Positions 1 through 64,000 of a DNA stretch of 64,000 nt are shown piece after piece. The DNA lies in NCBI GenBank assembly GCA_040755395.1, contig JBFMAX010000008.1, positions 62,001 to 126,000 of the forward strand, in the 5' to 3' direction. The notes below the pieces were generated by a model. That model saw only the letters and a program-made list of their open reading frames with translations. It searched no databases and was not told the DNA's origin. This DNA comes from Nitrospirota bacterium. GTDB lineage: Bacteria; Nitrospirota; Nitrospiria; Nitrospirales; Nitrospiraceae. The first letter of the stretch is position 1, and each line of letters begins with the position of its first letter. The position numbers were made by a program, and so were the translations under genes.

Positions 1-208
1 GTCCGGCCTCGGCCTGCTTCTTGAGATTCTCGGCCTTCTCGCTCGGACTCTCCGCCCGGATGGCGTGCGCGACCGGCGCGGACACGCCTCCCCAAAGCAA
101 GGCCGCCGCCAAGGCGGTCGCCACGGCTGCGCCCCGCCCGCGCCGCCCGATGTGCCGTCCCGGTTCTCCGCTCCCTTCTCTCTCCATCTCTACCGCCATC
201 GTCCGCAC
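1..208 (-). CDS. Exported protein, N-terminal fragment (runs off left edge)
   Basis: Only the first 69 or so codons are visible; the gene continues beyond base 1. A basic N-terminus is followed by an Ala/Leu-rich hydrophobic stretch ending near an Ala-His-Ala sequence, a plausible Sec signal peptide. After it comes a charged Lys/Glu/Ala-rich helix start (SEKAENLKKQAEAG), reminiscent of Sel1/TPR-type repeat proteins but too short to assign. The GTG at 208 has a GGAGGAGGGG Shine-Dalgarno about 8 nt upstream; the in-frame ATG at 199 is the alternative start. The function is unknown from this fragment. Confidence 0.55.
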   Translation of the reverse strand, partial: MRTMAVEMEREGSGEPGRHIGRRGRGAAVATALAAALLWGGVSAPVAHAIRAESPSEKAENLKKQAEAG

Positions 209-294
209 GGAATCGTCCCCTCCTCCATCCCATATCTCCACATCTCTGTCCTTTACTTTCTCCCGTGACGCGCCCAACAGGTCGCAAGCGAATC

Positions 295-594
295 TCAGGA
301 CCGGCGATCCGAACGGGTGTTGACCGTATCGCCTTCCGATCCAGACCCCGACCGTTGAGGCGCCTCTCTGATCCGGAGAATCTCCTGCTGCAGTCGGTCT
401 CGCTCCGCCCGGACCCGTCGCAGGCGTCTCCACCGATCCAACGTCCACCACTTGAGCCGTGCTGCGAAGGTCACGGTCGGCGGCGGCACATTGCCGACCG
501 GCGCTTGCTGAAACTCATACCCCTGATGCGCGTCGCGCTTCTGCACATACCGCTTATAGAGATGGTCGTACAGCCCTCGGTCCGATTCGCTCAT
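295..594 (-). CDS. Small basic protein downstream of the DUF255 gene
   Basis: This 99-residue protein starts with an ATG overlapping the stop of the DUF255 gene by one base (TGATG), so translation is probably coupled. It is rich in Arg and aromatic residues. The middle part (WWTLDRWRRLRR, about residues 49-60) leads into a short amphipathic, possibly coiled-coil segment (RAERDRLQQEILRIRE). There is no signal peptide or membrane segment. I do not recognise the family. Its position suggests co-expression with the thioredoxin-like protein. Confidence 0.6.
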   Translation of the reverse strand: MSESDRGLYDHLYKRYVQKRDAHQGYEFQQAPVGNVPPPTVTFAARLKWWTLDRWRRLRRVRAERDRLQQEILRIREAPQRSGSGSEGDTVNTRSDRRS

Positions 595-2687
595 CACTCC
601 GCCTCCGACTTCGCGCTTCTCACGCCCAGCAGTGATGCCAACTCCTCCCACTCGGTCACCGGCCGGGAGCAGGTGAACCCATGACAGACGTAGACGGTCG
701 GCTTGCCGTTCACTGCGACTTTTCCGGCGGCCGGCCCCGGGACCCGCACCGGTCCCCCGTTCTGAGTGTTCGCCTGCACAATGAGCGTCTTGTTCGGAAC
801 ATAGCAGCCGTGAATCTGCCTCAGCAGCGCCTGCACGGCCGGATCGGTCCCCGCCCCCACCAACACGATCTCCTTGGGCTTCGCGAGAAAAAGGTCCAGC
901 GCGCACAGCAGGGCCGCCGAGCCATAGGCGTTTTGATCCATCTGGCCGCGAAAGACGCGGAGCGTCTGCTCGGCTCGGTCCCAATAGCGCGGCTCGCCCG
1001 CGTAGGAAAACAGCCGCAGCAGATTTGTCGCCGCGACCGCGTTGCCGGACGGCATGGCGCCGTCGGTCCCGGATTTCATCCGTTGAATCAGCGCCTCGTG
1101 GTCCCGCCCGGTGTAGAAACAGCCGCCCGTCTCGTCGTCCCAGAACTGTTCCAGCATCATTTCTGTCAGCTCGACCGCATGCTCGAGATACCCTCGCTGC
1201 AAGGTCGCCTCGTACGCGTCGATCAACGCCGCCGCCAGGAACGTATAATCGTCGAGATAGCCGTTCAGCCGTGCCCGTCCGCCCGTCACGGTTCGGTGCA
1301 ACCGACCGTTCACCCACGCCCGTTCCAGCAGAAAAGCCAGCGCCCGCTCGGCCATATCCAGATACGACGGAGTCCCGAAGGTCTGGTAAGCGTCCAGCAA
1401 GCCGGAAACCATCAGGCCGTTCCAACTCGTGAGGATGTTCTCATCGCGCTCCGGCTTCACGCGCCGGTCGCGGACCTCCCGCAGCCGCCGCCTCGCCGGA
1501 GCCAGAATGGTTTCCAGCTCTTCCTGCTCCTCGGGTTTCAGATTCAGGCCGGCCAGCCGATTCAGAATCGACCGGCCTTCAAAATTGCCGTCCGCCGTGA
1601 CCCCGTACACCCGGCAGAACAATTCGCCCAATTCCGGTCCCAGTTCCGATTTGATTTCGCCCGGTTCCCAGACGAAGAACTTGCCTTCATGGCCTTCGCT
1701 GTCGGCATCCTGCGCCGCATAAAACCCGCCGTCCGGATGGGTCATCTCCCGACGAACGTATTCCAGCGTCTCCTCGACGACTTGCTTGAACCGGACCTCT
1801 CGTGTCAGCCGCCAGCCATCCAGGTAGATGCGGACAAGCTGGGCGTTGTCGTACAGCATTTTCTCGAAGTGCGGGATCAGCCATTGCGCGTCCACCGCGT
1901 ATCGGTGGAATCCCCCGCCCAGATGGTCATAGATCCCTCCGGCCGCCATGCGCCGGAGTTGATGGATGACTTTTTCCTGAGAGGCCAGGTCGCCGGTTCG
2001 GTAGAACTGCCGTAATAGCAGGCTCAGGGGCGGCACGGTCGGAAATTTCGGCCCGTCGCCGAACCCGCCGTGCAGGGAATCGTAGAACAAGCTCAGGTCC
2101 TTGACCGCCTCATCCAGCAACGCTTCCGTTAACGGTTCCGACGACGGCTGAGGCGCGCCGGCCCGCTTCAACCCGTTCCTCACCCGCTCGATGTTCTGCC
2201 GGACCTGGTCCGGATGTCCGCGGTAGGCCTCGACGACGCCGAGCAGCACCTGGGGAAATCCCGGCAAATTGTAACGCGGCACCGGCGGAAAATAGGTGCC
2301 GCCATAGAACGGCTCCCGATCCGGCGTGAGAAAGACCGTCAGGGGCCACCCCCCGCCGCGCCCCAGAAATACCTGGGCCGACTTCTGATAGATGTCGTCC
2401 AGGTCCGGTCGCTCCTCCCGATCGACTTTGATGTTGATGAACTGCTCGTTCATCAGCTTGGCGATGTCCGGGTTTTCGAAACACTCGTGCGCCATTACGT
2501 GGCACCAATGGCAGGCCGAATAGCCGATCGAGAGCAGGATCGGCTTGTCCTCCGCCTTCGCGCGAGCCAAGGCCTCCTCGCCCCAGGGATACCAGTCCAC
2601 CGGATTGTGCGCATGCTGTCGAAGATAGGGGCTGGTCTCGTGAATGAGCCGATTGGGAGCTGGGGGAGAACCGACGGTCTCAGCCAT
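594..2687 (-). CDS. DUF255 / YyaL (SSP411) family thioredoxin-like protein
   Basis: The 697-residue protein opens with the hallmark DUF255 block ([19 protein letters not shown], residues 14-32). A thioredoxin-like active site CHWC follows at residues 59-62, then the VDREERPD segment. The remainder is an (alpha/alpha)6-barrel-like domain resembling N-acylglucosamine 2-epimerase, with [12 protein letters not shown] and the glycine-rich segments typical of the family. Length matches full-length homologues (about 650-750 aa). The biochemical role of the family is not settled. ATG start at 2687; divergent from the M28 peptidase gene with only about 70 bp between the starts. Confidence 0.93.
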
Positions 2688-2757
2688 GGGTCACCTTGGA
2701 AGTCCGTGTCCGGCATGGTACCCTGCCGGCGCGAAGCTGTGCAACGGGGGAGAGACG

Positions 2758-4299
2758 ATGAAGAACGCCGTCATCGGTCTGACCGCCGTGGGGCTACTGG
2801 CTGTGGTGACCCGCATGGGCGTGTTGCTGGCCGGAGCCGACGCCGATACCGGCGCGCTCGTCAAGGCGCTCAATCTTATTTCAGGCGAACGCCTCCTGGC
2901 CGACGTCGCCAAGCTGAGCAGCCCAGAATTCAACGGCCGGCAGACCGGCTCGCCTGAGGACTTCCTGTCCGGTCTGTACCTGGCGAGCCAGTTCCATGCG
3001 CTCGGTCTTCAGCCGCCGCGTGCGACTTCCATGGCGGCACACCCCGCCGAATCCGTTCCGACCATGACCCGACCGGTCACGGTGACGCGGATCGAAGACG
3101 GTCCGCTGCTTCAGTGTTCTCTCGGCGATCAAACCGTCCGGCTCCGCCCCGGTCCGGACTATCTCCCCGTGCTGGATTCCCCCTCGGTCGATGCGACCGC
3201 TCCGGTCGTATTCGTCGGCTATGGTCTCTCCGACCCGGATCGCGGGTACGACGACTATGCCGGCCTCGACGTCCGCGGGAAGGTCGTCCTGTTCCTGCGC
3301 GGGAAACCGGAACACTACCCCCGGCCGGTGACGCATGCCGACAAGGAGCAGACCGCGCGACGGAACGGCGCGATCGCCTATCTCACGGCGACCGGCCCGA
3401 TCCTGAGCACCTATGAAGCGCGGCGCGGCATCTCGGGAAGGCCCAGCGCCTATTACGGATCAGCTCAGGACGATCAGGCGTTACCCGGCGCATGGATCGG
3501 CACGGAGGTGGCGGAACGGCTTGTGACCGGCCAAGCACCGGAAGGTCGGACGTTACGCGAGCTGCAGGAGCTGTTGAACCGCGATCCGGCGCCCAGGTCG
3601 TTCGTCACGCGCGCGCTGGTCCGCATGCAGTGGACCAGCCGGCGCGCGCCCGGCACGCTCTACAATGTGCTTTTCCTGTTGCCAGGCAGCGATCCCGCGA
3701 GGCAGGAGGAAGTCGTCATTCTCGGCGCGCATCGCGATCATTTCGGACAACAGGCCGGGTTGTTGTTTGCCGGCGCGGACGACAACGCATCGGGCACAGC
3801 GGTCTTGCTCGAAGTCGCGCGGGTCTTGATTCAATCCGGTTTGAAACCCGAGCGTTCGATCCTGTTCCTCTCGTTCAGCGGCGAAGAACAAGGGCTGCTC
3901 GGGTCCAAACTCTACGTCGCACAGCCGGTGTTTCCTCTGCAGCGCACCGTCGCCATGATCAACGTCGATCACGCCGGCATCGGCAACGGCCGGCTCACCG
4001 TCGGCGTCACCGGGTTCGACAAATCAGTGGCGGCCTTGGCCGGCCAAGCGGCAGGGTTGGCCGACAAACTGGACCTGTTCGGGTTCTTTCCGGGAGGCGA
4101 CCATGTGCCGTTCAAGGAAGCCGGCATCCCGACCATCACCGTTGTGACCGGCGGACCCCATCCGCACTTCCACCAGCCCTCCGACACGGTTGACACCATT
4201 CAGCCTGACTTACTTCAGGCAGTCACCCGTTATGTTCTAGCGCTAGCCTGGCGCCTGGCAAACCAAGAGGGGCTAGAAGCAGGAAGCGAGGGGCAATAG
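2758..4299 (+). CDS. M28-family zinc aminopeptidase with PA domain, exported
   Basis: The ATG at 2758 follows a GGGGGAGAG ribosome-binding site; the open frame extends further upstream but without a good start. The 513-aa product has an N-terminal hydrophobic segment (residues 4-25) that acts as signal peptide or anchor, a protease-associated (PA) insert about residues 140-260, and a C-terminal M28 domain. Expected zinc ligands and catalytic residues are visible: His325 (GAHRDHFG), Asp341 (ADDNASG), Glu376/377 (SGEEQG), Asp404 (NVDHAG) and a His in PHPHFHQPSD (470/472). It is probably a periplasmic or membrane-anchored peptidase. Specificity cannot be read from the sequence. Confidence 0.9.
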   Translation: MKNAVIGLTAVGLLAVVTRMGVLLAGADADTGALVKALNLISGERLLADVAKLSSPEFNGRQTGSPEDFLSGLYLASQFHALGLQPPRATSMAAHPAESVPTMTRPVTVTRIEDGPLLQCSLGDQTVRLRPGPDYLPVLDSPSVDATAPVVFVGYGLSDPDRGYDDYAGLDVRGKVVLFLRGKPEHYPRPVTHADKEQTARRNGAIAYLTATGPILSTYEARRGISGRPSAYYGSAQDDQALPGAWIGTEVAERLVTGQAPEGRTLRELQELLNRDPAPRSFVTRALVRMQWTSRRAPGTLYNVLFLLPGSDPARQEEVVILGAHRDHFGQQAGLLFAGADDNASGTAVLLEVARVLIQSGLKPERSILFLSFSGEEQGLLGSKLYVAQPVFPLQRTVAMINVDHAGIGNGRLTVGVTGFDKSVAALAGQAAGLADKLDLFGFFPGGDHVPFKEAGIPTITVVTGGPHPHFHQPSDTVDTIQPDLLQAVTRYVLALAWRLANQEGLEAGSEGQ

Positions 4300-4307
4300 G
4301 CTGGACA

Positions 4308-4694
4308 CTACGGAATATCGTCTAAGAGTGTGGACTGGATCGGCGGAAGCGGCGGGGGTTGCCGCGTGGGACCGGGCAGCACGATCGGCGCCCCAACCTG
4401 GTTCGCCCCCTGAATCAGTCCGATGGAGAGCTGCGGACCCAAGGTCGTGACGGCGCCGCTCCAGGCCTGACCGGTCGTCGGATTACGGAAACTGAAGGAT
4501 TGAAAGTTGTTCCCCGGGTTGTACAGATAGCCCTGGGTCCCTTGATTATCCAGGTACAAACTCCCGGGCCCGGTCAGGGAAAACAGCACGCCGACGCCGC
4601 CGTCAAAGGAACGCACGCCCGACACCGTTTGCGCCTCCGCAAGGAGCGGGAACGTTGCCAACAGGATCGCCGACAGCCACGTTCGAATCCCCAT
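4308..4694 (-). CDS. Small secreted hypothetical protein
   Basis: I chose the ATG at 4694 because AAGGGA lies 8 nt upstream and the first residues (MGIRTWLSAILLATFPLLAE) form a clean signal peptide ending at AEA-QT. The mature part is about 108 residues, low in charge and rich in Gly, Ser, Asn and Pro, with a Pro-rich segment (PTRQPPPLPP) near the C-terminus. I see no known domain or cysteines. It is convergent with the M28 gene (8 bp between ends) and divergent from the TolC-like gene. Function unknown. Confidence 0.6.
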   Translation of the reverse strand: MGIRTWLSAILLATFPLLAEAQTVSGVRSFDGGVGVLFSLTGPGSLYLDNQGTQGYLYNPGNNFQSFSFRNPTTGQAWSGAVTTLGPQLSIGLIQGANQVGAPIVLPGPTRQPPPLPPIQSTLLDDIP

Positions 4695-4803
4695 CGCGTG
4701 TTCCCTTCGTCGCCGGCCTCTGTGAGACAAGTTAACCGATGACACTTTCCCCATGACGCATTATAGTATGGGTCTCTTTCGAATCCAGATCAAGGGGGGC
4801 TTT

Positions 4804-6357
4804 ATGAAAACGCATCGCGCCGGACTGTTGGTTGGAGCCATCCTGACCTGTTGGACGTTCATACCCTTGGATGCATGGAGCGAATTGCCGCCCCAACCGG
4901 CGACCCAGCCGGAGCGGCGCGAAGCCATTTCGCTGGCCGATGCCGCGCTGCGGGCGCTGCAAAATAACTTGGACATCACCATCAGCCGGCAGACGAAGGA
5001 GAGCCGCCTCAGCGACATCATCATCGAACAGGCGAAGTTCGACCCCACCTTCAGCCTGAACGGTCAATACAACCGGATCGTCAATCCGCTGAACCGGCCG
5101 GTCTTCGGCGGCACCGGCGGGGTCCTCCAAGAGATCACCATTTTCGATCAACGCAACCATTCCGTCACGGTCGATCTGACCCAAAACCTCTTGACCGGTG
5201 GAAACGTCGACCTCAATTACAGCCCGCAGCGAAGCAACATCAACGCCAACGTCGCGTCCGGCTTCCTCTTCAATCCGGCCTATACCGGCGGTCTGGCGCT
5301 GACGCTCACGCAGCCGCTGCTCCGCAACGCCGGCGTGGATCTCAACAAGACTTTTATCAAGATCGCCCAGAACAATGCGACGGTCGAAGAGCATGTCTTT
5401 CGGGACCGGGTCATGACCGTGCTGGCGACCGTCGAGCAAACGTACTGGGAAGTCGTCTTCGCCAATGAAAATCTCAAGGTCGCGCAAGCCGCGTTGAAGG
5501 CGGCCGAGGAACTGCTCGCGAGCAACCGCGCCAAGGCCAAAGCCGGCGTGATGTCGATCGTGGATGTGCTGCAGGCCGAAGCGGCGGTCGCGTCCCGGGT
5601 CGAACAGATACTGGTCGCCGAAAAGGCCATCCGCGACCAGGAAGATCAACTCCGCCGTCTGCTCAATCCGTCGGAAGAAGAGCTGCGGCAGGACGTCCGC
5701 CTGACGCCGGTCGATCAGCCGGTCACGGTGCTGGAGCCGATCAGCCTGCAGGAGGCGATCGACGTGGCCATCGAGCGGCGGCCCGAGATCATTCAAGCCG
5801 GCAAGAACGTCGAGACCAGCGAACTGAACATCAAGTTCGCCAAGAACCAGCTTCTCCCGACCCTCTCGTTTCAGGGGACGATGGGGCTGGCGGGGTTGGG
5901 CAGCGACTATCCGAATTCCGTCAACAAGAATTTCAGCGGCGATTTTTACAACTACGGAGCCGGCCTCGTCTTGAGCTACCCTCTGGGCAACCGCTCGGCC
6001 TGGAGCACCTACAACAAGCGGCAGCTCGAAGCCAGAAACGCGCAGGCGTCGCTGCAAAGCGTGAGGCAACAGATCATCGTCGGCGTGCGCGAGGCCGTGC
6101 GCCGCGTCCAGACGGACTTCAAGCGCATCGAAACGACCCGCTCGGCCCGCATCATGGCGGAAAAGCAACTGCAAGCCGAGCAGGAGCGGTTGAAGGTGGG
6201 CTTGAGCACCACGCGCTTCGTGCTGGACTTCCAGCGGGATTTGGCCACCGCGCAGGCGAATGAATTACGGGCGATCGTGGATTACAACAAGTCGCTTTCG
6301 AACCTGGCCCGGCATAAGGCGACGACGCTCGAGCGCTATCACATCGAACTCCAGTAG
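4804..6357 (+). CDS. TolC-family outer membrane efflux protein
   Basis: The ATG at 4804 follows AAGGGGGGC; the product is 517 aa. A signal peptide (residues 1-23) is followed by two OEP repeats typical of TolC/OprM-type trimeric channels. These start at ISLADAALRALQNNLDI and ISLQEAIDVAIERRPEI and carry long Gln/Ala-rich coiled helices. The Asn-rich strand regions (SLNGQYNRI, VDLTQNLLTGGNVDLNYSP) fit the outer-membrane beta barrel. No inner-membrane or adaptor subunit lies next to it, so its partner pump is elsewhere. The next gene starts 7 bp downstream and is probably co-transcribed. Confidence 0.9.
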   Translation: MKTHRAGLLVGAILTCWTFIPLDAWSELPPQPATQPERREAISLADAALRALQNNLDITISRQTKESRLSDIIIEQAKFDPTFSLNGQYNRIVNPLNRPVFGGTGGVLQEITIFDQRNHSVTVDLTQNLLTGGNVDLNYSPQRSNINANVASGFLFNPAYTGGLALTLTQPLLRNAGVDLNKTFIKIAQNNATVEEHVFRDRVMTVLATVEQTYWEVVFANENLKVAQAALKAAEELLASNRAKAKAGVMSIVDVLQAEAAVASRVEQILVAEKAIRDQEDQLRRLLNPSEEELRQDVRLTPVDQPVTVLEPISLQEAIDVAIERRPEIIQAGKNVETSELNIKFAKNQLLPTLSFQGTMGLAGLGSDYPNSVNKNFSGDFYNYGAGLVLSYPLGNRSAWSTYNKRQLEARNAQASLQSVRQQIIVGVREAVRRVQTDFKRIETTRSARIMAEKQLQAEQERLKVGLSTTRFVLDFQRDLATAQANELRAIVDYNKSLSNLARHKATTLERYHIELQ

Positions 6358-6364
6358 CCGGGCC

Positions 6365-7090
6365 GTGCGAGCGACCGCCGAACGCGTTGCGGGCGGCCAC
6401 GGCCTGGAAACGGCGCCGGCGGCGGAGCGCGCCGCGGCGCTGGCGCTTCTGCCGATCGGGGGAACCGCGCTGTTCTACGCCTTGCCGGCGGAACTTCAGC
6501 GGGAGCCCTGGCTTCAATTTCTCCCGCAATCCCTCGCCTACCTCGCGCTGATCACGTGGCGCTTCCGAAACACCGGCGTCGTCGAACGCCTGGGGCTGAA
6601 GATCGACCGTTTTCCCGAAGGGGTGCGCTGGGGCCTGGTCACCGGGCTGTTGCTCGGCGCCGTGAACACGCTGGTCATCCTGCGCCTGATTCCCTGGCTT
6701 GGGCACGACATTGCCTTCCTCAAAGACACGCCGCACGCCAAGGTCCCTGCTGCCCTCATGCTGCCTTGGACCATTGTCCTCATCGCGGTCTTCGTCGAGC
6801 TGAACTTTCGCGGATTCATCCTGGGTCGCCTGTTGGCGCTCGGGAGGAACACGCTTGGCGCGCGTGCCGACCGGTTCGCTCCGCCGGCGGCGGTCATGAC
6901 CAGCGCGCTGGCATTTGCCTTTGACCCCTTCATGGTGGCAACCTTTCAGCACCTCCATTGGATCGCGGTGTGGGACGGGCTGATCTGGGGAGCAATCTGG
7001 ATTCGCTTGCGGAATCTGTACGCCACCATCGTCGCCCATGCGACCGAGGTCATGGTGATGTACGTGGTAGTGAGGGCTGCGCTGGCATAG
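6365..7090 (+). CDS. CPBP-like (Abi/CAAX protease-related) membrane protein
   Basis: This 241-aa polytopic protein has about six hydrophobic segments. A FVELNFRGFILGRLL segment corresponds to CPBP motif 1 (EExxxR), but the first Glu of the pair is Val here. A C-terminal TIVAHATEVMVMY helix resembles the His-containing motif. The altered Glu pair makes catalytic activity uncertain. The GTG start at 6365, 7 nt after the TolC stop, was picked as the first start after that gene; no strong ribosome-binding site is visible, so translational coupling is possible. Confidence 0.7.
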   Translation: MRATAERVAGGHGLETAPAAERAAALALLPIGGTALFYALPAELQREPWLQFLPQSLAYLALITWRFRNTGVVERLGLKIDRFPEGVRWGLVTGLLLGAVNTLVILRLIPWLGHDIAFLKDTPHAKVPAALMLPWTIVLIAVFVELNFRGFILGRLLALGRNTLGARADRFAPPAAVMTSALAFAFDPFMVATFQHLHWIAVWDGLIWGAIWIRLRNLYATIVAHATEVMVMYVVVRAALA

Positions 7091-7102
7091 GAATCTGCCG
7101 AG

Positions 7103-7191
7103 CTGATGATCGATTGATCTGCTGATCTGTTGACCGATTCATCACTCTCTGAAATTACATTCGTCAGATCGGCAGATCCTCAGATCGTCAG
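7103..7191. repeat. Imperfect 31-nt inverted repeat (large hairpin)
   Basis: Positions 7103-7133 and 7161-7191 are inverted copies differing at about nine of 31 positions, separated by 27 nt. Each arm is itself built from short GATCTG-type units. It fills the gap between the CPBP-like gene and the RNase Z-like gene. It could be a REP-like element or a terminator, although there is no long T-run next to the stem. Confidence 0.7.
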
Positions 7192-7202
7192 ATAGTCCAC
7201 CC

Positions 7203-8228
7203 ATGAATCCTTCGTTTTCCAGCTACCTCGTCAACGATGTCTTCGGCGATCCCGGCGTGTATGTCGAGGTCCGCTGGTCCAAGCGCGCGCTGCTCTTTGA
7301 TCTCGGCCAGAACGACGCGCTCGGGCCGACACGCCTGCTGCGGGCCAACGACATTTTCGTCTCTCACACCCACATGGATCACTTTATCGGCTTCGACAAG
7401 GTCCTACGGGTCGCGCTGGGGCGCGGCAAGACCCTGCGGCTCTATGGCCCGCCGGGTCTCATCGCGAACGTGCAGGGAAAGCTCAAAGGCTACACCTGGA
7501 ACCTGGTGGACGGGTATCCGCTGTCCATCAAGGTCCAGGAATTTCACGAAAGCGAAATCAAGCACGCCACCTTTCTGGCCACGGATGGGTTTGCGCTCCA
7601 TGAGGACCAGGCGAGACCGCGCCCAACACAGACCGCGGGAGCCTTCCCGGTGCTCGAAGACCCGATGTTCACGGTGCGCGCCGTTCCCCTGAACCATCGT
7701 GTCCCCTCGTTCGGCTACGCTCTGCAGGAGCCGTTTCATATCAACGTCAACAAGCAGCGCCTGCACGACGCCGGGCTGCCGGTCGGCTCCTGGCTGAAGG
7801 ATGTCAAACAATACCTGTGGCAGGGCAAACCCGACGACTTCCGATTCACGGCGACCTTGTATTTCGAGCACCATCGTCAAGACCTGGAGTTCGTGCTGGG
7901 GGAGGTGCGTGAGCGGTTCCTGACCATCACGCGCGGCCAGAAGATCGCCTATGTCGTGGATGCCCGGTACGACGACGAGAATGAAGCCAAGATCGTCGAG
8001 CTGGCCCGCGGCGCGGACGTCTTCTATTGCGAGGCGCCCTATTTGGATCGCGATGCCGACAAGGCCTATGAGCGGTACCACCTCACCGCCCGCCAGGCGG
8101 GGCTGATGGCCAAGAAAGCCAACGTGCGCGAACTGGTCGTCTTTCACTTCTCGCCTCGGTATACGGGCATGGGCGACGAGATCGTCAGAGAAGCGATGGA
8201 GGCGTTTAGAGGCAATGGTGGCGAGTGA
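7203..8228 (+). CDS. RNase Z-like metallo-beta-lactamase-fold hydrolase
   Basis: The 341-aa protein has the metal-binding motif SHTHMDHF (His55, His57, Asp59, His60). Downstream are NHRVPSFGYAL and a C-terminal VVFHFSPRY segment, both typical of the ribonuclease Z/ElaC branch of the MBL fold. RNase Z matures tRNA 3' ends. This copy is slightly longer than bacterial RNase Z (about 310 aa) and has a modified N-terminus (FGDPGVYVEVRW), so it may be a paralogue acting on another phosphodiester substrate. ATG at 7203; no close downstream partner. Confidence 0.8.
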   Translation: MNPSFSSYLVNDVFGDPGVYVEVRWSKRALLFDLGQNDALGPTRLLRANDIFVSHTHMDHFIGFDKVLRVALGRGKTLRLYGPPGLIANVQGKLKGYTWNLVDGYPLSIKVQEFHESEIKHATFLATDGFALHEDQARPRPTQTAGAFPVLEDPMFTVRAVPLNHRVPSFGYALQEPFHINVNKQRLHDAGLPVGSWLKDVKQYLWQGKPDDFRFTATLYFEHHRQDLEFVLGEVRERFLTITRGQKIAYVVDARYDDENEAKIVELARGADVFYCEAPYLDRDADKAYERYHLTARQAGLMAKKANVRELVVFHFSPRYTGMGDEIVREAMEAFRGNGGE

Positions 8229-8494
8229 CGGATTTGGCTATGGTGAAGCCTTCCGCTCCTGCGCCTTTCGGAGCGACCCTTCCGGACTCATCACCCGTTG
8301 CAGGCCGCAAGAGCAACGGGTACCCGGCGGAAGCCTTCGGCAATTCCCTCGAAGACTCGGTCAGTTTCCGCTTTCCTTCTCGGCCGAGTCTCGGTGGGAC
8401 CCTGCTTCTTCGGCGAAGTCCGCTCCAGGCTTCACCACAGCCAAACGGGCGTGCTGGTGCTCGGTCACTAAAAAGCCAGAAGGGGGAAGGGCAA

Positions 8495-8833
8495 ATGAGC
8501 GAGCTGGCGAAGTACGCACTATATTTTGTGTTAGGAGGCCTGCTGGTGAGTCTGTCCACTTACTTGGGGGCGCAGGGGCGAGGATTCTTGGCGGCTTTCG
8601 TCAGCACCTTCCCGGCCATCACCGGTGTCACGATCGTGCTGATCTACCTCAACGGCGGGAGCGAGCCCGCGGCGATCTATGCCAAGCACCTCCTGTGGCT
8701 CGTCCCCGCCTGGCTCGTCTACGTCGGGTTTCTCATTCTCGCCATCCACCGCCTCGGCTTCTGGCCCGCCATAGCCGGCTCGCTTGCCCTCTACATGTGC
8801 TGCGTCGGGCTGCTCAAGCTGGCACTGCGGTAG
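8495..8833 (+). CDS. GlpM / DUF3147-like small integral membrane protein
   Basis: The ATG at 8495 is preceded by GGGGGAAGGG. The 112-aa product is almost entirely hydrophobic, with four predicted membrane helices (about residues 5-25, 30-52, 62-85, 90-110) and a glycine-rich first helix (YFVLGGLLVSLSTYLG) typical of the GlpM/DUF3147 group. The biochemical function of that group is unclear. The open frame continues upstream to 8225, but that 266-nt stretch has no convincing start, domain or composition and I treat it as non-coding. Confidence 0.7.
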   Translation: MSELAKYALYFVLGGLLVSLSTYLGAQGRGFLAAFVSTFPAITGVTIVLIYLNGGSEPAAIYAKHLLWLVPAWLVYVGFLILAIHRLGFWPAIAGSLALYMCCVGLLKLALR

Positions 8834-8849
8834 TCGTCCGGCGGGGCGG

Positions 8850-9037
8850 GATCGAATCAAGAACGTCCTGCGACACCTCGCTGAGCATCCCCTCGACGGC
8901 AAACTGCCCAAAGACAGATTTCAGCAAGAAAGGTATGGCCTTACCGTGCGCGGTCCTATCGCATCCTCTATCGCCGCATCGGGTCAGAATGGCTGGACGT
9001 GTTCGCCATTGAACATCGGAAGGATGTGTATCGATAA
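8850..9037 (+). pseudogene. RelE/ParE-type toxin remnant, frameshifted and 5' truncated
   Basis: One frame (from 8850) encodes RIKNVLRHLAEHPLDGKLPK, a RelE-family mid-section. The matching C-terminal section (SYRILYRRIGSEWLDVFAIE, ending HRKDVYR-stop at 9037) lies in another frame. The switch falls around 8935-8945 and fits loss of a single base. The N-terminal beta strand and first helix expected upstream are missing; the sequence joins directly to the end of the preceding membrane-protein gene. There is no start codon or ribosome-binding site, so it is a dead gene. Confidence 0.75.
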
Positions 9038-9143
9038 CGCGGAGTGGCAGTTTCTTTGTCCGCACCTTGCTTGCCCTTTCACCTGTTCCCACCTACAATG
9101 TGCCGCAGGTTGTCGCATGGCTACCGTCAGGGAGGGATTCACA

Positions 9144-9325
9144 TGGGCGCGGTGATTTCAAAAGAGAAAATCCTGCAAGCCCTCCAACCACTGCCCGGCG
9201 AGACGACGATTGAGGGCGCTATTGAACGTCTCTGTTTTCTCGCCAAAGTCGAAGAAGGTCTTCGACGGGCGGACCAAGGCGAGACCGTTCCGCATGAGGA
9301 GGCAAAACAGCGCTTGACCGCATGA
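9144..9325 (+). CDS. Putative antitoxin (RelB/ParD-like, type II TA)
   Basis: The 60-aa protein starts at ATG 9144 after a GGGAGGGATTC ribosome-binding site. Its C-terminal half (VEEGLRRADQGETVPHEEAK) is the pattern seen in many RelB/Axe-type antitoxins just before the toxin gene. The stop overlaps the next start by 4 bp (ATGA), the usual antitoxin-toxin arrangement. The toxin beside it is C-terminally damaged, so this antitoxin may now be orphaned. Confidence 0.65.
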
Positions 9326-9591
9326 GACGCTTCGTTTGGACACGCCGTGCCATCGAGGACACGCAAGCGATCAAAGCCTTCATCGAGCGAGATTCCCCCC
9401 ACTCCGCCGAGCTGGTTGTCACGCGCATCATCGCCGCCGTCGATCAACTCCCGGCCTTCCCTGAATCCGGCCGTGTCGTGCCCGAATACCGGGAGCCCAC
9501 CATACGAAAGATCATACGGCCACCCTATCCACTTCAGCCAATCAGAATAAGCTTCCTCACGCTCCGGTTTAAGCCACCGATGCACCCTTAG
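9322..9591 (+). pseudogene. ParE/RelE toxin with foreign C-terminus
   Basis: The first 70 or so residues are typical ParE: FVWTRRAIEDTQAIKAFIER, a VDQLPAFPESGR turn, then EYREPTIRKIIRPPY. The terminal strand block expected next (YRIVYRV...HGxR) is absent. It is replaced by PLQPIRISFLTLRFKPPMHP, which is the complement of a different reading frame running the other way. The junction is near base 9528. Loss of the catalytic/structural C-terminal strands suggests an inactive toxin. The start overlaps the antitoxin stop. Confidence 0.7.
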
Positions 9592-9830
9592 ATCTACAAT
9601 AAAAGGATCATTGAGACACGGCAGCAACAAACTGTTTGATTTCTTAAGAAAGGCTTGGAGGCTGCAATCATAAGTGCTGCAGACCTCCAACCATTTTGCT
9701 GTTCAATCGTTCTCCAGATTAAGTCACCAAGGCGAGCCCATTTCCTCAGAAATCCTACTCGATTCTCAGAGCTAATTCTCATGACACCCGCCGTACGAAA
9801 TCCATCGTTCGCATGCGGCGATCTTATCAC
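9529..9830 (-). pseudogene. Unidentified gene fragment, frameshifted
   Basis: Two minus-strand frames look like pieces of one protein: about 9700-9830 (VGFLRKWARLGDLIWRTIEQ) and about 9529-9690 (NDPFIVDLRVHRWLKPEREE, then AYSDWLKWI). The second frame has a stop just upstream of its TTG, so a frameshift near 9690-9700 would be needed to join them. The left end stops abruptly where it abuts the ParE remnant. I do not recognise the family. The composition (more AT, fewer Nitrospira-preferred codons) suggests acquired DNA. Confidence 0.4.
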
Positions 9831-9836
9831 ATCTGT

Positions 9837-10450
9837 TCACCCTTCGTTACAGCCCGCTACAGTTCTACACGACAGAAACAGTTTCAGCGATCTTTCCTGA
9901 TACCGTTGTATTGTGTCCGGTTTCTTAGAGCTCAGCTTGACCGTGAGCTGAAGCAGAAGCGCTGTGCGAAGCTGTCGTAGCAAATCGTTCTTCCCGGCAT
10001 ACGACCGCGTCCCTCGGTGAACCGGTGCAAAGACCCGGACAATTCGTTCGAGGGGATTGGCCGTCTTGGCCGGCAAGGAGGCCGCCACTTTGGCAATCAC
10101 GGCATCCAGGTCTTCCGTCAACGGCGTGCCGTTCAGATGGCTCAGATTCGCTCTGGCCAACTGAAGCGACATGAGTTCGTACCGGGAAAGCGCAACCGAC
10201 GGGAAACCTTCATACCCGAGCGGTAGCTGCCAGGTCTTTTCGCCTGGATCGTCCGAGCACGTCAGCGGGTGTCCTTCCGCTTCGATCTTGATAAATCCCG
10301 TCGTATCTGCCGCGGGACAACCTGGAATTCCGCAGCCAGATTCTTGATCGTGCAGGCGTGCGACGCCAGTGCCTGCATCATGCGAGCAATCCGCTCGGCC
10401 TGGCTATACGGTTTTGGGCGTCTGCCTCTTGGTTTTGGGGGAGGTTTCAT
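9837..10450 (-). pseudogene. WYL-domain transcriptional regulator, frameshifted and truncated
   Basis: The N-terminal helix-turn-helix (SQAERIARMMQALASHACTI, then RQIRRDL) is read from ATG 10450 and hits a stop at 10262. The continuation (KIEAEGHPLTCSDDPGEKTW, then LARANLSHLNGTPL) lies in another frame, so a one-base indel near 10285 breaks the gene. The linker and start of the WYL domain (LERIVRVFAPVHRGT, LRTALLLQLTVKL) are present. The C-terminal two thirds of the WYL domain are missing after about 9920. WYL regulators often control defence or DNA-damage genes; none is intact nearby. Confidence 0.7.
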
Positions 10451-10506
10451 GGCGGCGGATTCTAGCATCCGCCCAATGAGGTGTCGAACCGGAGGACGTG
10501 GAGGAA

Positions 10507-11085
10507 CTACCCGTCATCTCGGAAGTGGAGTCGGCTTATTTCTTCGAGGGCTTCCAGAAGCGTGCCGAGGGTGTGCGTCACGGAGTTGCCGGCTTCAAAA
10601 GAGAGGAGTTCCGTGGAAGGCCCTGAGCCGGTCGGCCCGGCTGTTCCGCTCACGTTCCGGCAAAACCGGGCAAGCGTCCGTTGCCAATGGAGAGCATCAG
10701 GCGGTTCCGCCAAGAACTCCCGGCGGTCGAGAGAAAAGGGCGGGTCGAATTCCTGCGCCCGATCGAGCCACATCTGTTCCATCGCCGCCAACCGCTCTTG
10801 GCCGATGTCGAGGCGCGCCGCCCGTTCATTCAGCACCGCGAAGAGCCCGCCGACGACGCCTTCAATATGCCGCTCCGGCAGGACGTCGATGCAGGCGCGG
10901 ACGACGAGGTATTTGTGGAACAGGAACACTTCGGCGTTGATGCGGGCTTCGCCGGCGGACGGATCATAGGACCGCGCCAGTGCCCGCAGAGCCTCCGCTG
11001 GCTGCCCGTCAAGGCTGGTTCCCAGGAGGTCGGCCAACTGTCTGCCGAGCTTCAAATAGTCGGCGTCCGACAAAGGCTGAGTCAT
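10507..11085 (-). CDS. Hypothetical protein (192 aa)
   Basis: I start at ATG 11085 (MTQPLSDADYLKLGRQLADL); an in-frame TTG at 11136 is possible but neither has a strong ribosome-binding site. The protein is predicted soluble and mostly helical, with a conserved-looking central block (EVFLFHKYLVVRACIDVLPE) and a Trp-containing helix (EQMWLDRAQEFDPPF). There is no signal peptide, no metal motif and only one Cys pair, not in a CxxC. I do not recognise the family. It is flanked by the WYL remnant and a divergent uvrA. Confidence 0.6.
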   Translation of the reverse strand: MTQPLSDADYLKLGRQLADLLGTSLDGQPAEALRALARSYDPSAGEARINAEVFLFHKYLVVRACIDVLPERHIEGVVGGLFAVLNERAARLDIGQERLAAMEQMWLDRAQEFDPPFSLDRREFLAEPPDALHWQRTLARFCRNVSGTAGPTGSGPSTELLSFEAGNSVTHTLGTLLEALEEISRLHFRDDG

Positions 11086-11187
11086 AGGAGGTTCCGTTTT
11101 CGACTTTCCCGGACAGCCTAGCCCGGTCGCGTTCAAATAGCCAGCAGTAATTCAGGAGCCTGCGTCTCGACCTCAGGCGTGAAAATG

Positions 11188-11219
11188 CCCCTCACCCTTC
11201 CCCCCAGGGGGAGAGGGAA
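11188..11219. repeat. CCCTCACCC / GGGAGAGGG palindromic repeat copy
   Basis: A short C-rich/G-rich inverted sequence in the gap upstream of uvrA. It resembles the element found within uvrA at 11947-11985 (shared CCCCTCACCC start and GGGAGAGGG-type end), which suggests a dispersed repeat family. Confidence 0.55.
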
Positions 11220-11301
11220 GCTGCTGGCTGTTCGCTATTTTTTCACCAGATCTTCCTCACGAGCCCGGCGCCGGTTGCACCACCCTTGAGCGCTTGCTAG
11301 G

Positions 11302-14172
11302 ATGACGGGATTCGATCCATCCGAGGGCTCCTTTGTGCCGGACACTCTGAAGTCGGATCATGTCTCCGGCGACCTGATCGTCGAAGGCGCGCGGCAGAAC
11401 AACCTCAAGAATATCTCCCTCCGCATCCCGCACAACGCGGTCACGGCCATCACCGGCGTGTCCGGATCGGGCAAGTCGTCGCTCGCGTTCGATACCTTGT
11501 TCGCCGAAGGGCAGTGGCGCTATGTGGAATCGCTTTCGACCTACGCGCGCATGTTCCTGGAGAAGGTCGATCGTCCGGATGTCGATCGCCTGATCAACGT
11601 TCGCCCAGCCATCGCGATCGAGCAGAAGAATCCCGTCCGCACGGCCCGCTCGACGGTCGGCACGGCGACCGAGATCGCCGATTTGCTCCGCTTGCTGTTC
11701 GCCAAGGTCGGCCGGCCGGTCTGTCCCGACTGCCGGGAAGAGGCGCGCGGGTTTCATCCGGGCTCCGTCACGGACGATCTCCTCGCACGGTTTCCCGCTG
11801 CCCGGGCCATGATTCTGTTCCCGATCACGGACCTGGGGCCGGGACATGACCGCTCCCTGGTGGAGTCCCTGCTGCGACGAGGCTTCACCAGACTGAAATG
11901 CGGCGACGAGGTGGTGGACCTGCGGCCGAGCGTCACGATTCCACGTCCCCCTCACCCCAACCCTCTCCCGCGCAGGGAAGAGGGTCGAAGCGAGACGAAG
12001 GCCGGCCTCTATGTTGTCCTCGACCGGCTGGTGATCCGGCCCGACAACCGCAACCGGCTGATCGAAGCGATCGAGACGGCGTTTCAGGAAGGCGACGGGC
12101 TCTGTCGCGTGGACGTGATCGGGCAGGGTTCGCAGACCTACAGCACGCATTTCCGTTGCCAGCGTTGCGGCCGCACGTTCGAGCCCCTCAGGCCGGTCCT
12201 CTTTTCGTTCAACCATCCCTTGGGCGCCTGTCCGGAGTGCAAGGGTTTCGGGAACATCCTTCGCTACGACGAAGACCTCGTCGTTCCCGATCGGACGCGT
12301 TCGCTGGCCGAGGGCGCCATCGAACCCTGGACGAAACCCGGTGCGGACTGGTGGCAGAAACAGATGCTGCTGGCCCTGAAGCGGCGCGGCGTGAACCTGA
12401 CGACGCCCTATCACAAGCTCCCGGCCGAGGTGCGCAGGCTCCTGTGGGAGGGTGATGAGAAGCTGGAAGGCATTCGGCAGTTCTTCGAGTATCTGGAAAC
12501 GAAGCGCTACAAGCTGCACGTCCGGGTGTTCCTGAGCCGCTACCGCAGTCCCTTCCCGTGCCGGGCGTGTCGAGGAACCAGGCTGAAACCCGAGGCCCTG
12601 TACGTCAAAGTGGCCGGACTGCACATCCATGAGATTGCCGAGATGACGGTTCAAGACGCGGCCGCCTGGTTCGGCGCATTGACGCTCTCGGACTTTGAAA
12701 CCCGCGTGGCACACGACATCCTGCGCCAGATCAGGGACAAACTCGGTTTCCTCTTGCGCGTCGGGCTCGGCTACCTGACCTTGTCCCGCCAGACGAAGAC
12801 GCTGTCGGGCGGCGAAGCGCAGCGGATCACGCTGGCGAACCAACTCGGCTCCCGTCTGGTCGGCACCCTGTACGTGCTGGATGAGCCGACGATCGGCCTG
12901 CATGCCCGCGACACGGCCACGCTGGCCGGCATCCTGCGCGACCTAGCCGCCCACGGCAATACCGTCGTGGTCGTCGAGCACGACCGCCAGATGATCCTCG
13001 CCGCCGACCACGTCGTCGAGCTTGGTCCCTGGTCCGGCGAGAAGGGCGGCGAGGTCGTGTGCGCCGCTCCGCGGGAGGCGTTTCTGCAGGACCGCCGCTC
13101 GCTTACGGCGCGGTACCTGCGGAGCGAGGAATCCATTCCGGTCCCGCGCACGCGCCGATCCGGGAACGGAAAGGCTCTGGTGCTCGCCGGCGCCAGCGAG
13201 CATAACTTGAAGGACCTCCTGGTCAGGATTCCATTGCGGATGCTGGTCTGCGTCACCGGCGTCTCGGGATCGGGCAAAAGCACCTTGGTGGAAGAGACGC
13301 TCTACCGTGCGGTGGCCCGCGCGTTCCGCGTGGAGTCGCTGCCGATGGGCCGGTTCCGCGCGATCAAGGGGCTGGAACACCTCAAGGGCGTCCGGATGAT
13401 CGACCAGCAACCGATCGGCCGCACCCCGCGCTCCAACCCCGTCACCTACCTGAAAGCCTTCGACGACATCCGCACCCTCTTCGCGGCCACGCCGGAAGCT
13501 CGTCGCCTGGGGCTCACCTCCGCGCATTTTTCCTTCAATACGTCCGGCGGCCGTTGCGACCGGTGCGAAGGCAACGGCTACGAGAAGCTCGAGATGTATT
13601 TTTTCGAGGACATCTACGCGACCTGCGAGGAGTGCAACGGCCGGCGGTTCAAGCCGGAGGTGTTGAGCGTCCGCCTCCGCGGGAAAACCATCCACGACGT
13701 GCTGGGCATGACCGTGAACGAAGCGCAGTCGTTCTTCTCCGGCTCGCCCAAGTTGACCGAAAAACTCTACCTGCTCTCGTCGATCGGATTGGGTTATCTG
13801 CGACTGGGCCAACCGGCCACGACCCTGTCCGGCGGCGAAGCGCAGCGCCTGAAGATCGCCGCCGAATTGAAAAACCCCTCGGCCCGCGATCTGCTCTATA
13901 TCATGGACGAGCCGACCACGGGCTTGCATTTCGAGGACATCAAGAAACTTCTCGCCGTCCTCCATAAATTGGTCGACGCCGGCAACACGGTCGTCGTGGT
14001 CGAGCACAATCTCGACGTGGTCAAGACGGCCGATTGGATCATCGACCTGGGACCGGAGGGAGGCGCGCAGGGCGGTCAGATCGTCGCGGAGGGGAGGCCG
14101 GAACAGGTCGCGCAGGCGGCCGGCTCACACACCGGGCGATTCCTTGCCCAGGTTCTTTTTGAAAGAGCGTGA
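11302..14172 (+). CDS. uvrA: UvrA-family excinuclease ABC subunit A
   Basis: The 956-aa protein has both ABC modules of UvrA. Walker A is GVSGSGKSS at residues 52-60 and again GVSGSGKST near 653; LSGGEAQR signature motifs occur twice, and zinc modules appear as CPDC, CQRC/CPEC and CDRC/CEEC pairs. UvrA finds bulky DNA lesions with UvrB in nucleotide excision repair. The first signature region (MFLEKVDRPDVD, AIAIEQKNPVRTARSTVGT) differs from the usual Gln-Met/Lys-Pro version, so it may be a divergent paralogue of the main UvrA. Residues about 216-228 are encoded by an inserted palindromic repeat. ATG at 11302. Confidence 0.92.
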   Translation: MTGFDPSEGSFVPDTLKSDHVSGDLIVEGARQNNLKNISLRIPHNAVTAITGVSGSGKSSLAFDTLFAEGQWRYVESLSTYARMFLEKVDRPDVDRLINVRPAIAIEQKNPVRTARSTVGTATEIADLLRLLFAKVGRPVCPDCREEARGFHPGSVTDDLLARFPAARAMILFPITDLGPGHDRSLVESLLRRGFTRLKCGDEVVDLRPSVTIPRPPHPNPLPRREEGRSETKAGLYVVLDRLVIRPDNRNRLIEAIETAFQEGDGLCRVDVIGQGSQTYSTHFRCQRCGRTFEPLRPVLFSFNHPLGACPECKGFGNILRYDEDLVVPDRTRSLAEGAIEPWTKPGADWWQKQMLLALKRRGVNLTTPYHKLPAEVRRLLWEGDEKLEGIRQFFEYLETKRYKLHVRVFLSRYRSPFPCRACRGTRLKPEALYVKVAGLHIHEIAEMTVQDAAAWFGALTLSDFETRVAHDILRQIRDKLGFLLRVGLGYLTLSRQTKTLSGGEAQRITLANQLGSRLVGTLYVLDEPTIGLHARDTATLAGILRDLAAHGNTVVVVEHDRQMILAADHVVELGPWSGEKGGEVVCAAPREAFLQDRRSLTARYLRSEESIPVPRTRRSGNGKALVLAGASEHNLKDLLVRIPLRMLVCVTGVSGSGKSTLVEETLYRAVARAFRVESLPMGRFRAIKGLEHLKGVRMIDQQPIGRTPRSNPVTYLKAFDDIRTLFAATPEARRLGLTSAHFSFNTSGGRCDRCEGNGYEKLEMYFFEDIYATCEECNGRRFKPEVLSVRLRGKTIHDVLGMTVNEAQSFFSGSPKLTEKLYLLSSIGLGYLRLGQPATTLSGGEAQRLKIAAELKNPSARDLLYIMDEPTTGLHFEDIKKLLAVLHKLVDAGNTVVVVEHNLDVVKTADWIIDLGPEGGAQGGQIVAEGRPEQVAQAAGSHTGRFLAQVLFERA
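11947..11985. repeat. In-frame palindromic repeat inside uvrA
   Basis: Within the uvrA reading frame lies the CCCCTCACCCCAACCCTCTC-type element. Its 3' part (11960-11985) forms a hairpin pairing ACCCTCTCCC with GGGAAGAGGGT around a GCGCA loop. It is translated as PPHPNPLPRREEGR, the peptide typically produced when this widespread repeat enters a coding frame. The element keeps the frame open. Confidence 0.75.
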
Positions 14173-14187
14173 GGCGGCAGGTACGAC

Positions 14188-15390
14188 CTACAGTCCAGCC
14201 CGCCTTTCCGCCGTCGCTTCGATCAGCAGGTATTCGTTGCCGCGTCTGACTTCGAGCGCGAGCGTCTGGCCGACCTCGACTCGGCACAACCGTTTGGCCT
14301 CGCGCTCGTGTTTGACGGCGGCGATCGGCGAGCCGTTGCACGACAGGACCGCATCTCCGACCTTGAGTCCCGATTGCTCGGCCGGAGAGCCGCTCTTGAT
14401 CTCTCGCACCAGGTAATACCGCGATCCGGCCGATTCGCGCAGTTCCCAGTTCACACCGATTCGTCCGCTGCCGAGCAAGCCCGTCTTGACCCCGAAACGG
14501 GCCAGAATGCGGTGGGCGATTTTCCGCGCCATATTTTCGGGTTCATCGCCCGTCGCATCGAACCCATGCCCTTCCCCGTTGAACAACAGCCGCCCCGTCT
14601 CCACGTCGATCATCCGCAAAGACAAAGACACGCGGCTGGTGCCCTGCTGTCGGTCGGTCTCCCACTGTTGCACCTCGCCGATCACGATTGCGTTCGCCCC
14701 GACCAATCTGCCGATCTTCAACGCATCGGTGTCATTCCCGTAGGTGAGCAGCGTCACCTGTTCGTTGAGAACCTGTTCCAATCTGGTGCGTTCGACGAGG
14801 CTCAGGTCCAAATCCAGAAGCAACGTCGTCACGATCCCGGCGACGCGCGAGCCGCTGCCCGTCACGCCGGGGGCGTCTTCGAACGTCAAGACGGCCATGG
14901 TGCGATAGCGATCGATGCTCTCGCCGTCGATGGGTCCGACGCCGGTGACGACCGGCTCCGAGCCGGGCGTGGAGCCCGGCAAGGCGGCAGGACTCGTGCA
15001 GACTTTTCGCTTTTGGAGAATGGCGAGCGGCGAACCCCAGGCGCAAAGCTGTTCGTTCACCAGTACGACGTGGAAGGGATATTCCCGGTAGCGTTCCAAT
15101 GCGGTATTGGTGAACGGATAAAACAGACAGCCGCCGACCCAGACGGAGACGGGACAGAGCGCAAGTTCATACACCCACTGCCTGCGGGCGGTCAGAGAAT
15201 ACTCCCAGATCAACACCCGCCCGTCGTCACGGAGGACTCGATCGGGCTTGCCGATCTCCGCCAACACTTGGTTCTTGGTCATGGGGACGGACAGGCGGTC
15301 GAGTCGGGATTCCGAGTTCACAACGGTGTAGATGACCCCGCACCCGGACACGCTCAGCGCCGCGATAACCAGCATGAGGTTTCGGACCAC
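14188..15390 (-). CDS. Lipoprotein with SmpA/OmlA-like, CsgG-like and PDZ domains
   Basis: The 400-aa product has a lipoprotein signal (residues 1-17, lipobox VSGC with Cys17). Three modules follow. An SmpA/OmlA-like segment about residues 30-70 (MTKNQVLAEIGKPDRVLRDD) resembles BamE-type lipoproteins. A CsgG-like region about 160-300 follows (TMAVLTFEDAPGV, LVERTRLEQVLNEQ, ANAIVIGEVQQW). A C-terminal PDZ-like domain about 320-395 is marked by GSPAEQSGLKVGDAVLSCNG. The combination suggests an outer-membrane assembly or stress-sensing role, but that is inference. GTG start at 15390 with AGGTGAG upstream. Confidence 0.75.
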   Translation of the reverse strand: MVRNLMLVIAALSVSGCGVIYTVVNSESRLDRLSVPMTKNQVLAEIGKPDRVLRDDGRVLIWEYSLTARRQWVYELALCPVSVWVGGCLFYPFTNTALERYREYPFHVVLVNEQLCAWGSPLAILQKRKVCTSPAALPGSTPGSEPVVTGVGPIDGESIDRYRTMAVLTFEDAPGVTGSGSRVAGIVTTLLLDLDLSLVERTRLEQVLNEQVTLLTYGNDTDALKIGRLVGANAIVIGEVQQWETDRQQGTSRVSLSLRMIDVETGRLLFNGEGHGFDATGDEPENMARKIAHRILARFGVKTGLLGSGRIGVNWELRESAGSRYYLVREIKSGSPAEQSGLKVGDAVLSCNGSPIAAVKHEREAKRLCRVEVGQTLALEVRRGNEYLLIEATAERRAGL

Positions 15391-15473
15391 GGCTCACCTG
15401 CGGCGTGAACCAACGCGCCGACCGCGGATACGGTAGCAGCCCGGCGGGCGAGCGTGCCATGCGCCGGGTCCGG

Positions 15474-16064
15474 TCAGTTCAGGCTGGGATCGGGCGGCAT
15501 GTCGGCGTAGCGCCGGAACGGCTCGCCGAGCGAGGCGAGGATGTCCGGCCAAATCCTCGCCGGATCTTTCTCAAAGACGATCGCGTGGTCGGCCGGCAGA
15601 GTGATCCAGGAACCGGTCTCCATCTCCCGTTCCAGTTGGCCGGGCCCCCACCCGGAATAGCCGAGATAGGCGCGGAAGGCTTCGTTGCCCCTCGAACTCG
15701 TGAGGATGCGCTCCAACACCGACAGATCTCCGCCCAAACAGACGCCGTCGAATATGTGGTGAGAATTCTCAGGCATCTGATCCAGCCGGTAGAGCAGCAT
15801 GATCTGATTGGTTTGCACCGGACCGCCGGCGAACAGCACGTGCTTCTGCCCTTCGAGGACAGGCACCTGCGGCAAGGCTTCCGCGATGTGCATGGCGGTC
15901 GGCCGGTTCACCACCACTCCCAGCGCCCCCTCCGGTCCGTGCTCGCAGAGCAGGACCACGGTTTGCCGGAAATTGGGATCGCGCAGCGCCGGCGAGGCGA
16001 CCAGGAAGATGCCCTTGCCGAGCGGGGCCATCATCGGAGCCATTTGTATCGTCTGCCTTTCCAT
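15474..16064 (-). CDS. YqgE/AlgH family protein
   Basis: The 196-aa protein carries the family signature: KGIFLVASPALRDPNFRQTV at the N-terminus, then CEHGPEGALGVVVNRP and a C-terminal SGWGPGQLEREMETGSW block. The YqgE/AlgH fold is known structurally, but its biochemical role is not firmly established. Starts at 16064 or, alternatively, the in-frame ATG seven codons later; neither has a strong ribosome-binding site. It lies 34 bp downstream of the nitrilase-family gene on the same strand, so the two may be co-transcribed. Confidence 0.9.
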   Translation of the reverse strand: MERQTIQMAPMMAPLGKGIFLVASPALRDPNFRQTVVLLCEHGPEGALGVVVNRPTAMHIAEALPQVPVLEGQKHVLFAGGPVQTNQIMLLYRLDQMPENSHHIFDGVCLGGDLSVLERILTSSRGNEAFRAYLGYSGWGPGQLEREMETGSWITLPADHAIVFEKDPARIWPDILASLGEPFRRYADMPPDPSLN

Positions 16065-16098
16065 TCGCGTGATCGGATCTGCAGAATTGTCCGCGCAA

Positions 16099-16890
16099 TC
16101 AACTTGCGTACAGTTGCGGGCGGCGACCTTGCAACAGATCGTTGTACGGGTTGAGGGATTTGTTCCGGGCTTCGGCGGGATCGATCTCCAGCACGGTCAC
16201 TTCTTCCCGATCGCGTGGAGCCCGATGCAGGATGCGGCCGCTGGGCGCGACAATTTCGCTGCTACCGATAAAGGTCAGACGGTCTTTGCCTCCGCGCTCC
16301 TCGCTGCCGATGCGGTTGGCCGTGACGCTGAACACCCGGTTCTCCAGGCAGCGCGTCACCATGGCGTCCGGACAATGGGGCAACACCAAGTTGGATGGAT
16401 GGCAGAGAATGTCGGCCCCTTTCAGCGCCAGCGTCCTGGCCGACTCCGGGTAAAACCAGTCAAAGCAGATGAGCACACCGATCTTCGCCTGCCCGATATC
16501 CCACACCTGAAAACCCGTATCGCCGGGGAGGAAGAACAAGGTTTCTTCGAAGAACAGATGGGTTTTCCGATAGCATCCGATGAAGCCCGAGGGTCCGACC
16601 AACACCGCTGAATTGTAACACCCGCGCTCGCCCCGTTCCGCCACACCCGCCACCACGTACATGCCACGGCTCCTGGCCGCTTCGATGAGCCGTCCGGTGG
16701 TTTCCCCGTCAGGAACCGGCTCGGACAGCCGCTCGACTTCTTCCCGTGACACAAACTGATAACCCGACGTGAAAAGTTCAGGCAGCACCATGAGGTCGCA
16801 CTCGACCTTGCTCAGACGCTCGACCATATGATCGAGATTGCGCTTGACCTCACCGAACTCCGGATTGAACTGGCAAAAGCCGACCTTCAT
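16099..16890 (-). CDS. Carbon-nitrogen hydrolase (nitrilase superfamily amidase)
   Basis: From ATG 16890 the product is 263 aa, the usual length of the family. The Glu-Lys-Cys triad is visible: LPELFTSGYQF (Glu), CYRKTHLFFEE (Lys) and GVLICFDWFYPE (Cys). These enzymes hydrolyse non-peptide C-N bonds. The substrate cannot be read here; the closest-looking subgroup includes omega-amidase/N-carbamoyl-amide hydrolases. Seventeen more codons are open upstream but lie within a hairpin-rich intergenic region, so I use the internal ATG. Confidence 0.88.
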   Translation of the reverse strand: MKVGFCQFNPEFGEVKRNLDHMVERLSKVECDLMVLPELFTSGYQFVSREEVERLSEPVPDGETTGRLIEAARSRGMYVVAGVAERGERGCYNSAVLVGPSGFIGCYRKTHLFFEETLFFLPGDTGFQVWDIGQAKIGVLICFDWFYPESARTLALKGADILCHPSNLVLPHCPDAMVTRCLENRVFSVTANRIGSEERGGKDRLTFIGSSEIVAPSGRILHRAPRDREEVTVLEIDPAEARNKSLNPYNDLLQGRRPQLYAS

Positions 16891-16905
16891 AGGCAAGAGG
16901 CACGA

Positions 16906-16993
16906 GGCCAGCGGCTCGCGGCAAGGGAAAGAAAATAGCAAGAGGCGAAGGATTGTGTAGGACCTCGAGCCCCTCGCCTCTTGCCGCTGGCCT
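16906..16993. repeat. Nested inverted repeats between smbP-like and nitrilase genes
   Basis: Two perfect 11-nt inverted pairs occur: AGGCCAGCGGC at 16906-16916 with GCCGCTGGCCT at 16983-16993, and GCAAGAGGCGA at 16938-16948 with TCGCCTCTTGC at 16974-16984. Further copies of GCAAGAGG occur at 16893. The block lies directly after the stop of the SmbP-like gene and could end its transcript; it also looks like a REP-type mobile repeat. Confidence 0.65.
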
Positions 16994-17000
16994 GGTATGG

Positions 17001-17354
17001 CTATTTCACTTCGGACAGATGCATGACCGCGCTTTCCGCTGCCTCGGTGGCTTTGTCGGCATGGCCGGCCTTACCGTGCTCCACCGCATCCTTCAACCCT
17101 TTGACTCCCTCGGCAAGATGAGGGCTTTTCACTTCTTTCTGCGCGGCCTCCGCATGCTTCAACGCGCCTTCCGCGTGCTTGACGAGCGCGTCCGCATGAC
17201 CCTGTTTCCCGTGCGACACCGCCTCCTTGGCATGTTCGATCGCTTCGGACACGTGCTTGTTACCCGCCAACGCCTGCCCACCCGTCAACGGAACGGCGAT
17301 GAAAGCCGTCATCACACCGCCGATCATTGCTCCACGGAGAATTGTGCTGCGCAT
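17001..17354 (-). CDS. SmbP-like small periplasmic metal-binding protein
   Basis: ATG 17354 is preceded by GAGGAGG. The 117-aa product has a signal peptide (residues 1-31, ending ALA) and a mature helical part built of His-containing heptad-like repeats (SEAIEHAKEAVSHGKQGHAD, KHAEGALKHAEAAQKE). This resembles the small metal-binding protein SmbP described from Nitrosomonas, which binds divalent metals, notably copper. A role in periplasmic copper buffering would fit a metal-rich nitrifier, but this is inferred from composition and repeat pattern only. Confidence 0.8.
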   Translation of the reverse strand: MRSTILRGAMIGGVMTAFIAVPLTGGQALAGNKHVSEAIEHAKEAVSHGKQGHADALVKHAEGALKHAEAAQKEVKSPHLAEGVKGLKDAVEHGKAGHADKATEAAESAVMHLSEVK

Positions 17355-17462
17355 AATCGACCTCCTCGATGGATGTGTGCGATACTTCGCCCGAACGTGA
17401 ACCCGCTCCATTCGGGCAGACTGCCCACGCTCGATTCACCATACACACGCCTTTCCGCAGTG

Positions 17463-18341
17463 TCAAGAAGGCTTACTGGCTTCATCGTATCCGAGAATTT
17501 TCTGTAGCATTTTGAAATCTTTCTCGACGGGACAGGCGAAATCCCGGCTCCACTCCCACCACGACCCGGGATAGTTGCGCACCTTGGGATAGCCCGCCAC
17601 TTTGAGGATAAAGTAGAGCCACGCCGACCGGACGCCGCCCGTGCAGTAGCAGACAATCTGATGACTTTCTTGCAAGCCCTTTTCTTCAAGCGATTCCCTG
17701 ATCTTGGCCAGATCCTTGACGGTGGCGTCCGGATTGAGGAATCCGTTCCAGGGCACGTGGACGGCCGATGGGATATGGCCGGGCCGAGGAATCCCGGACA
17801 CTTCCTTGCCTAGATACTCTTCCAGGCTGCGGGCATCGACGATCATGGTCTCCGGATGGGGTCGGCGGACGATCTGTTTCAATTCGTCCTTCATGATGAT
17901 GAGCTCCGGGACCGGTTGCGCTTTGAACGAGCCGGGCTGCGGCTGGACCCGTCCATGCTCGTACGGCCGCCGTTCCTCGGTCCACTTCACCCATCCTCCG
18001 TCCAGGATTTTGAGGTTCTTATGGCCGAGATACTGCAGCATCCAGAACATCCGGCCTTCGTCCCCCCAGTTGTCGAAGGGATTCGAATAGATCACCACGT
18101 CGCTGTCGTTGTCGATGCCCAATGCGCGGAGCCTCTGTTCGATCCGGGACAGATCGGGGTCCAGCAACCCCTTGGCCACCGCGTTGGGATCGCTGTACTC
18201 GTGCCAGGTGGAATGCACCGCACCCGGGATGTGGCCGCCGAACTCATAGGCCGCCCGGCCCCGTACGTCGATGATGGCGAGCCCGGGACGGCCCAGGTTC
18301 TGGTGTAGCGTTTTCGTATCGATCAACCAGGGATGAACCAT
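17463..18341 (-). CDS. Thiosulfate/3-mercaptopyruvate sulfurtransferase (tandem rhodanese)
   Basis: The 292-aa protein has two rhodanese domains. The N-terminal one (AIIDVRGRAAYEFGGHIPGA) lacks an active-site Cys at the expected loop (YSNPFDNWGD), as in other two-domain sulfurtransferases. The C-terminal domain has the catalytic loop CTGGVR with Cys233. It transfers sulfane sulfur to cyanide or a thiol acceptor. There is no signal peptide, so it is probably cytoplasmic. ATG 18341 follows GAGGAG. Confidence 0.9.
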   Translation of the reverse strand: MVHPWLIDTKTLHQNLGRPGLAIIDVRGRAAYEFGGHIPGAVHSTWHEYSDPNAVAKGLLDPDLSRIEQRLRALGIDNDSDVVIYSNPFDNWGDEGRMFWMLQYLGHKNLKILDGGWVKWTEERRPYEHGRVQPQPGSFKAQPVPELIIMKDELKQIVRRPHPETMIVDARSLEEYLGKEVSGIPRPGHIPSAVHVPWNGFLNPDATVKDLAKIRESLEEKGLQESHQIVCYCTGGVRSAWLYFILKVAGYPKVRNYPGSWWEWSRDFACPVEKDFKMLQKILGYDEASKPS

Positions 18342-18368
18342 GGTGCTCCTCTTCTTCAGTCTCCGCGA

Positions 18369-19652
18369 TCAGCCATCAGTTTTCAGCAAACAACTCTCTG
18401 ACTGGCTGCTGACAACTGACGGCTGACGGCTTTCTCGGCGCAATGCCGCCGTCAACTCGTGGGAAAGCGGGAAGTCTCGCTCATAGATGGTGAAGACATA
18501 GGGATCGTCCGCCGTCAACCCGTATTTCTCCCGCAACATCTCGTGTTGCCCGTCCGTCAGAATATGGTACCGCACACGGGTCTTCACCGTCAGCCGCTCG
18601 GACCCAGCCGGCACGCGATACTCATAGGTGTAGTCCCGACCGGCCAGAGGGAGAAGACGATTGTCGTACACCTCCACGATCGCCGGTTGCCACAGAATCC
18701 ACCGGCCCATCGTATCAACCCGCCGGTCCAACACCTGCCGAGCGCCGTTTTCGACCAGGAATTCGACGGTGAAGTGACGGTCCGGATCGCCGGTGGGAAT
18801 CTTATGGCCGGCTCCGGCGTTGATCAACGTCAACGTAAACCGGACGCGATCACCTGGCCTGGGCGCGGGCGGGTCAGCCTTGACCTGAATCGCCACCGCG
18901 CGCTTGATCATGTCCGGATCGTGCCCCCCACGCCAGAGATGCCGACGCCCGCGCCGGATCGGCCCTCCGTCCGCCACCGGCCGGTCTACCTCCGGCATGT
19001 GACAACTTTGACAGATGTATCCCCGTTCCTGCATGAAATACTTTCCCTCGTACTCCGCATAGGTCCCGCAGGGACCGACACGATAAAATTGCACCGGTCC
19101 CGACACGACGTTGTGGCAACGATAGCAGACCTGCGCGGTGCGAAAGTTCGGATCAAACTGCGTCGGATGCGGCGCGACAGAATCGTCGAACGGACCCAGG
19201 ATGACGCCGTCCCGGACATGACAGGCGGCGCACGTGACGGCTTCCAGTTGATACTCGGGGTCGTATCGAGTGTTCGGCTCCTGGACCGCCTTCTCCACCC
19301 GCCCGCGCGGGATGTCTTTGAGCAGCGTCGGCTGCTGATTCTCCAACGGAGTGTGGCAGTTCAGGCAGACCCAGATGTTGCGATCTTTTTTCCAGTAGGC
19401 CTGAAAGAACGGGTCGCGATAGGCATAGGCGTGAATGCTCGATTTCCATTCCTCATAGATCTCGCGGTGGCATGTCCCGCAGGATTCCGCCCGCAAGCTG
19501 TCGAGGCCTTCGGGAACTTTCTGGTAAGGGATCGCCCGCGCGTAATCCGATCGAAGCCCGAAGATCACCACCGGCTTCACTTCGGTGTAGTAGACATAGA
19601 CCAGCGCAGCGACTCCGACCACGGTCAGGGCGATCGTTTTGGCTTTCTTCAT
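18369..19652 (-). CDS. Membrane-anchored pentahaem cytochrome c
   Basis: The 427-aa protein has an N-terminal membrane helix (residues 7-22) and five CxxCH haem-c motifs at 58-62, 96-100, 141-145, 176-180 and 214-218. The first motif is followed by REIYEEWKSS, as in the cytochrome c554-like group. The C-terminal 180 residues are haem-free and beta-rich. It is probably a periplasm-facing electron carrier. Its last residues (QPSVVSSQSESCLLKTDG) are encoded by an inverted repeat at the 3' end. The ATG overlaps the stop of the upstream deacetylase-like gene by 4 bp. Confidence 0.88.
   Translation of the reverse strand: MKKAKTIALTVVGVAALVYVYYTEVKPVVIFGLRSDYARAIPYQKVPEGLDSLRAESCGTCHREIYEEWKSSIHAYAYRDPFFQAYWKKDRNIWVCLNCHTPLENQQPTLLKDIPRGRVEKAVQEPNTRYDPEYQLEAVTCAACHVRDGVILGPFDDSVAPHPTQFDPNFRTAQVCYRCHNVVSGPVQFYRVGPCGTYAEYEGKYFMQERGYICQSCHMPEVDRPVADGGPIRRGRRHLWRGGHDPDMIKRAVAIQVKADPPAPRPGDRVRFTLTLINAGAGHKIPTGDPDRHFTVEFLVENGARQVLDRRVDTMGRWILWQPAIVEVYDNRLLPLAGRDYTYEYRVPAGSERLTVKTRVRYHILTDGQHEMLREKYGLTADDPYVFTIYERDFPLSHELTAALRRESRQPSVVSSQSESCLLKTDG
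18370..18426. repeat. Inverted repeat overlapping the 3' end of the cytochrome gene
   Basis: Roughly 21-nt arms of the TCAGCC(G/A)TCAGTT(G/T)TCAGCA type face each other (about 18 of 21 positions match), separated by a short AT-balanced loop. The element supplies the last codons and stop of the pentahaem cytochrome gene and could also act as its terminator hairpin. Confidence 0.6.
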
Positions 19653-20593
19653 GCGTCCAAGAGGGCGAGCAAATGACGTTCGACTGAAGCGGAAAGCGCG
19701 GCAAGGTTGTACCCGCCTTCAAGGCAGGAGAGAACCCGATTGCGGCTGTGACGTCGCGCGATCGCAGCGACGATCCTGGTCAATTCGGCATAGCCCTCCT
19801 CGGTCAAGCCCATGCCGGCCAGTGGATCGTCCTTATGCGCGTCAAACCCGGCCGAGATGACGACGAAGGCCGGCTTGAACGCGTCCGCCGCGGGGACCAG
19901 CACCCGCTGAAACACGTCGAGATATTCTTGATCGCCTTCTCCCGCCGCCATGGGAACGTTGATGGTCAGGCCTTCGCCCGGCCCTTTCCCCCGCTCCGTC
20001 GCGCGGCCGGTGCCCGGATAGTGGGGATACTGGTGGGTGCTGAAGAAGAGCACCGACGGATCGTCGTAAAAACTGTGCTGCGTCCCGTTGCCGTGATGCA
20101 CATCCCAATCGACGATCAGCACGCGGCCGATTCCGTGTTTGCGCTGCAGGTAGCGGGCGGCGATTGCCACGTTGTTGAACAGACAGAACCCCATCGCCCG
20201 ATTGCTTTCCGCATGGTGCCCCGGCGGCCTGAGGGCGCAAAAGGCATGGTCCACCTGCCCCGCCATGATCGCGTCCGCCGCGGTCAGCGCCCCCCCGGCC
20301 GCCAGATAGGCGGCGGCCAGCGAGCCCGGCGACATCGAGGTGTCCGGGTCCAGAGAAGCACGACCGCTCGACGGCGCCCGTGATTTCAAACCTGACATGT
20401 AGTCGCTCGTGTGGATCTGCATGATCCATTCATCGGCGGCGCTCATCGGTTCGATGCGAACCAGTTTCTTCAGCGTGCCGGTGGACTCGAGCCGGTTCAC
20501 GATGGCCCGAAGACGTTCCGGACTTTCCGGATGTCCCGGTCCCATGTCGTGGTTGAGATAAGCCGGATGATAGACGAACCCGGTACGTCCCAT
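19649..20593 (-). CDS. Histone deacetylase-family hydrolase (AcuC/HDAC-like)
   Basis: The 314-aa protein shows the class II HDAC-like fold. Visible motifs are FVYHPAYLNHDMGPGHPE, ALRPPGHHAESNRAMGFCLF (paired catalytic His), DWDVHHGNGTQHSFY (metal Asp/His) and ISAGFDAHKDDPLAGM. Bacterial members remove acetyl or related acyl groups from proteins or small amines such as polyamines; the substrate here is unknown. It overlaps the cytochrome gene by 4 bp and is probably co-transcribed with it. Confidence 0.92.
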   Translation of the reverse strand: MGRTGFVYHPAYLNHDMGPGHPESPERLRAIVNRLESTGTLKKLVRIEPMSAADEWIMQIHTSDYMSGLKSRAPSSGRASLDPDTSMSPGSLAAAYLAAGGALTAADAIMAGQVDHAFCALRPPGHHAESNRAMGFCLFNNVAIAARYLQRKHGIGRVLIVDWDVHHGNGTQHSFYDDPSVLFFSTHQYPHYPGTGRATERGKGPGEGLTINVPMAAGEGDQEYLDVFQRVLVPAADAFKPAFVVISAGFDAHKDDPLAGMGLTEEGYAELTRIVAAIARRHSRNRVLSCLEGGYNLAALSASVERHLLALLDA

Positions 20594-20763
20594 AAAAAGC
20601 GTGACGCGAGATCCGTGACGCGCAAGGCGTCAAGAACGCCCTTTTCCCCCCGCGCGTCGCAGCCGTTGATCGTAACACGCCGGAAATGCGATAGACAACG
20701 AGTATCGGGGCGTGGTACGGTCACTTCCGCCTCTTTATACGCCGGTGAAGGAGGAAACAATCC

Positions 20764-21078
20764 GTGGCCAATCCGCGCATTGAGCCGCTCAAGAAAGTGC
20801 TGGCGATCGACCCGAACGACGAGGTCGCATGGTTCGGGTTGGGAAAGGCCTACATGGAGGATCAGAACTGGGACGAAGCCGCCAAGGCGCTGGAGAGTTG
20901 CCTCGAGGTGAAGCCGACATACTCCGCCGCCTATTACGCGCTGGCCCAGTCGCTCGCGAAGCTGGGACGCATCGAGGACTGCCGCAGGGTCTGCAATCAA
21001 GGGATCGAGGTCTCCACCAAGAACGGTGATGCCATGGTCACCAAGAATCTGACCCTGCTGAAGGAAAGTCTAGGCTGA
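20764..21078 (+). CDS. Small tetratricopeptide-repeat protein
   Basis: A GTG start at 20764 follows AGGAGGAAACAATCC. The 104-aa product contains about two and a half TPR units (PNDEVAWFGLGKAYMEDQNW, YYALAQSLAKLGRIEDCRRV) and no signal peptide. It is probably a cytoplasmic protein-interaction module. It stands alone, divergent from the deacetylase gene and convergent with the next hypothetical gene, so the context gives no partner. Confidence 0.85.
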   Translation: MANPRIEPLKKVLAIDPNDEVAWFGLGKAYMEDQNWDEAAKALESCLEVKPTYSAAYYALAQSLAKLGRIEDCRRVCNQGIEVSTKNGDAMVTKNLTLLKESLG

Positions 21079-21098
21079 CCACCGCCCACCCGCTGAAC

Positions 21099-21989
21099 TT
21101 ACAGCAACCGCGTCAGGGTTTCGCGCTGCACCTCGCTCACCGGAAACCCCGCCCACGGATTGAGAATCAGCGCGCGCACCCTCGGATAGGCTGACTGCTG
21201 GCGCGAACGCTCCACCATCAGGACATTGGCCAATCGGACGCCGGACTGCGACACTATCGGCTCCACCTCCCACAACGACAGCAGTACGGCGCTGAGATGA
21301 GGCAGCTTCGACAGGAGGAGGGTCACGGCCCCGGCCAGCAGCTTGAGATCGACTTCCTCGACCTCATGTCCGCGCCCTCTCCGCAGTTCCGAGTCGCCGC
21401 GGGGGACCGACACAGCCAGGAGCACCGGTGCACGGTAATCGGCCAGCTGCTTGGCCTTCTGCGCCACTCTGGCCAGGACGCGGTCGATCAGCCTTTTCCC
21501 ATCCGTACCCCTTTCATGTCCTTCGGCCGTCTCGTGATCCTGACGCGCGGGCGGCAGGGGCGGCCGGCGCCGGAACGCCTGACCCACCATGGCCGTCACC
21601 TCGACAAACAGCCGTTCCTGCCCCACCACACACTCCAGATCGGCGGTTCTGGCCTGAGACTCCGGCAGGAATGACACCGAGGCATTGGCGCGGATCAGCA
21701 GCGTGGCCAATTCCAATTCCGCCAGGGCCGATTCCTGAACCCCCCGGTCCGCGCTCGCCAGCCGATCGATCAATCGCGCCAGCCGGGCCCGGCTGGCGCG
21801 ATCGGCGCACAATCGGTGCAAGGACGTCCAGCGGGCCTCGATCTCTTTAGGAAGCCGACCGGCCCGCACAGCACGAAACGTCCGGCCGGGCCGCCAGGCG
21901 ACGTCAGAGCGGTGCAGCGGACGACTCCGGCTCCGCCTCCATCGAACACGACGCATCGCGTTGTTCCCAGAAGTCCTGCCGCCGGTCAT
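21099..21989 (-). CDS. Hypothetical protein with possible PD-(D/E)XK nuclease-like core
   Basis: The 296-aa protein is Arg-rich at the N-terminus and otherwise alpha/beta. The middle (ALAELELATLLIRANASVSF, then TADLECVVGQERLFVEVTAM) follows the Glu ... Asp-(x)-Glu-x-Val/Thr spacing seen in restriction-endonuclease-like folds, with a hydrophobic strand on either side. I see no classical Lys right after the Glu, so an active nuclease is not established. The start may lie at a later codon, because the first 35 residues look poorly conserved. No methyltransferase or helicase partner is adjacent. Confidence 0.5.
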   Translation of the reverse strand: MTGGRTSGNNAMRRVRWRRSRSRPLHRSDVAWRPGRTFRAVRAGRLPKEIEARWTSLHRLCADRASRARLARLIDRLASADRGVQESALAELELATLLIRANASVSFLPESQARTADLECVVGQERLFVEVTAMVGQAFRRRPPLPPARQDHETAEGHERGTDGKRLIDRVLARVAQKAKQLADYRAPVLLAVSVPRGDSELRRGRGHEVEEVDLKLLAGAVTLLLSKLPHLSAVLLSLWEVEPIVSQSGVRLANVLMVERSRQQSAYPRVRALILNPWAGFPVSEVQRETLTRLL

Positions 21990-22007
21990 CGAGGAGCGCT
22001 CCAGCGC

Positions 22008-22313
22008 TCAGTTGTCTTGAGTTCCCAGCCATTCTGGATGCTCCGCGGCAATCGTGTCGTACAACTCATCCAGCCACCGACCGGCGCAGCTCAGGATTTC
22101 GCGCACCAACGGCTCGGGCTGTCCCGTCCGTTTGATCGTCCATTGGCAGACATATTCTAACAAGGCTTCACGCTCGAATTGTCGCGAGGTCTGCGTCGCC
22201 AGCGCGGACAGTTCGTCTAGACCTGTGCGGATGACCTCCGCCACGGTTTCCCGCGCGTACGATGTGCTGGCCGTCACGTATTGGACGGCGCGGTTGATTT
22301 CCTGCTCCGTCAC
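22008..22313 (-). CDS. Hypothetical helical protein
   Basis: I take the GTG at 22313, giving a 101-aa all-helical protein (TEQEINRAVQYVTASTSYAR, EYVCQWTIKRTGQPEPLV). The open frame extends to 22463, but that part overlaps the promoter region of the divergent pepF gene and does not look protein-like. There is no signal peptide or recognisable domain. It is 18 bp upstream of the nuclease-like gene on the same strand and may be its partner. Confidence 0.5.
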   Translation of the reverse strand: MTEQEINRAVQYVTASTSYARETVAEVIRTGLDELSALATQTSRQFEREALLEYVCQWTIKRTGQPEPLVREILSCAGRWLDELYDTIAAEHPEWLGTQDN

Positions 22314-22484
22314 GGAAGAACCCGCATCCCGGCCGGTGATTCTAACATCGCCGCCGACTCTGTCAATGCGGCTTACGGCGAGGCGGCCCCCGGCGTTCAC
22401 CCGCTGATCGAAGCCGAGATTTCCGGCCGCCGCTTCGGCTATGATACGTTTCGCAACTTTCAACCATCGTTGAGGAAATCCATC

Positions 22485-24302
22485 ATGCCTCTTGTCGCTG
22501 CGCGCAAGCCGACTTCAACCAAGGCCGAACACCCGGCCCTGGAACAGATCCCGGATCGGTGGAACTTGTCGCACCTTGTCAGGGACCCGCTTCGGGATTT
22601 CGACCGGCTCATCGCCGAGCTGGACCGAAAGGTGACCGCTTTTGAGTCCTGGCGGGATCGGCTGAATCCTGCCATGTCGAACGAAGCCTTCCTTGAATTG
22701 CTCCGTCTCGACGAGGAGATTGCTACAGGCTCATCGAAGCTGGGCGCCTATGCCTACCTCTGGTTTTCCGAGGACACGAAGAACCTGCCGGCCCGGTCGT
22801 TCAAGACCAAGGTGGAAGAACGGTTGGCGGCGTTCCAGAATCGCTTGCTCTTCTTCGAGCTCTGGTGGCAGGACGTGGATGAAACGAACGCCGCCCGGTT
22901 GCTCGCCGGCTCCGGAGACTACCGCTATTACCTCCAAACCATCAGACGTTTCACACCGCACACGCTGTCGGAGCCGGAGGAGAAAATTATCAACCTGAAA
23001 AACATCACCGGCCGGAGCGCGTTGAATACCCTCTACGAGGTGGTGACCAACGGATTCACCTTTACCTTGACCGTCAAGGGCAGACACAAGACGCTCAACC
23101 GTGAAGAGTTGATGGCCTATGTACGGAGCCCCCTGCCCCGCCTGAGGGAGGCTGCGTATCGCGAGCTCTACCGTGTCTTTGCGGCCAATCACGACCTGAT
23201 CGGCGAGATGTATAAGACCCTGGTGAACGACTGGAAGACCGAAAATCTCCGGCTTCGCAAGTTTGCCACGCCGATTGCCAGCCGCAATCTGGGGAACGAT
23301 GTGCCGGACGCCGCCGTCTCCGCCCTGCTGTCGGTCTGCGCCAAGAATGCCGACGTCTTCCAGGAATATTTCCGACTGAAAGCCCGCATCTGCAAGATCA
23401 AACCGATGACCCGTTACCACATTTACGCGCCGCACCGGGTGGAACAGAAGCGGTTTCGCTATCCCGACGCCGTCCGGATGGTGCTGGATGCGTATCGCAC
23501 GTTCTCGCCGAAGTTGGCCGACCTCGCCGAACGCGTGTTTCGCGACCGTCACATCGACGCGAAGACCAGACCGGGTAAGCTGAGCGGAGCATACTGCTAT
23601 AGCGTGGTGCCTGGGCTCACTCCCTACGTGCTGCTGAACTTTACCGGGGAAGCCCGCGACATTGCCACCATGGCCCACGAATTGGGGCATGCGGTCCACG
23701 GCATGATGGCCTCCCATCACTCCGTGTTTACGTTCCACGCCACCTTACCGCTCGCGGAAACCGCCTCGGTGTTCGGCGAGCGAATCCTGTCGGACGCGCT
23801 GATTTCTCAAGAGCGAAACAAGGCTGTTCGGCAAAGCCTGTTGCTGTCTCAGATCGACGACCTGTATGCCACCGTTCTTCGGCAGGCGTACTTTGTCCTG
23901 TTCGAGCAGATCGCCCATGAGATGATCGCCAACGGCGCAACCGTCCAAGACTTGGCCGCTTCCTACCTCGAGAGCTTGCGACGGCAGTTCGGCAGGGCCG
24001 TGCGCGTCCCCGACGAGTTTCGCTGGGAATGGTTGACCATTCCGCATCTTTTCGCCAGTCCCTTTTATTGCTACGCGTACAGCTTCGGTAATTTATTGGT
24101 GCTGGCGCTCTATCGGATGTACAAGAAGCAAGGCTCCGCCTTCATCCCTCGCTATCTGGCCCTCTTAGCGGCGGGAGGGTCACAGAGCCCGCAGGAAATC
24201 CTTTCGGAGGTGGGTGTAGACATGACGTCCGAGGCATTTTGGCAGTCGGGATTCGAGACGATTAAGGACATCGTCGAGCAACTTGACCGAACAGCCCTAT
24301 AG
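22485..24302 (+). CDS. pepF: Oligoendopeptidase F (M3B metallopeptidase)
   Basis: ATG 22485 follows TTGAGGAAA. The 605-aa product has the M3 zinc motif in MAHELGHAVHGMMA (HExxH) with a downstream Glu in LPLAETASVFGER. The N-terminal oligopeptidase F region (IPDRWNLSHLVRDPL) is also present. It hydrolyses short peptides in the cytoplasm. Length matches the family. No operon partner is close. Confidence 0.93.
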   Translation: MPLVAARKPTSTKAEHPALEQIPDRWNLSHLVRDPLRDFDRLIAELDRKVTAFESWRDRLNPAMSNEAFLELLRLDEEIATGSSKLGAYAYLWFSEDTKNLPARSFKTKVEERLAAFQNRLLFFELWWQDVDETNAARLLAGSGDYRYYLQTIRRFTPHTLSEPEEKIINLKNITGRSALNTLYEVVTNGFTFTLTVKGRHKTLNREELMAYVRSPLPRLREAAYRELYRVFAANHDLIGEMYKTLVNDWKTENLRLRKFATPIASRNLGNDVPDAAVSALLSVCAKNADVFQEYFRLKARICKIKPMTRYHIYAPHRVEQKRFRYPDAVRMVLDAYRTFSPKLADLAERVFRDRHIDAKTRPGKLSGAYCYSVVPGLTPYVLLNFTGEARDIATMAHELGHAVHGMMASHHSVFTFHATLPLAETASVFGERILSDALISQERNKAVRQSLLLSQIDDLYATVLRQAYFVLFEQIAHEMIANGATVQDLAASYLESLRRQFGRAVRVPDEFRWEWLTIPHLFASPFYCYAYSFGNLLVLALYRMYKKQGSAFIPRYLALLAAGGSQSPQEILSEVGVDMTSEAFWQSGFETIKDIVEQLDRTAL

Positions 24303-24389
24303 TTTCAACAGCTTACAGCAGCACAACACTGCCAGTGTCTACAGGATCCTTCGCCTTGGGTTCTGACGGATGAGCGCGCAAATTTACCC

Positions 24390-24418
24390 TTGACGGAAAA
24401 GAAAAGAGCTTGTAGAAT
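24390..24418 (+). promoter_or_regulatory. Sigma70-type promoter of the bfd-like gene
   Basis: A -35 box TTGACG (24390-24395) and a -10 box TAGAAT (24413-24418) are separated by 17 bp. They place the transcription start near 24425, immediately before the Fur-like box and about 60 nt ahead of the bfd start codon. Confidence 0.7.
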
Positions 24419-24428
24419 GAAACCAGTT

Positions 24429-24447
24429 GATAACGGTTATCATAATC
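24429..24447 (+). promoter_or_regulatory. Fur-box-like operator
   Basis: The 19-mer GATAACGGTTATCATAATC matches the classical Fur consensus GATAATGATAATCATTATC at 15 of 19 positions and contains the perfect palindrome GATAAC-G-GTTATC. It sits just downstream of the predicted -10 box and upstream of a Bfd-like gene, a typical iron-starvation target. Confidence 0.75.
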
Positions 24448-24485
24448 GTTGTTTTATAGATATCCAGCTATTACGAGGCTCACGT

Positions 24486-24698
24486 ATGTATGTCTGCCTC
24501 TGCAAAGGCCTCACCGAATCGGATGTGCGGGCGGCCGGACGAGCGGGCGCAGTCACGCCCTGCCAGTTGATCGAGACCTTTGGACTTAAGAAAAACGGCT
24601 GCTGCGGTCGTTGCGCCAAGAATATCCACGAATTCGTTTCGCTGGCGACGAGCCATCTCGTCGCTCCCTGCCGCAATTCAGCAACGCCTACCTCCTAG
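24486..24698 (+). CDS. bfd: Bacterioferritin-associated ferredoxin-like [2Fe-2S] protein
   Basis: The 70-aa protein has the Bfd fold signature: MYVCLCKGLTESDVRAAGRA with the first Cys pair (CLC) and KKNGCCGRCAKNI with the second, giving the four-Cys [2Fe-2S] site. Bfd reduces bacterioferritin to release stored iron. ATG at 24486. A promoter and Fur-like box lie directly upstream, supporting expression under iron limitation. No bacterioferritin gene is in the window. Confidence 0.88.
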   Translation: MYVCLCKGLTESDVRAAGRAGAVTPCQLIETFGLKKNGCCGRCAKNIHEFVSLATSHLVAPCRNSATPTS

Positions 24699-24838
24699 CC
24701 TGCCAGGGTGCCTTGCAGATTCTCGAGAGATGCATCTTGTTCGTGGTCTGTGCCGGTCCTCGACTTCGGCTTGCAAACAGTGGGAGAGTCGTCGTTTCCG
24801 CACGGTGAGAAGAAGCAGGGAACACAAAACGCAAACGG

Positions 24839-25441
24839 TTATCGCGCCATTCCTCGCTTCATCACCGCTGTGATTTCTGCGACGCGTCGACCGAGGGCTT
24901 TTGCGGCAGCCAGTTCGTTTTGATCGATGCCCGGACTCTCTCCTTCAGTCGTCGCTGAGGCGCCGAACGCCCCGCCCCCGCTGACCACGATCATCTGATT
25001 GCCCAGCATAGCGGCCAAAATGGTCAGCATGGTGACTTCCTTGCCCGATGCAATCTGCCCGCCGGTCGCAAAGGCCGCCCCGACTTTGTTGCGCATCTTG
25101 AACTCCGGAAAGACGCCGAACTTCAACTGCCAATTATCGAAGAAGGTCTTCACCTCTCCGGCCATATTCGACCAATAGACGGGCGAGCCGACGACGACAG
25201 CATCGGAGGAAAAGAGATCATCGGCCGTGACCAGTCCTACGCGCTTCAGCACGACAAGCGTTCCCGGAACGCTCTTCGCTCCCTCGCTGACCGCTTCGGC
25301 CATTTTCTCGGTGTTTCCGGTCATGGAATGATATGCGACCAGTACCTTGACCGAGGGCGTTGCCTTCTCAACCGCCTCGACACGACCGCCAAGCGCGGCA
25401 AGGGTTGTCGCCAAAACCACTAAACCGATTGTTTGACGCAT
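24839..25441 (-). CDS. Exported flavodoxin / WrbA-like FMN protein
   Basis: ATG 25441 is preceded by GGAGG with 7 nt spacing. The 200-aa product begins with a signal peptide (residues 1-23, RQTIGLVVLATTLAALGG). A flavodoxin domain follows: the FMN phosphate loop YHSMTGNTEKMAEA, then VGSPVYWSNMAGEVKTFFD and a WrbA-type FATGGQIASGKE. WrbA/flavodoxins are normally cytoplasmic, so export is unusual; the acceptor and partner are unknown. It is convergent with the Fur-controlled bfd gene. Confidence 0.82.
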   Translation of the reverse strand: MRQTIGLVVLATTLAALGGRVEAVEKATPSVKVLVAYHSMTGNTEKMAEAVSEGAKSVPGTLVVLKRVGLVTADDLFSSDAVVVGSPVYWSNMAGEVKTFFDNWQLKFGVFPEFKMRNKVGAAFATGGQIASGKEVTMLTILAAMLGNQMIVVSGGGAFGASATTEGESPGIDQNELAAAKALGRRVAEITAVMKRGMAR

Positions 25442-25573
25442 GCGGGATCCTCCACAGCGACTGCGATCACTTCGACAAGAACGGGAGACAGGAAAGATGA
25501 CGGCGGGACTCGGGAGAGACGAATGCACATTGGCGGCCAACAGCCAAGCTGGCCGCGTCGGCCTCGTATGCGG

Positions 25574-25759
25574 CTAATACCGGACGGTCTCTTCATCCAT
25601 GTGTTCCTCGACGGAAATCTCGGTCAATGAGCCGCGATAATCGCACTTGTGGCAACGAATCCGCCACTCCTCAAGCCACTTCTCCTGGACATAGGATTGG
25701 TTGCACTTCGGACAGACAAACACGCCTTTCTTATAGAGGACCCTGCGTTTTTCCTTCAT
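25574..25759 (-). CDS. Small zinc-ribbon protein
   Basis: ATG 25759 has GGGAGGGGCGGA immediately upstream. The 61-aa product has one zinc ribbon formed by CPKC and CHKC (FVCPKCNQSYVQEKWLEEW, RIRCHKCDYRG) and an acidic tail. It is predicted cytoplasmic, and a nucleic-acid or protein-binding role is likely for such ribbons. There is no close operon partner. Confidence 0.75.
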   Translation of the reverse strand: MKEKRRVLYKKGVFVCPKCNQSYVQEKWLEEWRIRCHKCDYRGSLTEISVEEHMDEETVRY

Positions 25760-25887
25760 TCCGCCCCTCCCTTCTCCTGCGCGGGCGTCGCGCCGGACAG
25801 AATGGCATAGGAGCCGATGGGATTGCAAGACAGCGTACGACGGTCTTCAACTTGACAGTCAAAAGACGCGCCGACTAGGATGCGCAC

Positions 25888-26394
25888 ATGCGTCTTCGTC
25901 ATTCCTGTTCACCTACCCGTCACCGCCGGGCCGTCCCCTGGTTGAACCACGCCATATTCTCTTTGCTGATGAGTGTCGGCGCCGCCGCATGGGCTGTTCT
26001 TTCTCCGGCTTCCGCGCAAGAAGGTCTCATTCCCGTGAAAACGCCGGGCGGCGCGATCATCTATGCGGAGCTCGCCGATACGACCGAGAAGCGGGCGCGC
26101 GGGCTCATGTTCCGAAACAGCCTGGCTCAAGACCGTGGCATGCTGTTTGCGTTCTCCGAGCCCAAGCCGTGGACCTTCTGGATGAAGAACACCAAGGTCC
26201 CGCTGGACATCATTTGGCTGGACGGCAAGAAACGTATCGTTCACATCGAGCGAAACGTGCCGATCTGCACGCGCACCGACGACTCCTGTCCCCAGTACCA
26301 ACCGACCGAAGACGCGATGTACGTGCTGGAGATCGCCGGCGGGATGGCCGATGCCTTGAAGCTGCAGCGCGGGGCCACGCTGCAGTTTCCTTAA
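25888..26394 (+). CDS. DUF192 family secreted protein
   Basis: The 168-aa protein has a signal peptide (residues about 20-44, ending ASA) and the DUF192 core: AELADTTEKRARGLMFR, then MLFAFSEPKPWTFWMKNT and VPLDIIWLD. Members are small periplasmic or extracellular beta-barrel-like proteins of unknown function. It ends 1 bp before the convergent MscS-like gene. Confidence 0.9.
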   Translation: MRLRHSCSPTRHRRAVPWLNHAIFSLLMSVGAAAWAVLSPASAQEGLIPVKTPGGAIIYAELADTTEKRARGLMFRNSLAQDRGMLFAFSEPKPWTFWMKNTKVPLDIIWLDGKKRIVHIERNVPICTRTDDSCPQYQPTEDAMYVLEIAGGMADALKLQRGATLQFP

Positions 26395-26395
26395 G

Positions 26396-27907
26396 CTAGA
26401 CTGTCGTTCCGCCCCACAGAAACCGCCGAATGCGCTCGGTCAACGACCGCGTCTGATTCGCCACCGCGATGGTGGCGCCTTCTCGGGCGAGTTGCTCCTT
26501 GGCGGCGGCAGTCGCCAGTTGGCGGCGAGCGACCACTTCGCCGATCCGGTCGATCACTCGGCCGTCCTCTTGCGCCACCCGACTGAGTCCTTGCTTGCCG
26601 ACGACCACGACCCGTAGCGGCGTCGCCGCCACAACCGTCGCCGAACGGGGCTCTCCCGTCAGCAACGACATTTCTCCGAAAAACTGGCCCTTCTGGAGCG
26701 TGGCCACCGTCATGCTTCGACCATCTTGCTGGAGGCGGACCTCGGCCGTACCGTCTAAAATGATGTAGAGTTCCTGACCGGCTTCGCCCTGCCGGACCAC
26801 CCGCTCGCCAGGCAAAAATTTCTGGATCGTCGCGTCTCTGGCGAGAACCTCGATTTGTTCAGGAGCCAACACCGCCAGAAAATCCACCGCGGCGAGATGG
26901 CTGACGATCTGGTCCGACTGCCGCGTCATTTGTTCAGGCGCCGCCCCGGCCTGCGTATGAACCACACGCTGCGGGAATGGAATCTCGATGCCGTTGCGCT
27001 GAAACGCGTTCCACACATAGGTCCGCACCTGGCTCTCGATCAAGGGGCGCAGGGAATAGTCGTCGACCGAAAATCGCAACCGATATTGCACGCCGGAATC
27101 GTTGAACGAGGACACCAGCGCAACCGGTTTGGGCTCGGGCAAGACCCCTTCCACCGCCAAGGCGGCTTCGACCAGCACGGCGCACACCTGGCTCGGAGGC
27201 GTGCGATAGGCGGCCTCGACCGTCACCGAGCAGATGTGCGCCGTCGTGGGGCGGCTGTAATTGATCAGCCCGGCCTGAATCACCGCGTTGTTGGGCATGG
27301 CGACGTGATCGTGCTCGCGCGTCAGCAACGTGAGATGGCCGAATCCGATGTCGGTCACCAACCCCTCTCGGTCGAGCACGGAAATCCAGTCGCCCACCCG
27401 CACCATCTTGCCCAACGCGATTCCGGAAAAGAACCGCACCAACGTGTCCCGAAGTGCGACGCCTACCACGGCGGTGGCGACCGTGGGCAACGCCACCAGC
27501 GCGATGACGTTGATGTTCATCACCAGCCGGAGAATGACGAGGGTGGCCGCCGTCAGCCCCGTAAAGAGAATCAGCGTTCGCACGACATCGGGAATGTAGG
27601 TCCCCTTCCGACCGATCAGGTAATCCCCGATGACGAACAGATCGATCGCTTTCAACAGAAGAAACGAAGCCCCGCAGTAAGCTCCCACCTCTATCCAGTT
27701 GAGGACGGTTTGTGGAGGCGAAGGCGTCACGCCGCTGGTGAACACCAATGCTGCGTCAGCCAGCACGGCCGTGGTGCCGGCGACGATAAAGACCGCCGGG
27801 GGAAGCGTCTTCTCCCGCCTGCGCGCGAGATAGGCGAGCCCGACGACGACCGCGATCACGCCGGCGGTCGTGAGAACGATTTTGATGAGCAGAAGTCCAA
27901 GGCTCAC
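26396..27907 (-). CDS. MscS-family channel with C-terminal cyclic-nucleotide-binding domain
   Basis: From GTG 27907 the product is 503 aa; an upstream ATG at 27994 would add 29 poorly structured residues and overlap the rel gene. Four to five membrane helices precede the MscS core (LPTVATAVVGVALRDTLVRF, then VGDWISVLDREGLVTDIGFG). A cNMP-binding/CRP-like domain follows about residues 345-460 (FFGEMSLLTGEPRSATVVA). This gated-channel architecture suggests osmotic or ion flux controlled by a cyclic nucleotide. Confidence 0.87.
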   Translation of the reverse strand: MSLGLLLIKIVLTTAGVIAVVVGLAYLARRREKTLPPAVFIVAGTTAVLADAALVFTSGVTPSPPQTVLNWIEVGAYCGASFLLLKAIDLFVIGDYLIGRKGTYIPDVVRTLILFTGLTAATLVILRLVMNINVIALVALPTVATAVVGVALRDTLVRFFSGIALGKMVRVGDWISVLDREGLVTDIGFGHLTLLTREHDHVAMPNNAVIQAGLINYSRPTTAHICSVTVEAAYRTPPSQVCAVLVEAALAVEGVLPEPKPVALVSSFNDSGVQYRLRFSVDDYSLRPLIESQVRTYVWNAFQRNGIEIPFPQRVVHTQAGAAPEQMTRQSDQIVSHLAAVDFLAVLAPEQIEVLARDATIQKFLPGERVVRQGEAGQELYIILDGTAEVRLQQDGRSMTVATLQKGQFFGEMSLLTGEPRSATVVAATPLRVVVVGKQGLSRVAQEDGRVIDRIGEVVARRQLATAAAKEQLAREGATIAVANQTRSLTERIRRFLWGGTTV

Positions 27908-27968
27908 GGTTGGTTTATCCTGACCGACTCCGATCGAGATCCTCAGCGAAGGGCCGGGCTGGTGCAGC

Positions 27969-30149
27969 TCACCGCTCCTGCCATGCTCGGACACGCCTGG
28001 CGGTGATGACGCCGTCCACCCGCTCGATGGCCTTCAGCACCCGGCTGAGGTGGGTCGTATCGGTGACCTCGATCACGAAATCCAGCACCGCCTTCCGATC
28101 TTCGCGCGTCGTGATTTCGGCCCGGCTGATGTTGGCCTGGCACTCCGCGATCGACGACGAGACATTCGCCAATACGCCGGTCTTGTCTACGGCGATGACC
28201 GACACCTTGACTGCATGCGTGCCGGTCGCGGTCGTATCCCATTCCACTTCCACCAACCGATCTCGGTCGTAATCCAGCGCCTCGAGATTGGGACAATCCA
28301 CCGTATGGATCGTCAGCCCGCGACCGCGGGTGATGTAGCCGAGAATGCGATCCCCGGGAACCGGGTTGCAGCAACGTGAGAGCTGCATGAGCAGATCCCG
28401 CGCGCCCTTGACCTTGACGCCTTTGTCGTCGGCTCTCCCGGCGACCGGCTTCGACACCGGCGGTCCTTCCGCTTGCGCGATGGTCTCGGCCCCCGCGGAG
28501 GACGGGAGCAGCTTGCTCACCACCTGTGCGGTCGCCAGATGCCCGTATCCGACCGCCGCAGCCAGCTCGTCCGTCGTTTCAAACCCGGCTTGCCGGGCCA
28601 CTTCCGACAACTGCTCCGATTTGAGCATCTGCGCCGGCGCCAAACCGTGCCGGCGGAATTCCGCCTCGAGCAGCCGCCGGCCGATCTCGACGCTGCGTTT
28701 TTGCTCCTCGGCTTTGAGCCAATGCTTGATCTTCGTCTTGGCGCGCGACGTGCGGACAAACTTGAGCCAATCCTTGTGCGGTGTCTGGCTGGGCGAGGTG
28801 AGGATCTCGACGGTGTCTCCACTGGTCAACTGGTGTTTGAGCGGAACAATTTTGCCGTTGACTTTGGCGCCGACGCAGTGATCTCCGATTTCGGTATGAA
28901 TGGCGTAGGCGAAGTCGACCGGCGTCGAACCTTTCGGCAGCTCCTTCACCATGCCTTTCGGGGTGAAGACATAGACGACATCGTGGAACAAGTCCAGCTT
29001 GACGGAGTCCATGAACTGCCGATTGTCCGGCAGGTCCTGATGCCACTCCACGAACTGTCGCAACCAACTGAAGACCTTGCTGTCGCGCTCGTCGATCCGG
29101 CCCTGTTCCTTGTACCGCCAATGCGCGGCGATCCCGTACTCCGCCACGCGATGCATCTCCTCGGTGCGGATCTGAAATTCCACATGCTCCCCCTTCGGTC
29201 CGACGACCGTCGTATGGAGCGACTGATACAGATTGGACTTCGGAATCGCGATATAATCTTTGAATCGGCCCGGAACGGGGCGCCAGAGCGAGTGGATCAC
29301 CCCCAACAGCGCGTAACAGTTCATCTTGGTGTCGGTGATGATGCGGAGCGCCGTCAAATCGTAGACCTCCTCGAACGAGATCGATTGTTTCTCCATCTTC
29401 TGATAGATCCCGTAGAGGTGTTTCGGCCGGCCGTACACCTCGCCCGGCAGACCGGCGTCCGCCATGGCTTTCTTCACGAGCCGGATCACTTCGTCGATGT
29501 ATTGCTGGCGATCTTCATCGCGTTTGGCCACCCGCACCCGGAGCGTCTCGTATACGTCCGGTTTGAGATGCTTGAGACACAAGTCTTCGAGTTCGTTCTT
29601 GATCCAGCCGATTCCCAGCCGGTTGGCCAACGGTGCGTAGATCTCCAGCGTCTCCTGGGCGATTTGCCGGCGCTTGGGCTCGCTCAAGTATTCCAGCGTC
29701 CGCATGTTGTGGAGTCGGTCTGCGAGCTTGATGAGAACGACGCGGATGTCGTCCGCCATCGACAACACCATCTTGCGAAAGTTCTCGGCCTGTTTTTCCT
29801 CGTAGTTCCGGAAGGAAATCTTCCCTATCTTGGTCACGCCGTCGACGAGATGGACCACCTCCTTCCCGAATTCCTGTTCCAACTCTTCGGGAGTCGCCAA
29901 GGTATCTTCGAGCGTGTCGTGGAGCAGACCGGCGACCACGGCGGCCACGTCGGTCTTGAGCGAAGTCAGCACCCCGGCCACGGCCAAAGGGTGATGGAGA
30001 TACGGCTCGCCGGATCGCCGCGTTTGGCCTTCGTGCGCTTTCGCGGAGAACTCGTAGGCTTTCCGCACGAGCGACACATCCGCGTCGGCGTGATACCCCT
30101 TCAGCCGCTCGATCAACTGTTCGATATCGGTAATCGTCTCAAACGGCAT
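27969..30149 (-). CDS. Bifunctional (p)ppGpp synthetase/hydrolase Rel/SpoT
   Basis: From ATG 30149 the 726-aa protein has all long-RSH domains. The HD hydrolase has YLHHPLAV and AGLLHDTLEDT intact. The synthetase follows (LADRLHNMRTLEYL, ITDTKMNCYALLGVIHSLW), then TGS (VYVFTPKGMVKELPKG), a zinc-finger/helical part with RCCNPVPGD, and a C-terminal ACT. Both catalytic halves look intact, so it should make and degrade the alarmone. It starts 8 bp after recJ and is probably in that operon. Confidence 0.94.
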   Translation of the reverse strand: MPFETITDIEQLIERLKGYHADADVSLVRKAYEFSAKAHEGQTRRSGEPYLHHPLAVAGVLTSLKTDVAAVVAGLLHDTLEDTLATPEELEQEFGKEVVHLVDGVTKIGKISFRNYEEKQAENFRKMVLSMADDIRVVLIKLADRLHNMRTLEYLSEPKRRQIAQETLEIYAPLANRLGIGWIKNELEDLCLKHLKPDVYETLRVRVAKRDEDRQQYIDEVIRLVKKAMADAGLPGEVYGRPKHLYGIYQKMEKQSISFEEVYDLTALRIITDTKMNCYALLGVIHSLWRPVPGRFKDYIAIPKSNLYQSLHTTVVGPKGEHVEFQIRTEEMHRVAEYGIAAHWRYKEQGRIDERDSKVFSWLRQFVEWHQDLPDNRQFMDSVKLDLFHDVVYVFTPKGMVKELPKGSTPVDFAYAIHTEIGDHCVGAKVNGKIVPLKHQLTSGDTVEILTSPSQTPHKDWLKFVRTSRAKTKIKHWLKAEEQKRSVEIGRRLLEAEFRRHGLAPAQMLKSEQLSEVARQAGFETTDELAAAVGYGHLATAQVVSKLLPSSAGAETIAQAEGPPVSKPVAGRADDKGVKVKGARDLLMQLSRCCNPVPGDRILGYITRGRGLTIHTVDCPNLEALDYDRDRLVEVEWDTTATGTHAVKVSVIAVDKTGVLANVSSSIAECQANISRAEITTREDRKAVLDFVIEVTDTTHLSRVLKAIERVDGVITARRVRAWQER

Positions 30150-30157
30150 CGTGGCGC

Positions 30158-31858
30158 TCACATTGTCTGACTGGCCTTGACATCCCTGATCCGCAACTGA
30201 ATGCGGTCCAGCCCGTTCCATCGATTGAGTTCCGGCACAAAGGCCAGGTCGACGGGCTGTCGTTGTGAAAGGCCGAGGTCGGCCAGCGAGCCCATGCGGA
30301 ATCCGATACTGTCGAAGGGAAACGACGTTCCCTGGCGAACGGTCAGCTTGAGATGCCCCTCGCCCACGACCCGCGCGTCCAGAATCGCCAGATTCCGCAC
30401 AGCCAGCGTCGGCTCCGGATTTCCCGCACCGAAGGGATGGAGCGAGCCCAATTCCCGCACCAACCGCATATCGACCTCGTTCAACCGCACTTCGGCATCC
30501 AGATGGAGAGTCGGATGCTGCGGCTCCTTTCCCGACCACTCGGCCGCCAGTTCACAGAATCTCTCACGGAAGGCGGGGAGATGTGTTTCTCTGACCGTCA
30601 GCCCGGCCGCGTTCGGGTGGCCGCCGAATGCCACCAGCAGATCGCGGCAAGCGGCGAGCGCCTGATAGAGATCGAAGCCCGGCACCGTTCTGGCCGACCC
30701 CTTCCCGATTCCCTGCCTGTCCACCGCGATCACGATCGCCGGGCGATGGAAGCGTTCAACCAAGCGGGCCGCGACGATCCCGACCACGCCGAGGTGCCAG
30801 TTCGGCGAGGCAAGCACCAGGGCCGGCGCGTCGCCCCCTTCGCCGACCGAGGCCAACGCCTCGGCCATCATGCCCTCCTCGATCTCTTGGCGCTCCCGGT
30901 TGAGCCGTTCCAGTTCTTCAGCCAGTTGCTTCGCTTCAAGCTCGGACTCCGTCGTCAACAACCGGACGCTCGTAAGCGCATGGGCCAATCTTCCCGCCGC
31001 GTTGATACGGGGCGCGAGCCGAAAGGCGACGGCGTCGGCGGTACAGTCCCGATCGATGCCGGCCGACTGCTTAAGCGCTCTGATGCCGCAACGAGCGCCG
31101 CGCGTCATCTGAGCCAGCCCTTCCCGGACGAACCCGCGATTTTCATCTTGCAACGGCACGACATCCGCCACGGTGGAGAGGGCCACCAGGTCCATCAAGG
31201 ACTCGAGCGCCACATCACCGCCGTATTTTTGTTCATAGGCTTGCACAACCTTCCACGCGAGCGCGCCGGAACACAGTCCTTTGAAGGGGTAACGTGAATC
31301 ACGCCGGTGAGGATTGAGGACGGCCAGAGCCGGTGGCATCGCTCCGTCGGTTTGATGGTGGTCGGTTACCACGACATCCAGCCCCAACGCCCGGGCCGTT
31401 GCAATTTCACGATGCGAGGTGGTCCCACAGTCCGATGTCACGACCAGCCCCACGCTTGCCTGCTGGAGTTGGCGCAGCGCCGCTTCATTGAGTCCGTAGC
31501 CTTCCCGAAGACGGTGTGGAATGTACACCAGCGCTGTCCCGCCGAGTGATCGAAAAAAGGTCAGATACAGGCTCGTGGCCGAGATGCCGTCTACATCGTA
31601 GTCGCCGTAAAAGCAGATCTTTTCGCCGTTTACCGCCGCCTGATGCAGCCGGTCCACAGCCCGTTCCATGTCCGGCAAGAGAAAGGGATCGTGAGGCGCC
31701 TGCGCGCTGGACGAGAGCCAACGGCTGGCTTCATGGGGCGTCGCCACGCCGCGAGCGAGGAGCACGGACGCAGTCACAGAAGAGATCGAGAGCGCACGGG
31801 CCAACGCGGCCCGCTGCGTCTGGCAGACATCCCTGAACACCCACCGTTTCTGGCGCAT
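30158..31858 (-). CDS. recJ: Single-stranded-DNA exonuclease RecJ
   Basis: ATG 31858 is preceded by GGAGG. The 566-aa product shows the DHH phosphoesterase motifs: CFYGDYDVDGISA (Asp86, Asp88, Asp90), TSDCGTTSHREI and VVTDHHQTDG (Asp166, His167, His168). The DHHA1 glycine-rich block FGGHPNAAGLTV is also present. RecJ degrades 5' ends of ssDNA in recombination and repair. A strong promoter is visible about 75 bp upstream. Confidence 0.93.
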   Translation of the reverse strand: MRQKRWVFRDVCQTQRAALARALSISSVTASVLLARGVATPHEASRWLSSSAQAPHDPFLLPDMERAVDRLHQAAVNGEKICFYGDYDVDGISATSLYLTFFRSLGGTALVYIPHRLREGYGLNEAALRQLQQASVGLVVTSDCGTTSHREIATARALGLDVVVTDHHQTDGAMPPALAVLNPHRRDSRYPFKGLCSGALAWKVVQAYEQKYGGDVALESLMDLVALSTVADVVPLQDENRGFVREGLAQMTRGARCGIRALKQSAGIDRDCTADAVAFRLAPRINAAGRLAHALTSVRLLTTESELEAKQLAEELERLNRERQEIEEGMMAEALASVGEGGDAPALVLASPNWHLGVVGIVAARLVERFHRPAIVIAVDRQGIGKGSARTVPGFDLYQALAACRDLLVAFGGHPNAAGLTVRETHLPAFRERFCELAAEWSGKEPQHPTLHLDAEVRLNEVDMRLVRELGSLHPFGAGNPEPTLAVRNLAILDARVVGEGHLKLTVRQGTSFPFDSIGFRMGSLADLGLSQRQPVDLAFVPELNRWNGLDRIQLRIRDVKASQTM

Positions 31859-31927
31859 TGCGCACCTCCGAGAGCGAACAGGTTTCCCGCTCACAACCCT
31901 CTGAGAACTAAAGGGAATAGCACAGGA

Positions 31928-31956
31928 ATAGTATAGAGAGCAGGAGACTTTGTCAA
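31928..31956 (-). promoter_or_regulatory. Sigma70 promoter of recJ-rel
   Basis: On the minus strand a consensus -35 TTGACA (31951-31956) and a -10 TACTAT (31928-31933) are 17 bp apart, giving a 5' leader of about 60 nt before recJ. Confidence 0.75.
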
Positions 31957-32140
31957 ACCGGCCGAAAGACCGAGTGCCGGTGTAACTTAGGTAAAAGTTC
32001 CAATCTTCCGGATGTCCCTCTGAGGACACACCCGACACGTGGAAATGACTTCGAAGAATGGAGCGGTCAGCCGGAACGAGATCGGATAAACTGGACGAGC
32101 AGCGGAACGAGATGGTGGGAGCTTTTCCGGGGCGAGCGGG

Positions 32141-32341
32141 TTATTCTCCTCCTTTCTGGACGTAGTTCTTCACGAATTCCTCCGCGTTTTCTTCGAGCAC
32201 GTCGTCGATCTCATCGACCAGCTTGTCGATGTCCTCTTTGAGTTTCTTGCCGGCTTCGACGACCTTAGGATTCGGTTTGACCTCGTCCTTCGCCTGCGGT
32301 TCCCTTTTGGTGGATTCCGGTCTCCTCTCTTGTTTCTCCAT
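32141..32341 (-). CDS. pup: Prokaryotic ubiquitin-like protein Pup
   Basis: ATG 32341 follows GGGAGGTG. The 66-aa protein is charged and low-complexity at its N-terminus, with helical segments (EAGKKLKEDIDKLVDEIDDV) and the diagnostic C-terminus KNYVQKGGE. Ending in Gly-Gly-Glu means it needs no deamidation by Dop before ligation by PafA. Pup tags proteins for the bacterial proteasome. No proteasome, Mpa/ARC, Dop or PafA gene is in the window. The gene is monocistronic, with its own promoter. Confidence 0.9.
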   Translation of the reverse strand: MEKQERRPESTKREPQAKDEVKPNPKVVEAGKKLKEDIDKLVDEIDDVLEENAEEFVKNYVQKGGE

Positions 32342-32412
32342 AGGAGCACCTCCCACGCTCCCGCGGAACAGCATCCGACGCGGTTCCGAACAGGATGCAA
32401 ATCTGATGAGTC

Positions 32413-32442
32413 ACCATACTCCAGCGCTGTTCAATCCGTCAA
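32413..32442 (-). promoter_or_regulatory. Sigma70-type promoter of pup
   Basis: A minus-strand -35 TTGACG (32437-32442) and -10 TATGGT (32413-32418) are separated by 18 bp, in the gap between hppA and pup. Confidence 0.55.
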
Positions 32443-32480
32443 GCCGATCCCTCCTTCTCGGCATGCTCGTCTCGTTTTCG

Positions 32481-34538
32481 TCAACCCACGAGCAGGGCCA
32501 CGATCAACAGCGCCACGATGTTGATGACTTTGATCATTGGATTGATCGCCGGCCCAGCCGTATCCTTGCAGGGATCGCCGACTGTGTCGCCGGTTACCGC
32601 AGCCTTGTGCGTCTCGCTGCCCTTTTTGCCTTGTTCTTCGATGTACTTCTTCGCGTTATCCCAGGCCCCTCCTCCGCTCGTCATGGAAATGGCGACAAAT
32701 AGCCCCGTGACGATGCTACCGACCAAGACCCCGCCAAGCGCTTGAGGCCCCAGGATCGCACCGACCAGAATCGGGGACACCACGGGGATCAGGCCGGGCA
32801 CCATCATCTTGCGGATCGCGGCTTGGGTGACGATGTCGACGCACGTGCCGTATTCGGGTTTCGCTGTCCCTTCCATGATCCCTTTGATGGTCCGGAATTG
32901 ACGGCGCACTTCCTCGACCACCAGACCGCCGGCTTGCCCGACCGCTTTCATGAGCATCGCCCCGAACAGGAACGGCAGCATGCCGCCCAGGAACAACCCG
33001 ACCAACACGGATGGGTTCGAGAGATCGAAGCCGCTGGACTGGCTTCCCGCCTCCACGGCTCGGGCGTACTCCGCGAAGAGCACCACCGCCGCCAAACCGG
33101 CCGACCCGATAGCATACCCCTTGGTCACCGCCTTGGTGGTATTGCCCACCGCGTCGAGCGGATCGGTAATGTTGCGCAAGTCCTTGCCGAGATGCGCCAT
33201 CTCCGCGATGCCGCCCGCATTGTCGGTGATCGGTCCGAACGCGTCGATCGCAACCACGATCCCCGCCATCGATAACATGGACACAGCCGCGACCGCGACG
33301 CCGTAAAGCCCGCCGGCCGCCGCCCCGCCGCAGACCCAATAGCTCGCCAAAATCGCGGCGGCGATCACGACGACCGGCCAGGCCGTCGCCTGCATGCCGA
33401 CCGCCAGCCCGGCGATGATATTGGTCGCATGGCCCGTTTCGCTGGCTTTGGCGATCTCCTGAACCGGTGAGAAGCTCTTGGACGTGTAATAGTCGGTAAT
33501 GAAGACCATCGCCAGGGTGACGACGAGCCCCAACAGCGCGGCCGCATAATAGTTTGCGCCGCTCACGCCGCCCATACCGTCCATCATCTTGACGGTGATC
33601 GGGTAGAACGCGACCGCTGCGATCCCGCCAGCCACGAACAGTCCCTTGTACAGCGCCGACATGATGCCGCCGCCGGGCCCGACTTTGACGAACAGGATCC
33701 CAATGATCGTCGCGAGGATCGTCATCGCGCCCAGCGCCAGCGGATAGAGGATCGGCTCCGTCTGTCCCTTGAACATCGTAAAAGCCAGCACCATGGCCGC
33801 CACCGTCGTCACCGCATAGGTCTCGAAGAGATCCGCCGCCATACCGGCGCAGTCGCCCACGTTGTCGCCGACATTGTCAGCGATGACCGCCGGATTGCGA
33901 GGATCGTCTTCCGGGATGCCCGCCTCAACTTTTCCGACGAGGTCCGCACCCACGTCCGCCGCTTTGGTGTAAATTCCTCCGCCGACCCGAGCGAAGACAG
34001 AAATGAGACTTCCTCCGAAACCCAGGCTCAGCAGCGCGTGCACCGCCTTTTCCTGACCGGCGATCGCCGACGCGATCGCGTAAAAGCCGGTGACCGCCAG
34101 CAGGCCCAACCCGATCAACAACAGCCCCGTGACCGCCCCGCCACGAAACGCGACGGTCAACGCGGAATTCAGGCCATTGTGGGCCGCTTGCGCCGTCCGC
34201 ACGTTCGCCCGCACCGCGATATTCATCCCCACATAGCCGGCCGTCGCCGACGCAGCCGCGCCAATCAGAAACCCGACCGCTGTGAGGAAACCGAACTTGT
34301 CTGACCAGAATCCCGCCGCCCACAACACGATGAACAACCCAGCCGCGACCATGCCGACCGTACGATATTGCCGGTTCAGATACGCCGCAGCGCCTTCCTG
34401 AATAGCCTGCGCGATCCGCTGCATCTCCGCGTTGCCCGCGTGGAGTTTGAAGATCCAGAATGTCAAATAGAGTCCGTAGGCGATTCCGGCCGCCGCTGCG
34501 GCGATGGCGAAGATCACGACTGCTGATGCGCTGTCCAC
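32481..34538 (-). CDS. hppA: Membrane-bound H+-translocating pyrophosphatase, K+-independent type
   Basis: The 685-aa polytopic protein has the catalytic signature block [18 protein letters not shown] followed by [18 protein letters not shown]. The ion-type motif reads [10 protein letters not shown], with Lys where K+-dependent enzymes have Ala, which marks the K+-independent class. It pumps protons using pyrophosphate made in biosynthesis, useful for an energy-limited chemolithotroph. GTG 34538 with AGGAGG upstream. A promoter is visible about 140 bp upstream. Confidence 0.93.
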
Positions 34539-34677
34539 CGAACGATCCTCCTGGTTATGGGGTCATGAGAATCCCGCTCCGATCTGCGTCGCCGACGGGG
34601 AGCATTCACCGCTGAGGATGCACTGCCGACTCGGGCGGGATCGATTTTCCGTCGAAGGAAGTACAAAAAGCGGCGTC

Positions 34678-34706
34678 ATTCTATACAGAGCGAGGCAAAT
34701 GATCAA
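34678..34706 (-). promoter_or_regulatory. Sigma70-type promoter of hppA
   Basis: A minus-strand -35 TTGATC (34701-34706) and -10 TAGAAT (34678-34683) lie 17 bp apart, about 140 nt ahead of the hppA GTG, so a long 5' leader is predicted. Confidence 0.55.
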
Positions 34707-34730
34707 GAACAAAGGGGAAAGTCGGTCCGT

Positions 34731-34760
34731 TTGCGAGACGAAGAGAAAGTCTGTTATAGT
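34731..34760 (+). promoter_or_regulatory. Sigma70-type promoter of the 84-aa gene
   Basis: A -35 TTGCGA (34731-34736) and -10 TATAGT (34755-34760) with an 18-bp spacer predict a start site near 34767 and a 5' leader of only about 17 nt holding the GGAGGGG ribosome-binding site. It is divergent from the hppA promoter. Confidence 0.55.
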
Positions 34761-34783
34761 CCGCGCTTCGGAGGGGCCAATCG

Positions 34784-35038
34784 ATGGGTATCGAGCCGAA
34801 TTACATCGTCGTGGAAGGACAGACCTTCAAACAGCACAAGCTCTCGCTCGACAACCATGTGTTCAAGAACTGCACGCTGGATGACTGTGAGATTTACTAC
34901 AGTGGAGGGCCTTATGAACTGATCGACACCCACATCACCAATTCCCGCTTGATCCTCAACCAACCCGCCAAGAATATCTACTCGGCGATTCAAATTTTCA
35001 AAATGAAATCGCCCGGATCGTCGATTATAGCCGACTGA
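34784..35038 (+). CDS. Small hypothetical protein, right-handed-helix-like
   Basis: ATG 34784 follows GGAGGGG. The 84-aa protein has a pentapeptide-like rhythm (DNHVFKNCTLDDCEIYYSGG, then LIDTHITNSRLILNQP), suggesting a short beta-solenoid. There is no signal peptide, and the two Cys are not in a metal motif. I do not recognise a named family. It is isolated between divergent hppA and the convergent cytochrome block. Confidence 0.7.
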   Translation: MGIEPNYIVVEGQTFKQHKLSLDNHVFKNCTLDDCEIYYSGGPYELIDTHITNSRLILNQPAKNIYSAIQIFKMKSPGSSIIAD

Positions 35039-35046
35039 ACGCTTGC

Positions 35047-36291
35047 CTAGTCGATTTTCACCAACGGGACGTTCTGCGTCAACTTGACGATCGGGATCGG
35101 TTGGAAGACCGGGTCCTGGGCGCCTTTGGGAGATTCCGCCTCGATTCGCTGCAAGAACGCGGGTGGACCGGTCACCGGCGCGTAGTTCAGTGCGACCTCG
35201 ATGTCGAAGCTCTTGGTATCCTTGGGCGTCGGGAAGGTGAACGTCTCCACCCGGATCTCTTCCGGTTTCAGCACCGTGTCTTCCAACACCTTGACCGCCT
35301 TGAAATCGAACACCGTCTTCTCGCCTTTGGCATCCGCATACGTCCGCCCATAGACCCGCTGCTCGCTGAAGACGGTTTTGAGATTCTTGCCCTTGATCAC
35401 GAAATCCAGTACGACGCTCGCCCAGGCGGGATGGGTCGTCGGCAGATTATGCGGCACCAGACTCTGCACCGTCACCTTGACAGTAGACTTGTCGCCTTTC
35501 ACATCCGCCGACACATCCAGCTTGGCGGCCTCTTGGCGAAGTTTCCCGATCCGGCCCGGAAAGGTATGATTCGCGACCTTACGCTTGCTCTCGCCGTTGG
35601 CGGATTCCCCGATCTGTTCCGGCATATGGCAGGTTTGGCATTCCTTTCCCGATTTGACCGCCTTGCTCTGATCCCAGTTGCCCAACAAGTCGTTGCTCTT
35701 ACCGAGGTTCGCGGCGGTAGGAACCCCTTGGTGGCAATTCAGGCAGAGATCGGACTTGCGGAACAAATCCAATTCCATGGATTGGTGCGCCAGATTTTGG
35801 ACGAAATCTTTGTAAGGGCCGTAGAGCGTTTTTCCCGGTTCGTATTTGGGGACCGGCGGAAGGCTGCTTCGATCGACCTGTTTGATCAGGTGACATTGGG
35901 CGCAGCCGACTCCGTCGATCGTCGGATCGCCGGATTGCACCTGGGTGATGAACATCTGCGCCGAATCCGCAAACTCCCGTACGTGCGGGGCATGACAACG
36001 GAGGCACAGCGCTTTGTCTTTGCCCCCGGAGAACGCCAGATACTCGTCCAATGCAGCCCGGAAGGCCGGAGAATGGATGGACCGCGAGAGGGGCGACGTT
36101 TCCCATTCTTCAAAGACTCGCTCGTGGCAGCGTTTGCACTTATTGGAATTGGGGAACACCTTCTCGATGACCGCCTGCGACTTGACGGAATCCTGCGCGA
36201 CGCTAAGATCGGCCGAGTTGCCGGCTACCATAGCGCCCACTAACACCGCGCCAGCGACGCCCAGTCGCGCTACACTCCTGCTCGGAATCAC
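35047..36291 (-). CDS. Periplasmic pentahaem cytochrome c
   Basis: GTG 36291 follows AAGGGGGA. The 414-aa product has a signal peptide (ending near VAQ, residue 33) and five CxxCH motifs at 52-56, 96-100, 130-134, 183-187 and 218-222, followed by a haem-free beta-rich domain of about 190 residues. The first haem is followed by ERVFEEW, as in cytochrome c554-like proteins. It is a clear paralogue of the next cytochrome upstream (shared GVGCAQCHLI/GIGCASCHLI and LYGPY). It is the last gene of the putative nitrite-oxidation block. Confidence 0.9.
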   Translation of the reverse strand: MIPSRSVARLGVAGAVLVGAMVAGNSADLSVAQDSVKSQAVIEKVFPNSNKCKRCHERVFEEWETSPLSRSIHSPAFRAALDEYLAFSGGKDKALCLRCHAPHVREFADSAQMFITQVQSGDPTIDGVGCAQCHLIKQVDRSSLPPVPKYEPGKTLYGPYKDFVQNLAHQSMELDLFRKSDLCLNCHQGVPTAANLGKSNDLLGNWDQSKAVKSGKECQTCHMPEQIGESANGESKRKVANHTFPGRIGKLRQEAAKLDVSADVKGDKSTVKVTVQSLVPHNLPTTHPAWASVVLDFVIKGKNLKTVFSEQRVYGRTYADAKGEKTVFDFKAVKVLEDTVLKPEEIRVETFTFPTPKDTKSFDIEVALNYAPVTGPPAFLQRIEAESPKGAQDPVFQPIPIVKLTQNVPLVKID

Positions 36292-36359
36292 CGTGATCCC
36301 CCTTCTTCGGTAGAGCGCTCGTGGAACTTTCTTCTAGCTTTTGTCGGATGCGACGCGAC

Positions 36360-37664
36360 CTAGAGCGACTTCGTCCGGAACGTCAGGACGCGAGGCTGCG
36401 TGTATTCCTCGATGACTTTGACGGCCGCCGCCCGGTCTTGATCGTTAGCCAAGGTCGCGAGGTATCGTTCCTTCAGCGCGGGCGCAGGCTCGGGAATCAG
36501 CGCGTAGGTCAACACCGCTTCCACGCTGGCCGGCGGCGCACCGCTTGGGATCGTCAATGAAAACGGCACCCGCCGGGTCGTGCCTCCCTTGACGAAAGGA
36601 TCGGGAATCGGCCCGCGCAGGATCTGCTCATAGGGCAATCCGAATTTCTTGACTTCCTCGGCCAGCACCAATCCTTTCGGATCCTTGACGGTGATCGTCA
36701 CGAAGAATTGCTTCAGGACCGGGTCTCCGTCAGGAAAACTATGCGGCAGGCTCCCGACCCTCACCAGGACCGTTCCTTCCACGGCCGTTGCGGACTTGGT
36801 GGCTTCGATGTCCACCCGCGGCATCCATTCGGCCTGCAAGTTGCGGTTCTTGAGCAGGATGCCGGGAATCACCACGCCTCTGAACCAGTGGCGGCCGATG
36901 GCCCGTGTCATGGCGCCACGCTTGGAGGTCGAGCTGCCTGTGGACGGTTCCATGTGACAATCCTGGCAGATGGTACCCTGAAGAATCTCCCCGGGAAGAT
37001 CGCGCCGGGTCACATCTTTGACCTTGTCGAAATGACAGGCGGCGCAGTAATTGGCCCCTCTGTAGAGATCGGATTGACTGGCCGGATGGACCAAGTTCTC
37101 CTCCGGATCCGCGTACGGTCCGTAGAGCACCTTTCCCGGCTGAACTTTGAATGTCGGCGGGGGGCCTGGGTTTTTCTCCATCGAATTGATCAGATGACAG
37201 GAGGCGCATCCGATCCCCTCCACTTCCACTTTTCCCGACAGAATCTGGTTGACGATCTTGTCGGCATGTTGCGGGAACACCGTCACCGCAGGCGCGTGAC
37301 AAGACAGACACCGGGCGCGCTCCTCGGCCGTCGGGTTGGTCTGCATCCATACACCCAGCACCGTTCTGAACACCGGCGACTCAAAAGATGTGCCGTGCAA
37401 CAGCGCCGCATCGACCCGCCCGAACGTTTTCAGATCGGGCGTCTGCTCGCGCATGCCTTTCCATTCTTCGAAATGCCGGTCATGGCACTGCTTACAATCT
37501 TCCGAACGGATGAAAATCTTCTCGATCTCGGCCACCCAGTCGCTGGGCGTCTCGGGAGCCTGTCCGTCGGCTTTCTGCGCCACGGCCCTTCCGTGATGGA
37601 AGGCATTCACACCGACGATAAGCGCCAGCAGCGTGCCGACCGCCAGCTTGTTCATCAGTCTCAT
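36360..37664 (-). CDS. Periplasmic pentahaem cytochrome c (paralogue)
   Basis: The 434-aa protein has a signal peptide (residues 1-30) and five CxxCH motifs at 57-61, 119-123, 153-157, 207-211 and 233-237, then a C-terminal domain without haem. Motif order and the CHLI and LYGPYADPEE segments match the neighbouring 414-aa cytochrome, so the pair arose by duplication. They are separated by 68 bp and are likely co-transcribed. A role in carrying electrons from a periplasmic oxidoreductase is inferred from context. Confidence 0.9.
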   Translation of the reverse strand: MRLMNKLAVGTLLALIVGVNAFHHGRAVAQKADGQAPETPSDWVAEIEKIFIRSEDCKQCHDRHFEEWKGMREQTPDLKTFGRVDAALLHGTSFESPVFRTVLGVWMQTNPTAEERARCLSCHAPAVTVFPQHADKIVNQILSGKVEVEGIGCASCHLINSMEKNPGPPPTFKVQPGKVLYGPYADPEENLVHPASQSDLYRGANYCAACHFDKVKDVTRRDLPGEILQGTICQDCHMEPSTGSSTSKRGAMTRAIGRHWFRGVVIPGILLKNRNLQAEWMPRVDIEATKSATAVEGTVLVRVGSLPHSFPDGDPVLKQFFVTITVKDPKGLVLAEEVKKFGLPYEQILRGPIPDPFVKGGTTRRVPFSLTIPSGAPPASVEAVLTYALIPEPAPALKERYLATLANDQDRAAAVKVIEEYTQPRVLTFRTKSL

Positions 37665-37698
37665 ATCGCGCTCTCAGACCGCCGGCAGTTAACCGGCT

Positions 37699-38121
37699 TC
37701 AATCCCGCTTGCATCCGACAAAATGAAAATTGAGAATGCCCCCGACGCCTTGATTATCGGGGTCGGCCGGCTCGTAGGTGCCGACCGTGAAGTTACAGGT
37801 AGGAATGGCGCGTTTGAGGGCAAGGCCGAAATCCTTCAAGGTCCGAACTTCCACCTTGTCGATTTCTTTGATGACCGCCCGAACCTTGATGCCGGCAAGA
37901 TCAGCCGGAGTCCCGCCGATCACTTCGAAGACCACCACCCCTTCCGGTCTCTGCAGCTTCAATTCTTTTTGAATCTCCTCATCGACCGGCCCGACCACAA
38001 TACCGAATTCTTCGCCGATCTTGAGTGCTTCTTCCTCAGTCATCTCTCCGTCGGTCGCGGCCCCGACCAGCGGCGGAAAGAAGCTGCCGCCGAACCAAAA
38101 CGCCACCAGGCAGACGAACAT
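37699..38121 (-). CDS. Membrane-anchored PDZ-domain protein
   Basis: From ATG 38121 the product is 140 aa. It has an N-terminal hydrophobic segment (FVCLVAFWFGGSFFPPLVGA) acting as signal or anchor, then a single PDZ-like domain (GVVVFEVIGGTPADLAGIKV). Two Cys occur in the C-terminal half (PTCNFTVG, FVGCKRD) and may form a disulfide. The frame is open to a TTG at 38238, but that would run through a terminator-like hairpin at 38124-38153. Probably a periplasmic scaffold for the cytochromes encoded just downstream. Confidence 0.7.
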   Translation of the reverse strand: MFVCLVAFWFGGSFFPPLVGAATDGEMTEEEALKIGEEFGIVVGPVDEEIQKELKLQRPEGVVVFEVIGGTPADLAGIKVRAVIKEIDKVEVRTLKDFGLALKRAIPTCNFTVGTYEPADPDNQGVGGILNFHFVGCKRD

Positions 38122-38123
38122 AA

Positions 38124-38153
38124 AAAAAGCCCTGCCGGGGAGGAGGGCTTTTT
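38124..38153. terminator. Bidirectional-looking intrinsic terminator before the PDZ gene
   Basis: AAAAAGCCCT (38124-38133) pairs with AGGGCTTTTT (38144-38153) around a 10-nt loop. On the minus strand the stem is followed by seven T residues directly abutting the ATG at 38121. It can end the transcript of the NxrC-like gene upstream; its 3' arm also contains the AGGG that would be the ribosome-binding site of the PDZ gene. Confidence 0.7.
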
Positions 38154-38282
38154 GTCCGGCCGACCGATTGGTGGTCCCGCCAACCTCCAAGTCGTCCACT
38201 CCGATGCTTATGCTCGATTCCTGAAACGTGACAGTCAATCCGTTCGTCGGTCCTTGCCGATCCGGGACCGATCCAAGGACAG

Positions 38283-39113
38283 CTATAGCTTCACCGGATC
38301 AATCGCCAACTGAAACCAGGGCGCCACCGCCTTCTGTCCGTTCCGCTCCTTGTTCTCCCCGTTCCAAACCGCGAACGCGATGGCTTGCATCCGGCCCGGA
38401 ATCAGTTTGGCTTCGTTTTCCTGTTCCTCGGTCGAAAGAGGGCGCCTGATCACGACATGCCATACGCCGTCTTTCCACGTCGCCTTGCCTTGGACCCGCC
38501 CCTGCTTCTCTTTGGTCGTCAATGTGCTGAATCCGCCGCCGATCAAGTCTTCCACCGAAGAAACCCGTCTCGGGATCACTTCAAACCGTCGCACTTCGCC
38601 GCTTTGCTTCTCCGCAGCCCGGGCGGCTCGACGATCGATGTCGCTCTGCCAATCGGCTTTCCAATGCCAGATGTTGATGTAATGATCCAACTGGCCCATG
38701 CAGAAAAAGGCCGGGGCGTCTCCGAGCGGCAACCCGACCGCGACTCCGTCACGGAACGTGCCCGGCGTCAGTCGGTCGTTCTTGGTGTTGTCCTGCCACT
38801 CCAACAGAAAGGCGATATCTTTTCCGTTATGCACGGAGCGCACGACCAACGCTCTCGCGGTCGGTTCGGGCCACACCGGCCGCGTGATGATCTGGCCGCT
38901 GAGCGGCAGCGTCATCGGCGGAATCTTGTTCCACGCCGGATCTTCCGGGGCGGTGGGAATCTCACCCTCAATCAAATGGGAACGGATGATCATCCCCTCG
39001 GAACTCACGACCGGAATGCCGAGCCCTCCAAGCACAAACGCGCTCATCAGGACGAGGCACAGCAGACACAACCCGAAAGGATGGGCGGTCCACAACCGGG
39101 TCATTCGCGCCAT
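38283..39113 (-). CDS. NxrC-like / ethylbenzene dehydrogenase gamma-family haem protein
   Basis: Starting at ATG 39113 the product is 276 aa, with an N-terminal hydrophobic segment (residues 13-34) serving as signal or anchor. The body is the EB_dh/NxrC-type beta-sandwich: MTLPLSGQIITRPVWP, FLLEWQDNTKNDR, a FFCMGQLDHYINIWHW block with Met139 as candidate haem-b ligand, and VSSVEDLIGGGFSTLTT. Such gamma subunits pass electrons from molybdenum enzymes of the type II DMSO reductase family. It closely resembles the 317-aa protein at 44981-45934. Confidence 0.85.
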   Translation of the reverse strand: MARMTRLWTAHPFGLCLLCLVLMSAFVLGGLGIPVVSSEGMIIRSHLIEGEIPTAPEDPAWNKIPPMTLPLSGQIITRPVWPEPTARALVVRSVHNGKDIAFLLEWQDNTKNDRLTPGTFRDGVAVGLPLGDAPAFFCMGQLDHYINIWHWKADWQSDIDRRAARAAEKQSGEVRRFEVIPRRVSSVEDLIGGGFSTLTTKEKQGRVQGKATWKDGVWHVVIRRPLSTEEQENEAKLIPGRMQAIAFAVWNGENKERNGQKAVAPWFQLAIDPVKL

Positions 39114-39170
39114 CGCGCAGTCTCGGCAACCGTCAATGGACAACTGAGTGTGTGGAGACAAGATTCGCCG

Positions 39171-40427
39171 CTACCACAACCGTGTACGGCGGATCTTATT
39201 CTCTCCCCGCTCGCAGATATACAAGTACCCCTGGGAATCGAGCGCCAAGCCGACGGGAGAGTTGACGACGGCCTCAATCGCCGGCAGCCCGTCCCCGTGC
39301 TTGAGCGCGCCCGCCGCTTCTTTCGCCACGAATCGAGCGGCGCCGCATCCGCCCATGTTCTTGTCTTCATAGCCACTGTCGCCGTTACCCGCGACCGTGG
39401 TGAGAATCCCGGTCTTGACATCCACCCTTCGGACGCGATGGTTCATCGTGTCGGAAATATACATATTGCCCCATGGATCGAACACCACCGCTTCTGGCGC
39501 GTGCAGCATGGATCTGTTCGCCGGCTTGCCGTCCCCGTCGAACCCGTAGCGGCACACTCCGGCGACCGTCGAGATGACGCCCGTATATCGGTCGATCTTG
39601 CGCACCCGGTTGCTGCCCTTATCCACGACATAGAGATGCCCTTCATAATCCACAGCGATTCCGACGATGTCGTACAACTTCGCTTCCAGGGCCGACTTCC
39701 CGTCGTCCAGATAAGGCGAGAGGTCCAGGCCGTCCGAGCAGACCGGCATCAGCCAACCATGATCGTCGCTAAAATCGATCCCGATCGCATCACCGGAAAG
39801 GACGACAAGGTTCCTGGCGACAAGCGGCTGCTCCCGGGCGTCATCTTCGGCCGACCAGGTGCCGGCAACAGTCGTCACCATTCCGGTCCGGGGATCGTAC
39901 CGACGGATACGGTGAGCCTGCGTATCCGCGATGTACATCACATCGTCCGCATCGAACGCGATGGCGGCAGGCCACGTCAGATTGACCTCCAAGGCCGGAC
40001 CGTCTCCGTTGAATCCATGCTGCCCGGTTCCGACCACGGTTGTGATGATTCCGGTTTCATGGTCGACTTTTCGAATCCGGTTGCTGCCGGAATCGCAGAT
40101 GTACAGATCGTTCCGGGAATCAAACGCCACATCGAGTGGCAGATAAAGACCGGCTTCGCCACAGGGGCCGGAATCACCGCTGTAACAGGTTTCGCCGATC
40201 CCGGCATAGTTATGTACCGTACCCTCGAGCAAATTGATGCGCCGAACCCGATCCGAACCGGATTCGGCAAAGTACAGCCACTTCTCTTCCCTATCCAACG
40301 CGGCATGATGAGGAAGAGGAATCCCGGCCTTCACGGCCTTCTTGCCATCACCGGTGCTGCGCGCCTTGCCGTTTCCGGCAAACGTTTCGATACACCCGAC
40401 GGCCAATTGTTGAACGTCAGTTTCCAT
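39171..40427 (-). CDS. NHL-repeat beta-propeller protein
   Basis: The 418-aa protein consists of about six NHL repeats (for example LYICDSGSNRIRKVDHETG, MYIADTQAHRIRRYDPRTG, LYVVDKGSNRVRKIDRYTG, MYISDTMNHRVRRVDVKTG). It has no evident signal peptide, so it may be cytoplasmic. NHL propellers usually bind proteins. ATG 40427 after GAGGGCG; the gene sits between TatA and the NxrC-like gene in the same orientation. Confidence 0.88.
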   Translation of the reverse strand: METDVQQLAVGCIETFAGNGKARSTGDGKKAVKAGIPLPHHAALDREEKWLYFAESGSDRVRRINLLEGTVHNYAGIGETCYSGDSGPCGEAGLYLPLDVAFDSRNDLYICDSGSNRIRKVDHETGIITTVVGTGQHGFNGDGPALEVNLTWPAAIAFDADDVMYIADTQAHRIRRYDPRTGMVTTVAGTWSAEDDAREQPLVARNLVVLSGDAIGIDFSDDHGWLMPVCSDGLDLSPYLDDGKSALEAKLYDIVGIAVDYEGHLYVVDKGSNRVRKIDRYTGVISTVAGVCRYGFDGDGKPANRSMLHAPEAVVFDPWGNMYISDTMNHRVRRVDVKTGILTTVAGNGDSGYEDKNMGGCGAARFVAKEAAGALKHGDGLPAIEAVVNSPVGLALDSQGYLYICERGENKIRRTRLW

Positions 40428-40474
40428 TGCACGCCCTCGCCTGAGCGCCCTCCCGGCGCCGTTGTCCCAACTTC

Positions 40475-40774
40475 CTACGCATGAGACGGCGGCGTGAGGG
40501 TCGCCGCAGGCTGTTCGGCCACTGGAGCAGCGGCAGCAGGTTGGGCCGGCGGCGGAGCTGGCTGGGACTGTGGAGCGGCAACCTGCTGAACCTGAGCCTG
40601 GGCCTGAGCTTGAGCTTCGGCTTCGATTTGATCCGCTTCATGAACGGATTTCTTAAAGCCCTTGATCGCCTTGCCGAGTCCCTCGCCGAGTTGGGGCAGT
40701 TTCCCGGCTCCGAAAATGATCAACACGATGAACAGAATCAGAATCAGCTCCGTGAATCCGATACTTCCAAACAT
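40475..40774 (-). CDS. tatA: Sec-independent protein translocase TatA/TatE
   Basis: ATG 40774 follows GAAGGAGAAG. The 99-aa protein has the TatA layout: one N-terminal membrane helix ([20 protein letters not shown]), the [18 protein letters not shown] hinge and amphipathic helix, and a long Gln/Ala/Pro-rich tail. It forms the pore of the twin-arginine pathway, which exports folded cofactor-bearing proteins. Placement in a redox-enzyme block suggests a dedicated copy; no tatB or tatC is nearby. Confidence 0.92.
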
Positions 40775-40800
40775 TGTGCTTCTCCTTCGTGGGGATTGAA

Positions 40801-41613
40801 TCAGGTTGCCGCTGTGTCTTTCGACCGCTTTGCAAACCGTTCCTTCAACCGCTGCCTGGCCTGCTCCGCCTGTTCGAACATTTTACACTTGTCGTAGACG
40901 CTGATCAGATTGTAATACGCGAGCGGCTCATCCGGGTTGTGTTCGACCGCGCTCTCCATGACCTTGATCGCCAGGTCGGTTTTCTTGTGATTCAGCGCGA
41001 TCTCCATGAGCTTGAAGCTTGATTCGAGATGCTTCGGGTCGAGCTCCAATACGCGGAGATAGCACTGCATCGCCATATCCATCGTGTTGTAATCCGAGAC
41101 CTGGGGGTTATCAAGTTCCACATAGACTCCCGCCAGGTTGTACCACGCGATCGGATCCTCGGGTGTGATTTCCACCAGCTTCTCGAAGTACTTTTTGGCC
41201 TCCATGTATTGCCGTTTTTCGGCGTGAACGCGGCCGAGATTGAAAAGGGCGAGCACGTCGCTGCCATGAATCTCGAGCGCCTGCTTGAATTGCGCTTCGG
41301 CTTCTTCCATCATGCCTTTGGTGGCGTAGATTGTTCCGAGATTGGAGTAATACATGGCCAGCGATCGGTTCATCTCGGCCCGCAGCCCTTCAGCCATCTC
41401 GATGGATTTTTTCACTTCGGCGAGCGCATCATCCAACCGACCCTTGCTGAAATACAACTCTCCCAGTCGGCAGCGAGCTTGGAAATCGTCGGGCTCAGCC
41501 GCCAACAGCTTTTCCAGTTCCGCAATTTCTTCCTCGGGCGTCAGCGGCTGCTCCGCCTGTTCGACCGCCGCTCCTCCCGGATCCGGTGAAGGTGTCGTTT
41601 TCTGTTCATCCAT
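40801..41613 (-). CDS. Tetratricopeptide-repeat protein
   Basis: The 270-aa protein contains about six TPR units ([75 protein letters not shown]). The N-terminus is acidic/proline-rich with no signal peptide, so a cytoplasmic assembly role is likely. It starts at ATG 41613 and ends 27 bp upstream of tatA on the same strand. Confidence 0.88.
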
Positions 41614-41637
41614 AGCTATTCACCAGGCTTTTTAATG

Positions 41638-42756
41638 TTAAGTCCGCTCGCCGACAAGCGAAGGTGGTGCGGCGACCAGCCGAGACTCGCTTGCGGGATT
41701 CTCATTCACCGTGACCGCCCGTCGCTTGTCCAGATTGAGAAGCATCAGGCCCAAGATCACCATCAGGGTCAAGTGCGAAAGCTGCAGCGCGTAGCCGGCA
41801 ATGAATAAGAGTCCCAGCCCATAGCCGGCCATACGGCCCATTGAAAGCAATTTGATGACAGCGTATGACCAACACAGCAGGCCGGCCACGTAGAAAGCGA
41901 AAGGCAGATAGAACGTATAACCCATGCCCATCTGGAAAATCCAACTGATGCCCTCACCGGCCCTCCTCACATTTTCCGCCATCGCGGGCCTGTACAGACT
42001 GAGCGCATAATCCATAAACAGCAGCGCGGCAAAGACCGTACAGGCGATGCCCCAGAACCACAGCGCGCGCCGACGCAACCGGTAATTCTTCGTACGGAAC
42101 GACACGCCGCCCCCATAGGCCCAAAATGCAAGAATGCTGGCCAACACCATGAACGCCTCACCAGCCCGGTTGACCTCGTGAACGAGTGGCGGCGGTGTCA
42201 GAATGCCGAGCAAGCCGAAGCCGGTCGAGAAGGTCTGGTAATAGAACCAACCGGAGATCCCGAGGAAGAAACAGAGGCCGAATGCGCGCTGGGACGGAGA
42301 CTGATGTGAAGAAAGGTACTCCACCATCAACAGTGCGATCACCGCGAACGCGACCAGGTTGTACAGCACCGAACCGAGCATCGCAGGCGGCACGATGAGA
42401 AACCCGATCGTCAAGAGCAGTACGAACACGACCGTCGGGACAGCGAACTTGTCGATCCCGGCAACCCAGCGCTTTGCGGTGATTTTATTCAGCAACAGAA
42501 TCAGGAGGGCGAAAAACACGAGGAGCGACACCACGTTCAGCAGGGCGAATCCGATCGAGGAAAGGGCTTTGAAAGCAAGGCGAACCGACTCGTGCTTATC
42601 GAACACCTTGCTCAAGTGCATGCCGAGGCGAGATACCAAACGATACAACACCAGTTCGAGGAAACCGGCCAACAGCGCCAACTTGATCGTGTATTCGAAG
42701 AGCAGCCCCTGCTCGTCAACCCGTCCGCTCTTCTCAACAGCCGTTTCTCCGATCAT
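41638..42756 (-). CDS. Polytopic membrane protein of the nitrite-oxidation block
   Basis: About 372 aa from ATG 42756 (a TTG at 42777 is also in frame; neither start has a clear ribosome-binding site). Roughly nine to ten membrane helices are visible with few conserved polar residues inside them. Aromatic-rich loops occur (GISGWFYYQTFSTGFGLL, AGEGISWIFQMGMGYTFYLP). I do not recognise a named family; it could be a quinone-interacting or anchor subunit, but no CxxCH, haem-b His pair or Fe-S motif is evident. It is 24 bp upstream of the TPR gene. Confidence 0.7.
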   Translation of the reverse strand: MIGETAVEKSGRVDEQGLLFEYTIKLALLAGFLELVLYRLVSRLGMHLSKVFDKHESVRLAFKALSSIGFALLNVVSLLVFFALLILLLNKITAKRWVAGIDKFAVPTVVFVLLLTIGFLIVPPAMLGSVLYNLVAFAVIALLMVEYLSSHQSPSQRAFGLCFFLGISGWFYYQTFSTGFGLLGILTPPPLVHEVNRAGEAFMVLASILAFWAYGGGVSFRTKNYRLRRRALWFWGIACTVFAALLFMDYALSLYRPAMAENVRRAGEGISWIFQMGMGYTFYLPFAFYVAGLLCWSYAVIKLLSMGRMAGYGLGLLFIAGYALQLSHLTLMVILGLMLLNLDKRRAVTVNENPASESRLVAAPPSLVGERT

Positions 42757-42858
42757 AACTAAAACCAAAAGACCCAACCGGTTTGCCGATCATCCCGTCG
42801 TGAAGAAAGCTGATTATAGCTGGACGAGAAAAATAGCGTCAATTACCGCGTCCCTGAC

Positions 42859-44640
42859 TCAAGAACCAGCCGGCTGAGGAACCTGGTCCGCCTGGGCCTT
42901 CGCGCGGGCGATGTAGAGCAGCCCGTCGGCCATCGAATAGTTAAACGGCAACTCGCACACCACCTCGCTGACTTTTTCGTAGACGTATTGGTACACTCGC
43001 TCCGCCTGGTCTGGCGTCATGCCTTCCTGAACTTCATAGAAGAATCCCAAGCTCAAATCCTCGGCGGCCGGGCGCATGATCCGCCTGATCCCGTAACCGC
43101 CCGGATCGCTCATGATCGGCGCTTCCTTCTCCAAATCGAACAGGCACGGCTGGCAGGAGAAGCCGAACGAACTGTGCAGTTTTTTGTTCTCCACGATGAA
43201 ATTCATCGTTTCGAGCGCCTCCTCTTCGCGCTCGGTCGGGAACCCGACAATGATATAGCAGTGGACGGCGATGCCCAAATCCACGCAGTCGTCGGTAATG
43301 CGCCGGACGCTCTCCTGCTTGATTCCTTTCTTCATGAAATCCATGACCCGCTGATTGAAGGATTCGAGTCCAAACACGATTTTCAAGCAACCGGCGTCCC
43401 GCATCAGTGCGAGGAGATCGCGCGTGAGATTCTTTTCGAATCTCATCTCACAGGTCCACCGGACGTTCAGATTCCGGTCGATCATCTGCTGGCACAGCCG
43501 CTTGGTGGGCGACAGCGCAAAGCATTCGTCCGTGAAGAAGAAAAAGCCGGTGCCGTATCGCTGTTTGAGCCATTCCAATTCGTCGACCGTTCTCCCCGGA
43601 TCCTTCTGTCTGAAGTTCTGATGATCGAGAGTCAGTGCGCAGAACGCACAATCCTTGTAGTAGCATCCGCGGGAAAACTGGACCGGCAGCACCGGTTCCG
43701 GCGACAGATAGCGGCCGAGAGGGAACCCGTCGTAGTTGGGAGCCGGCAACTGGTTGATGTTTTCTGAATAGAAAGGCTGGTTGACCGTGATCTTGCCGTT
43801 CTGCCGGTAAATCAGATTAGGCACCTTGCTGAAGTCCCGCTTCCCCTCCAACTGATTGACCAATTCAAGGAGGGCCGTTTCACCTTCGAACACCACGAAG
43901 TCGTCGGTGAGATCGAAAAGCCCGGGACACCGCCGCAGGTTGTCGACGAGGCGTGTAAAGATGCTGCCTCCGATTGTCAGGTGAATATCCGGATTGGCCT
44001 CCTTGATCAGACGACAAAGAGTCAGACCGGGCACGATTTGAGACGTGGCCGTAATGGACACTCCGACTAGGTCCGGCTGGTCACCAAGAATCGACGGCAG
44101 GCTCTTCTCACGGAACAGGCTAATGTAAGGATTCTGCTCTTCGTCGCGGATCGCTTTGAGCAGATCCTTCGAGGAATAGATCGAATAGGAGCTAAACTGG
44201 TTGTCGACGACTGTGATGCGCGTCGGGAAATAGAGCGTCGAGAGCAATTCGAGCCACTTATCGATCAGGAAAAGACTGTCGCGGTACTGATCGAGATCGT
44301 AAAATTCTTCTCCTCGTAACGTCTCCTTGGCCAGATCAATGCGATCGATCAAATACGGGAATCGCTCGAGGGATTCCACCACCCGAGCATAATGCTCCGC
44401 ACTCGACGGACCGGTCTCTCCCCTCCGCTCTCGCTCGAGGTCTCTGACCTTGTCCACCAAATGCTGGTAAATCTCTTCGCCATAGGTTCGTGTCAGCATG
44501 ACATCGAGCAGTTCGATACCCAAGTCGCGCTGCCCAACGTTCCTGATTCCGGCTTGCGAGAGAAATCCTGTGAGGGACGGCAAGCTCAGGTAAGGTTGAG
44601 ACGGATGCCAAGTCGGCGGGAACAACAACGAGATCTTCAT
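42859..44640 (-). CDS. B12-binding-type radical SAM protein
   Basis: The 593-aa protein starts with a cobalamin-binding-like region (residues about 1-260, including LVGVSITATSQIVPGLTL and IHLTIGGSIFTRLV). The radical SAM domain follows, with its cluster motif at Cys326, Cys331 and Cys334 (SRGCYYKDCAFC) and downstream RWTCEMRFEKNL and KIVFGLESFNQRVMDFMKKG. The substrate is unknown. Location among redox-maturation genes suggests a cofactor or peptide modification relevant to that system, but this is inference. Confidence 0.88.
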   Translation of the reverse strand: MKISLLFPPTWHPSQPYLSLPSLTGFLSQAGIRNVGQRDLGIELLDVMLTRTYGEEIYQHLVDKVRDLERERRGETGPSSAEHYARVVESLERFPYLIDRIDLAKETLRGEEFYDLDQYRDSLFLIDKWLELLSTLYFPTRITVVDNQFSSYSIYSSKDLLKAIRDEEQNPYISLFREKSLPSILGDQPDLVGVSITATSQIVPGLTLCRLIKEANPDIHLTIGGSIFTRLVDNLRRCPGLFDLTDDFVVFEGETALLELVNQLEGKRDFSKVPNLIYRQNGKITVNQPFYSENINQLPAPNYDGFPLGRYLSPEPVLPVQFSRGCYYKDCAFCALTLDHQNFRQKDPGRTVDELEWLKQRYGTGFFFFTDECFALSPTKRLCQQMIDRNLNVRWTCEMRFEKNLTRDLLALMRDAGCLKIVFGLESFNQRVMDFMKKGIKQESVRRITDDCVDLGIAVHCYIIVGFPTEREEEALETMNFIVENKKLHSSFGFSCQPCLFDLEKEAPIMSDPGGYGIRRIMRPAAEDLSLGFFYEVQEGMTPDQAERVYQYVYEKVSEVVCELPFNYSMADGLLYIARAKAQADQVPQPAGS

Positions 44641-44844
44641 GAGCGGCCTTCTTTACCGGACTAATTCTATAGAAGAATCCAGGAATTAGCGGAGCACGCA
44701 GAGCGGTTACTCAAGTTTTATACACCCCGTAATTTAGCAAAAGCAACCCTGTAGGATCTGCCCCTTTTCCGAGTCTCACAATAATCCTTGCTTCCTTCAG
44801 AAGAAAGCGCAAAGGAACCCTCACCAAGGCCTAAATCTAAAAAA

Positions 44845-44901
44845 AGAGAAGCCCCGAACCGCCTCCCGTCATCATTCGACGGGGCGGCTCGGGGCTTCTC
44901 T
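44845..44901 (-). terminator. Intrinsic terminator after the NxrC-like gene
   Basis: A long stem pairs AGAGAAGCCCCGA/TCGGGGCTTCTCT-type arms (44845-44870 with 44878-44901, small bulge) around a 7-nt loop. It is followed on the minus strand by seven T residues (44839-44845). It lies 80 bp downstream of the stop at 44981. Confidence 0.8.
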
Positions 44902-44980
44902 CAGACTACCAACTCGAGGCAATGCCAGCCTTACGCCGAGGCAATGCCCTCAACCGCCCTCAACCGCACACCCGACCCGC

Positions 44981-45934
44981 TCACGGAAGCTTCAGCGTGA
45001 ACCACGTGGAGATGCCTTTCATGCCGTTTCTCTCCACGTTGGTGCCGTCCCAAACCGCAAACGCCACAGGCACGGACATACCGGGCTTGAACTGCACATC
45101 GTTCGGATCGCTGGTCTCCAAGGCCCGCTTGACGACGATGCGCCAGGTCGGACCCGTGCAGCATCCTCCCTTCACGGAACCGGCCGGTTCCCACACGCCA
45201 TTACCGATTACGTCCTGGTGCGCCTGCGTGGTGAGCGTGCTGAACCCGTTGGCGTTGAGATCTTCCACGGAGCTCACGCGCAACGTCGGATCCGACAAGA
45301 TATTCCCAGACCAGATACCAGGATTAAAGGGGCCGAGGCTCCGACCGATCCGGTCCGGATAGGTGACACCGCCAGCGGGCTCTTCGAAATAATAATCCCA
45401 GAAGATACCGGGATACTGATCATCCACGTCCCAAATCCCGGCACTATCCTTGCCCAAGTCCTTTTGCCACTCCGCATTCCACCGCCAAATGTTCACGGTC
45501 CCACCCGACTGCCCCATGCACTGGAACGGAGGTGCGCCGGACGTGTTCACCGGGAACTGAATCGCCGCTTGATCCCTGAAGTCCTGGGGCCCGATCGTAG
45601 TATCGTTCTTGGTCTGGTCGGCCCAATCGAGGCGGAAACCGATTTCTTTGCCGTTGGTCACGGCTTTGACGAACACCGACTTGACCGAGATGTTCGGGTG
45701 CATCGGAGTGGTAATCGTCTGCCCACTCAGGGGCACGACGACACCCGGCACACCTTCCCAGATCGGATTGGCACCGTCCATGGGAATGGGGCCTTTGATG
45801 GCCTTCACTGGGATCGTGACCGGCTGGCTGACCGCCAGCGGCACTTGCCCAATCGTCAGCATTACGCCAACAACCAGGGCAGAGAGAAGAATGCCAAACA
45901 CCAAACGCTTGTTGCGTGTCTGCACCAGTCTCAT
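44981..45934 (-). CDS. NxrC-like nitrite oxidoreductase gamma-subunit candidate
   Basis: ATG 45934 follows AGAGGAGGGC. The 317-aa protein has a Sec-type signal/anchor (residues 10-37). The EB_dh/NxrC domain then follows: VVVPLSGQTITTPMHP, GFRLDWADQTKND, a FQCMGQSGGTVNIWRW block with Met140 as candidate axial haem ligand, VSSVEDLNANGFSTLTT and FAVWDGTNVERNGMK. This family supplies the haem-b subunit of type II molybdenum enzymes such as nitrite oxidoreductase. Its own terminator follows, and the TorD chaperone gene lies directly upstream. Confidence 0.87.
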   Translation of the reverse strand: MRLVQTRNKRLVFGILLSALVVGVMLTIGQVPLAVSQPVTIPVKAIKGPIPMDGANPIWEGVPGVVVPLSGQTITTPMHPNISVKSVFVKAVTNGKEIGFRLDWADQTKNDTTIGPQDFRDQAAIQFPVNTSGAPPFQCMGQSGGTVNIWRWNAEWQKDLGKDSAGIWDVDDQYPGIFWDYYFEEPAGGVTYPDRIGRSLGPFNPGIWSGNILSDPTLRVSSVEDLNANGFSTLTTQAHQDVIGNGVWEPAGSVKGGCCTGPTWRIVVKRALETSDPNDVQFKPGMSVPVAFAVWDGTNVERNGMKGISTWFTLKLP

Positions 45935-46037
45935 ACGAGTATGCCCTCCTCTCTTAAAAGATTAAAAAAAAACGACTCCGCATTACGCCTCGAACGGGCT
46001 CAACCCTGTGAACGATAAAACAAAAAATGCGTGGGCC

Positions 46038-47003
46038 TTATGCTGTTCCAACCGGCCCGCTCTCCTCCTTTTTCTCTTCCTTTTCCAAAAACGTCTGGGC
46101 ACCAACCTCGTTGAGCAACATGTTCAACTCATTTCCCTGATCCTGTGCGCCACACTCGTACGTTTGACCTTCAGGAGCGCTGAAGGTCGCAGGACGGTAA
46201 TCGGTTTCAGAATACGGCTGTGGATTCACGCTAAGAAAGGCCACTTCGAAGTCCATCCAATCGCTCGTGACGTCTGCCATCAATTTGAAGAATCCCGAAT
46301 CGGCCTTCCTGGCCAACATCCGACAGAAAAGTGGGACCCAACGACCGATATGATTCTTGACGAACTTCTTTTGGGCATCGACGACTATCTGGGTTTTATC
46401 CGCTCCGTCGTGGCAACGGGAGTAACTCTCCTTGTACGCCAAAAAGTGCATAAACTCCAGCTCGACGCTCAGATGGTCGAGCCGTTCATGGATATCCCGC
46501 GAGAGTTCGACGCCGAAGGCTTTGTAGAAGCCGGCGATATCTCCCATGACATGAGACTGCGCAAACACGTGATCATTGCCGAACAGGGTTTCGTAGGGAG
46601 GACAATCTAGAGTGATGACATTACTGAACACTCGACGATGCTCACTTTGCAGATCACCGAGTTGCCAGTTGACGCATTCCGACGCAACCCACTTCTCGAT
46701 CAAGTCGAAGTGCTTGAACAGTGCCGCAATCTTCTGCTTCGCACGCTCTCCCCCGACTCCGTCTAGCGCCGAGCGAAGGCTCTCCAATGCGGATCGACCG
46801 TCCTCCACAAATTCCCCGCTCTGGAGGTAATCAAGAAACTCATCGTCTTCCGGATACAACATGCTCCAGGAGATCAGGAGATAAATCTTGCTGCGGTTCA
46901 ATGCCCGTTCGACTGCGGGAGTATCTTTCACTACTTCCGTTCTGGGAATGACCGCCGTAGAACCTTCCGACTGCTTAACTTGAGATTGCTTTGCCGTCAT
47001 CAA
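46038..47003 (-). CDS. TorD/DmsD-type molybdoenzyme chaperone
   Basis: The 321-aa all-helical protein matches the TorD family: an N-terminal YLLISWSMLYPEDDEFLDYL helix, then VNWQLGDLQSEHRRVFSN, DCPPYETLFG, VMGDIAGFYKAFGVEL and RLDHLSVELEFMHFLAYKE. These chaperones hold the molybdenum subunit until cofactor insertion and Tat export. It carries an unusual C-terminal extension past residue 265 with a Cys and an acidic Lys/Glu tail. Upstream of the NxrC-like gene, so a role in maturing a nitrite oxidoreductase is the natural reading. Confidence 0.88.
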   Translation of the reverse strand: MMTAKQSQVKQSEGSTAVIPRTEVVKDTPAVERALNRSKIYLLISWSMLYPEDDEFLDYLQSGEFVEDGRSALESLRSALDGVGGERAKQKIAALFKHFDLIEKWVASECVNWQLGDLQSEHRRVFSNVITLDCPPYETLFGNDHVFAQSHVMGDIAGFYKAFGVELSRDIHERLDHLSVELEFMHFLAYKESYSRCHDGADKTQIVVDAQKKFVKNHIGRWVPLFCRMLARKADSGFFKLMADVTSDWMDFEVAFLSVNPQPYSETDYRPATFSAPEGQTYECGAQDQGNELNMLLNEVGAQTFLEKEEKKEESGPVGTA

Positions 47004-47224
47004 TACCCCTCCTCAGTTCGATGCTTGAAGCCGGCGTTCGAACCAGAGCTGTTCGGTTCAAGATTTCGAACTTTTGGCATAGGCTCGTGTATCATAGGTA
47101 AAGGCCACAGCGAAGTCAAGCATGTTCTCGGCCACCCAATGAATGACGCCGCCTAACCACTGATTTTCATGTTCCTTCGCGCTATCAAAGGCTTCTGATC
47201 GAGGTCCGCAGCACCAGTCAGCGA

Positions 47225-47839
47225 CTATTCTAACCCCGCGTGAGAACGGCCCTTTGTGAGCCATCGCCCGGGGGAAACCTTGATAGCAATCCTGTCGTTG
47301 ACGGTCTTACACACGGACTCGCAAATCCCGCAACCAACGCACCGGTCGATCGTGACCATAAGACGCATCGACTCGAAGTCCATTTCCACCGCGCCCATCG
47401 GGCACTTTGAGACACAGGCGTGACACCCTTGTCCCGCAGTACAATCACGGTGCGACACCACAGCCTGCCCCATCCTGACCTCTTCCCGTCTTGCCACTGG
47501 CAACAAGGCATCCGTCGCACAGGCAGCGATGCAGGGAAAATCCTCGCATAAGTAGCAGGGGACTTGATCGGGGAAGACGACGGGCGTGCCGTCCCGTTGG
47601 TCGAACCCGATGCTCCCATAGGGACAGACTTTGGCGCAGTCACCGCAACGCGTGCAGCGTTCGAGAAAGAGGGCCTCCTCCACGGCTCCCGGCGGTCTCA
47701 GCCAATCCGTTCGCGGAGGAGTCTCGGCTTTTTCCCGAGGTGCCTCTTTGTGTTTCACGAACTCATGCGCGGCCTTGGCGACGGAAATCACGGAATCTTT
47801 CAAGAACTGCCGTCGACCGTACTGCGGTTCAGAGGCCAT
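47225..47839 (-). CDS. NapG/MauM-like 4x[4Fe-4S] ferredoxin
   Basis: The 204-aa protein has a twin-arginine-like start (YGRRQFLKDS) but only a weak hydrophobic stretch after it, so export is uncertain. Four Cys clusters suit four [4Fe-4S] centres: CTRCGDCAKVCP, CYLCEDFPCIAAC, CTAGQGCHACVSKCP and CVGCGICESVC. NapG-type proteins move electrons between quinols and periplasmic molybdoenzymes. It ends 221 bp before the TorD gene start and begins 25 bp after the next gene's stop. Confidence 0.87.
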   Translation of the reverse strand: MASEPQYGRRQFLKDSVISVAKAAHEFVKHKEAPREKAETPPRTDWLRPPGAVEEALFLERCTRCGDCAKVCPYGSIGFDQRDGTPVVFPDQVPCYLCEDFPCIAACATDALLPVARREEVRMGQAVVSHRDCTAGQGCHACVSKCPMGAVEMDFESMRLMVTIDRCVGCGICESVCKTVNDRIAIKVSPGRWLTKGRSHAGLE

Positions 47840-47864
47840 AAGATGGACTTCCTACAACTAGTGA

Positions 47865-48866
47865 TTATCCCATTACCCCATCGGCGCGGAGCTTGTACAC
47901 TTCGACGCAGCGATCGCAGGCGCCGAATTCCGTATCCCAACCCGGATGATTCTCGCGGATATAGTCCAAGACATACTTCTCCACTTTATTCTCCAAGTCT
48001 TCGACCCAGGAATACGTCGGGAAGCGGCAGAGCGGGCAGGGGAACCCGGGCATCAGCATGAGCTTGTTTTGCGTTTCCGGCACCTCTCCGCCCTCAACTT
48101 CGACTGCGCGGTCCATCACACGCAACGTATCGGTGGCCATTTCCACCAACTCGGAATGGGTGAAGAATTGCGTCTGCCACAAGCCTTCGAACACCGACTT
48201 GAGCTGAGCCGGCGGAATTTTTCGATACCACGAGCGGAATTCTTTATACCGGTCTTCCTTAGCGAGCATCGGTTCTTTGCCCGAGGCCTCGAGGCGGCTG
48301 TCAATGCTCAAACACCACAGAACCCGGTAGCGATGAAGGATCAGCGTTTCCTCACCGGGGTTCTGCCCGACTTTGGTGTCCGGATCGTAATTGAATGCCG
48401 GATCCAGCATATCGGAGATGTGAGTCAATTCGTGTCGGCAATAGCGGGTCAGCGCGGGATCATAGAATCGACGGGGGATGAGCTTGATGCCGACGCCCTT
48501 AAGGCCCTTCTCCTCAAACTGCTTGGCCAATTCGTGCTCGACGGAACCCCATTTTCTCAGGATGTCGACCCCTTCCTGATCTTCCTTCAGCACGCCTTTG
48601 ACCAGGACAATGCCGATTTTCTTCTTCAACTCCGGGAACTCGTCGAACGCGTCGCGAATAATATCCGAAAACCCCCAAATGCCGAAGAGATATTGATAGA
48701 GTTTCTTGAACTCCGGTTCCCGGTCTTCGAGTGAAAATTTCTCGTAGATCGGGTCGGCAAGCTCGTGAAACTCCTTATAGTAGGTGGGATCGCCTTCTCG
48801 CTCGGTCTTTTCAATGAACGAGTCGATCACTTCCTGGAGCAGGGCAGGCTGAAATCGGATTTCCAT
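47865..48866 (-). CDS. Unrecognised protein with HELTH motif and two CxxC pairs
   Basis: The 333-aa protein begins at ATG 48866 after GAGGTATGCG and is first in the block. It has a largely helical N-terminal half and a CRHELTHISDMLD motif (His145, Glu146, His149, possibly Asp152), which matches the HExxH zinc-metallopeptidase pattern. A C-terminal part follows with CPLC (277-280) and CDRC (317-320) that could form a zinc or Fe-S site. It lacks a signal peptide. I do not recognise the family; protease activity is a hypothesis only. Confidence 0.75.
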   Translation of the reverse strand: MEIRFQPALLQEVIDSFIEKTEREGDPTYYKEFHELADPIYEKFSLEDREPEFKKLYQYLFGIWGFSDIIRDAFDEFPELKKKIGIVLVKGVLKEDQEGVDILRKWGSVEHELAKQFEEKGLKGVGIKLIPRRFYDPALTRYCRHELTHISDMLDPAFNYDPDTKVGQNPGEETLILHRYRVLWCLSIDSRLEASGKEPMLAKEDRYKEFRSWYRKIPPAQLKSVFEGLWQTQFFTHSELVEMATDTLRVMDRAVEVEGGEVPETQNKLMLMPGFPCPLCRFPTYSWVEDLENKVEKYVLDYIRENHPGWDTEFGACDRCVEVYKLRADGVMG

Positions 48867-49007
48867 CGCATACCTCGGCGGCTAGAGCTGAATGAACCAC
48901 GTCAAATGCGGAATCTCCTGAAGATCCGGATTCCTTACGAAGCCAGGTTATCGGATCGCTTGACTTGACCGTGTGGCATCTCTTACCATCTTCTCGGCAG
49001 AGTTGGA

Positions 49008-49037
49008 ATTATACTCGCCCCGAAAACCGTTTTGCAA
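49008..49037 (-). promoter_or_regulatory. Near-consensus sigma70 promoter for the nitrite-oxidation block
   Basis: A minus-strand -10 TATAAT (49008-49013), a perfect match, lies 18 bp from a -35 TTGCAA (49032-49037). The predicted start near 49001 leaves a 5' leader of about 135 nt before the HELTH-protein gene. Confidence 0.7.
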
Positions 49038-49088
49038 TTTGCGCGGAAGGGCGGCCAACCGGTCCAGCCAAGGAGTGAAAACGAGCCC

Positions 49089-50195
49089 ATGGGCGATCAA
49101 GTGACTTCCGCGCATCCTCAGACGTGGCAAACAGGCCCCGCAACCGAACGAGCCGAAAGCCTGCAGCCGAAAGTCGACCTGCTTGAATATTGGAAAGCGG
49201 GGGCGCGCGAAGTGCGAACCTTTCGCGGGCATTCCCACGGAGTCTGGACGGTCGCCTTTTCACCGGATGGCCAGATCCTGGCCTCAGGGGGAGTCGATCG
49301 TATGGTGCGCATCTGGGACATCGAAACCGGACGACTGCTCCGGTCGTTGCGCGGTCATACTCACGACATCAGGGCGGTGGTCTTCACGCCAGACGGCCAA
49401 ATCCTCGCCACCGGCAGCGATGATCGAACGATCCGCCTGTGGAACCCCAAGACTGGCGAACCTTTGAAGCTCCTGTTCACCCGCTACGACCACAACGTCT
49501 GCAGCCTGTCCCTCTCTCCCGATGGCCTGATGCTGGCTCGCGGGAGCCATAACAAAGATATCAAGATCTGGGAAGTCACGACCGGCACCGAGTTGATGAC
49601 CCTCCTAGGTAAGGACCCGTATGACCATCATTGGTCGGTCTGCGTCGCCTTCTCGCCGGACGGTATTCATCTGGCCAGCGGCAGCGACATCGGCAAGATC
49701 AAAGTGTGGGAGGTATTGCCGAGCGGGGAGGAGAAGATCGTCCACAACGGACATTGGCGGAAAGACGAAGAAGATACTCCGGAAGCACGCGGGTACTTTT
49801 TCGAGGACGACGGCGGCTTTCAAAAGCCGATGGACTACTGGATCGGTGCCATGACGTTCACGCCCGATGGAAAGATTCTCATCACCGGCAGCCGGGATAC
49901 GACCATCAAATTCTTCGCCATGCCGGAAGTGACCGAACTGAGAACGCTGAAAGGCCATGGCGGCTGGGTTCGGTCGCTGGCCGTCTCACCCGACGGCAAG
50001 GTGCTGGTGAGCGCGAGCGACGATCATACCATCAAGCTGTGGGATATCGCCTCAGGGCGGCACTTCAGGACGCTAAAGGGCCACACCAGCTACGTCCGGT
50101 CTGTGTGCTTCTCCGTCGATGGATTGCGCCTCGCCAGCGCTTCCTGGGACCGGACGGTAAAGCTTTGGGAGGGTGGTCCGGAACCGACGGAATAA
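49089..50195 (+). CDS. Seven-bladed WD40-repeat protein
   Basis: The 368-aa protein starts at ATG 49089 (AAGGAG 12 nt upstream). Seven WD40 units are visible, for example HGVWTVAFSPDGQILASGG, HDIRAVVFTPDGQILATGSD and WVRSLAVSPDGKVLVSASDD, each ending in an IWD/LWN/LWD-type motif. One blade carries an acidic insert (RKDEEDTPEARGYFFEDDGG). No signal peptide is seen, so it is probably a cytoplasmic scaffold. It is divergent from the HELTH-protein gene and convergent with the NtrC-type regulator. Confidence 0.9.
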   Translation: MGDQVTSAHPQTWQTGPATERAESLQPKVDLLEYWKAGAREVRTFRGHSHGVWTVAFSPDGQILASGGVDRMVRIWDIETGRLLRSLRGHTHDIRAVVFTPDGQILATGSDDRTIRLWNPKTGEPLKLLFTRYDHNVCSLSLSPDGLMLARGSHNKDIKIWEVTTGTELMTLLGKDPYDHHWSVCVAFSPDGIHLASGSDIGKIKVWEVLPSGEEKIVHNGHWRKDEEDTPEARGYFFEDDGGFQKPMDYWIGAMTFTPDGKILITGSRDTTIKFFAMPEVTELRTLKGHGGWVRSLAVSPDGKVLVSASDDHTIKLWDIASGRHFRTLKGHTSYVRSVCFSVDGLRLASASWDRTVKLWEGGPEPTE

Positions 50196-50197
50196 GC

Positions 50198-51649
50198 TTA
50201 ATCTTCATCGGACTCCGGTTCTGCGTCGTTTCTCCCTGACGGAATTCCGTAGCGCTTGCATTTCTCCCACAGCGCCTTCCGCGAAAGCCCTAAAATCTTG
50301 GAGGCTTCGGTTCTGCTTCCACCGACTCGCTCAAGCACGGAGACGATGTATTCCCGTTCGAACTGTTCCCTTGCCGCTGACAAAGAACACGTCGGTGCCT
50401 CTTTTCGCGCTGTTCCCGTCAGACCTTCGCTGCAAAAGCCGCATGATTCTTGGGGTGCCCCGCCCAGGTAGGGACAAGATTGGAAGCCACAGAGATCCCA
50501 TGGCTGAATCTCCTCCTGCGCACGCCCTAACGCAATGGCCCGTTCAACCATATTCTCCAGCTCTCGCACGTTGCCCGGGTACGAATAGCGCAAGAGCAGT
50601 TCGCGAGCCGCCTGCGAAAATCCTTTGAGGTCTTTGTTCATGTGGGCCGACCTCGTGTGGAGCACATACTCGGCGATCAACAGGATATCTTCCTGACGCT
50701 CCCGCAACGGAGGCAAAACCACCTGCACGACGTTCAGCCGATAAAACAAGTCCTCGCGGAAGCGGCCGGCTGCGACTTCCTTCTTCAGATCCTTCTGTGT
50801 CGCACACACCAGACGTACGTCCACTTCGATCGTCTCGTTTCCCCCGACCCGCTCGAATTGCCGCTCCTGCAGGACCCGCAGTAATTTGACCTGCACCACC
50901 GGAGAAATCTCGCCGATCTCGTCCAGGAACAGCGTCCCTTTGTTGGCCAGCTCGAACCGTCCACGTCGCTGTCGCAACGCCCCGGTGAAGGCCCCCTTCT
51001 CATGGCCGAATAGTTCCGCCTCCAGCAGGGTCTCCGGCAGAGCCGCGCAACTGACTTTAATCAGCGCATGATCCTTTCGCGGGCTGATGTGGTGAATCGC
51101 ATTCGCAACCAATTCCTTGCCAGTCCCGCTCTCCCCGACGATGAGGACGGTTGAATCGGTCCCGGCCACCAGCTTGATCTTTTCCAGCACCGCGCGCATT
51201 CGCTCGTTCTTGCCCAGGATCCCCTGGAAACTGAACTTGCCGGCCAATTCCTCTTTTAACTGCAAATTCTCCTGACGGAGCGCGAGCACTTTGGCCAGTC
51301 GATCGACGATGAGCAACAACTCGTCCATCTGGAAGGGCTTGGTGATGTAGTCATACGCTCCCAGTTTCATCGCGCCGACTGCCGTCTCGACCGAGCTATG
51401 CGCAGTGATCACGACGACTTCCGTTCGGGGCGAAACTTGCTTGCATGTCTGCAGAAGCGTCAATCCATCCGTGCCCGGCAAGCGCAGATCGGTAATGACG
51501 ATGTCGAACTGACGTTTCTGGATGGCCTCGACGCCCTCGGTCCCACTGGCCGCCGCCTGAACGTCGTATCCGACGGCCTTCAATGCGTCGCTCATAGAGA
51601 GCCGCATCAGCGGCTCGTCATCCACAATGAGTAGGCTGAGAGGCTTCAC
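50198..51649 (-). CDS. NtrC-type sigma54-dependent response regulator
   Basis: The 483-aa protein has a receiver domain (LLIVDDEPLMRLSM, phospho-acceptor Asp in VITDLRLPGTDG, Lys in YITKPF). An AAA+ domain follows, with Walker A GESGTGKELVANAI, the sigma54-contacting GAFTGA loop and Walker B TLFLDEIGE. The C-terminal Fis-type HTH reads GGSRTEASKILGLSRKALWE. Between AAA+ and HTH is a Cys-rich insert (CGFQSCPYLGG, ESCGFC) that could bind a metal or cluster. It overlaps the histidine kinase gene by 4 bp, so the two form a pair. Confidence 0.93.
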   Translation of the reverse strand: MKPLSLLIVDDEPLMRLSMSDALKAVGYDVQAAASGTEGVEAIQKRQFDIVITDLRLPGTDGLTLLQTCKQVSPRTEVVVITAHSSVETAVGAMKLGAYDYITKPFQMDELLLIVDRLAKVLALRQENLQLKEELAGKFSFQGILGKNERMRAVLEKIKLVAGTDSTVLIVGESGTGKELVANAIHHISPRKDHALIKVSCAALPETLLEAELFGHEKGAFTGALRQRRGRFELANKGTLFLDEIGEISPVVQVKLLRVLQERQFERVGGNETIEVDVRLVCATQKDLKKEVAAGRFREDLFYRLNVVQVVLPPLRERQEDILLIAEYVLHTRSAHMNKDLKGFSQAARELLLRYSYPGNVRELENMVERAIALGRAQEEIQPWDLCGFQSCPYLGGAPQESCGFCSEGLTGTARKEAPTCSLSAAREQFEREYIVSVLERVGGSRTEASKILGLSRKALWEKCKRYGIPSGRNDAEPESDED

Positions 51650-54600
51650 GACAGTCTCCCGATCGCGACCCGGTCCCTTGCGACAGGCAAGCAGAGCGTA
51701 AACGTCGTGCCTTTCCCGACCTCGCTTTCAACAAGAATCTTCCCTCCGTGCCGCTCGACGATGCCGAGACTGACGGAGAGCCCCAGTCCGGTCCCTTCTC
51801 CTTCCCCTTTCGTGGTGAAGAATGGGTCGAAAATCTTCGGCAGCACGGACCCCGGAATGCCGCACCCGGTGTCCTTGATCTCGATCAGGCAGAGGCCCTC
51901 GTCGATGCGCGTGCGGATCGTGAGCACGCCTCCCCCCTTCATGGCTTGCACCGCGTTGAGGATCAGGTTCATCAGCACTTGCTCGATCATGTGGCGGTCG
52001 ACCATGAGGTCGGGCAGATTGCGGCCCAGGTCCGTTTCCAACACGATGCGATTCGCGACGAAGGTGTGGTTGGTGAGAACGAGCACCCGCTCGACGACCT
52101 GGTTGATGTCGGTCAAGGAGAGCTCGGGCTCGTGCTGTTGCGAGAAATCCAGCAACTGCCTGACGATCTTCTGCACGCGGCGCAGCCCGTCCTCCATCGA
52201 GGCTAGATATTCCTCCTGCCTGGCCGGTGGCAGGTTCCCTTTCCGCAGGTTGTACAAACAATTCAGGATACCGCCCAGCGGGTTGTTGATCTCGTGCGCA
52301 ACCCCGGCCGCCAGTTTCCCCACCGATGCCAGCTTTTCGGAGCTGAGGATTTGCCGCTCGAGCTTCTTCGTCTCGGTCATATCGCGGGCGATGCCCAAGA
52401 CGCCCAGAATGCCGCCTTCCGAATCGTAGAGGGGCGACACGCTGACCATCACCGTCCGAGTGTCTCCCGCCCTGGTGAGCACTTCGACTTCGTAAACCTG
52501 CTTGGTGCCGATATCCAGCGTGCTCTTAAGCCGGCGTCCCCGGTGCCGCTTGGACAACAGAGACAGGTACGGACGACCGATGAGGTCCTCTTTCCGGTAC
52601 CCCCAGGCCTCGACCTTGCTGTTGACGTAGGTGAACCGCTGCTCCGAATCCAGGGTGTAGATGACATCGTTCGCGTTCTCGAGGAGGTTTTCCAAATACT
52701 GTTTGGTTTCCTCGATCTCGCGCGTCCGCTCTCGTACTTTGAGTTCAAGCTCCTCCCGATAGTCCTCCAACTGTCGTTCGAGCCGCTTTCGATCGGTGAT
52801 GTCTCGGAGCTGAACCATGACCAGCGGCCTCGCGTCGCCTTCCACCCGAATCAAGTCCATCTCGACCGGTGTCGCCCGACGAGAATGGTCGAGGACGACA
52901 ATCTCCTGCGTCGGTACGCGCCGCTGGCCCGCCACGATTTTGTCGATCAATTTCCGCATCTCCTCGTGATGACCCGGGAGCACGATCTCCAAAATGTTCC
53001 GGCCGACGACCGCTTCCTCCGCATATCCCAGCGCCTGCTCCTCCCGTTTGTTCACGGCGACGATGCACCCTATAGGATCGACCATGAACACCGAATCCGC
53101 CACCAGATCGAACAGCGCCTTATAGCGAGCCTGGGACGCCGAAAGTTGCCGGGTGCGTTCCGCGACTTCCTGTTCCAATTGCGTCGTGTATCGCTGCACC
53201 TGCTGCTCCAACTGACGGCGTTCGGTGACGTCGCGGACGAAGGCCCGCGAATGGACGAGCCCGCCGCCCCCCGTGTCAAACAAGGCCGTCGCATGGATCT
53301 CCACATCGATGGGCCGCCCGTCCCGCGCCAGGAATACGGTCTCGATCGAGCCACGGCCCTGAGCCATCAGGCGCTCGAGATACCCGAGAATTTCGGATTC
53401 CAGCCCCTTGGGCACCAAGTCCCACAGCCGCATGGCCAACATCTCGTCCAGGGTATATCCCAACTTTTCGAGGCCGGTCTTGTTCACATGCACGAACTGG
53501 CCGACCTTGTTCAATTGACAGATCATTTCCGGCGAGTTCTCGATCAGGTCTCGATATTTCTCTTCGAGCCGTCTGACCTCCGCCATGCGCTGCTCAATCT
53601 GGTTGAAGGAATATTGCAGATTGGCGGCCATCGCGTTGAAGGCTTCCGCCAAGTCCTGAATTTCGTCCCCCGTCCTGAGATTCAGTCGCTGATCAAGCCG
53701 GCCGCTTCCGATCTCCTGCACGCCTTCGTGCAGGGTTCGGATGGGTTTCGAGATCCGCCGCGCGACCGCGACGCCGGTTATCAACAGGACAGCCAGCACG
53801 AAGAATCCATAGAGCGTGACCTTCATCAAGAGCTCATCAAGCGGAGCATACGTCTCCTCGGGATCTTGCCGTACGAACGTGACCCACCGTTTACCGCCCA
53901 GGCTGTCCGGCGCGAGGCTCTCGCCCAATCGAATCGGCGCGAAGCCGACCAGCGAATTGCGGCCGCCGTGCGAATCGTCGAGCGCAATGACCCATCCGGC
54001 TTTTCCACGCCCGATCGCGGAGACCAGCTCAGGTGTCACCGTATGTTCTTCCGGAGCCAGGATCGGGCAGATCAACGGAGTCCCTTCGGAGCTCATCAAC
54101 ATCGCGTGGCCCGTCGATCCGACGGTCACCTCGGAGATGGCATGGAACAACGTGTCCCGTCGCAACAGGACTGTCACGGCTCCGATGGCTTCACGCTGCT
54201 CATCATCCAGAATCGGCGCCGACACGTTGAGCACGTGGGTCCCGAAGGAGGGGTCGAAATAAATGTCGCTGACATAGACCCGCCCTTGTCCATTTTTGAC
54301 GACAGCCTGCCACCACGAGCTTTTCCCGTAGTAATACTCCACCTGCGGAATGGAGCTGATCACCAGTGCGCCCCGGTTGTCCGTGACGAAAATGCCGACG
54401 TAGTCCGCTTTTCGGATGTCGTGCCAGCGGATCAGGTAATTGGTCACGATGCGGTTGATGAAGATCGGAAACTCGCTGCGCCGGTCGCGTGCGCGCCATC
54501 GTTGCTGCCAGTCGCGGATCATCGACTGGATGGTGCGCTCGTCCTTGCCCGCATAGGTTCGGTTGGATTCCGTCACCGCCGTCCGCAGAAACGGCGTGGT

Positions 54601-54825
54601 GGCCAACTGTTGGGCCTCGTTGATTCCCCGGGTGACCTGCAGCTCGATCCGACGAGCCGCCTCCACGGCCAGTTCTTTGAAATTCGCGCCGATCGTCTCG
54701 CGGAGCGCGCGCCGCTCCTCAACGTACGTCAGGGCAAGGGACAGGGAAAGGGGGAGGAGGCCGACCATCACGATGGCCGCGATGATCTTCCGCTGGAGAC
54801 TCCGTGACCGACCCCAGAACGCCAT
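51646..54825 (-). CDS. Cache-HAMP-PAS sensor histidine kinase
   Basis: The 1059-aa membrane protein has a helix at about residues 14-32, a periplasmic Cache-type sensor (about 40-335, with VSDIYFDPSFGTHVLNVSAP), a second helix (about 340-360) and HAMP (RISKPIRTLHEGVQEIGSGR). Three PAS domains follow, then HisKA with the phospho-His in LAAGVAHEINNPLGG and HATPase with NLILNAVQAM, DTGCGIPG and GTGLGLSV. Small ligands in the periplasm are the likely signal. The paired regulator is encoded directly downstream. Confidence 0.93.
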   Translation of the reverse strand: MAFWGRSRSLQRKIIAAIVMVGLLPLSLSLALTYVEERRALRETIGANFKELAVEAARRIELQVTRGINEAQQLATTPFLRTAVTESNRTYAGKDERTIQSMIRDWQQRWRARDRRSEFPIFINRIVTNYLIRWHDIRKADYVGIFVTDNRGALVISSIPQVEYYYGKSSWWQAVVKNGQGRVYVSDIYFDPSFGTHVLNVSAPILDDEQREAIGAVTVLLRRDTLFHAISEVTVGSTGHAMLMSSEGTPLICPILAPEEHTVTPELVSAIGRGKAGWVIALDDSHGGRNSLVGFAPIRLGESLAPDSLGGKRWVTFVRQDPEETYAPLDELLMKVTLYGFFVLAVLLITGVAVARRISKPIRTLHEGVQEIGSGRLDQRLNLRTGDEIQDLAEAFNAMAANLQYSFNQIEQRMAEVRRLEEKYRDLIENSPEMICQLNKVGQFVHVNKTGLEKLGYTLDEMLAMRLWDLVPKGLESEILGYLERLMAQGRGSIETVFLARDGRPIDVEIHATALFDTGGGGLVHSRAFVRDVTERRQLEQQVQRYTTQLEQEVAERTRQLSASQARYKALFDLVADSVFMVDPIGCIVAVNKREEQALGYAEEAVVGRNILEIVLPGHHEEMRKLIDKIVAGQRRVPTQEIVVLDHSRRATPVEMDLIRVEGDARPLVMVQLRDITDRKRLERQLEDYREELELKVRERTREIEETKQYLENLLENANDVIYTLDSEQRFTYVNSKVEAWGYRKEDLIGRPYLSLLSKRHRGRRLKSTLDIGTKQVYEVEVLTRAGDTRTVMVSVSPLYDSEGGILGVLGIARDMTETKKLERQILSSEKLASVGKLAAGVAHEINNPLGGILNCLYNLRKGNLPPARQEEYLASMEDGLRRVQKIVRQLLDFSQQHEPELSLTDINQVVERVLVLTNHTFVANRIVLETDLGRNLPDLMVDRHMIEQVLMNLILNAVQAMKGGGVLTIRTRIDEGLCLIEIKDTGCGIPGSVLPKIFDPFFTTKGEGEGTGLGLSVSLGIVERHGGKILVESEVGKGTTFTLCLPVARDRVAIGRLS

Positions 54826-54913
54826 GTGAACCTAGGGGCTAATCAGGCGGCAGTGGCATGTCAATCTACCATCCCAGGAAGACGCAAAACGAGTCCCCCT
54901 GACAGGCGATGGC

Positions 54914-55831
54914 TCAAGCCCGCTTCAGCAGCCGACCAGGGCCCCCGGGCCAAATCAAGAGCAGCGGGCTGGCCACGAAAACCGACGAGTAGGTCCCGAA
55001 GATCACGCCCCATAATAATGCGAGCGAGAAGTCATGGAGCACCTCGCCTCCGGCCAGGGTCAGAGGTATCAATACCAACACCACCGTCAGGCTGGTCACG
55101 ATGGTCCGGCTCAGAACCTGATTGATCCCGTTGTTGATGACCGTTGCGATGTCGTCGCGCCGGCGAAGCCGGAGGTTTTCCCTGATACGGTCGAACACGA
55201 CGACGGTGTCGGTGAGCGAGTAGCCGGCCAGCGTGAGCAAGGCCGTCACGACGAGCAGCGTGATCTCCTTGTCTAGCACGTAAAATGCCCCAAGCACCGC
55301 CAGCACATCGTGGAAAGTCGCGAGGGCTGCGGCGATGCCGAACCGTAACTCGAACCGCGCCGCAATATAGACGACGATTCCGGCGAACGAAATCAGGATG
55401 GCGATCAAAGCGTCCTGCTGCAGTTTCTTTCCGATCGTCGGTCCGATCTCCGTGCTGGAGTCTACGACAAAGCGGTTAGACGGAAACTCCTGGCTGAACA
55501 CCGCCACGACCCGTTCGGCGACTTTCTCCTCGATGGTCGTGGAGGTCTTTACCCGGATCAACAGCTTGTTTTCCTGGACGAACTCCTGTAATTCGGCGTC
55601 GCCTAACCCATGGGCATCCAACGCTTTCCTCGCTTGGTCGATTCGGATCGACTGGTCGAATTTCAATTGCACAGCCGTGCCGCCGGCAAAATCGATCCCC
55701 AGATTCGCCGTTCCCCGGCTGATCTGGACGACCGCCACCAGACCCAGGAGCACCATGATGCCCGAAAACACGAAGGCGAGCCGTCGTTTGCCCATGAAGT
55801 CGATATTCGTCTTGCCCAGAATTTCGAACAT
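54914..55831 (-). CDS. secF: Protein-export membrane protein SecF
   Basis: The 305-aa protein has six membrane segments and SecF motifs: NLGIDFAGGTAVQLKFD, STEIGPTIGKKLQQDA, GYSLTDTVVVFDRIREN and LSRTIVTSLTVVLVLI. With SecD it uses the proton gradient to help pull proteins through SecYEG. It starts 17 bp after secD on the same strand. Confidence 0.95.
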   Translation of the reverse strand: MFEILGKTNIDFMGKRRLAFVFSGIMVLLGLVAVVQISRGTANLGIDFAGGTAVQLKFDQSIRIDQARKALDAHGLGDAELQEFVQENKLLIRVKTSTTIEEKVAERVVAVFSQEFPSNRFVVDSSTEIGPTIGKKLQQDALIAILISFAGIVVYIAARFELRFGIAAALATFHDVLAVLGAFYVLDKEITLLVVTALLTLAGYSLTDTVVVFDRIRENLRLRRRDDIATVINNGINQVLSRTIVTSLTVVLVLIPLTLAGGEVLHDFSLALLWGVIFGTYSSVFVASPLLLIWPGGPGRLLKRA

Positions 55832-55848
55832 ACCGTCTCCTTATCGAA

Positions 55849-57492
55849 CTAAATACTGAGTTGTTCGACCTTCCGGCGTTGATTGATGAAATCGAAGATC
55901 ACTTTGGTTCCTACCAGCGCAGTGAACAGATTGATCGCGATGCCCAAGCACAGCGTAACGGCAAAGCCTTTGATCGGCCCGGTGCCGAACAGAAAGAGCG
56001 CAAACCCGGTAATCAAGGTCGTCACGTGCGAGTCGATAATCGTCAGCAGCGCCTTGTCGTATCCGCCGTCTACGGCCAGCCGCACCGGTTTGCCCTGGCG
56101 CAGTTCCTCGCGGATACGCTCGAAGATGAGCACGTTGGAATCGACACCCATGCCGATCGTCAGGATGATCCCGGCGATCCCTGGCAAAGTCAGGGTCGCA
56201 TTGAGCGCCGCTAGGGCCCCGATCAAGCAAATGAGGTTGAGCGTCAGAGCGAAGTCGGCGATGACCCCCGAGAGCCGATAGTACACCGCCATGAAGAGCA
56301 CCACCATCGCGCCGGCGAACAGCGTGGACTTGATGCCTTTGTCGATGGAATCCTGTCCCAACGAGGGGCCCACCGTCAGGTCCTGAATGATCTTCAGCGG
56401 CGCGGGCAAGGCCCCGGCTCTGAGCACGATCGCGAGATCGTTCGCTTCCTGCATGGTGAACGCCCCCGTGATCTGGGCGCGCCCGCCGCTGATCCGCTCC
56501 TGGATGACGGGCGCGGAATAGACGGTGTTGTCCAGCACGATCGCCATGCGTTTCTTGACGTTCTCCGCCGTGATCCGCTCGAATTCCCGGGCGCCCTTGG
56601 CGTCGAAGGTCACGGAGACATAGGGATCGTTGAATTGACCGATTGAGACCCGCGCGTCGCTCAGCACATCGCCGGCGAGCATCACCCTTTTCTTGACCAG
56701 GTACGGAATACGGAATTCCCGACCGCTGTCCTTATCCACCACGCGCTCGAATAGAATCTCATCGCCTTCCGGGATCTTGCCTTCGAATTGTTTCAGGACT
56801 TCCTCTTCCTTGCCCTTGGGAATGCGCTGGGGTAGATCGAAAGCCAGCTTGCTGTCCTCATCCAGCATCTTGAATTCCAGGAGCGCCGTCTCCTTGATCA
56901 GGTCTTTCGCCCGTTTCGGTTCCTTGATTCCCGGCAACTGCACGACGATCTGTTTCAAGCCCTGTCGCTGAATCAGCGGCTCCGCCACGCCGAACTGATC
57001 GATCCGATTGCGGATCGTCTCCAAGGCCTGGTTGATGGCGGAATCCTTGATGCGCTTGATCTCTCCCTCGCGCAGTTCCCAGACCAACGTATTGGCGTCG
57101 CCCGCGCTTTCCACTTCATAAAATGAGGGAAAGTCGTCGAGCAGCTTCTGAATTTGGTCCTTTAAATCCGCGTTCTGGAACGAGAGCGTGATGCGAGCGA
57201 AACCGGTTCGTTTGACCGACTCCACCGGAATCTTCTTTTCGACCAGCAGATCCTGGATGGCCACGACCGATCGATCGACGGCGATCTCCACCGCCCGGTC
57301 TTCCTCGACCTCGAGGACCAGATGAATGCCGCCCTGCAAATCGAGCCCGAGCGTGATCCCCTTGTTGGGCAGCACGGGTTTCAGCCAATCCGGCAGTTGT
57401 CGATACAAGGGTTGATAGGAAGGGAGAAAAAAAATGAACGAAATCACCACCACGAACGCCAACAACGCCAACCGCCCGCCGACTCTTTTCAT
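55849..57492 (-). CDS. secD: Protein-export membrane protein SecD
   Basis: The 547-aa protein shows LGLDLQGGIHLVLEVEEDRA near residue 50, a large periplasmic P1 domain (IKRIKDSAINQALETIRNRI and FGVAEPLIQRQGLKQIVVQL), and the C-terminal membrane domain with GPSLGQDSIDKG and MGVDSNVLIFERIREELRQG. It partners SecF and YajC. Order here is yajC-secD-secF on the minus strand, the classical cluster. Confidence 0.95.
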   Translation of the reverse strand: MKRVGGRLALLAFVVVISFIFFLPSYQPLYRQLPDWLKPVLPNKGITLGLDLQGGIHLVLEVEEDRAVEIAVDRSVVAIQDLLVEKKIPVESVKRTGFARITLSFQNADLKDQIQKLLDDFPSFYEVESAGDANTLVWELREGEIKRIKDSAINQALETIRNRIDQFGVAEPLIQRQGLKQIVVQLPGIKEPKRAKDLIKETALLEFKMLDEDSKLAFDLPQRIPKGKEEEVLKQFEGKIPEGDEILFERVVDKDSGREFRIPYLVKKRVMLAGDVLSDARVSIGQFNDPYVSVTFDAKGAREFERITAENVKKRMAIVLDNTVYSAPVIQERISGGRAQITGAFTMQEANDLAIVLRAGALPAPLKIIQDLTVGPSLGQDSIDKGIKSTLFAGAMVVLFMAVYYRLSGVIADFALTLNLICLIGALAALNATLTLPGIAGIILTIGMGVDSNVLIFERIREELRQGKPVRLAVDGGYDKALLTIIDSHVTTLITGFALFLFGTGPIKGFAVTLCLGIAINLFTALVGTKVIFDFINQRRKVEQLSI

Positions 57493-57528
57493 CCTCGTTC
57501 CGACCTCGCACGTGTCATCGGCCGCTCC

Positions 57529-57849
57529 TCAGTCTTCGTCTTCGGTTCGCAACCTGGCAATGAATTCTTTCTGAATCTTGATCTTGGTGCTGTCGGAAAT
57601 CTGAAGCGTCACGGTGTCTTTTCCCAAGTTTGTCACCGTTCCCCAGATGCCCGACGCCGTGACGACTTTGTCGCCTTTCTTGAGGGACTCCAACATCTCT
57701 TTCAGCTTTTTCTGCTTCCGCTGCTGCGGAAGAATGAGCAAAAAATAGAAGATCACGAAGATCAGCACGAAAGGGACGAGCGACAAGAGCCCGCTCGTGG
57801 CAGAATTGCCTGCGGAAGCCCCCTGCGCCCAGGCCATCGATGCCATCAT
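57529..57849 (-). CDS. yajC: Preprotein translocase subunit YajC
   Basis: The 106-aa protein starts at ATG 57849 (GGAGAGCC upstream). It has a single membrane helix (LVPFVLIFVIFYFLLILP) followed by the YajC signature QQRKQKKLKEMLESLKKGDK and VVTASGIWGTVTNLG. YajC associates with SecDF. It lies between tgt and secD. Confidence 0.94.
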   Translation of the reverse strand: MMASMAWAQGASAGNSATSGLLSLVPFVLIFVIFYFLLILPQQRKQKKLKEMLESLKKGDKVVTASGIWGTVTNLGKDTVTLQISDSTKIKIQKEFIARLRTEDED

Positions 57850-57862
57850 TTGCGGCTCTCCT

Positions 57863-59035
57863 TTAGACCGAATGCGCCGCCTTGGCGCCGTCGGCCTCGA
57901 CCATCGCGCCGTCCGGCCCTTCGCCGGACTGCTGCCCGCGGCGGGCACAAAACTCCTCTCGAAACGTCGCGAAGCGGCCCTGCTCGATGGCGAGACGGAT
58001 CCGGCGCATGAGTTCGGCGAAATAGAACAAATTGTGGACGGTGTTGAGGCGAGCCCCCAACATTTCCTTGACATTGAAGAGATGATGCAGGTAGGCCCGC
58101 GAGTACTTGGCGCAGACCGGGCACCGGCAGGCTGGATCGATTGCTCGTTCATCGCGCGCATAGCGCGCCTGTTTGATCACGATCCGTCCGAAGGATGTGA
58201 ACAGCCAGCCGGTCCGTCCATGTCTAGACGGCACCACGCAGTCGAACAGATCGATGCCGCGCGCGACGCCCTCGACCAAATCTTCCGGCATGCCGACCCC
58301 CATCAAGTACCGAGGCTTGGCGGCCGGTAATTCGGGCGTCGTCACGTCGAGCATGTGATACATGGCGGCTTTTTCTTCGCCGACCGACAACCCTCCCACC
58401 GCATACCCGTCGAACCCCAAGGCCACAAGGTCTCGCGCGGATTGAACCCGCAGAGCAGGGTCCAGCCCTCCCTGGACAATCCCGAAAAGCGCCTGATCAA
58501 TACGTCGGCGGGCCGCTTGGCAGCGACGGGCCCAGAGGCTGGTGCGGCGGACGGCCTCTTGTACCAGCTCAATGCTTGACGGCAGTGCGACGCATTCGTC
58601 GAGCGCCATGATGATGTCAGCTCCCAGAGCCTCCTGGATCTGGACCGCCGTTTCCGGCGTGATATGGTGCAGCGAGCCGTCGATGTGGGATTGAAACATG
58701 ACGCCGTCATCGGTCACCTTGCGAAGTTTCGCCAGACTGAAAATCTGGAACCCGCCGCTGTCCGTCAGAATGGCGCCGGACCATCCGGTGAATGCATGGA
58801 GTCCACCCATGTCCGCGATGACCTGATGGCCGGGTCGGAGATAGAGATGATACGCGTTGTTCAGGATGAGCCCGAAACCCAGACTGCGCAGGTCATCCGG
58901 GTCCACCCCCTTGACGGTCCCCAGTGACCCCACCGGCATAAAGGCGGGCGTCGCGACGGCCCCTCGGCCCGTCGTCAGCCTGCCAAGTCGAGCCCTGCCG
59001 CCCATGTCTGTGCGAATCACTGCAAAGTCGATCAT
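57863..59035 (-). CDS. tgt: tRNA-guanine transglycosylase (queuine tRNA-ribosyltransferase)
   Basis: From ATG 59035 the product is 390 aa (a GTG at 59053 would add six residues). The active-site Asp blocks LTDSGGFQIFSL and LFDCVVPSRHGRTGWLFT are present, with the zinc-binding CxCxxC (ACRCPVCAKY) and a downstream His. The enzyme exchanges guanine 34 for preQ1 in Asp, Asn, His and Tyr tRNAs. It heads the tgt-yajC-secDF series, a common bacterial arrangement. Confidence 0.95.
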   Translation of the reverse strand: MIDFAVIRTDMGGRARLGRLTTGRGAVATPAFMPVGSLGTVKGVDPDDLRSLGFGLILNNAYHLYLRPGHQVIADMGGLHAFTGWSGAILTDSGGFQIFSLAKLRKVTDDGVMFQSHIDGSLHHITPETAVQIQEALGADIIMALDECVALPSSIELVQEAVRRTSLWARRCQAARRRIDQALFGIVQGGLDPALRVQSARDLVALGFDGYAVGGLSVGEEKAAMYHMLDVTTPELPAAKPRYLMGVGMPEDLVEGVARGIDLFDCVVPSRHGRTGWLFTSFGRIVIKQARYARDERAIDPACRCPVCAKYSRAYLHHLFNVKEMLGARLNTVHNLFYFAELMRRIRLAIEQGRFATFREEFCARRGQQSGEGPDGAMVEADGAKAAHSV

Positions 59036-59062
59036 ACCATCAGACGCCTGCACGGAATGAGA

Positions 59063-60847
59063 TCACATCTGGTCCGGCGCCGGTATCCCCAAGAGCTGCA
59101 AGCCGTTGCCCAGGACTTGTTGGACGGCTCGCATAAGCGCTAACCGGGCAGCGGTCAATTCCGGCGTTACCCGTTCGCGCTGTCTCGACGCCGAGGCGTC
59201 GTCACATTTTGTTCCGTCGTCCAGCGTCTCGCTCTCGCCCACTGGAGGGAGGATACGGTGCTTGTAGTAAAAATTGTGCAACAGACCGGCCAGTTCCTGC
59301 AGGTAGAACGTGATGCGATGAGGCTCCAAGGCCAACGCGCTGCCCTGGACGATGGACGGATAGGCCGACAACTTCCGGATCAATCCCAATTCATCCGGGT
59401 CGTGTAACAGGCCCAGGTCCGTCTTGCTCGGGTTAGGTGCCGGAATGCCCCGTGAAGCGGCCACCCGAAACAGACTCGCAATCCTGGCGTGGGCGTATTG
59501 CACATAGTACACAGGGTTGTCCGCAGATCGCCGTTTCGCAAGCTCCAGATCGAAATCCAGATGCGTATCGGACCGTCGCATCAGAAAATAAAATTTCGCG
59601 GCGTCCGCCCCGACCTCATCGATCACCTCGCGTAGGGTAACGAACTGGCCAGCGCGTTTAGACATTTCCACTTTCCGCCCACCTCTCAACAGGTTCACCA
59701 TCTGGACCAAGACGACCTGGAGGCGATCCCGCGGATAGCCGAAAGCCTCGAGGACAGCCTGCATACGCGGAACATAGCCATGATGATCGGCGCCCCACAC
59801 GTCGATCAGCAGGTCGTACCCCCGCACGAGCTTGTCCCGATGATACGCCATGTCCGAAGCCAGGTACGTGTATTCTCCGTCCTGTTTTCTGACCACCCGG
59901 TCCTTTTCATCGCCGAATTTGGATGAACGGAACCACCAAGCCCCGCTCTCCTCGTAAAGCAGATCACGCACTCGCAGTTCATTCAGAACTTTTTCCACCG
60001 TGCCTGCCGATAGCAATAAGGTTTCGCTGTACCAGGACTCGAAGGTGATCCCGAACGCCTGCAGATCTTGCCGTATCCAGCCCAAGAGTTCCTGATAGGC
60101 CAGATCTTTGATCTGTTGTTCCGCCTGGTCGGCCGGCAGTTCGAGCAAAGCCGTCCCGACTCGATCCTTTACACGGTCCGCCACCGCCCGGATATAGTCC
60201 CCTTGATACCCGTCTCCTGGGAACGTCATGGCTCTGCCGCACAGTTCTCCATAGCGGGCATAGACCGAGGCCCCCAGCAGTTTCATCTGACGCCCGGCAT
60301 CGTTAATGTAGTATTCACTCACGACGTGATGGCCCGTTGCCCGCAAAAGATTCACAATCGCCTGTCCGACCGCTGCTCCTCGCCCGTGGCCAACATGCAG
60401 CGGCCCTGTCGGATTGGCGCTGACATACTCGACGAGCACGCGGCGCCCCTGACCGAGATCGGTGCACCCGTACGCCCGCCCCTGTTCCTCAATCTCGGTC
60501 AGAACCTGCAGCCACAGCTCCCGTTTGACGGTGAGATTGAGAAACCCCGGACGGACAATGTCAACCCGTTCAAAGAGGGCCTCGCGTTGCGCGATATTGT
60601 CGACAATGATCTGAGCGATATCCTGGGGCGCGCGTTGCTCGGATGCCGCGAGCGTCATGGCAACGGTGGAAGCTAGATCTCCCCACTCCGGACGTTTCGG
60701 TGCCTCGAGTGTGATGGCCGGAAAAGTGTCTCCCCTGAGCAGTCCTTTGCGTTTCGCCTCATGAAGCGCGCCGCCCAGCGCCCCCTGCACCTTTCGTCTC
60801 ACAATATCCAGAGGCACGTTGGAATCACCTAACTCAGCGTGAAGCAA
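59063..60847 (-). CDS. argS: Arginyl-tRNA synthetase
   Basis: The 594-aa protein has the class I HIGH-type motif in VSANPTGPLHVGHGRGAAVG, an MSKRAG motif (VEMSKRAGQFVTLREVIDEV) and the anticodon-binding DALR-type C-terminus (ALEPHRITFYLQELAGLLHN). It charges tRNA-Arg. A 20-residue charged insert (ESETLDDGTKCDDASASRQR) lies in the C-terminal domain and is not typical of E. coli ArgS. ATG 60847. Confidence 0.95.
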   Translation of the reverse strand: MLHAELGDSNVPLDIVRRKVQGALGGALHEAKRKGLLRGDTFPAITLEAPKRPEWGDLASTVAMTLAASEQRAPQDIAQIIVDNIAQREALFERVDIVRPGFLNLTVKRELWLQVLTEIEEQGRAYGCTDLGQGRRVLVEYVSANPTGPLHVGHGRGAAVGQAIVNLLRATGHHVVSEYYINDAGRQMKLLGASVYARYGELCGRAMTFPGDGYQGDYIRAVADRVKDRVGTALLELPADQAEQQIKDLAYQELLGWIRQDLQAFGITFESWYSETLLLSAGTVEKVLNELRVRDLLYEESGAWWFRSSKFGDEKDRVVRKQDGEYTYLASDMAYHRDKLVRGYDLLIDVWGADHHGYVPRMQAVLEAFGYPRDRLQVVLVQMVNLLRGGRKVEMSKRAGQFVTLREVIDEVGADAAKFYFLMRRSDTHLDFDLELAKRRSADNPVYYVQYAHARIASLFRVAASRGIPAPNPSKTDLGLLHDPDELGLIRKLSAYPSIVQGSALALEPHRITFYLQELAGLLHNFYYKHRILPPVGESETLDDGTKCDDASASRQRERVTPELTAARLALMRAVQQVLGNGLQLLGIPAPDQM

Positions 60848-60878
60848 GGAAAAAACAGAATTGGCAATCTAGCATACC

Positions 60879-61922
60879 TTATGAGGCGTGACAAGGCAGC
60901 GTCGAAGACCTCGTCTTCAAGGAAGGAACGCGCAAGAGGTCCCTGCACGTCTCGCCAACCTGCTCCGCAGAAATCTCAAGACAGGGTTTACGAATGCACT
61001 GTTGAACGGTTTCCCATGTCCGACATCGACAGACTTCGCCGGTAAGGATTCTTACGTTCGGCCCACGAGGAGCCCACCGCCGCACGTCGGTCGGACCGAA
61101 CAGCGCGACGGTCGGAACGCCAAGAACGGCGGCCAAATGGGTTATGCCGGAATCATGGCCGACATAAAGACCGGCCTGCGCAAGAACGCCGGCAACTGTG
61201 AGCAGATCGAGGTGCCGGAGAACCGCCGGCAGTTTCTCGACCTGATTGCAAACCAGTCTGACCATGTCCTCATCAGCCGGTCCCCCGATCAAAATCGGAA
61301 CATTCACGCACGCTTGTAAGAAATCGACGGTCTTTGCAAGAACAGCTGGCCGGCAGCACTTGTGTCGGCTGCCGCTCCCAGGATGAACTACGGCGATCGG
61401 ATGACTGTCACGAACGCCCGTGCTCCTGAGCAGTTCGCGGGCCTCGTCGATCACATCGCCGGGGAGGTTCAATTTTCCGTCATAGCTCTCCTCTGTGACA
61501 CCTTTCACAAGACCCTGCCGAAGGCTGCCGAGCAGTCGATCGCTCTGGTGTATCGGCAGATGATCGGATACTCGAGCAGATTGAACGATCACATGGCGAA
61601 CGCCGAGAGCCTGGAGCGTGGATCTCACACAGCCGGCACTATCGCTCATCCAACACACCGCCACGTCACATCGGACCAACCAGTCTCGAAAATCCGGAGT
61701 GACGGATTCTGGCCCGGTGAACAGTTGTCCCAAAAAGCTCGATTCAAGAGGGAAATTCCGGTCGATCTCTCCGGTGCGACTGAACAGATTTCCCACCTCC
61801 CGACGGGCCAGAATTCCGCACGCATGCCCCGGATAAGCCTTCTTCAGTGCACGGATGGCGGGCAAGGCCAGAATCGCATCTCCCAGCCCACCGGGGTGAA
61901 TCAGGAGAAGAGTCCGAACCAC
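60879..61922 (-). CDS. Glycosyltransferase family 9 (heptosyltransferase-like)
   Basis: From GTG 61922 the product is 347 aa; the open frame runs upstream through the end of mobA, so I use this GTG, preceded by AAGGGG. GT9 features are visible: LLLIHPGGLGDAILALPAIR at the N-terminus, AVVHPGSGSRHKCC, and YVGHDSGITHLAAVLGVPTV with FGPTDVRRWAP. Such enzymes add heptoses or similar sugars to lipopolysaccharide core. The C-terminus carries several Cys (EVCRCRTW, QQCIRKPCLE). Confidence 0.87.
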   Translation of the reverse strand: MVRTLLLIHPGGLGDAILALPAIRALKKAYPGHACGILARREVGNLFSRTGEIDRNFPLESSFLGQLFTGPESVTPDFRDWLVRCDVAVCWMSDSAGCVRSTLQALGVRHVIVQSARVSDHLPIHQSDRLLGSLRQGLVKGVTEESYDGKLNLPGDVIDEARELLRSTGVRDSHPIAVVHPGSGSRHKCCRPAVLAKTVDFLQACVNVPILIGGPADEDMVRLVCNQVEKLPAVLRHLDLLTVAGVLAQAGLYVGHDSGITHLAAVLGVPTVALFGPTDVRRWAPRGPNVRILTGEVCRCRTWETVQQCIRKPCLEISAEQVGETCRDLLRVPSLKTRSSTLPCHAS

Positions 61923-61938
61923 CGGAGAAGTACCCCTT

Positions 61939-62592
61939 CTATCCTTGATGCGATCGCTTGATCTGTTGTTCCGCCACAATCGTCCTCGCGAATTCCAGGT
62001 CGGCCGGTGTATTGATGTTCTGAAACGACAGTAATTGCGGATCAAAGCGCATAAGATCGGCTTCGGAAACCAGCCGCACGTTCAGGTCCGTTACGGAGAC
62101 CAGGCTTTGTACCTTCAAATTGCCTGAACGGGCCATAGCTTCAAGTGGGCCTAAACAGCGTTTCGAGTACAGCGCGTGCATGGGCTGAAGTCCCGTCGCC
62201 AGGCTGGCCATAACCACATCCGCTCCCTCATTCAACGCCGCCATATAACGAACAAGCTCGCCGTTAAGAAAGGGCATATCGCAAGCGACGGCGAACACGC
62301 GAGGATGTGTCGCATAGTACAACCCCGTGTAAAGCCCGCCCAGGCTCCCGCACTGAGGAATCAAGTCGGTCACTATGCGCCAGCGAGACTGTCTCAGAAC
62401 TGGCGTCTCCTCCGAAAGTACGACGATAATTTCGGCAAAGAGCGCCTCCATGATCTCCAGGACACGGTCAAGCAGGGCTTTCCCGCCGATTTCGAGGAAT
62501 CGCTTGTCGCGCCCCATGCGTCGACTTTTCCCTCCGGCTATGACAATGCCGGATGTGCCATGCACCCTTAAGCAAGATGAACCAGACGACAT
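61939..62592 (-). CDS. mobA: Molybdenum cofactor guanylyltransferase
   Basis: I start at ATG 62592 (217 aa); alternative starts exist at 62610 and GTG 62565. Nucleotidyltransferase motifs are clear: SGIVIAGGKSRRMGRDKRFL, DLIPQCGSLGGLYTGL, FAVACDMPFLN and PMHALYSKRC. MobA attaches GMP to molybdopterin to give the guanine-dinucleotide cofactor used by DMSO-reductase-type enzymes, including nitrite oxidoreductase. It lies just downstream of the NxrC-like gene at the right edge, beyond a terminator. Confidence 0.92.
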   Translation of the reverse strand: MSSGSSCLRVHGTSGIVIAGGKSRRMGRDKRFLEIGGKALLDRVLEIMEALFAEIIVVLSEETPVLRQSRWRIVTDLIPQCGSLGGLYTGLYYATHPRVFAVACDMPFLNGELVRYMAALNEGADVVMASLATGLQPMHALYSKRCLGPLEAMARSGNLKVQSLVSVTDLNVRLVSEADLMRFDPQLLSFQNINTPADLEFARTIVAEQQIKRSHQG

Positions 62593-62613
62593 AGCCCAAT
62601 TCCGCTGCATAAA

Positions 62614-62650
62614 CAAAGAGGGGGTGGGGCTCCGCCCCACCCCCTCTTTG
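62614..62650 (-). terminator. Perfect 17-bp terminator hairpin
   Basis: CAAAGAGGGGGTGGGGC (62614-62630) pairs completely with GCCCCACCCCCTCTTTG (62634-62650) around a 3-nt loop. On the minus strand the stem is followed by a short T-rich run (TTTAT). It lies 30 bp after the stop of the cytochrome c/NxrC-like gene and just ahead of mobA. Confidence 0.85.
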
Positions 62651-62680
62651 TCAATCCAGGTTTCCTACAGACTGAAGACC

Positions 62681-64000
62681 TTAGAACGTCTTGCCCTTCC
62701 TCTTGTTTGCCCGACGGGCTAGGACCCAGCCCTCTAAAATCACGATACCCACCGCGATCAGAGTCGGATAGATGTATACCTCCTTCGGAATGGGAGGCTC
62801 CAGGAAGGTGTAGTAGAAAGCGGACACGGACATCTTTCTGCCGGCATCGCCGTTATGGCCGTCCCAGACAAAGAAGACGGTGGGGATATACTTGCCTACG
62901 TCAAACTGGGTGTCCTCATCATAATCCGCCTTGAGTGGGCGTGACACCATCAGCGTCCATTGTCCGTTTTTCCACTCAGCTTTCAACACCTTGATCTTTT
63001 CCTGAAAGTCGTCCCGCTCCTCGAAGTCCTGATCCCACCCGGTTCCTTTGAAAGCGCGAAGCGATCCGTCCGCTTCCCACTTGATGATGTCAACAGCAAA
63101 CTTCTGATCACCCCATAGGTATCGGGGTTTAAACGGGGGCGGGATCTCCTGCCACTTAATCGGAAACTGGAATGCAAGCGCGTCGTTGTAGACCGTGTAC
63201 TTGTTTTGATTCGCTGCGATGGAACCGGCTTCACCTGTCTTGGGAGGTTGTTCCATCACGCCATATTGCTCCACATTCACTTCCGTTGGTTGCCAAGGCG
63301 GAGGTTCCGTCGCTACGCTCTTCGAGCGATCATCCCATTGGAATAAGAACACGATCTCTTTATCGTTGTACAGAGACTTCACCCAAACATCGTCGATTCG
63401 AGTCACAAAATTCCTGGGCTTGTGGGTGATCTGCCCACCCAGCGCGACGTAGCGCCTAACCTGCTTCTTCCACATTTCACTCTCGGGATCATCCGAGATC
63501 TCTCCCTCAACAGGGCCCGAAGGAATGACAAAGTTGATCTTCGGCTTATCGGTCAGCGGATCGATGGGAAGCGGACTGCCATCCTGATCGCGCTCACAGA
63601 GTGAGTTCACAAAATTAGCAATGTGCCAGCGCTCCTCGATCGTCGTGTTATCGGCAAAGGACGGCATCGGCGTGCCGCTGACCCCGGTCGAGAATGTACG
63701 GAAAATATTCTTGACGTTGTAAGGATCTTGACGGCTCCCCCTGAAGTTCCAGCATTTATGCCAATCCGCCGGCTGAATCGGGAATCCCCAGTCATCCTTC
63801 AAATTGAAAGCATTGCCGTCTCCCCGTCCTTCGACCCCGTGGCATTCAATGCACTTCTTGTCAACGACCAACTGGGCCCCTTTCTCGATACTCTCTTTGC
63901 TGGGAGGAACCGGTTTGAGGCTGTCCAACTGAAGCACTGTCACTGTCTCGGTTTCCTTATCTGTGAACTTTCGATCTTTGACCAATTGCGTCGTTACAAA
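62681..64000 (-). CDS. Cytochrome c / NxrC-like fusion protein, C-terminal part
   Basis: The frame is open to the right edge, so the N-terminus is missing; 439 residues are visible. A cytochrome c domain comes first (DKKCIECHGVEGRGDGNAFN, with Met ligand candidate in GTPMPSFAD). An EB_dh/NxrC-type domain follows (VFLFQWDDRSKSV, LWGDQKFAVDIIKWEADGS, TVFFVWDGHNGDAGRKM). The end is a membrane helix (YIYPTLIAVGIVILEGWVLA) with a basic tail. Upstream sequence may hold a further haem. It probably links a nitrite oxidoreductase to the membrane electron chain. Confidence 0.85.
   Translation of the reverse strand, partial: FVTTQLVKDRKFTDKETETVTVLQLDSLKPVPPSKESIEKGAQLVVDKKCIECHGVEGRGDGNAFNLKDDWGFPIQPADWHKCWNFRGSRQDPYNVKNIFRTFSTGVSGTPMPSFADNTTIEERWHIANFVNSLCERDQDGSPLPIDPLTDKPKINFVIPSGPVEGEISDDPESEMWKKQVRRYVALGGQITHKPRNFVTRIDDVWVKSLYNDKEIVFLFQWDDRSKSVATEPPPWQPTEVNVEQYGVMEQPPKTGEAGSIAANQNKYTVYNDALAFQFPIKWQEIPPPFKPRYLWGDQKFAVDIIKWEADGSLRAFKGTGWDQDFEERDDFQEKIKVLKAEWKNGQWTLMVSRPLKADYDEDTQFDVGKYIPTVFFVWDGHNGDAGRKMSVSAFYYTFLEPPIPKEVYIYPTLIAVGIVILEGWVLARRANKRKGKTF

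Follow-up and report, generated by a model that had tools for sequence, protein, structure and literature searches.

The window analysed here, a stretch of 64,000 nucleotides from a Nitrospirota bacterium, carries on its minus strand a gene (37699..38190) for a PDZ-like exported protein of 163 aa counted from TTG 38190, with a signal peptide and a PDZ-like domain, for which both Pfam PDZ scores were under the gathering cut-off. The gene upstream of it, of nxrC type (38283..39161, minus strand), ends 92 nt 5' of TTG 38190 and encodes an NXR gamma-subunit-like protein matching EB_dh (E 3e-31) and, under the cut-off of that model, DMSO_red_II_gam. Two multihaem cytochrome c genes, cyt1 (36360..37664, minus strand) and cyt2 (35047..36291, minus strand), follow downstream and were assigned from domain matches and synteny. 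Further upstream are genes for an NHL protein, TatA, a TPR protein, a radical SAM protein, a second NxrC-like protein and a TorD-like chaperone, and the order TatA-NHL-nxrC-PDZ-cyt1-cyt2 is shared, within the reach of the contigs, by named relatives with and without the hairpin described below.

To our knowledge, the control of nxrC and its associated cytochromes in Nitrospira is poorly known. The cluster in which the hairpin lies is an NXR accessory cluster, with no nxrAB among the genes examined. Two NxrC-like subunits (38283-39161 and 44981-45934, minus strand) are encoded in this one cluster, together with TatA, the TorD-like chaperone, a NapG-like ferredoxin and a radical SAM protein of B12 type. 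Two genes of N. moscoviensis, nxrC_1 (NITMOv2_3617) and nxrC_2 (NITMOv2_3624), are listed in PMC6606698, and from their number, size and spacing we infer that they correspond to the pair of NxrC genes found here.

A hairpin in the signal-peptide codons

At the beginning of the PDZ gene, the minus strand can form a hairpin (38124..38153) with a 10-bp stem and a 10-nt loop. As read from the sequence, the 5' arm is AAAAAGCCCT (38153-38144), the loop CCTCCCCGGC (38143-38134) and the 3' arm AGGGCTTTTT (38133-38124), and all 10 of the 10 pairs are Watson-Crick. A run of seven T (38128-38122), the first five of which double as pairing partners for the A-run in the 5' arm, ends directly at an ATG (38121-38119), a candidate internal second start; the stem with its T-run touching this ATG is thus arranged as originally predicted. 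An AGGG within the 3' arm (38133-38130) stands eight bases 5' of ATG 38121. When sites were required to have 8 or more pairs, a loop no longer than 10 nt and 6 or more T among 9, the hairpin was the sole site of its class on either strand of the 64-kb window, scoring on both because it is palindromic, and six Markov-shuffled controls of the window yielded zero sites. A terminator scan with a loop limit of 8 did not pick it up, since the loop has 10 nt. The pattern AAGCCCT-N4-16-AGGGCTTTTT had a single location in the 4.1-Mb genome, again matched on both strands as a palindrome, so that the element is no REP-like dispersed repeat, and Rfam models gave 0 matches at E<=1 to 37600-38500. Folded alone, a 91-nt segment had an energy that was not significant (z -1.63), nor was that of the window sequence in a synonymous-codon shuffle (z -0.91, p 0.18); the evidence for the hairpin is therefore comparative.

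For the translation of the PDZ gene, the original prediction had offered either a start further upstream, at TTG 38238, with a terminator inside the coding region, or a start at the ATG masked by the hairpin. Among 84 loci carrying the hairpin (defined below), the frame runs open into the PDZ domain without a stop in 84/84 and an upstream start codon is present in 81/84, which supports the first alternative, apart from the codon named. Codon -14 before the hairpin's GCC is ATG, GTG or TTG in 66/84 loci (TTG in 56), none of the remaining positions between -22 and -2 exceeding 17, and in the window this codon is TTG 38190 (38188..38190, minus strand). Stop codons in the frame are found at each of the positions -24 to -15, then in 2 loci at -14 and in 1 at -11, with no later ones. 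A Shine-Dalgarno-like GGAG (38199..38202, minus strand) lies 8 nt 5' of this TTG; the earlier statement that the only upstream AGGG is the one in the 3' arm was accurate, although GGAG 38202-38199 offers a better upstream start. GAGG or GGAG is found 6-9 nt 5' of TTG -14 in genera g1, g2 and g18 and in most of g9, with AAGG at 8 nt in the rest of g9. TTG 38238 was rejected as the start in view of the conserved register at codon -14, and the translation start predicted from these comparisons is most likely TTG 38190.

From TTG 38190 the predicted N-terminus is charged and then hydrophobic, as is typical of signal peptides. Because the start lies upstream of the hairpin, the hairpin encodes part of the predicted signal peptide: codons 14-22 of the frame, K-A-L-L-P-G-R-A-F, correspond to stem, loop and U-tract, with one more F from the T-run, and run from the charged end of this peptide into the first part of its hydrophobic core. 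A pause for signal recognition was rejected by reasoning as a role for this segment, the nascent chain at codons 14-22 being still inside the ribosome.

Against translation of the leader, codons -13 to -2 showed a nearly neutral mix of synonymous and non-synonymous changes, 43 to 99, in two genera (g9 without L142 and L159, g18 without L027). TTGGAGG at the start (codons -14 to -12) is conserved in g1, g2, g9 and g18 beyond the needs of a start codon, and codon -13 is GAG in 56/84 loci. Three loci, L047, L099 and L150, also speak against an upstream start, having no start codon 5' of the hairpin; they keep the hairpin and a full T-run, and the CTG right after the T-run may be their start.

Distribution of the hairpin

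PDZ matches were found in 58/61 relatives at E<=1e-3, some of them distant PDZ matches, and in 167/175 genomes of the family at E<=1e-20; a plasmid collection gave zero. The 210 PDZ loci, after removal of L019 and L068, which lack upstream sequence, reduced to 142 distinct ones, and conservation of the hairpin, which the original prediction had proposed to check, was observed in 84/142. These 84 consist of 82 identified by protein motif (a spurious regular-expression match, L170, having been removed) plus L021 and L023, and they cover 19/22 genera of the family, L099 being without a genus assignment. N. defluvii (L135/L072) is among the bearers, its stem being of the AGA/CTT form. The remaining 58/142 take in all 14 loci from other families and most of genus g5, including N. 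moscoviensis (L093/L156); the hairpin has mostly been lost in g5. A substitute terminator-like hairpin in the gap was seen in 0/58 loci without the motif. The loss in g5, taken with this lack of a substitute, indicates that the operon can manage without the hairpin.

Where present, the hairpin is placed with great regularity. It lies in the PDZ reading frame in 84/84 loci, and frame-blind DNA scans of the loci returned zero out-of-frame copies. GCCC and GGGC are 12 nt apart in 83/84 and 18 nt apart in one, L017, through an in-frame insertion of 6 nt in the loop. Searched against the 61 genomes, the R2 hairpin model made strong matches (E<1e-4) at PDZ genes only, plus one in genome G009. Eleven of the weaker matches (E 1.7e-4 to 0.033) were inspected; they resemble terminator-like hairpins of other kinds, the majority with a longer stem, and were rejected as instances of this element.

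In G009 (loci L237, G009:C46, 2334-2654, and L249, G009:C27), the R2 match is on another contig than the PDZ homologue and falls between nxrC and cyt1. The PDZ core is missing from this operon, the hairpin and T-run are still there, and the frame after the hairpin is a short signal-peptide-like remnant followed by a stop. The PDZ homologue sits elsewhere, with no operon neighbours within the 5.3 kb read. Since G009 keeps the hairpin at its operon position without the PDZ core, the hairpin can outlive its PDZ gene, although a recent loss would look alike.

Selection on RNA pairing

The two outer stem pairs formed by bases 2 and 3 of codon -1 are standard pairs in 81/81 rows of the alignment tables, which leave out L017 (with its +6 nt loop), L021 and L023. 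Base 2 of codon -1 and base 1 of codon +7 pair as A-U in 52 rows, G-C in 23, G-U in 5 and C-G in 1; base 3 of codon -1 and base 3 of codon +6 pair as A-U in 52, G-C in 25 and G-U in 4. Covariation was assessed in 46 sequences hand-picked as a spread from the 84, which are related to one another while the shuffles ignore kinship: 95.9% of cells were paired vs 90.7 in shuffles, and both-side changes occupied 25 cells vs 8.0, values reached by 0/500 shuffles in either case. Sliding the pairing register lowered both scores. Parsimony counted 9 and 5 changes at the two pairs of codon -1 (bases 2 and 3, respectively), about six of them both-sided and none breaking a pair, on a midpoint-rooted tree with one very long branch (L159) that leaves the directions of change uncertain. 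The PDZ gene on that branch (L159, G183:C132) contains an in-frame TAA and is either decaying or misassembled.

Across the 81 rows, the three outer pairs include 19 G-U and 0 A-C combinations, a pattern that, with few independent events, fits a sense-strand RNA and not a DNA palindrome. A DNA operator, in which the inverted repeat would be bound by a dimeric regulator, could account for the repeat itself and its constant spacing. It is disfavoured, and we regard it as very improbable, since the outer pairs tolerate G-U but never A-C mismatches, the T-tail is strand-asymmetric, and a co-change of ACA and GTT was found in a single locus (L146).

The codons that build the hairpin, AGG, GCT, CTT and TTT, are rare or less common elsewhere in the PDZ gene. 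Relative to the PDZ cores of the 84 loci pooled, Arg is AGG in 75/78 cases at the hairpin vs 40/516 in the core, Ala at codon +6 is GCT in 56/81 vs 54/711, Leu is CTT in 59/79 vs 31/372, and Phe at codon +7 is TTT in 55/55 vs 174/502. An energy test by synonymous shuffling across the 84 loci gave a moderate signal (median z -2.0; 51/84 at p<=0.05). These data bear on whether the palindrome is a mere by-product of a conserved KALxxGRAFF signal peptide, which would explain why the frame is kept and the loop length changes by multiples of 3, the sole indel being the +6 nt of L017. Such a coding constraint is refuted as the sole cause, and we give it hardly any credence: it predicts neither the bias towards rare codons nor the covariation, K, R or T on one side change together with F, L or V on the other, and many relatives have ordinary signal peptides without the motif.

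Enrichment of the U-tract is confined to the sense strand. The nine bases after GGGC contain on average 6.88 T on the sense side vs 4.29 on the antisense side, and T is the third base of codons +7 and +8 in 138/168 cases vs 48.8 expected from core usage. Taken together, comparison of the loci shows that, atop the protein sequence and in a fixed frame, the predicted sense-strand RNA pairing and sense-strand U-tract have been selected.

Proposed partial termination, a possible second start and operon output

The element has the G+C-rich stem-loop with a U-rich tract directly after it by which intrinsic terminators are recognised. We favour, as somewhat more likely than not, the reading that it is an intragenic element of intrinsic-terminator type which partially gates transcription on its way from nxrC into the genes for PDZ and the cytochromes. 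Because the hairpin has been maintained by paired compensating mutations, its codons in nitrite-oxidising Nitrospira relatives probably also limit the output of the downstream operon. PDZ translation would start at TTG 38190, about 42 nt 5' of the stem core, and the U-tract would end about 70 nt past the start, where some of the polymerases arriving from nxrC may stop; the PDZ protein and the two cytochromes would then be made at a lower level than nxrC, possibly an adjustable one. With the hairpin lying within the first 100 bp, a ribosome promptly initiating at TTG would relieve the terminator only partly. In E. coli, a terminator placed 30 bp inside an ORF is described as keeping most of its efficiency, translation cutting it by about 10%, and this small effect is explained by the first ribosome having yet to catch the polymerase (PMC4824070). 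The E. coli result thus favours a partial terminator weakly relieved by translation.

Variation in the tail counts against this reading. The tail ranges from 5 to 8 T of 9, with 5-6 T in 34/84 loci, largely in g9 and g18, and in twelve of 81 rows a C-G pair between codons -2 and +8 lengthens the stem where the T-run is broken. As the T-tail is weaker in g9 and g18 yet the stem is kept, the hairpin may have a role besides or instead of termination in those genera. A rival reading makes the hairpin a stabiliser or processing site at the 3' end of nxrC mRNA, the stem protecting or positioning that end and termination being incidental; the stem kept where the T-run is weaker and the retained hairpin of G009 after loss of the PDZ gene agree with it. 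We nevertheless judge this quite improbable, because third-base T at codons +7 and +8 goes far beyond what pairing needs and the hairpin-less loci show no terminator-like hairpin in its stead.

As a partial terminator, the element resembles canonical intrinsic terminators in its G+C stem lengthened by A-T pairs, its sense U-tract and its position 3' of a gene's stop; it differs in lying inside the coding sequence of the next gene, where it encodes a signal peptide, in its loop of 10 nt, and in that termination here is predicted. Intrinsic terminators and ORF-internal 3' ends are themselves already known (PMC7815308; PMC4824070). The E. coli examples in these two papers likewise involve premature ends within coding sequences, including the functional terminator 30 bp in, whereas the present hairpin is conserved across a family, shows compensatory changes and keeps a fixed distance from the start in many genera. 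The titles and abstract openings listed by searches of an open-licence library mentioned neither a covarying terminator among the codons of a signal peptide nor any Nitrospira attenuator. If the terminator reading is true, the locus would be a clear evolutionary case of a selected intrinsic terminator inside a signal-peptide coding region, where one set of bases is used both to export the protein and to fold the RNA.

The ATG next to the T-run was evaluated across the loci as well. Codon +9, right after the T-run, is ATG, GTG or TTG in 69/84 loci and CTG in 9 (68/81 in the 81-row table for the first three), while other codons from -6 to +15 are start-like in 0-14 of the 81 rows. In 15/19 genera the majority of rows have one of the common start codons at +9, and AGGG stands 8 nt 5' of it, within the 3' arm, in most loci. 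The predicted hairpin-masked ATG thereby stays in play as a possible additional internal start, to which L047, L099 and L150, without any upstream start, also point, but not as the sole start of the gene. One could accordingly picture a two-start translational hairpin that hides the AGGG of the internal start, a long form from TTG 38190 being exported and a short form made when the hairpin opens. On balance this appears unlikely. Codon +9 is not start-like in g12 (GTT), g21 (ATA), g5 (CTG) and most of g2, a protein started there would lack a positive n-region and open within the hydrophobic core, and the sense-strand U-tract would be left unexplained. Moreover, single-base changes turn ATG, TTG, GTG and CTG into one another with the residue staying hydrophobic, and part of the pattern at codon +9 may hence be inherited.

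The original prediction had also called the layout attenuator-like, and as a description of the predicted elements this is plausible. Like the leader-peptide attenuators of trp and pyrBI type (the pyrBI terminator inside its leader gene is discussed in PMC4824070), the locus has a terminator hairpin in or beside a translated ORF, so that ribosome position could matter. Unlike them, it has no separate leader ORF, the frame running into PDZ without a stop in 84/84 loci, and no conserved antiterminator or run of regulatory codons was seen. When codons -22 to +3 were folded without the 3' arm, no shared partner of the 5' arm emerged; the 5' arm paired with differing partners across single-sequence folds. 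A self-contained attenuator would take the gene's first 23 codons as its leader: the weak TTG start, the terminator at a fixed spacing of 42 nt and the second start with its Shine-Dalgarno sequence in the 3' arm would jointly set both the read-through into the operon and the ratio of the exported long form to the internal short form. This combined arrangement we consider decidedly unlikely, and the partial gate between nxrC and the genes that follow remains the reading we prefer.

Upstream of the cluster, at 50198-54825 on the minus strand, a response regulator of sigma-54 type adjoins a large PAS histidine kinase and constitutes a candidate regulator.

Follow-up and report, generated by a model that had tools for sequence, protein, structure and literature searches.

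An HExxH protein with a C-terminal four-Cys module in the NXR accessory cluster of Nitrospirales: anatomy and a likely role in NXR maturation

Nitrite oxidoreductase (NXR) makes almost all biological nitrate. To our knowledge, its maturation factors apart from TorD are unnamed. NxrC and TorD have been named as genes of the NXR system (PMC6606698), as has a ferredoxin (PMC8115096). The cluster NITMOv2_3614-3631 is listed among the genes diagnostic for nitrite oxidation in Nitrospirales and includes "several proteins of unknown function" (PMC12342949). "One putative zinc finger" protein, given in the text without a locus, is among the genes common to the NXR clusters of Nitrospina, Nitrospira and Kuenenia (PMC3578206), and the Kuenenia cluster kustd1699-1713 has unnamed proteins, for example kustd1701 and kustd1713 (PMC6423088). 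Here we describe an HExxH protein encoded in a 64,000-nucleotide stretch of DNA from a Nitrospirota bacterium (the window). Judging from its gene position rather than a locus tag, it should be one of the unknowns of the diagnostic cluster, and it may also be the zinc finger protein of the earlier comparison. That the cluster is diagnostic of nitrite oxidation was already known (PMC12342949); what is added here is the anatomy of the HExxH protein, through which one "protein of unknown function" becomes a testable candidate for NXR maturation.

Several described systems resemble this protein in part. Zincin and gluzincin metallopeptidases (4l7a, M1, M9, SprT-like) likewise carry HExxH on a helix following a beta strand, with an invariant Glu opening the next helix 23-24 residues past the second His, and show a weak structural resemblance to it (Z up to 4.7). 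In contrast to these enzymes, the HExxH protein has no family match above threshold, and it possesses a large N-terminal helical part and a fused four-Cys module. SprT-like proteases with a C-terminal zinc ribbon also combine an HExxH domain with C-terminal CxxC...CxxC, but in the HExxH protein 36 residues, including a helix, separate the CxxC pairs, which form part of another, mobile module. The RiPP alpha-ketoglutarate HExxH oxygenases (ChlB-HExxH, PflC, BpmH) place the motif in a zincin-like fold as well, whereas the HExxH protein has no sequence match to them and sits in an NXR maturation context in which no precursor peptide was seen. Maturation factors of Mo enzymes of the NarJ/TorD and NapF type share with it the genomic context, the cytoplasmic location and the presumed action before Tat export, yet they differ in fold and metal motif and are not homologous. 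Finally, the N-terminal module of certain DUF1003 proteins (CPxC...P-x-W...C-x2-C) aligns with the C-terminus of the HExxH protein, although it is fused there to a membrane domain and here to an HExxH domain.

Gene, neighbourhood and distribution

The HExxH gene (47865..48866, minus strand) encodes 333 aa from an ATG start codon, and the ORF confirms both the extent given in the first-pass annotation and the HELTH motif at residues 145-149 (48420..48434, minus strand). Inspection of the N-terminus (MEIRFQPALLQEVIDSF...) revealed no hydrophobic stretch, in agreement with the earlier statement that a signal peptide is absent. A conserved sigma-70-like promoter, TTGCAA-18-TATAAT (49008..49037, minus strand; 10/12 matches to consensus), lies ~140 bp 5' of the gene, and a sigma-70-like site occurs at similar distance in nearly all inspected relatives. 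The gene is the first behind this promoter and the next gene upstream, a WD40-repeat gene (from about 49032), is divergent, which bears out the promoter-proximal position proposed before. A promoter-like site for the WD40 gene, TTGACT-18-TACCAT (48960-48989, plus strand), overlaps the leader of the HExxH gene, and the block AAGTCAAGC/GTAAGAGA is kept in relatives. Rfam found no RNA in the window, so no known riboswitch precedes the gene. A sigma-54-type regulator and a histidine kinase are encoded upstream.

A NapG/NapF-like cytoplasmic ferredoxin with an RR motif (47225..47839, minus strand; NCBIfam NF007012, 7e-33, under its cut-off) begins 25 bp downstream of the HExxH gene. It is followed by a TorD/NarJ-type chaperone (46038..47003, minus strand; PF02613 1.2e-19, TIGR03482 1.9e-22), whose true start may lie inside this ORF, and by NxrC, the heme-b gamma subunit of NXR (44981..45934, minus strand; DMSO reductase type II gamma, PF09459 9.1e-30, TIGR03477 1.7e-42). 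What was described as a "redox block" headed by this gene is the NXR accessory cluster. NxrC is followed by a terminator-like stem-loop with a T run (44846..44867, minus strand), so that the HExxH protein, ferredoxin, TorD and NxrC likely form one transcription unit; a second promoter-like site (47119-47091) stands before TorD. The ferredoxin lies directly 3' of the HExxH gene in 80 loci, without exception where the sequence extends that far, with TorD and NxrC behind it where the contig continues, and the order of the four genes is the same in the loci with flanks, including that of N. defluvii (L133). Downstream of NxrC, a B12-binding radical SAM gene (42859-44640, minus strand) is ~84% conserved; its product, which resembles RiPP C-methyltransferases (TIGR03975, 155.7 bits, below the cut-off of 281.85), could modify an NXR subunit. 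The window's own assembly (G000) gave no NxrA match at E<=1e-100 with the accessory cluster intact, which probably reflects a collapsed multi-copy nxrAB.

A search with profile A1 detected the HExxH protein in 137 of the 140 Nitrospirales genomes sampled from families f1-f3 and in none of three f4 genomes (0/4 in another search, which also found the gene in 34 of 41 relatives). N. defluvii NxrA served as the NXR marker for this survey, since TIGR03479 matches nearly all genomes and was dropped. Family f4 gave no NxrA match and is probably UBA2166, the only Nitrospirales family without NXR (PMC12342949). The three f1 genomes without a profile match (G204, G286, G023) all have NxrA, so that an assembly gap is the likely, not proven, cause. 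Named Nitrospira records, among them Ca. N. defluvii and N. moscoviensis, hold the closest copies, which marks the window as DNA of a Nitrospira-type genome.

Outside Nitrospirales, a single genome (G071, from another class) holds a homologue, 34-43% identical and split over two contig ends. One contig carries, in this order, an NxrB-like protein, TorD, an NxrC-like protein and the HExxH protein; the other carries a ferredoxin, a membrane protein homologous to that of the window (28% identity, E 2e-07) and a NUBPL/Mrp-type Fe-S carrier (L039, 1507-2712). Sixteen other genomes outside Nitrospirales have an NxrA-like protein and no detectable HExxH relative, indicating that the HExxH protein is not required by every NXR-like enzyme; such NxrA-like proteins (E 1e-220 to 1e-280) occur in other Nitrospirota classes, e.g. 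in G201, G342, G144 and G199. Dependence on the HExxH protein is hence tied to one NXR type or lineage. Three lines of evidence speak for an association of the protein with NXR: the operon, the phylogenetic distribution and the distant G071 cluster.

Plasmid and viral collections gave no match to the HExxH protein, and a short match in G182 looks like chance. In G236 (contig C29), the gene is present in two pieces (20170-20580 and 153046-153276) 133 kb apart, one with an in-frame TGA, and in G141 (contig C20, 178197-178894) it is without its middle, HExxH included; either misassembly or genuine gene loss would account for these broken copies. An 87% identical Nitrospira copy on a contig filed under a Bacteroidetes MAG (L077) is a probable contamination of that bin.

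Conservation and predicted fold

Conservation of H145, E146 and H149 had been set beforehand as a test of the metal-site proposal. In a survey of 107 distinct full-length proteins (128 copies) and the G071 outlier, all three are invariant and kept in G071, together with D152, P170, E172, E173, R179, R181, W184, D189, S190 and R191. The same holds for C277, C280, C317 and C320. Identity to G071 peaks at 55% in the stretch of HExxH and the Glu helix, reaches 46% in the Cys module and falls to its minimum, 14%, in the linker. The HExxH protein and NxrC both have a median identity to the window of 87.3%, compared with 77.1% for TorD and 66.9% for the ferredoxin. The protein is thus conserved like an NXR subunit, more than TorD, and tracks the NXR-bearing Nitrospirales families. 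Comparison with N. moscoviensis gave dN 0.082 against dS 1.76 (dN/dS 0.047, omega being given only where computable as dS is saturated for most pairs), showing that the ORF is a genuine gene and that purifying selection on it is strong. These results offer definite residues for mutation: H145, E146, H149, E172/E173 and C277/C280/C317/C320.

Searches of Pfam, NCBIfam, PHROGs and PDB sequences assigned the HExxH protein to no family, in line with the first-pass annotation, which had placed it in none. SprT-like (PF10263) gave no match, its best E being 0.026 in 1 of 11 relatives, and the NCBIfam peptide-modification HExxH families gave none at E<=1, with only a chance match to EutH. The full-length model reached a pLDDT of 84.0 and a pTM of 0.70, and that of residues 1-258 alone 83.7 and 0.76. 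The predicted order of elements is zincin-like: beta84-91, beta99-102, alpha108-119, beta123-129, a helix at 139-154 that bears H145, E146 and H149, and a helix at 170-194 starting PGEE. E172 and E173 (48348..48353, minus strand) open this last helix and, by analogy with gluzincins, are candidates for the third metal ligand.

Structure comparison points the same way, if weakly. Foldseek returned nothing at E<=0.001 with the full-length and catalytic-part models, and against viral structures no more than weak peptidase-like names. In VIA-align, the catalytic part reaches Z>=4 against just three rows: 4l7a (Z 4.7 over 150 aligned residues, rmsd 4.5), 8s5f (Z 4.6 over 154, rmsd 4.9) and YbeY 7y7o (Z 4.0 over 111, rmsd 4.5). 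All of them are HExxH/zincin-type folds, at Z values that a common arrangement can also produce. M1, Ste24, M9 and M61 enzymes score below Z 4, among unrelated rows, and the full-length model matches the SPRTN structure 6mdx at Z 4.0 over 99 residues, with ties. A zincin-like core is probable, because zincins recur among the structural matches. The profile and structure-prediction searches that had been proposed thus delivered no sequence family, and they did place zincin-type folds at the top, with weak scores (Z 4.0-4.7).

Possible roles in NXR maturation

A role of the HExxH protein in NXR maturation is likely. The explanation that we favour, at roughly even odds, makes the protein a dedicated maturation factor of periplasmic-type NXR: a cytoplasmic metalloprotein whose HExxH domain is zincin-like, probably gluzincin-like, and whose C-terminus forms a four-Cys zinc module. 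Its metal, substrate and catalysis are inferred: the HExxH domain would bind one Zn through H145, H149 and either E172 or E173, E146 would serve as general base, and the C-terminal module would hold a second, structural Zn and dock the protein, either on a subunit of NXR or on a partner. It would act before Tat export, on NxrA/NxrB, alongside the NapF/NapG-like ferredoxin, which may provide Fe-S supply or repair, and TorD, which would load the Mo cofactor. The most likely action would be proteolytic trimming or the clearance of misassembled subunits. Peptidase chemistry is putative; catalysis is an expectation from the invariant E146 and the predicted fold, and no processing site was identified in the NXR subunits. 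The first-pass annotation had envisaged a cytoplasmic metal protein serving an oxidoreductase. The service to NXR fits the adjacency of ferredoxin and TorD, the nearby NxrC, the tracking of NXR-bearing families and the G071 cluster, and the data accommodate cleaving, metal loading and scaffolding alike.

The strongest rival is a non-catalytic role, which we consider possible but less probable. Here the metal would be structural or delivered, and the protein would be an assembly scaffold, either an NXR-specific chaperone or a metal or Fe-S hand-over factor, with no peptidase activity. The protein is conserved along its entire length to the same degree as NxrC, as would fit a tight protein partner, the adjoining genes encode a ferredoxin and the TorD chaperone (in G071 also the NUBPL/Mrp Fe-S carrier), there is no obvious cleavage substrate, and not every protein with a YbeY-like or other HExxH-type fold is a protease. 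However, every copy retains the general-base Glu146, which a structural site alone would not need.

If the protein is an enzyme, a further consequence is conceivable, which we hold only tentatively: trimming or side-chain oxidation of NXR subunits before export would be an undescribed maturation step, and, if true, one of nature's main nitrate-forming enzyme. In a further rival reading, the protein would be an Fe(II)/2-oxoglutarate-dependent oxygenase of the HExxH kind, comparable to ChlB-HExxH of a RiPP pathway, and would hydroxylate or oxidatively clip an NXR subunit. Such RiPP enzymes adopt a zincin-like fold and for long carried peptidase annotations (PMC12636437), and the ChlB HExxH domain (8s5f) is a tied best structural match of the catalytic part; the downstream radical SAM gene with its resemblance to RiPP C-methyltransferases would also fit. 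We nevertheless regard this oxygenase as improbable. The fold match it draws on is a single weak one, equalled by the putative metallopeptidase 4l7a, and the peptide-modification HExxH families gave no match. Moreover, a terminator-like site separates the NxrC unit from the radical SAM gene, which in G071 does not lie between the ferredoxin and the membrane protein.

The four-Cys module

The two C-terminal CxxC pairs noted in the first-pass annotation are present (CPLC at 277-280 and CDRC at 317-320), but the "double CxxC" is a single mobile module of ~55 aa with four Cys (CPLC...GACDRC, codons 273-328; 47883..48050, minus strand), presumably zinc-binding. In alignment A4 its shared pattern reads CPxC, ~28 residues, P/G-x-W and C-x2-C. 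Profile matches at E 2e-6 to 8e-6 per genome led to copies of the module apart from the HExxH domain: three stand-alone ORFs (L132, L130 and L143, 59-71 aa), one tandem pair (L131) and the N-termini of two DUF1003 proteins (PF06210, 7.1e-43 and 1.9e-41). The modules of the DUF1003 proteins match the C-terminus of the HExxH protein at E 1.4e-8 and 8.8e-8 in a search with A4, in which A4's own rows score high by construction and the new rows are G151, G051 and G055. The module is thereby identified as common to HExxH and DUF1003 proteins; its sequence passed the cut-off of no Pfam or NCBIfam model. Two redox-active, thioredoxin-like CxxC pairs were considered and rejected, as the region aligns with the stand-alone modules. 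In G055, a module encoded 12 kb away from the alpha subunit of a type II Mo enzyme proved to be part of a DUF1003 protein.

The zinc-finger-like C-terminus and the upstream sigma-54-type regulator and histidine kinase might suggest a regulator that tunes NXR accessory gene expression, its module binding either nucleic acid or a two-component partner, but this is very unlikely, as the module elsewhere stands alone or is fused to a DUF1003 membrane domain, no DNA-binding domain was recognised, and the HExxH gene is probably co-transcribed with maturation genes.

Two of the stand-alone modules, from different genera, have a small DUF2892-like membrane protein (MKKN[VI]G..ER..R...G) directly ahead of them: L130 (module 2147-2362, membrane protein 2396-2587, both minus strand) and L143 (2574-2780 and 2364-2555, both plus strand). 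This arrangement suggests that the stand-alone module and the DUF2892-like protein form a functional pair.
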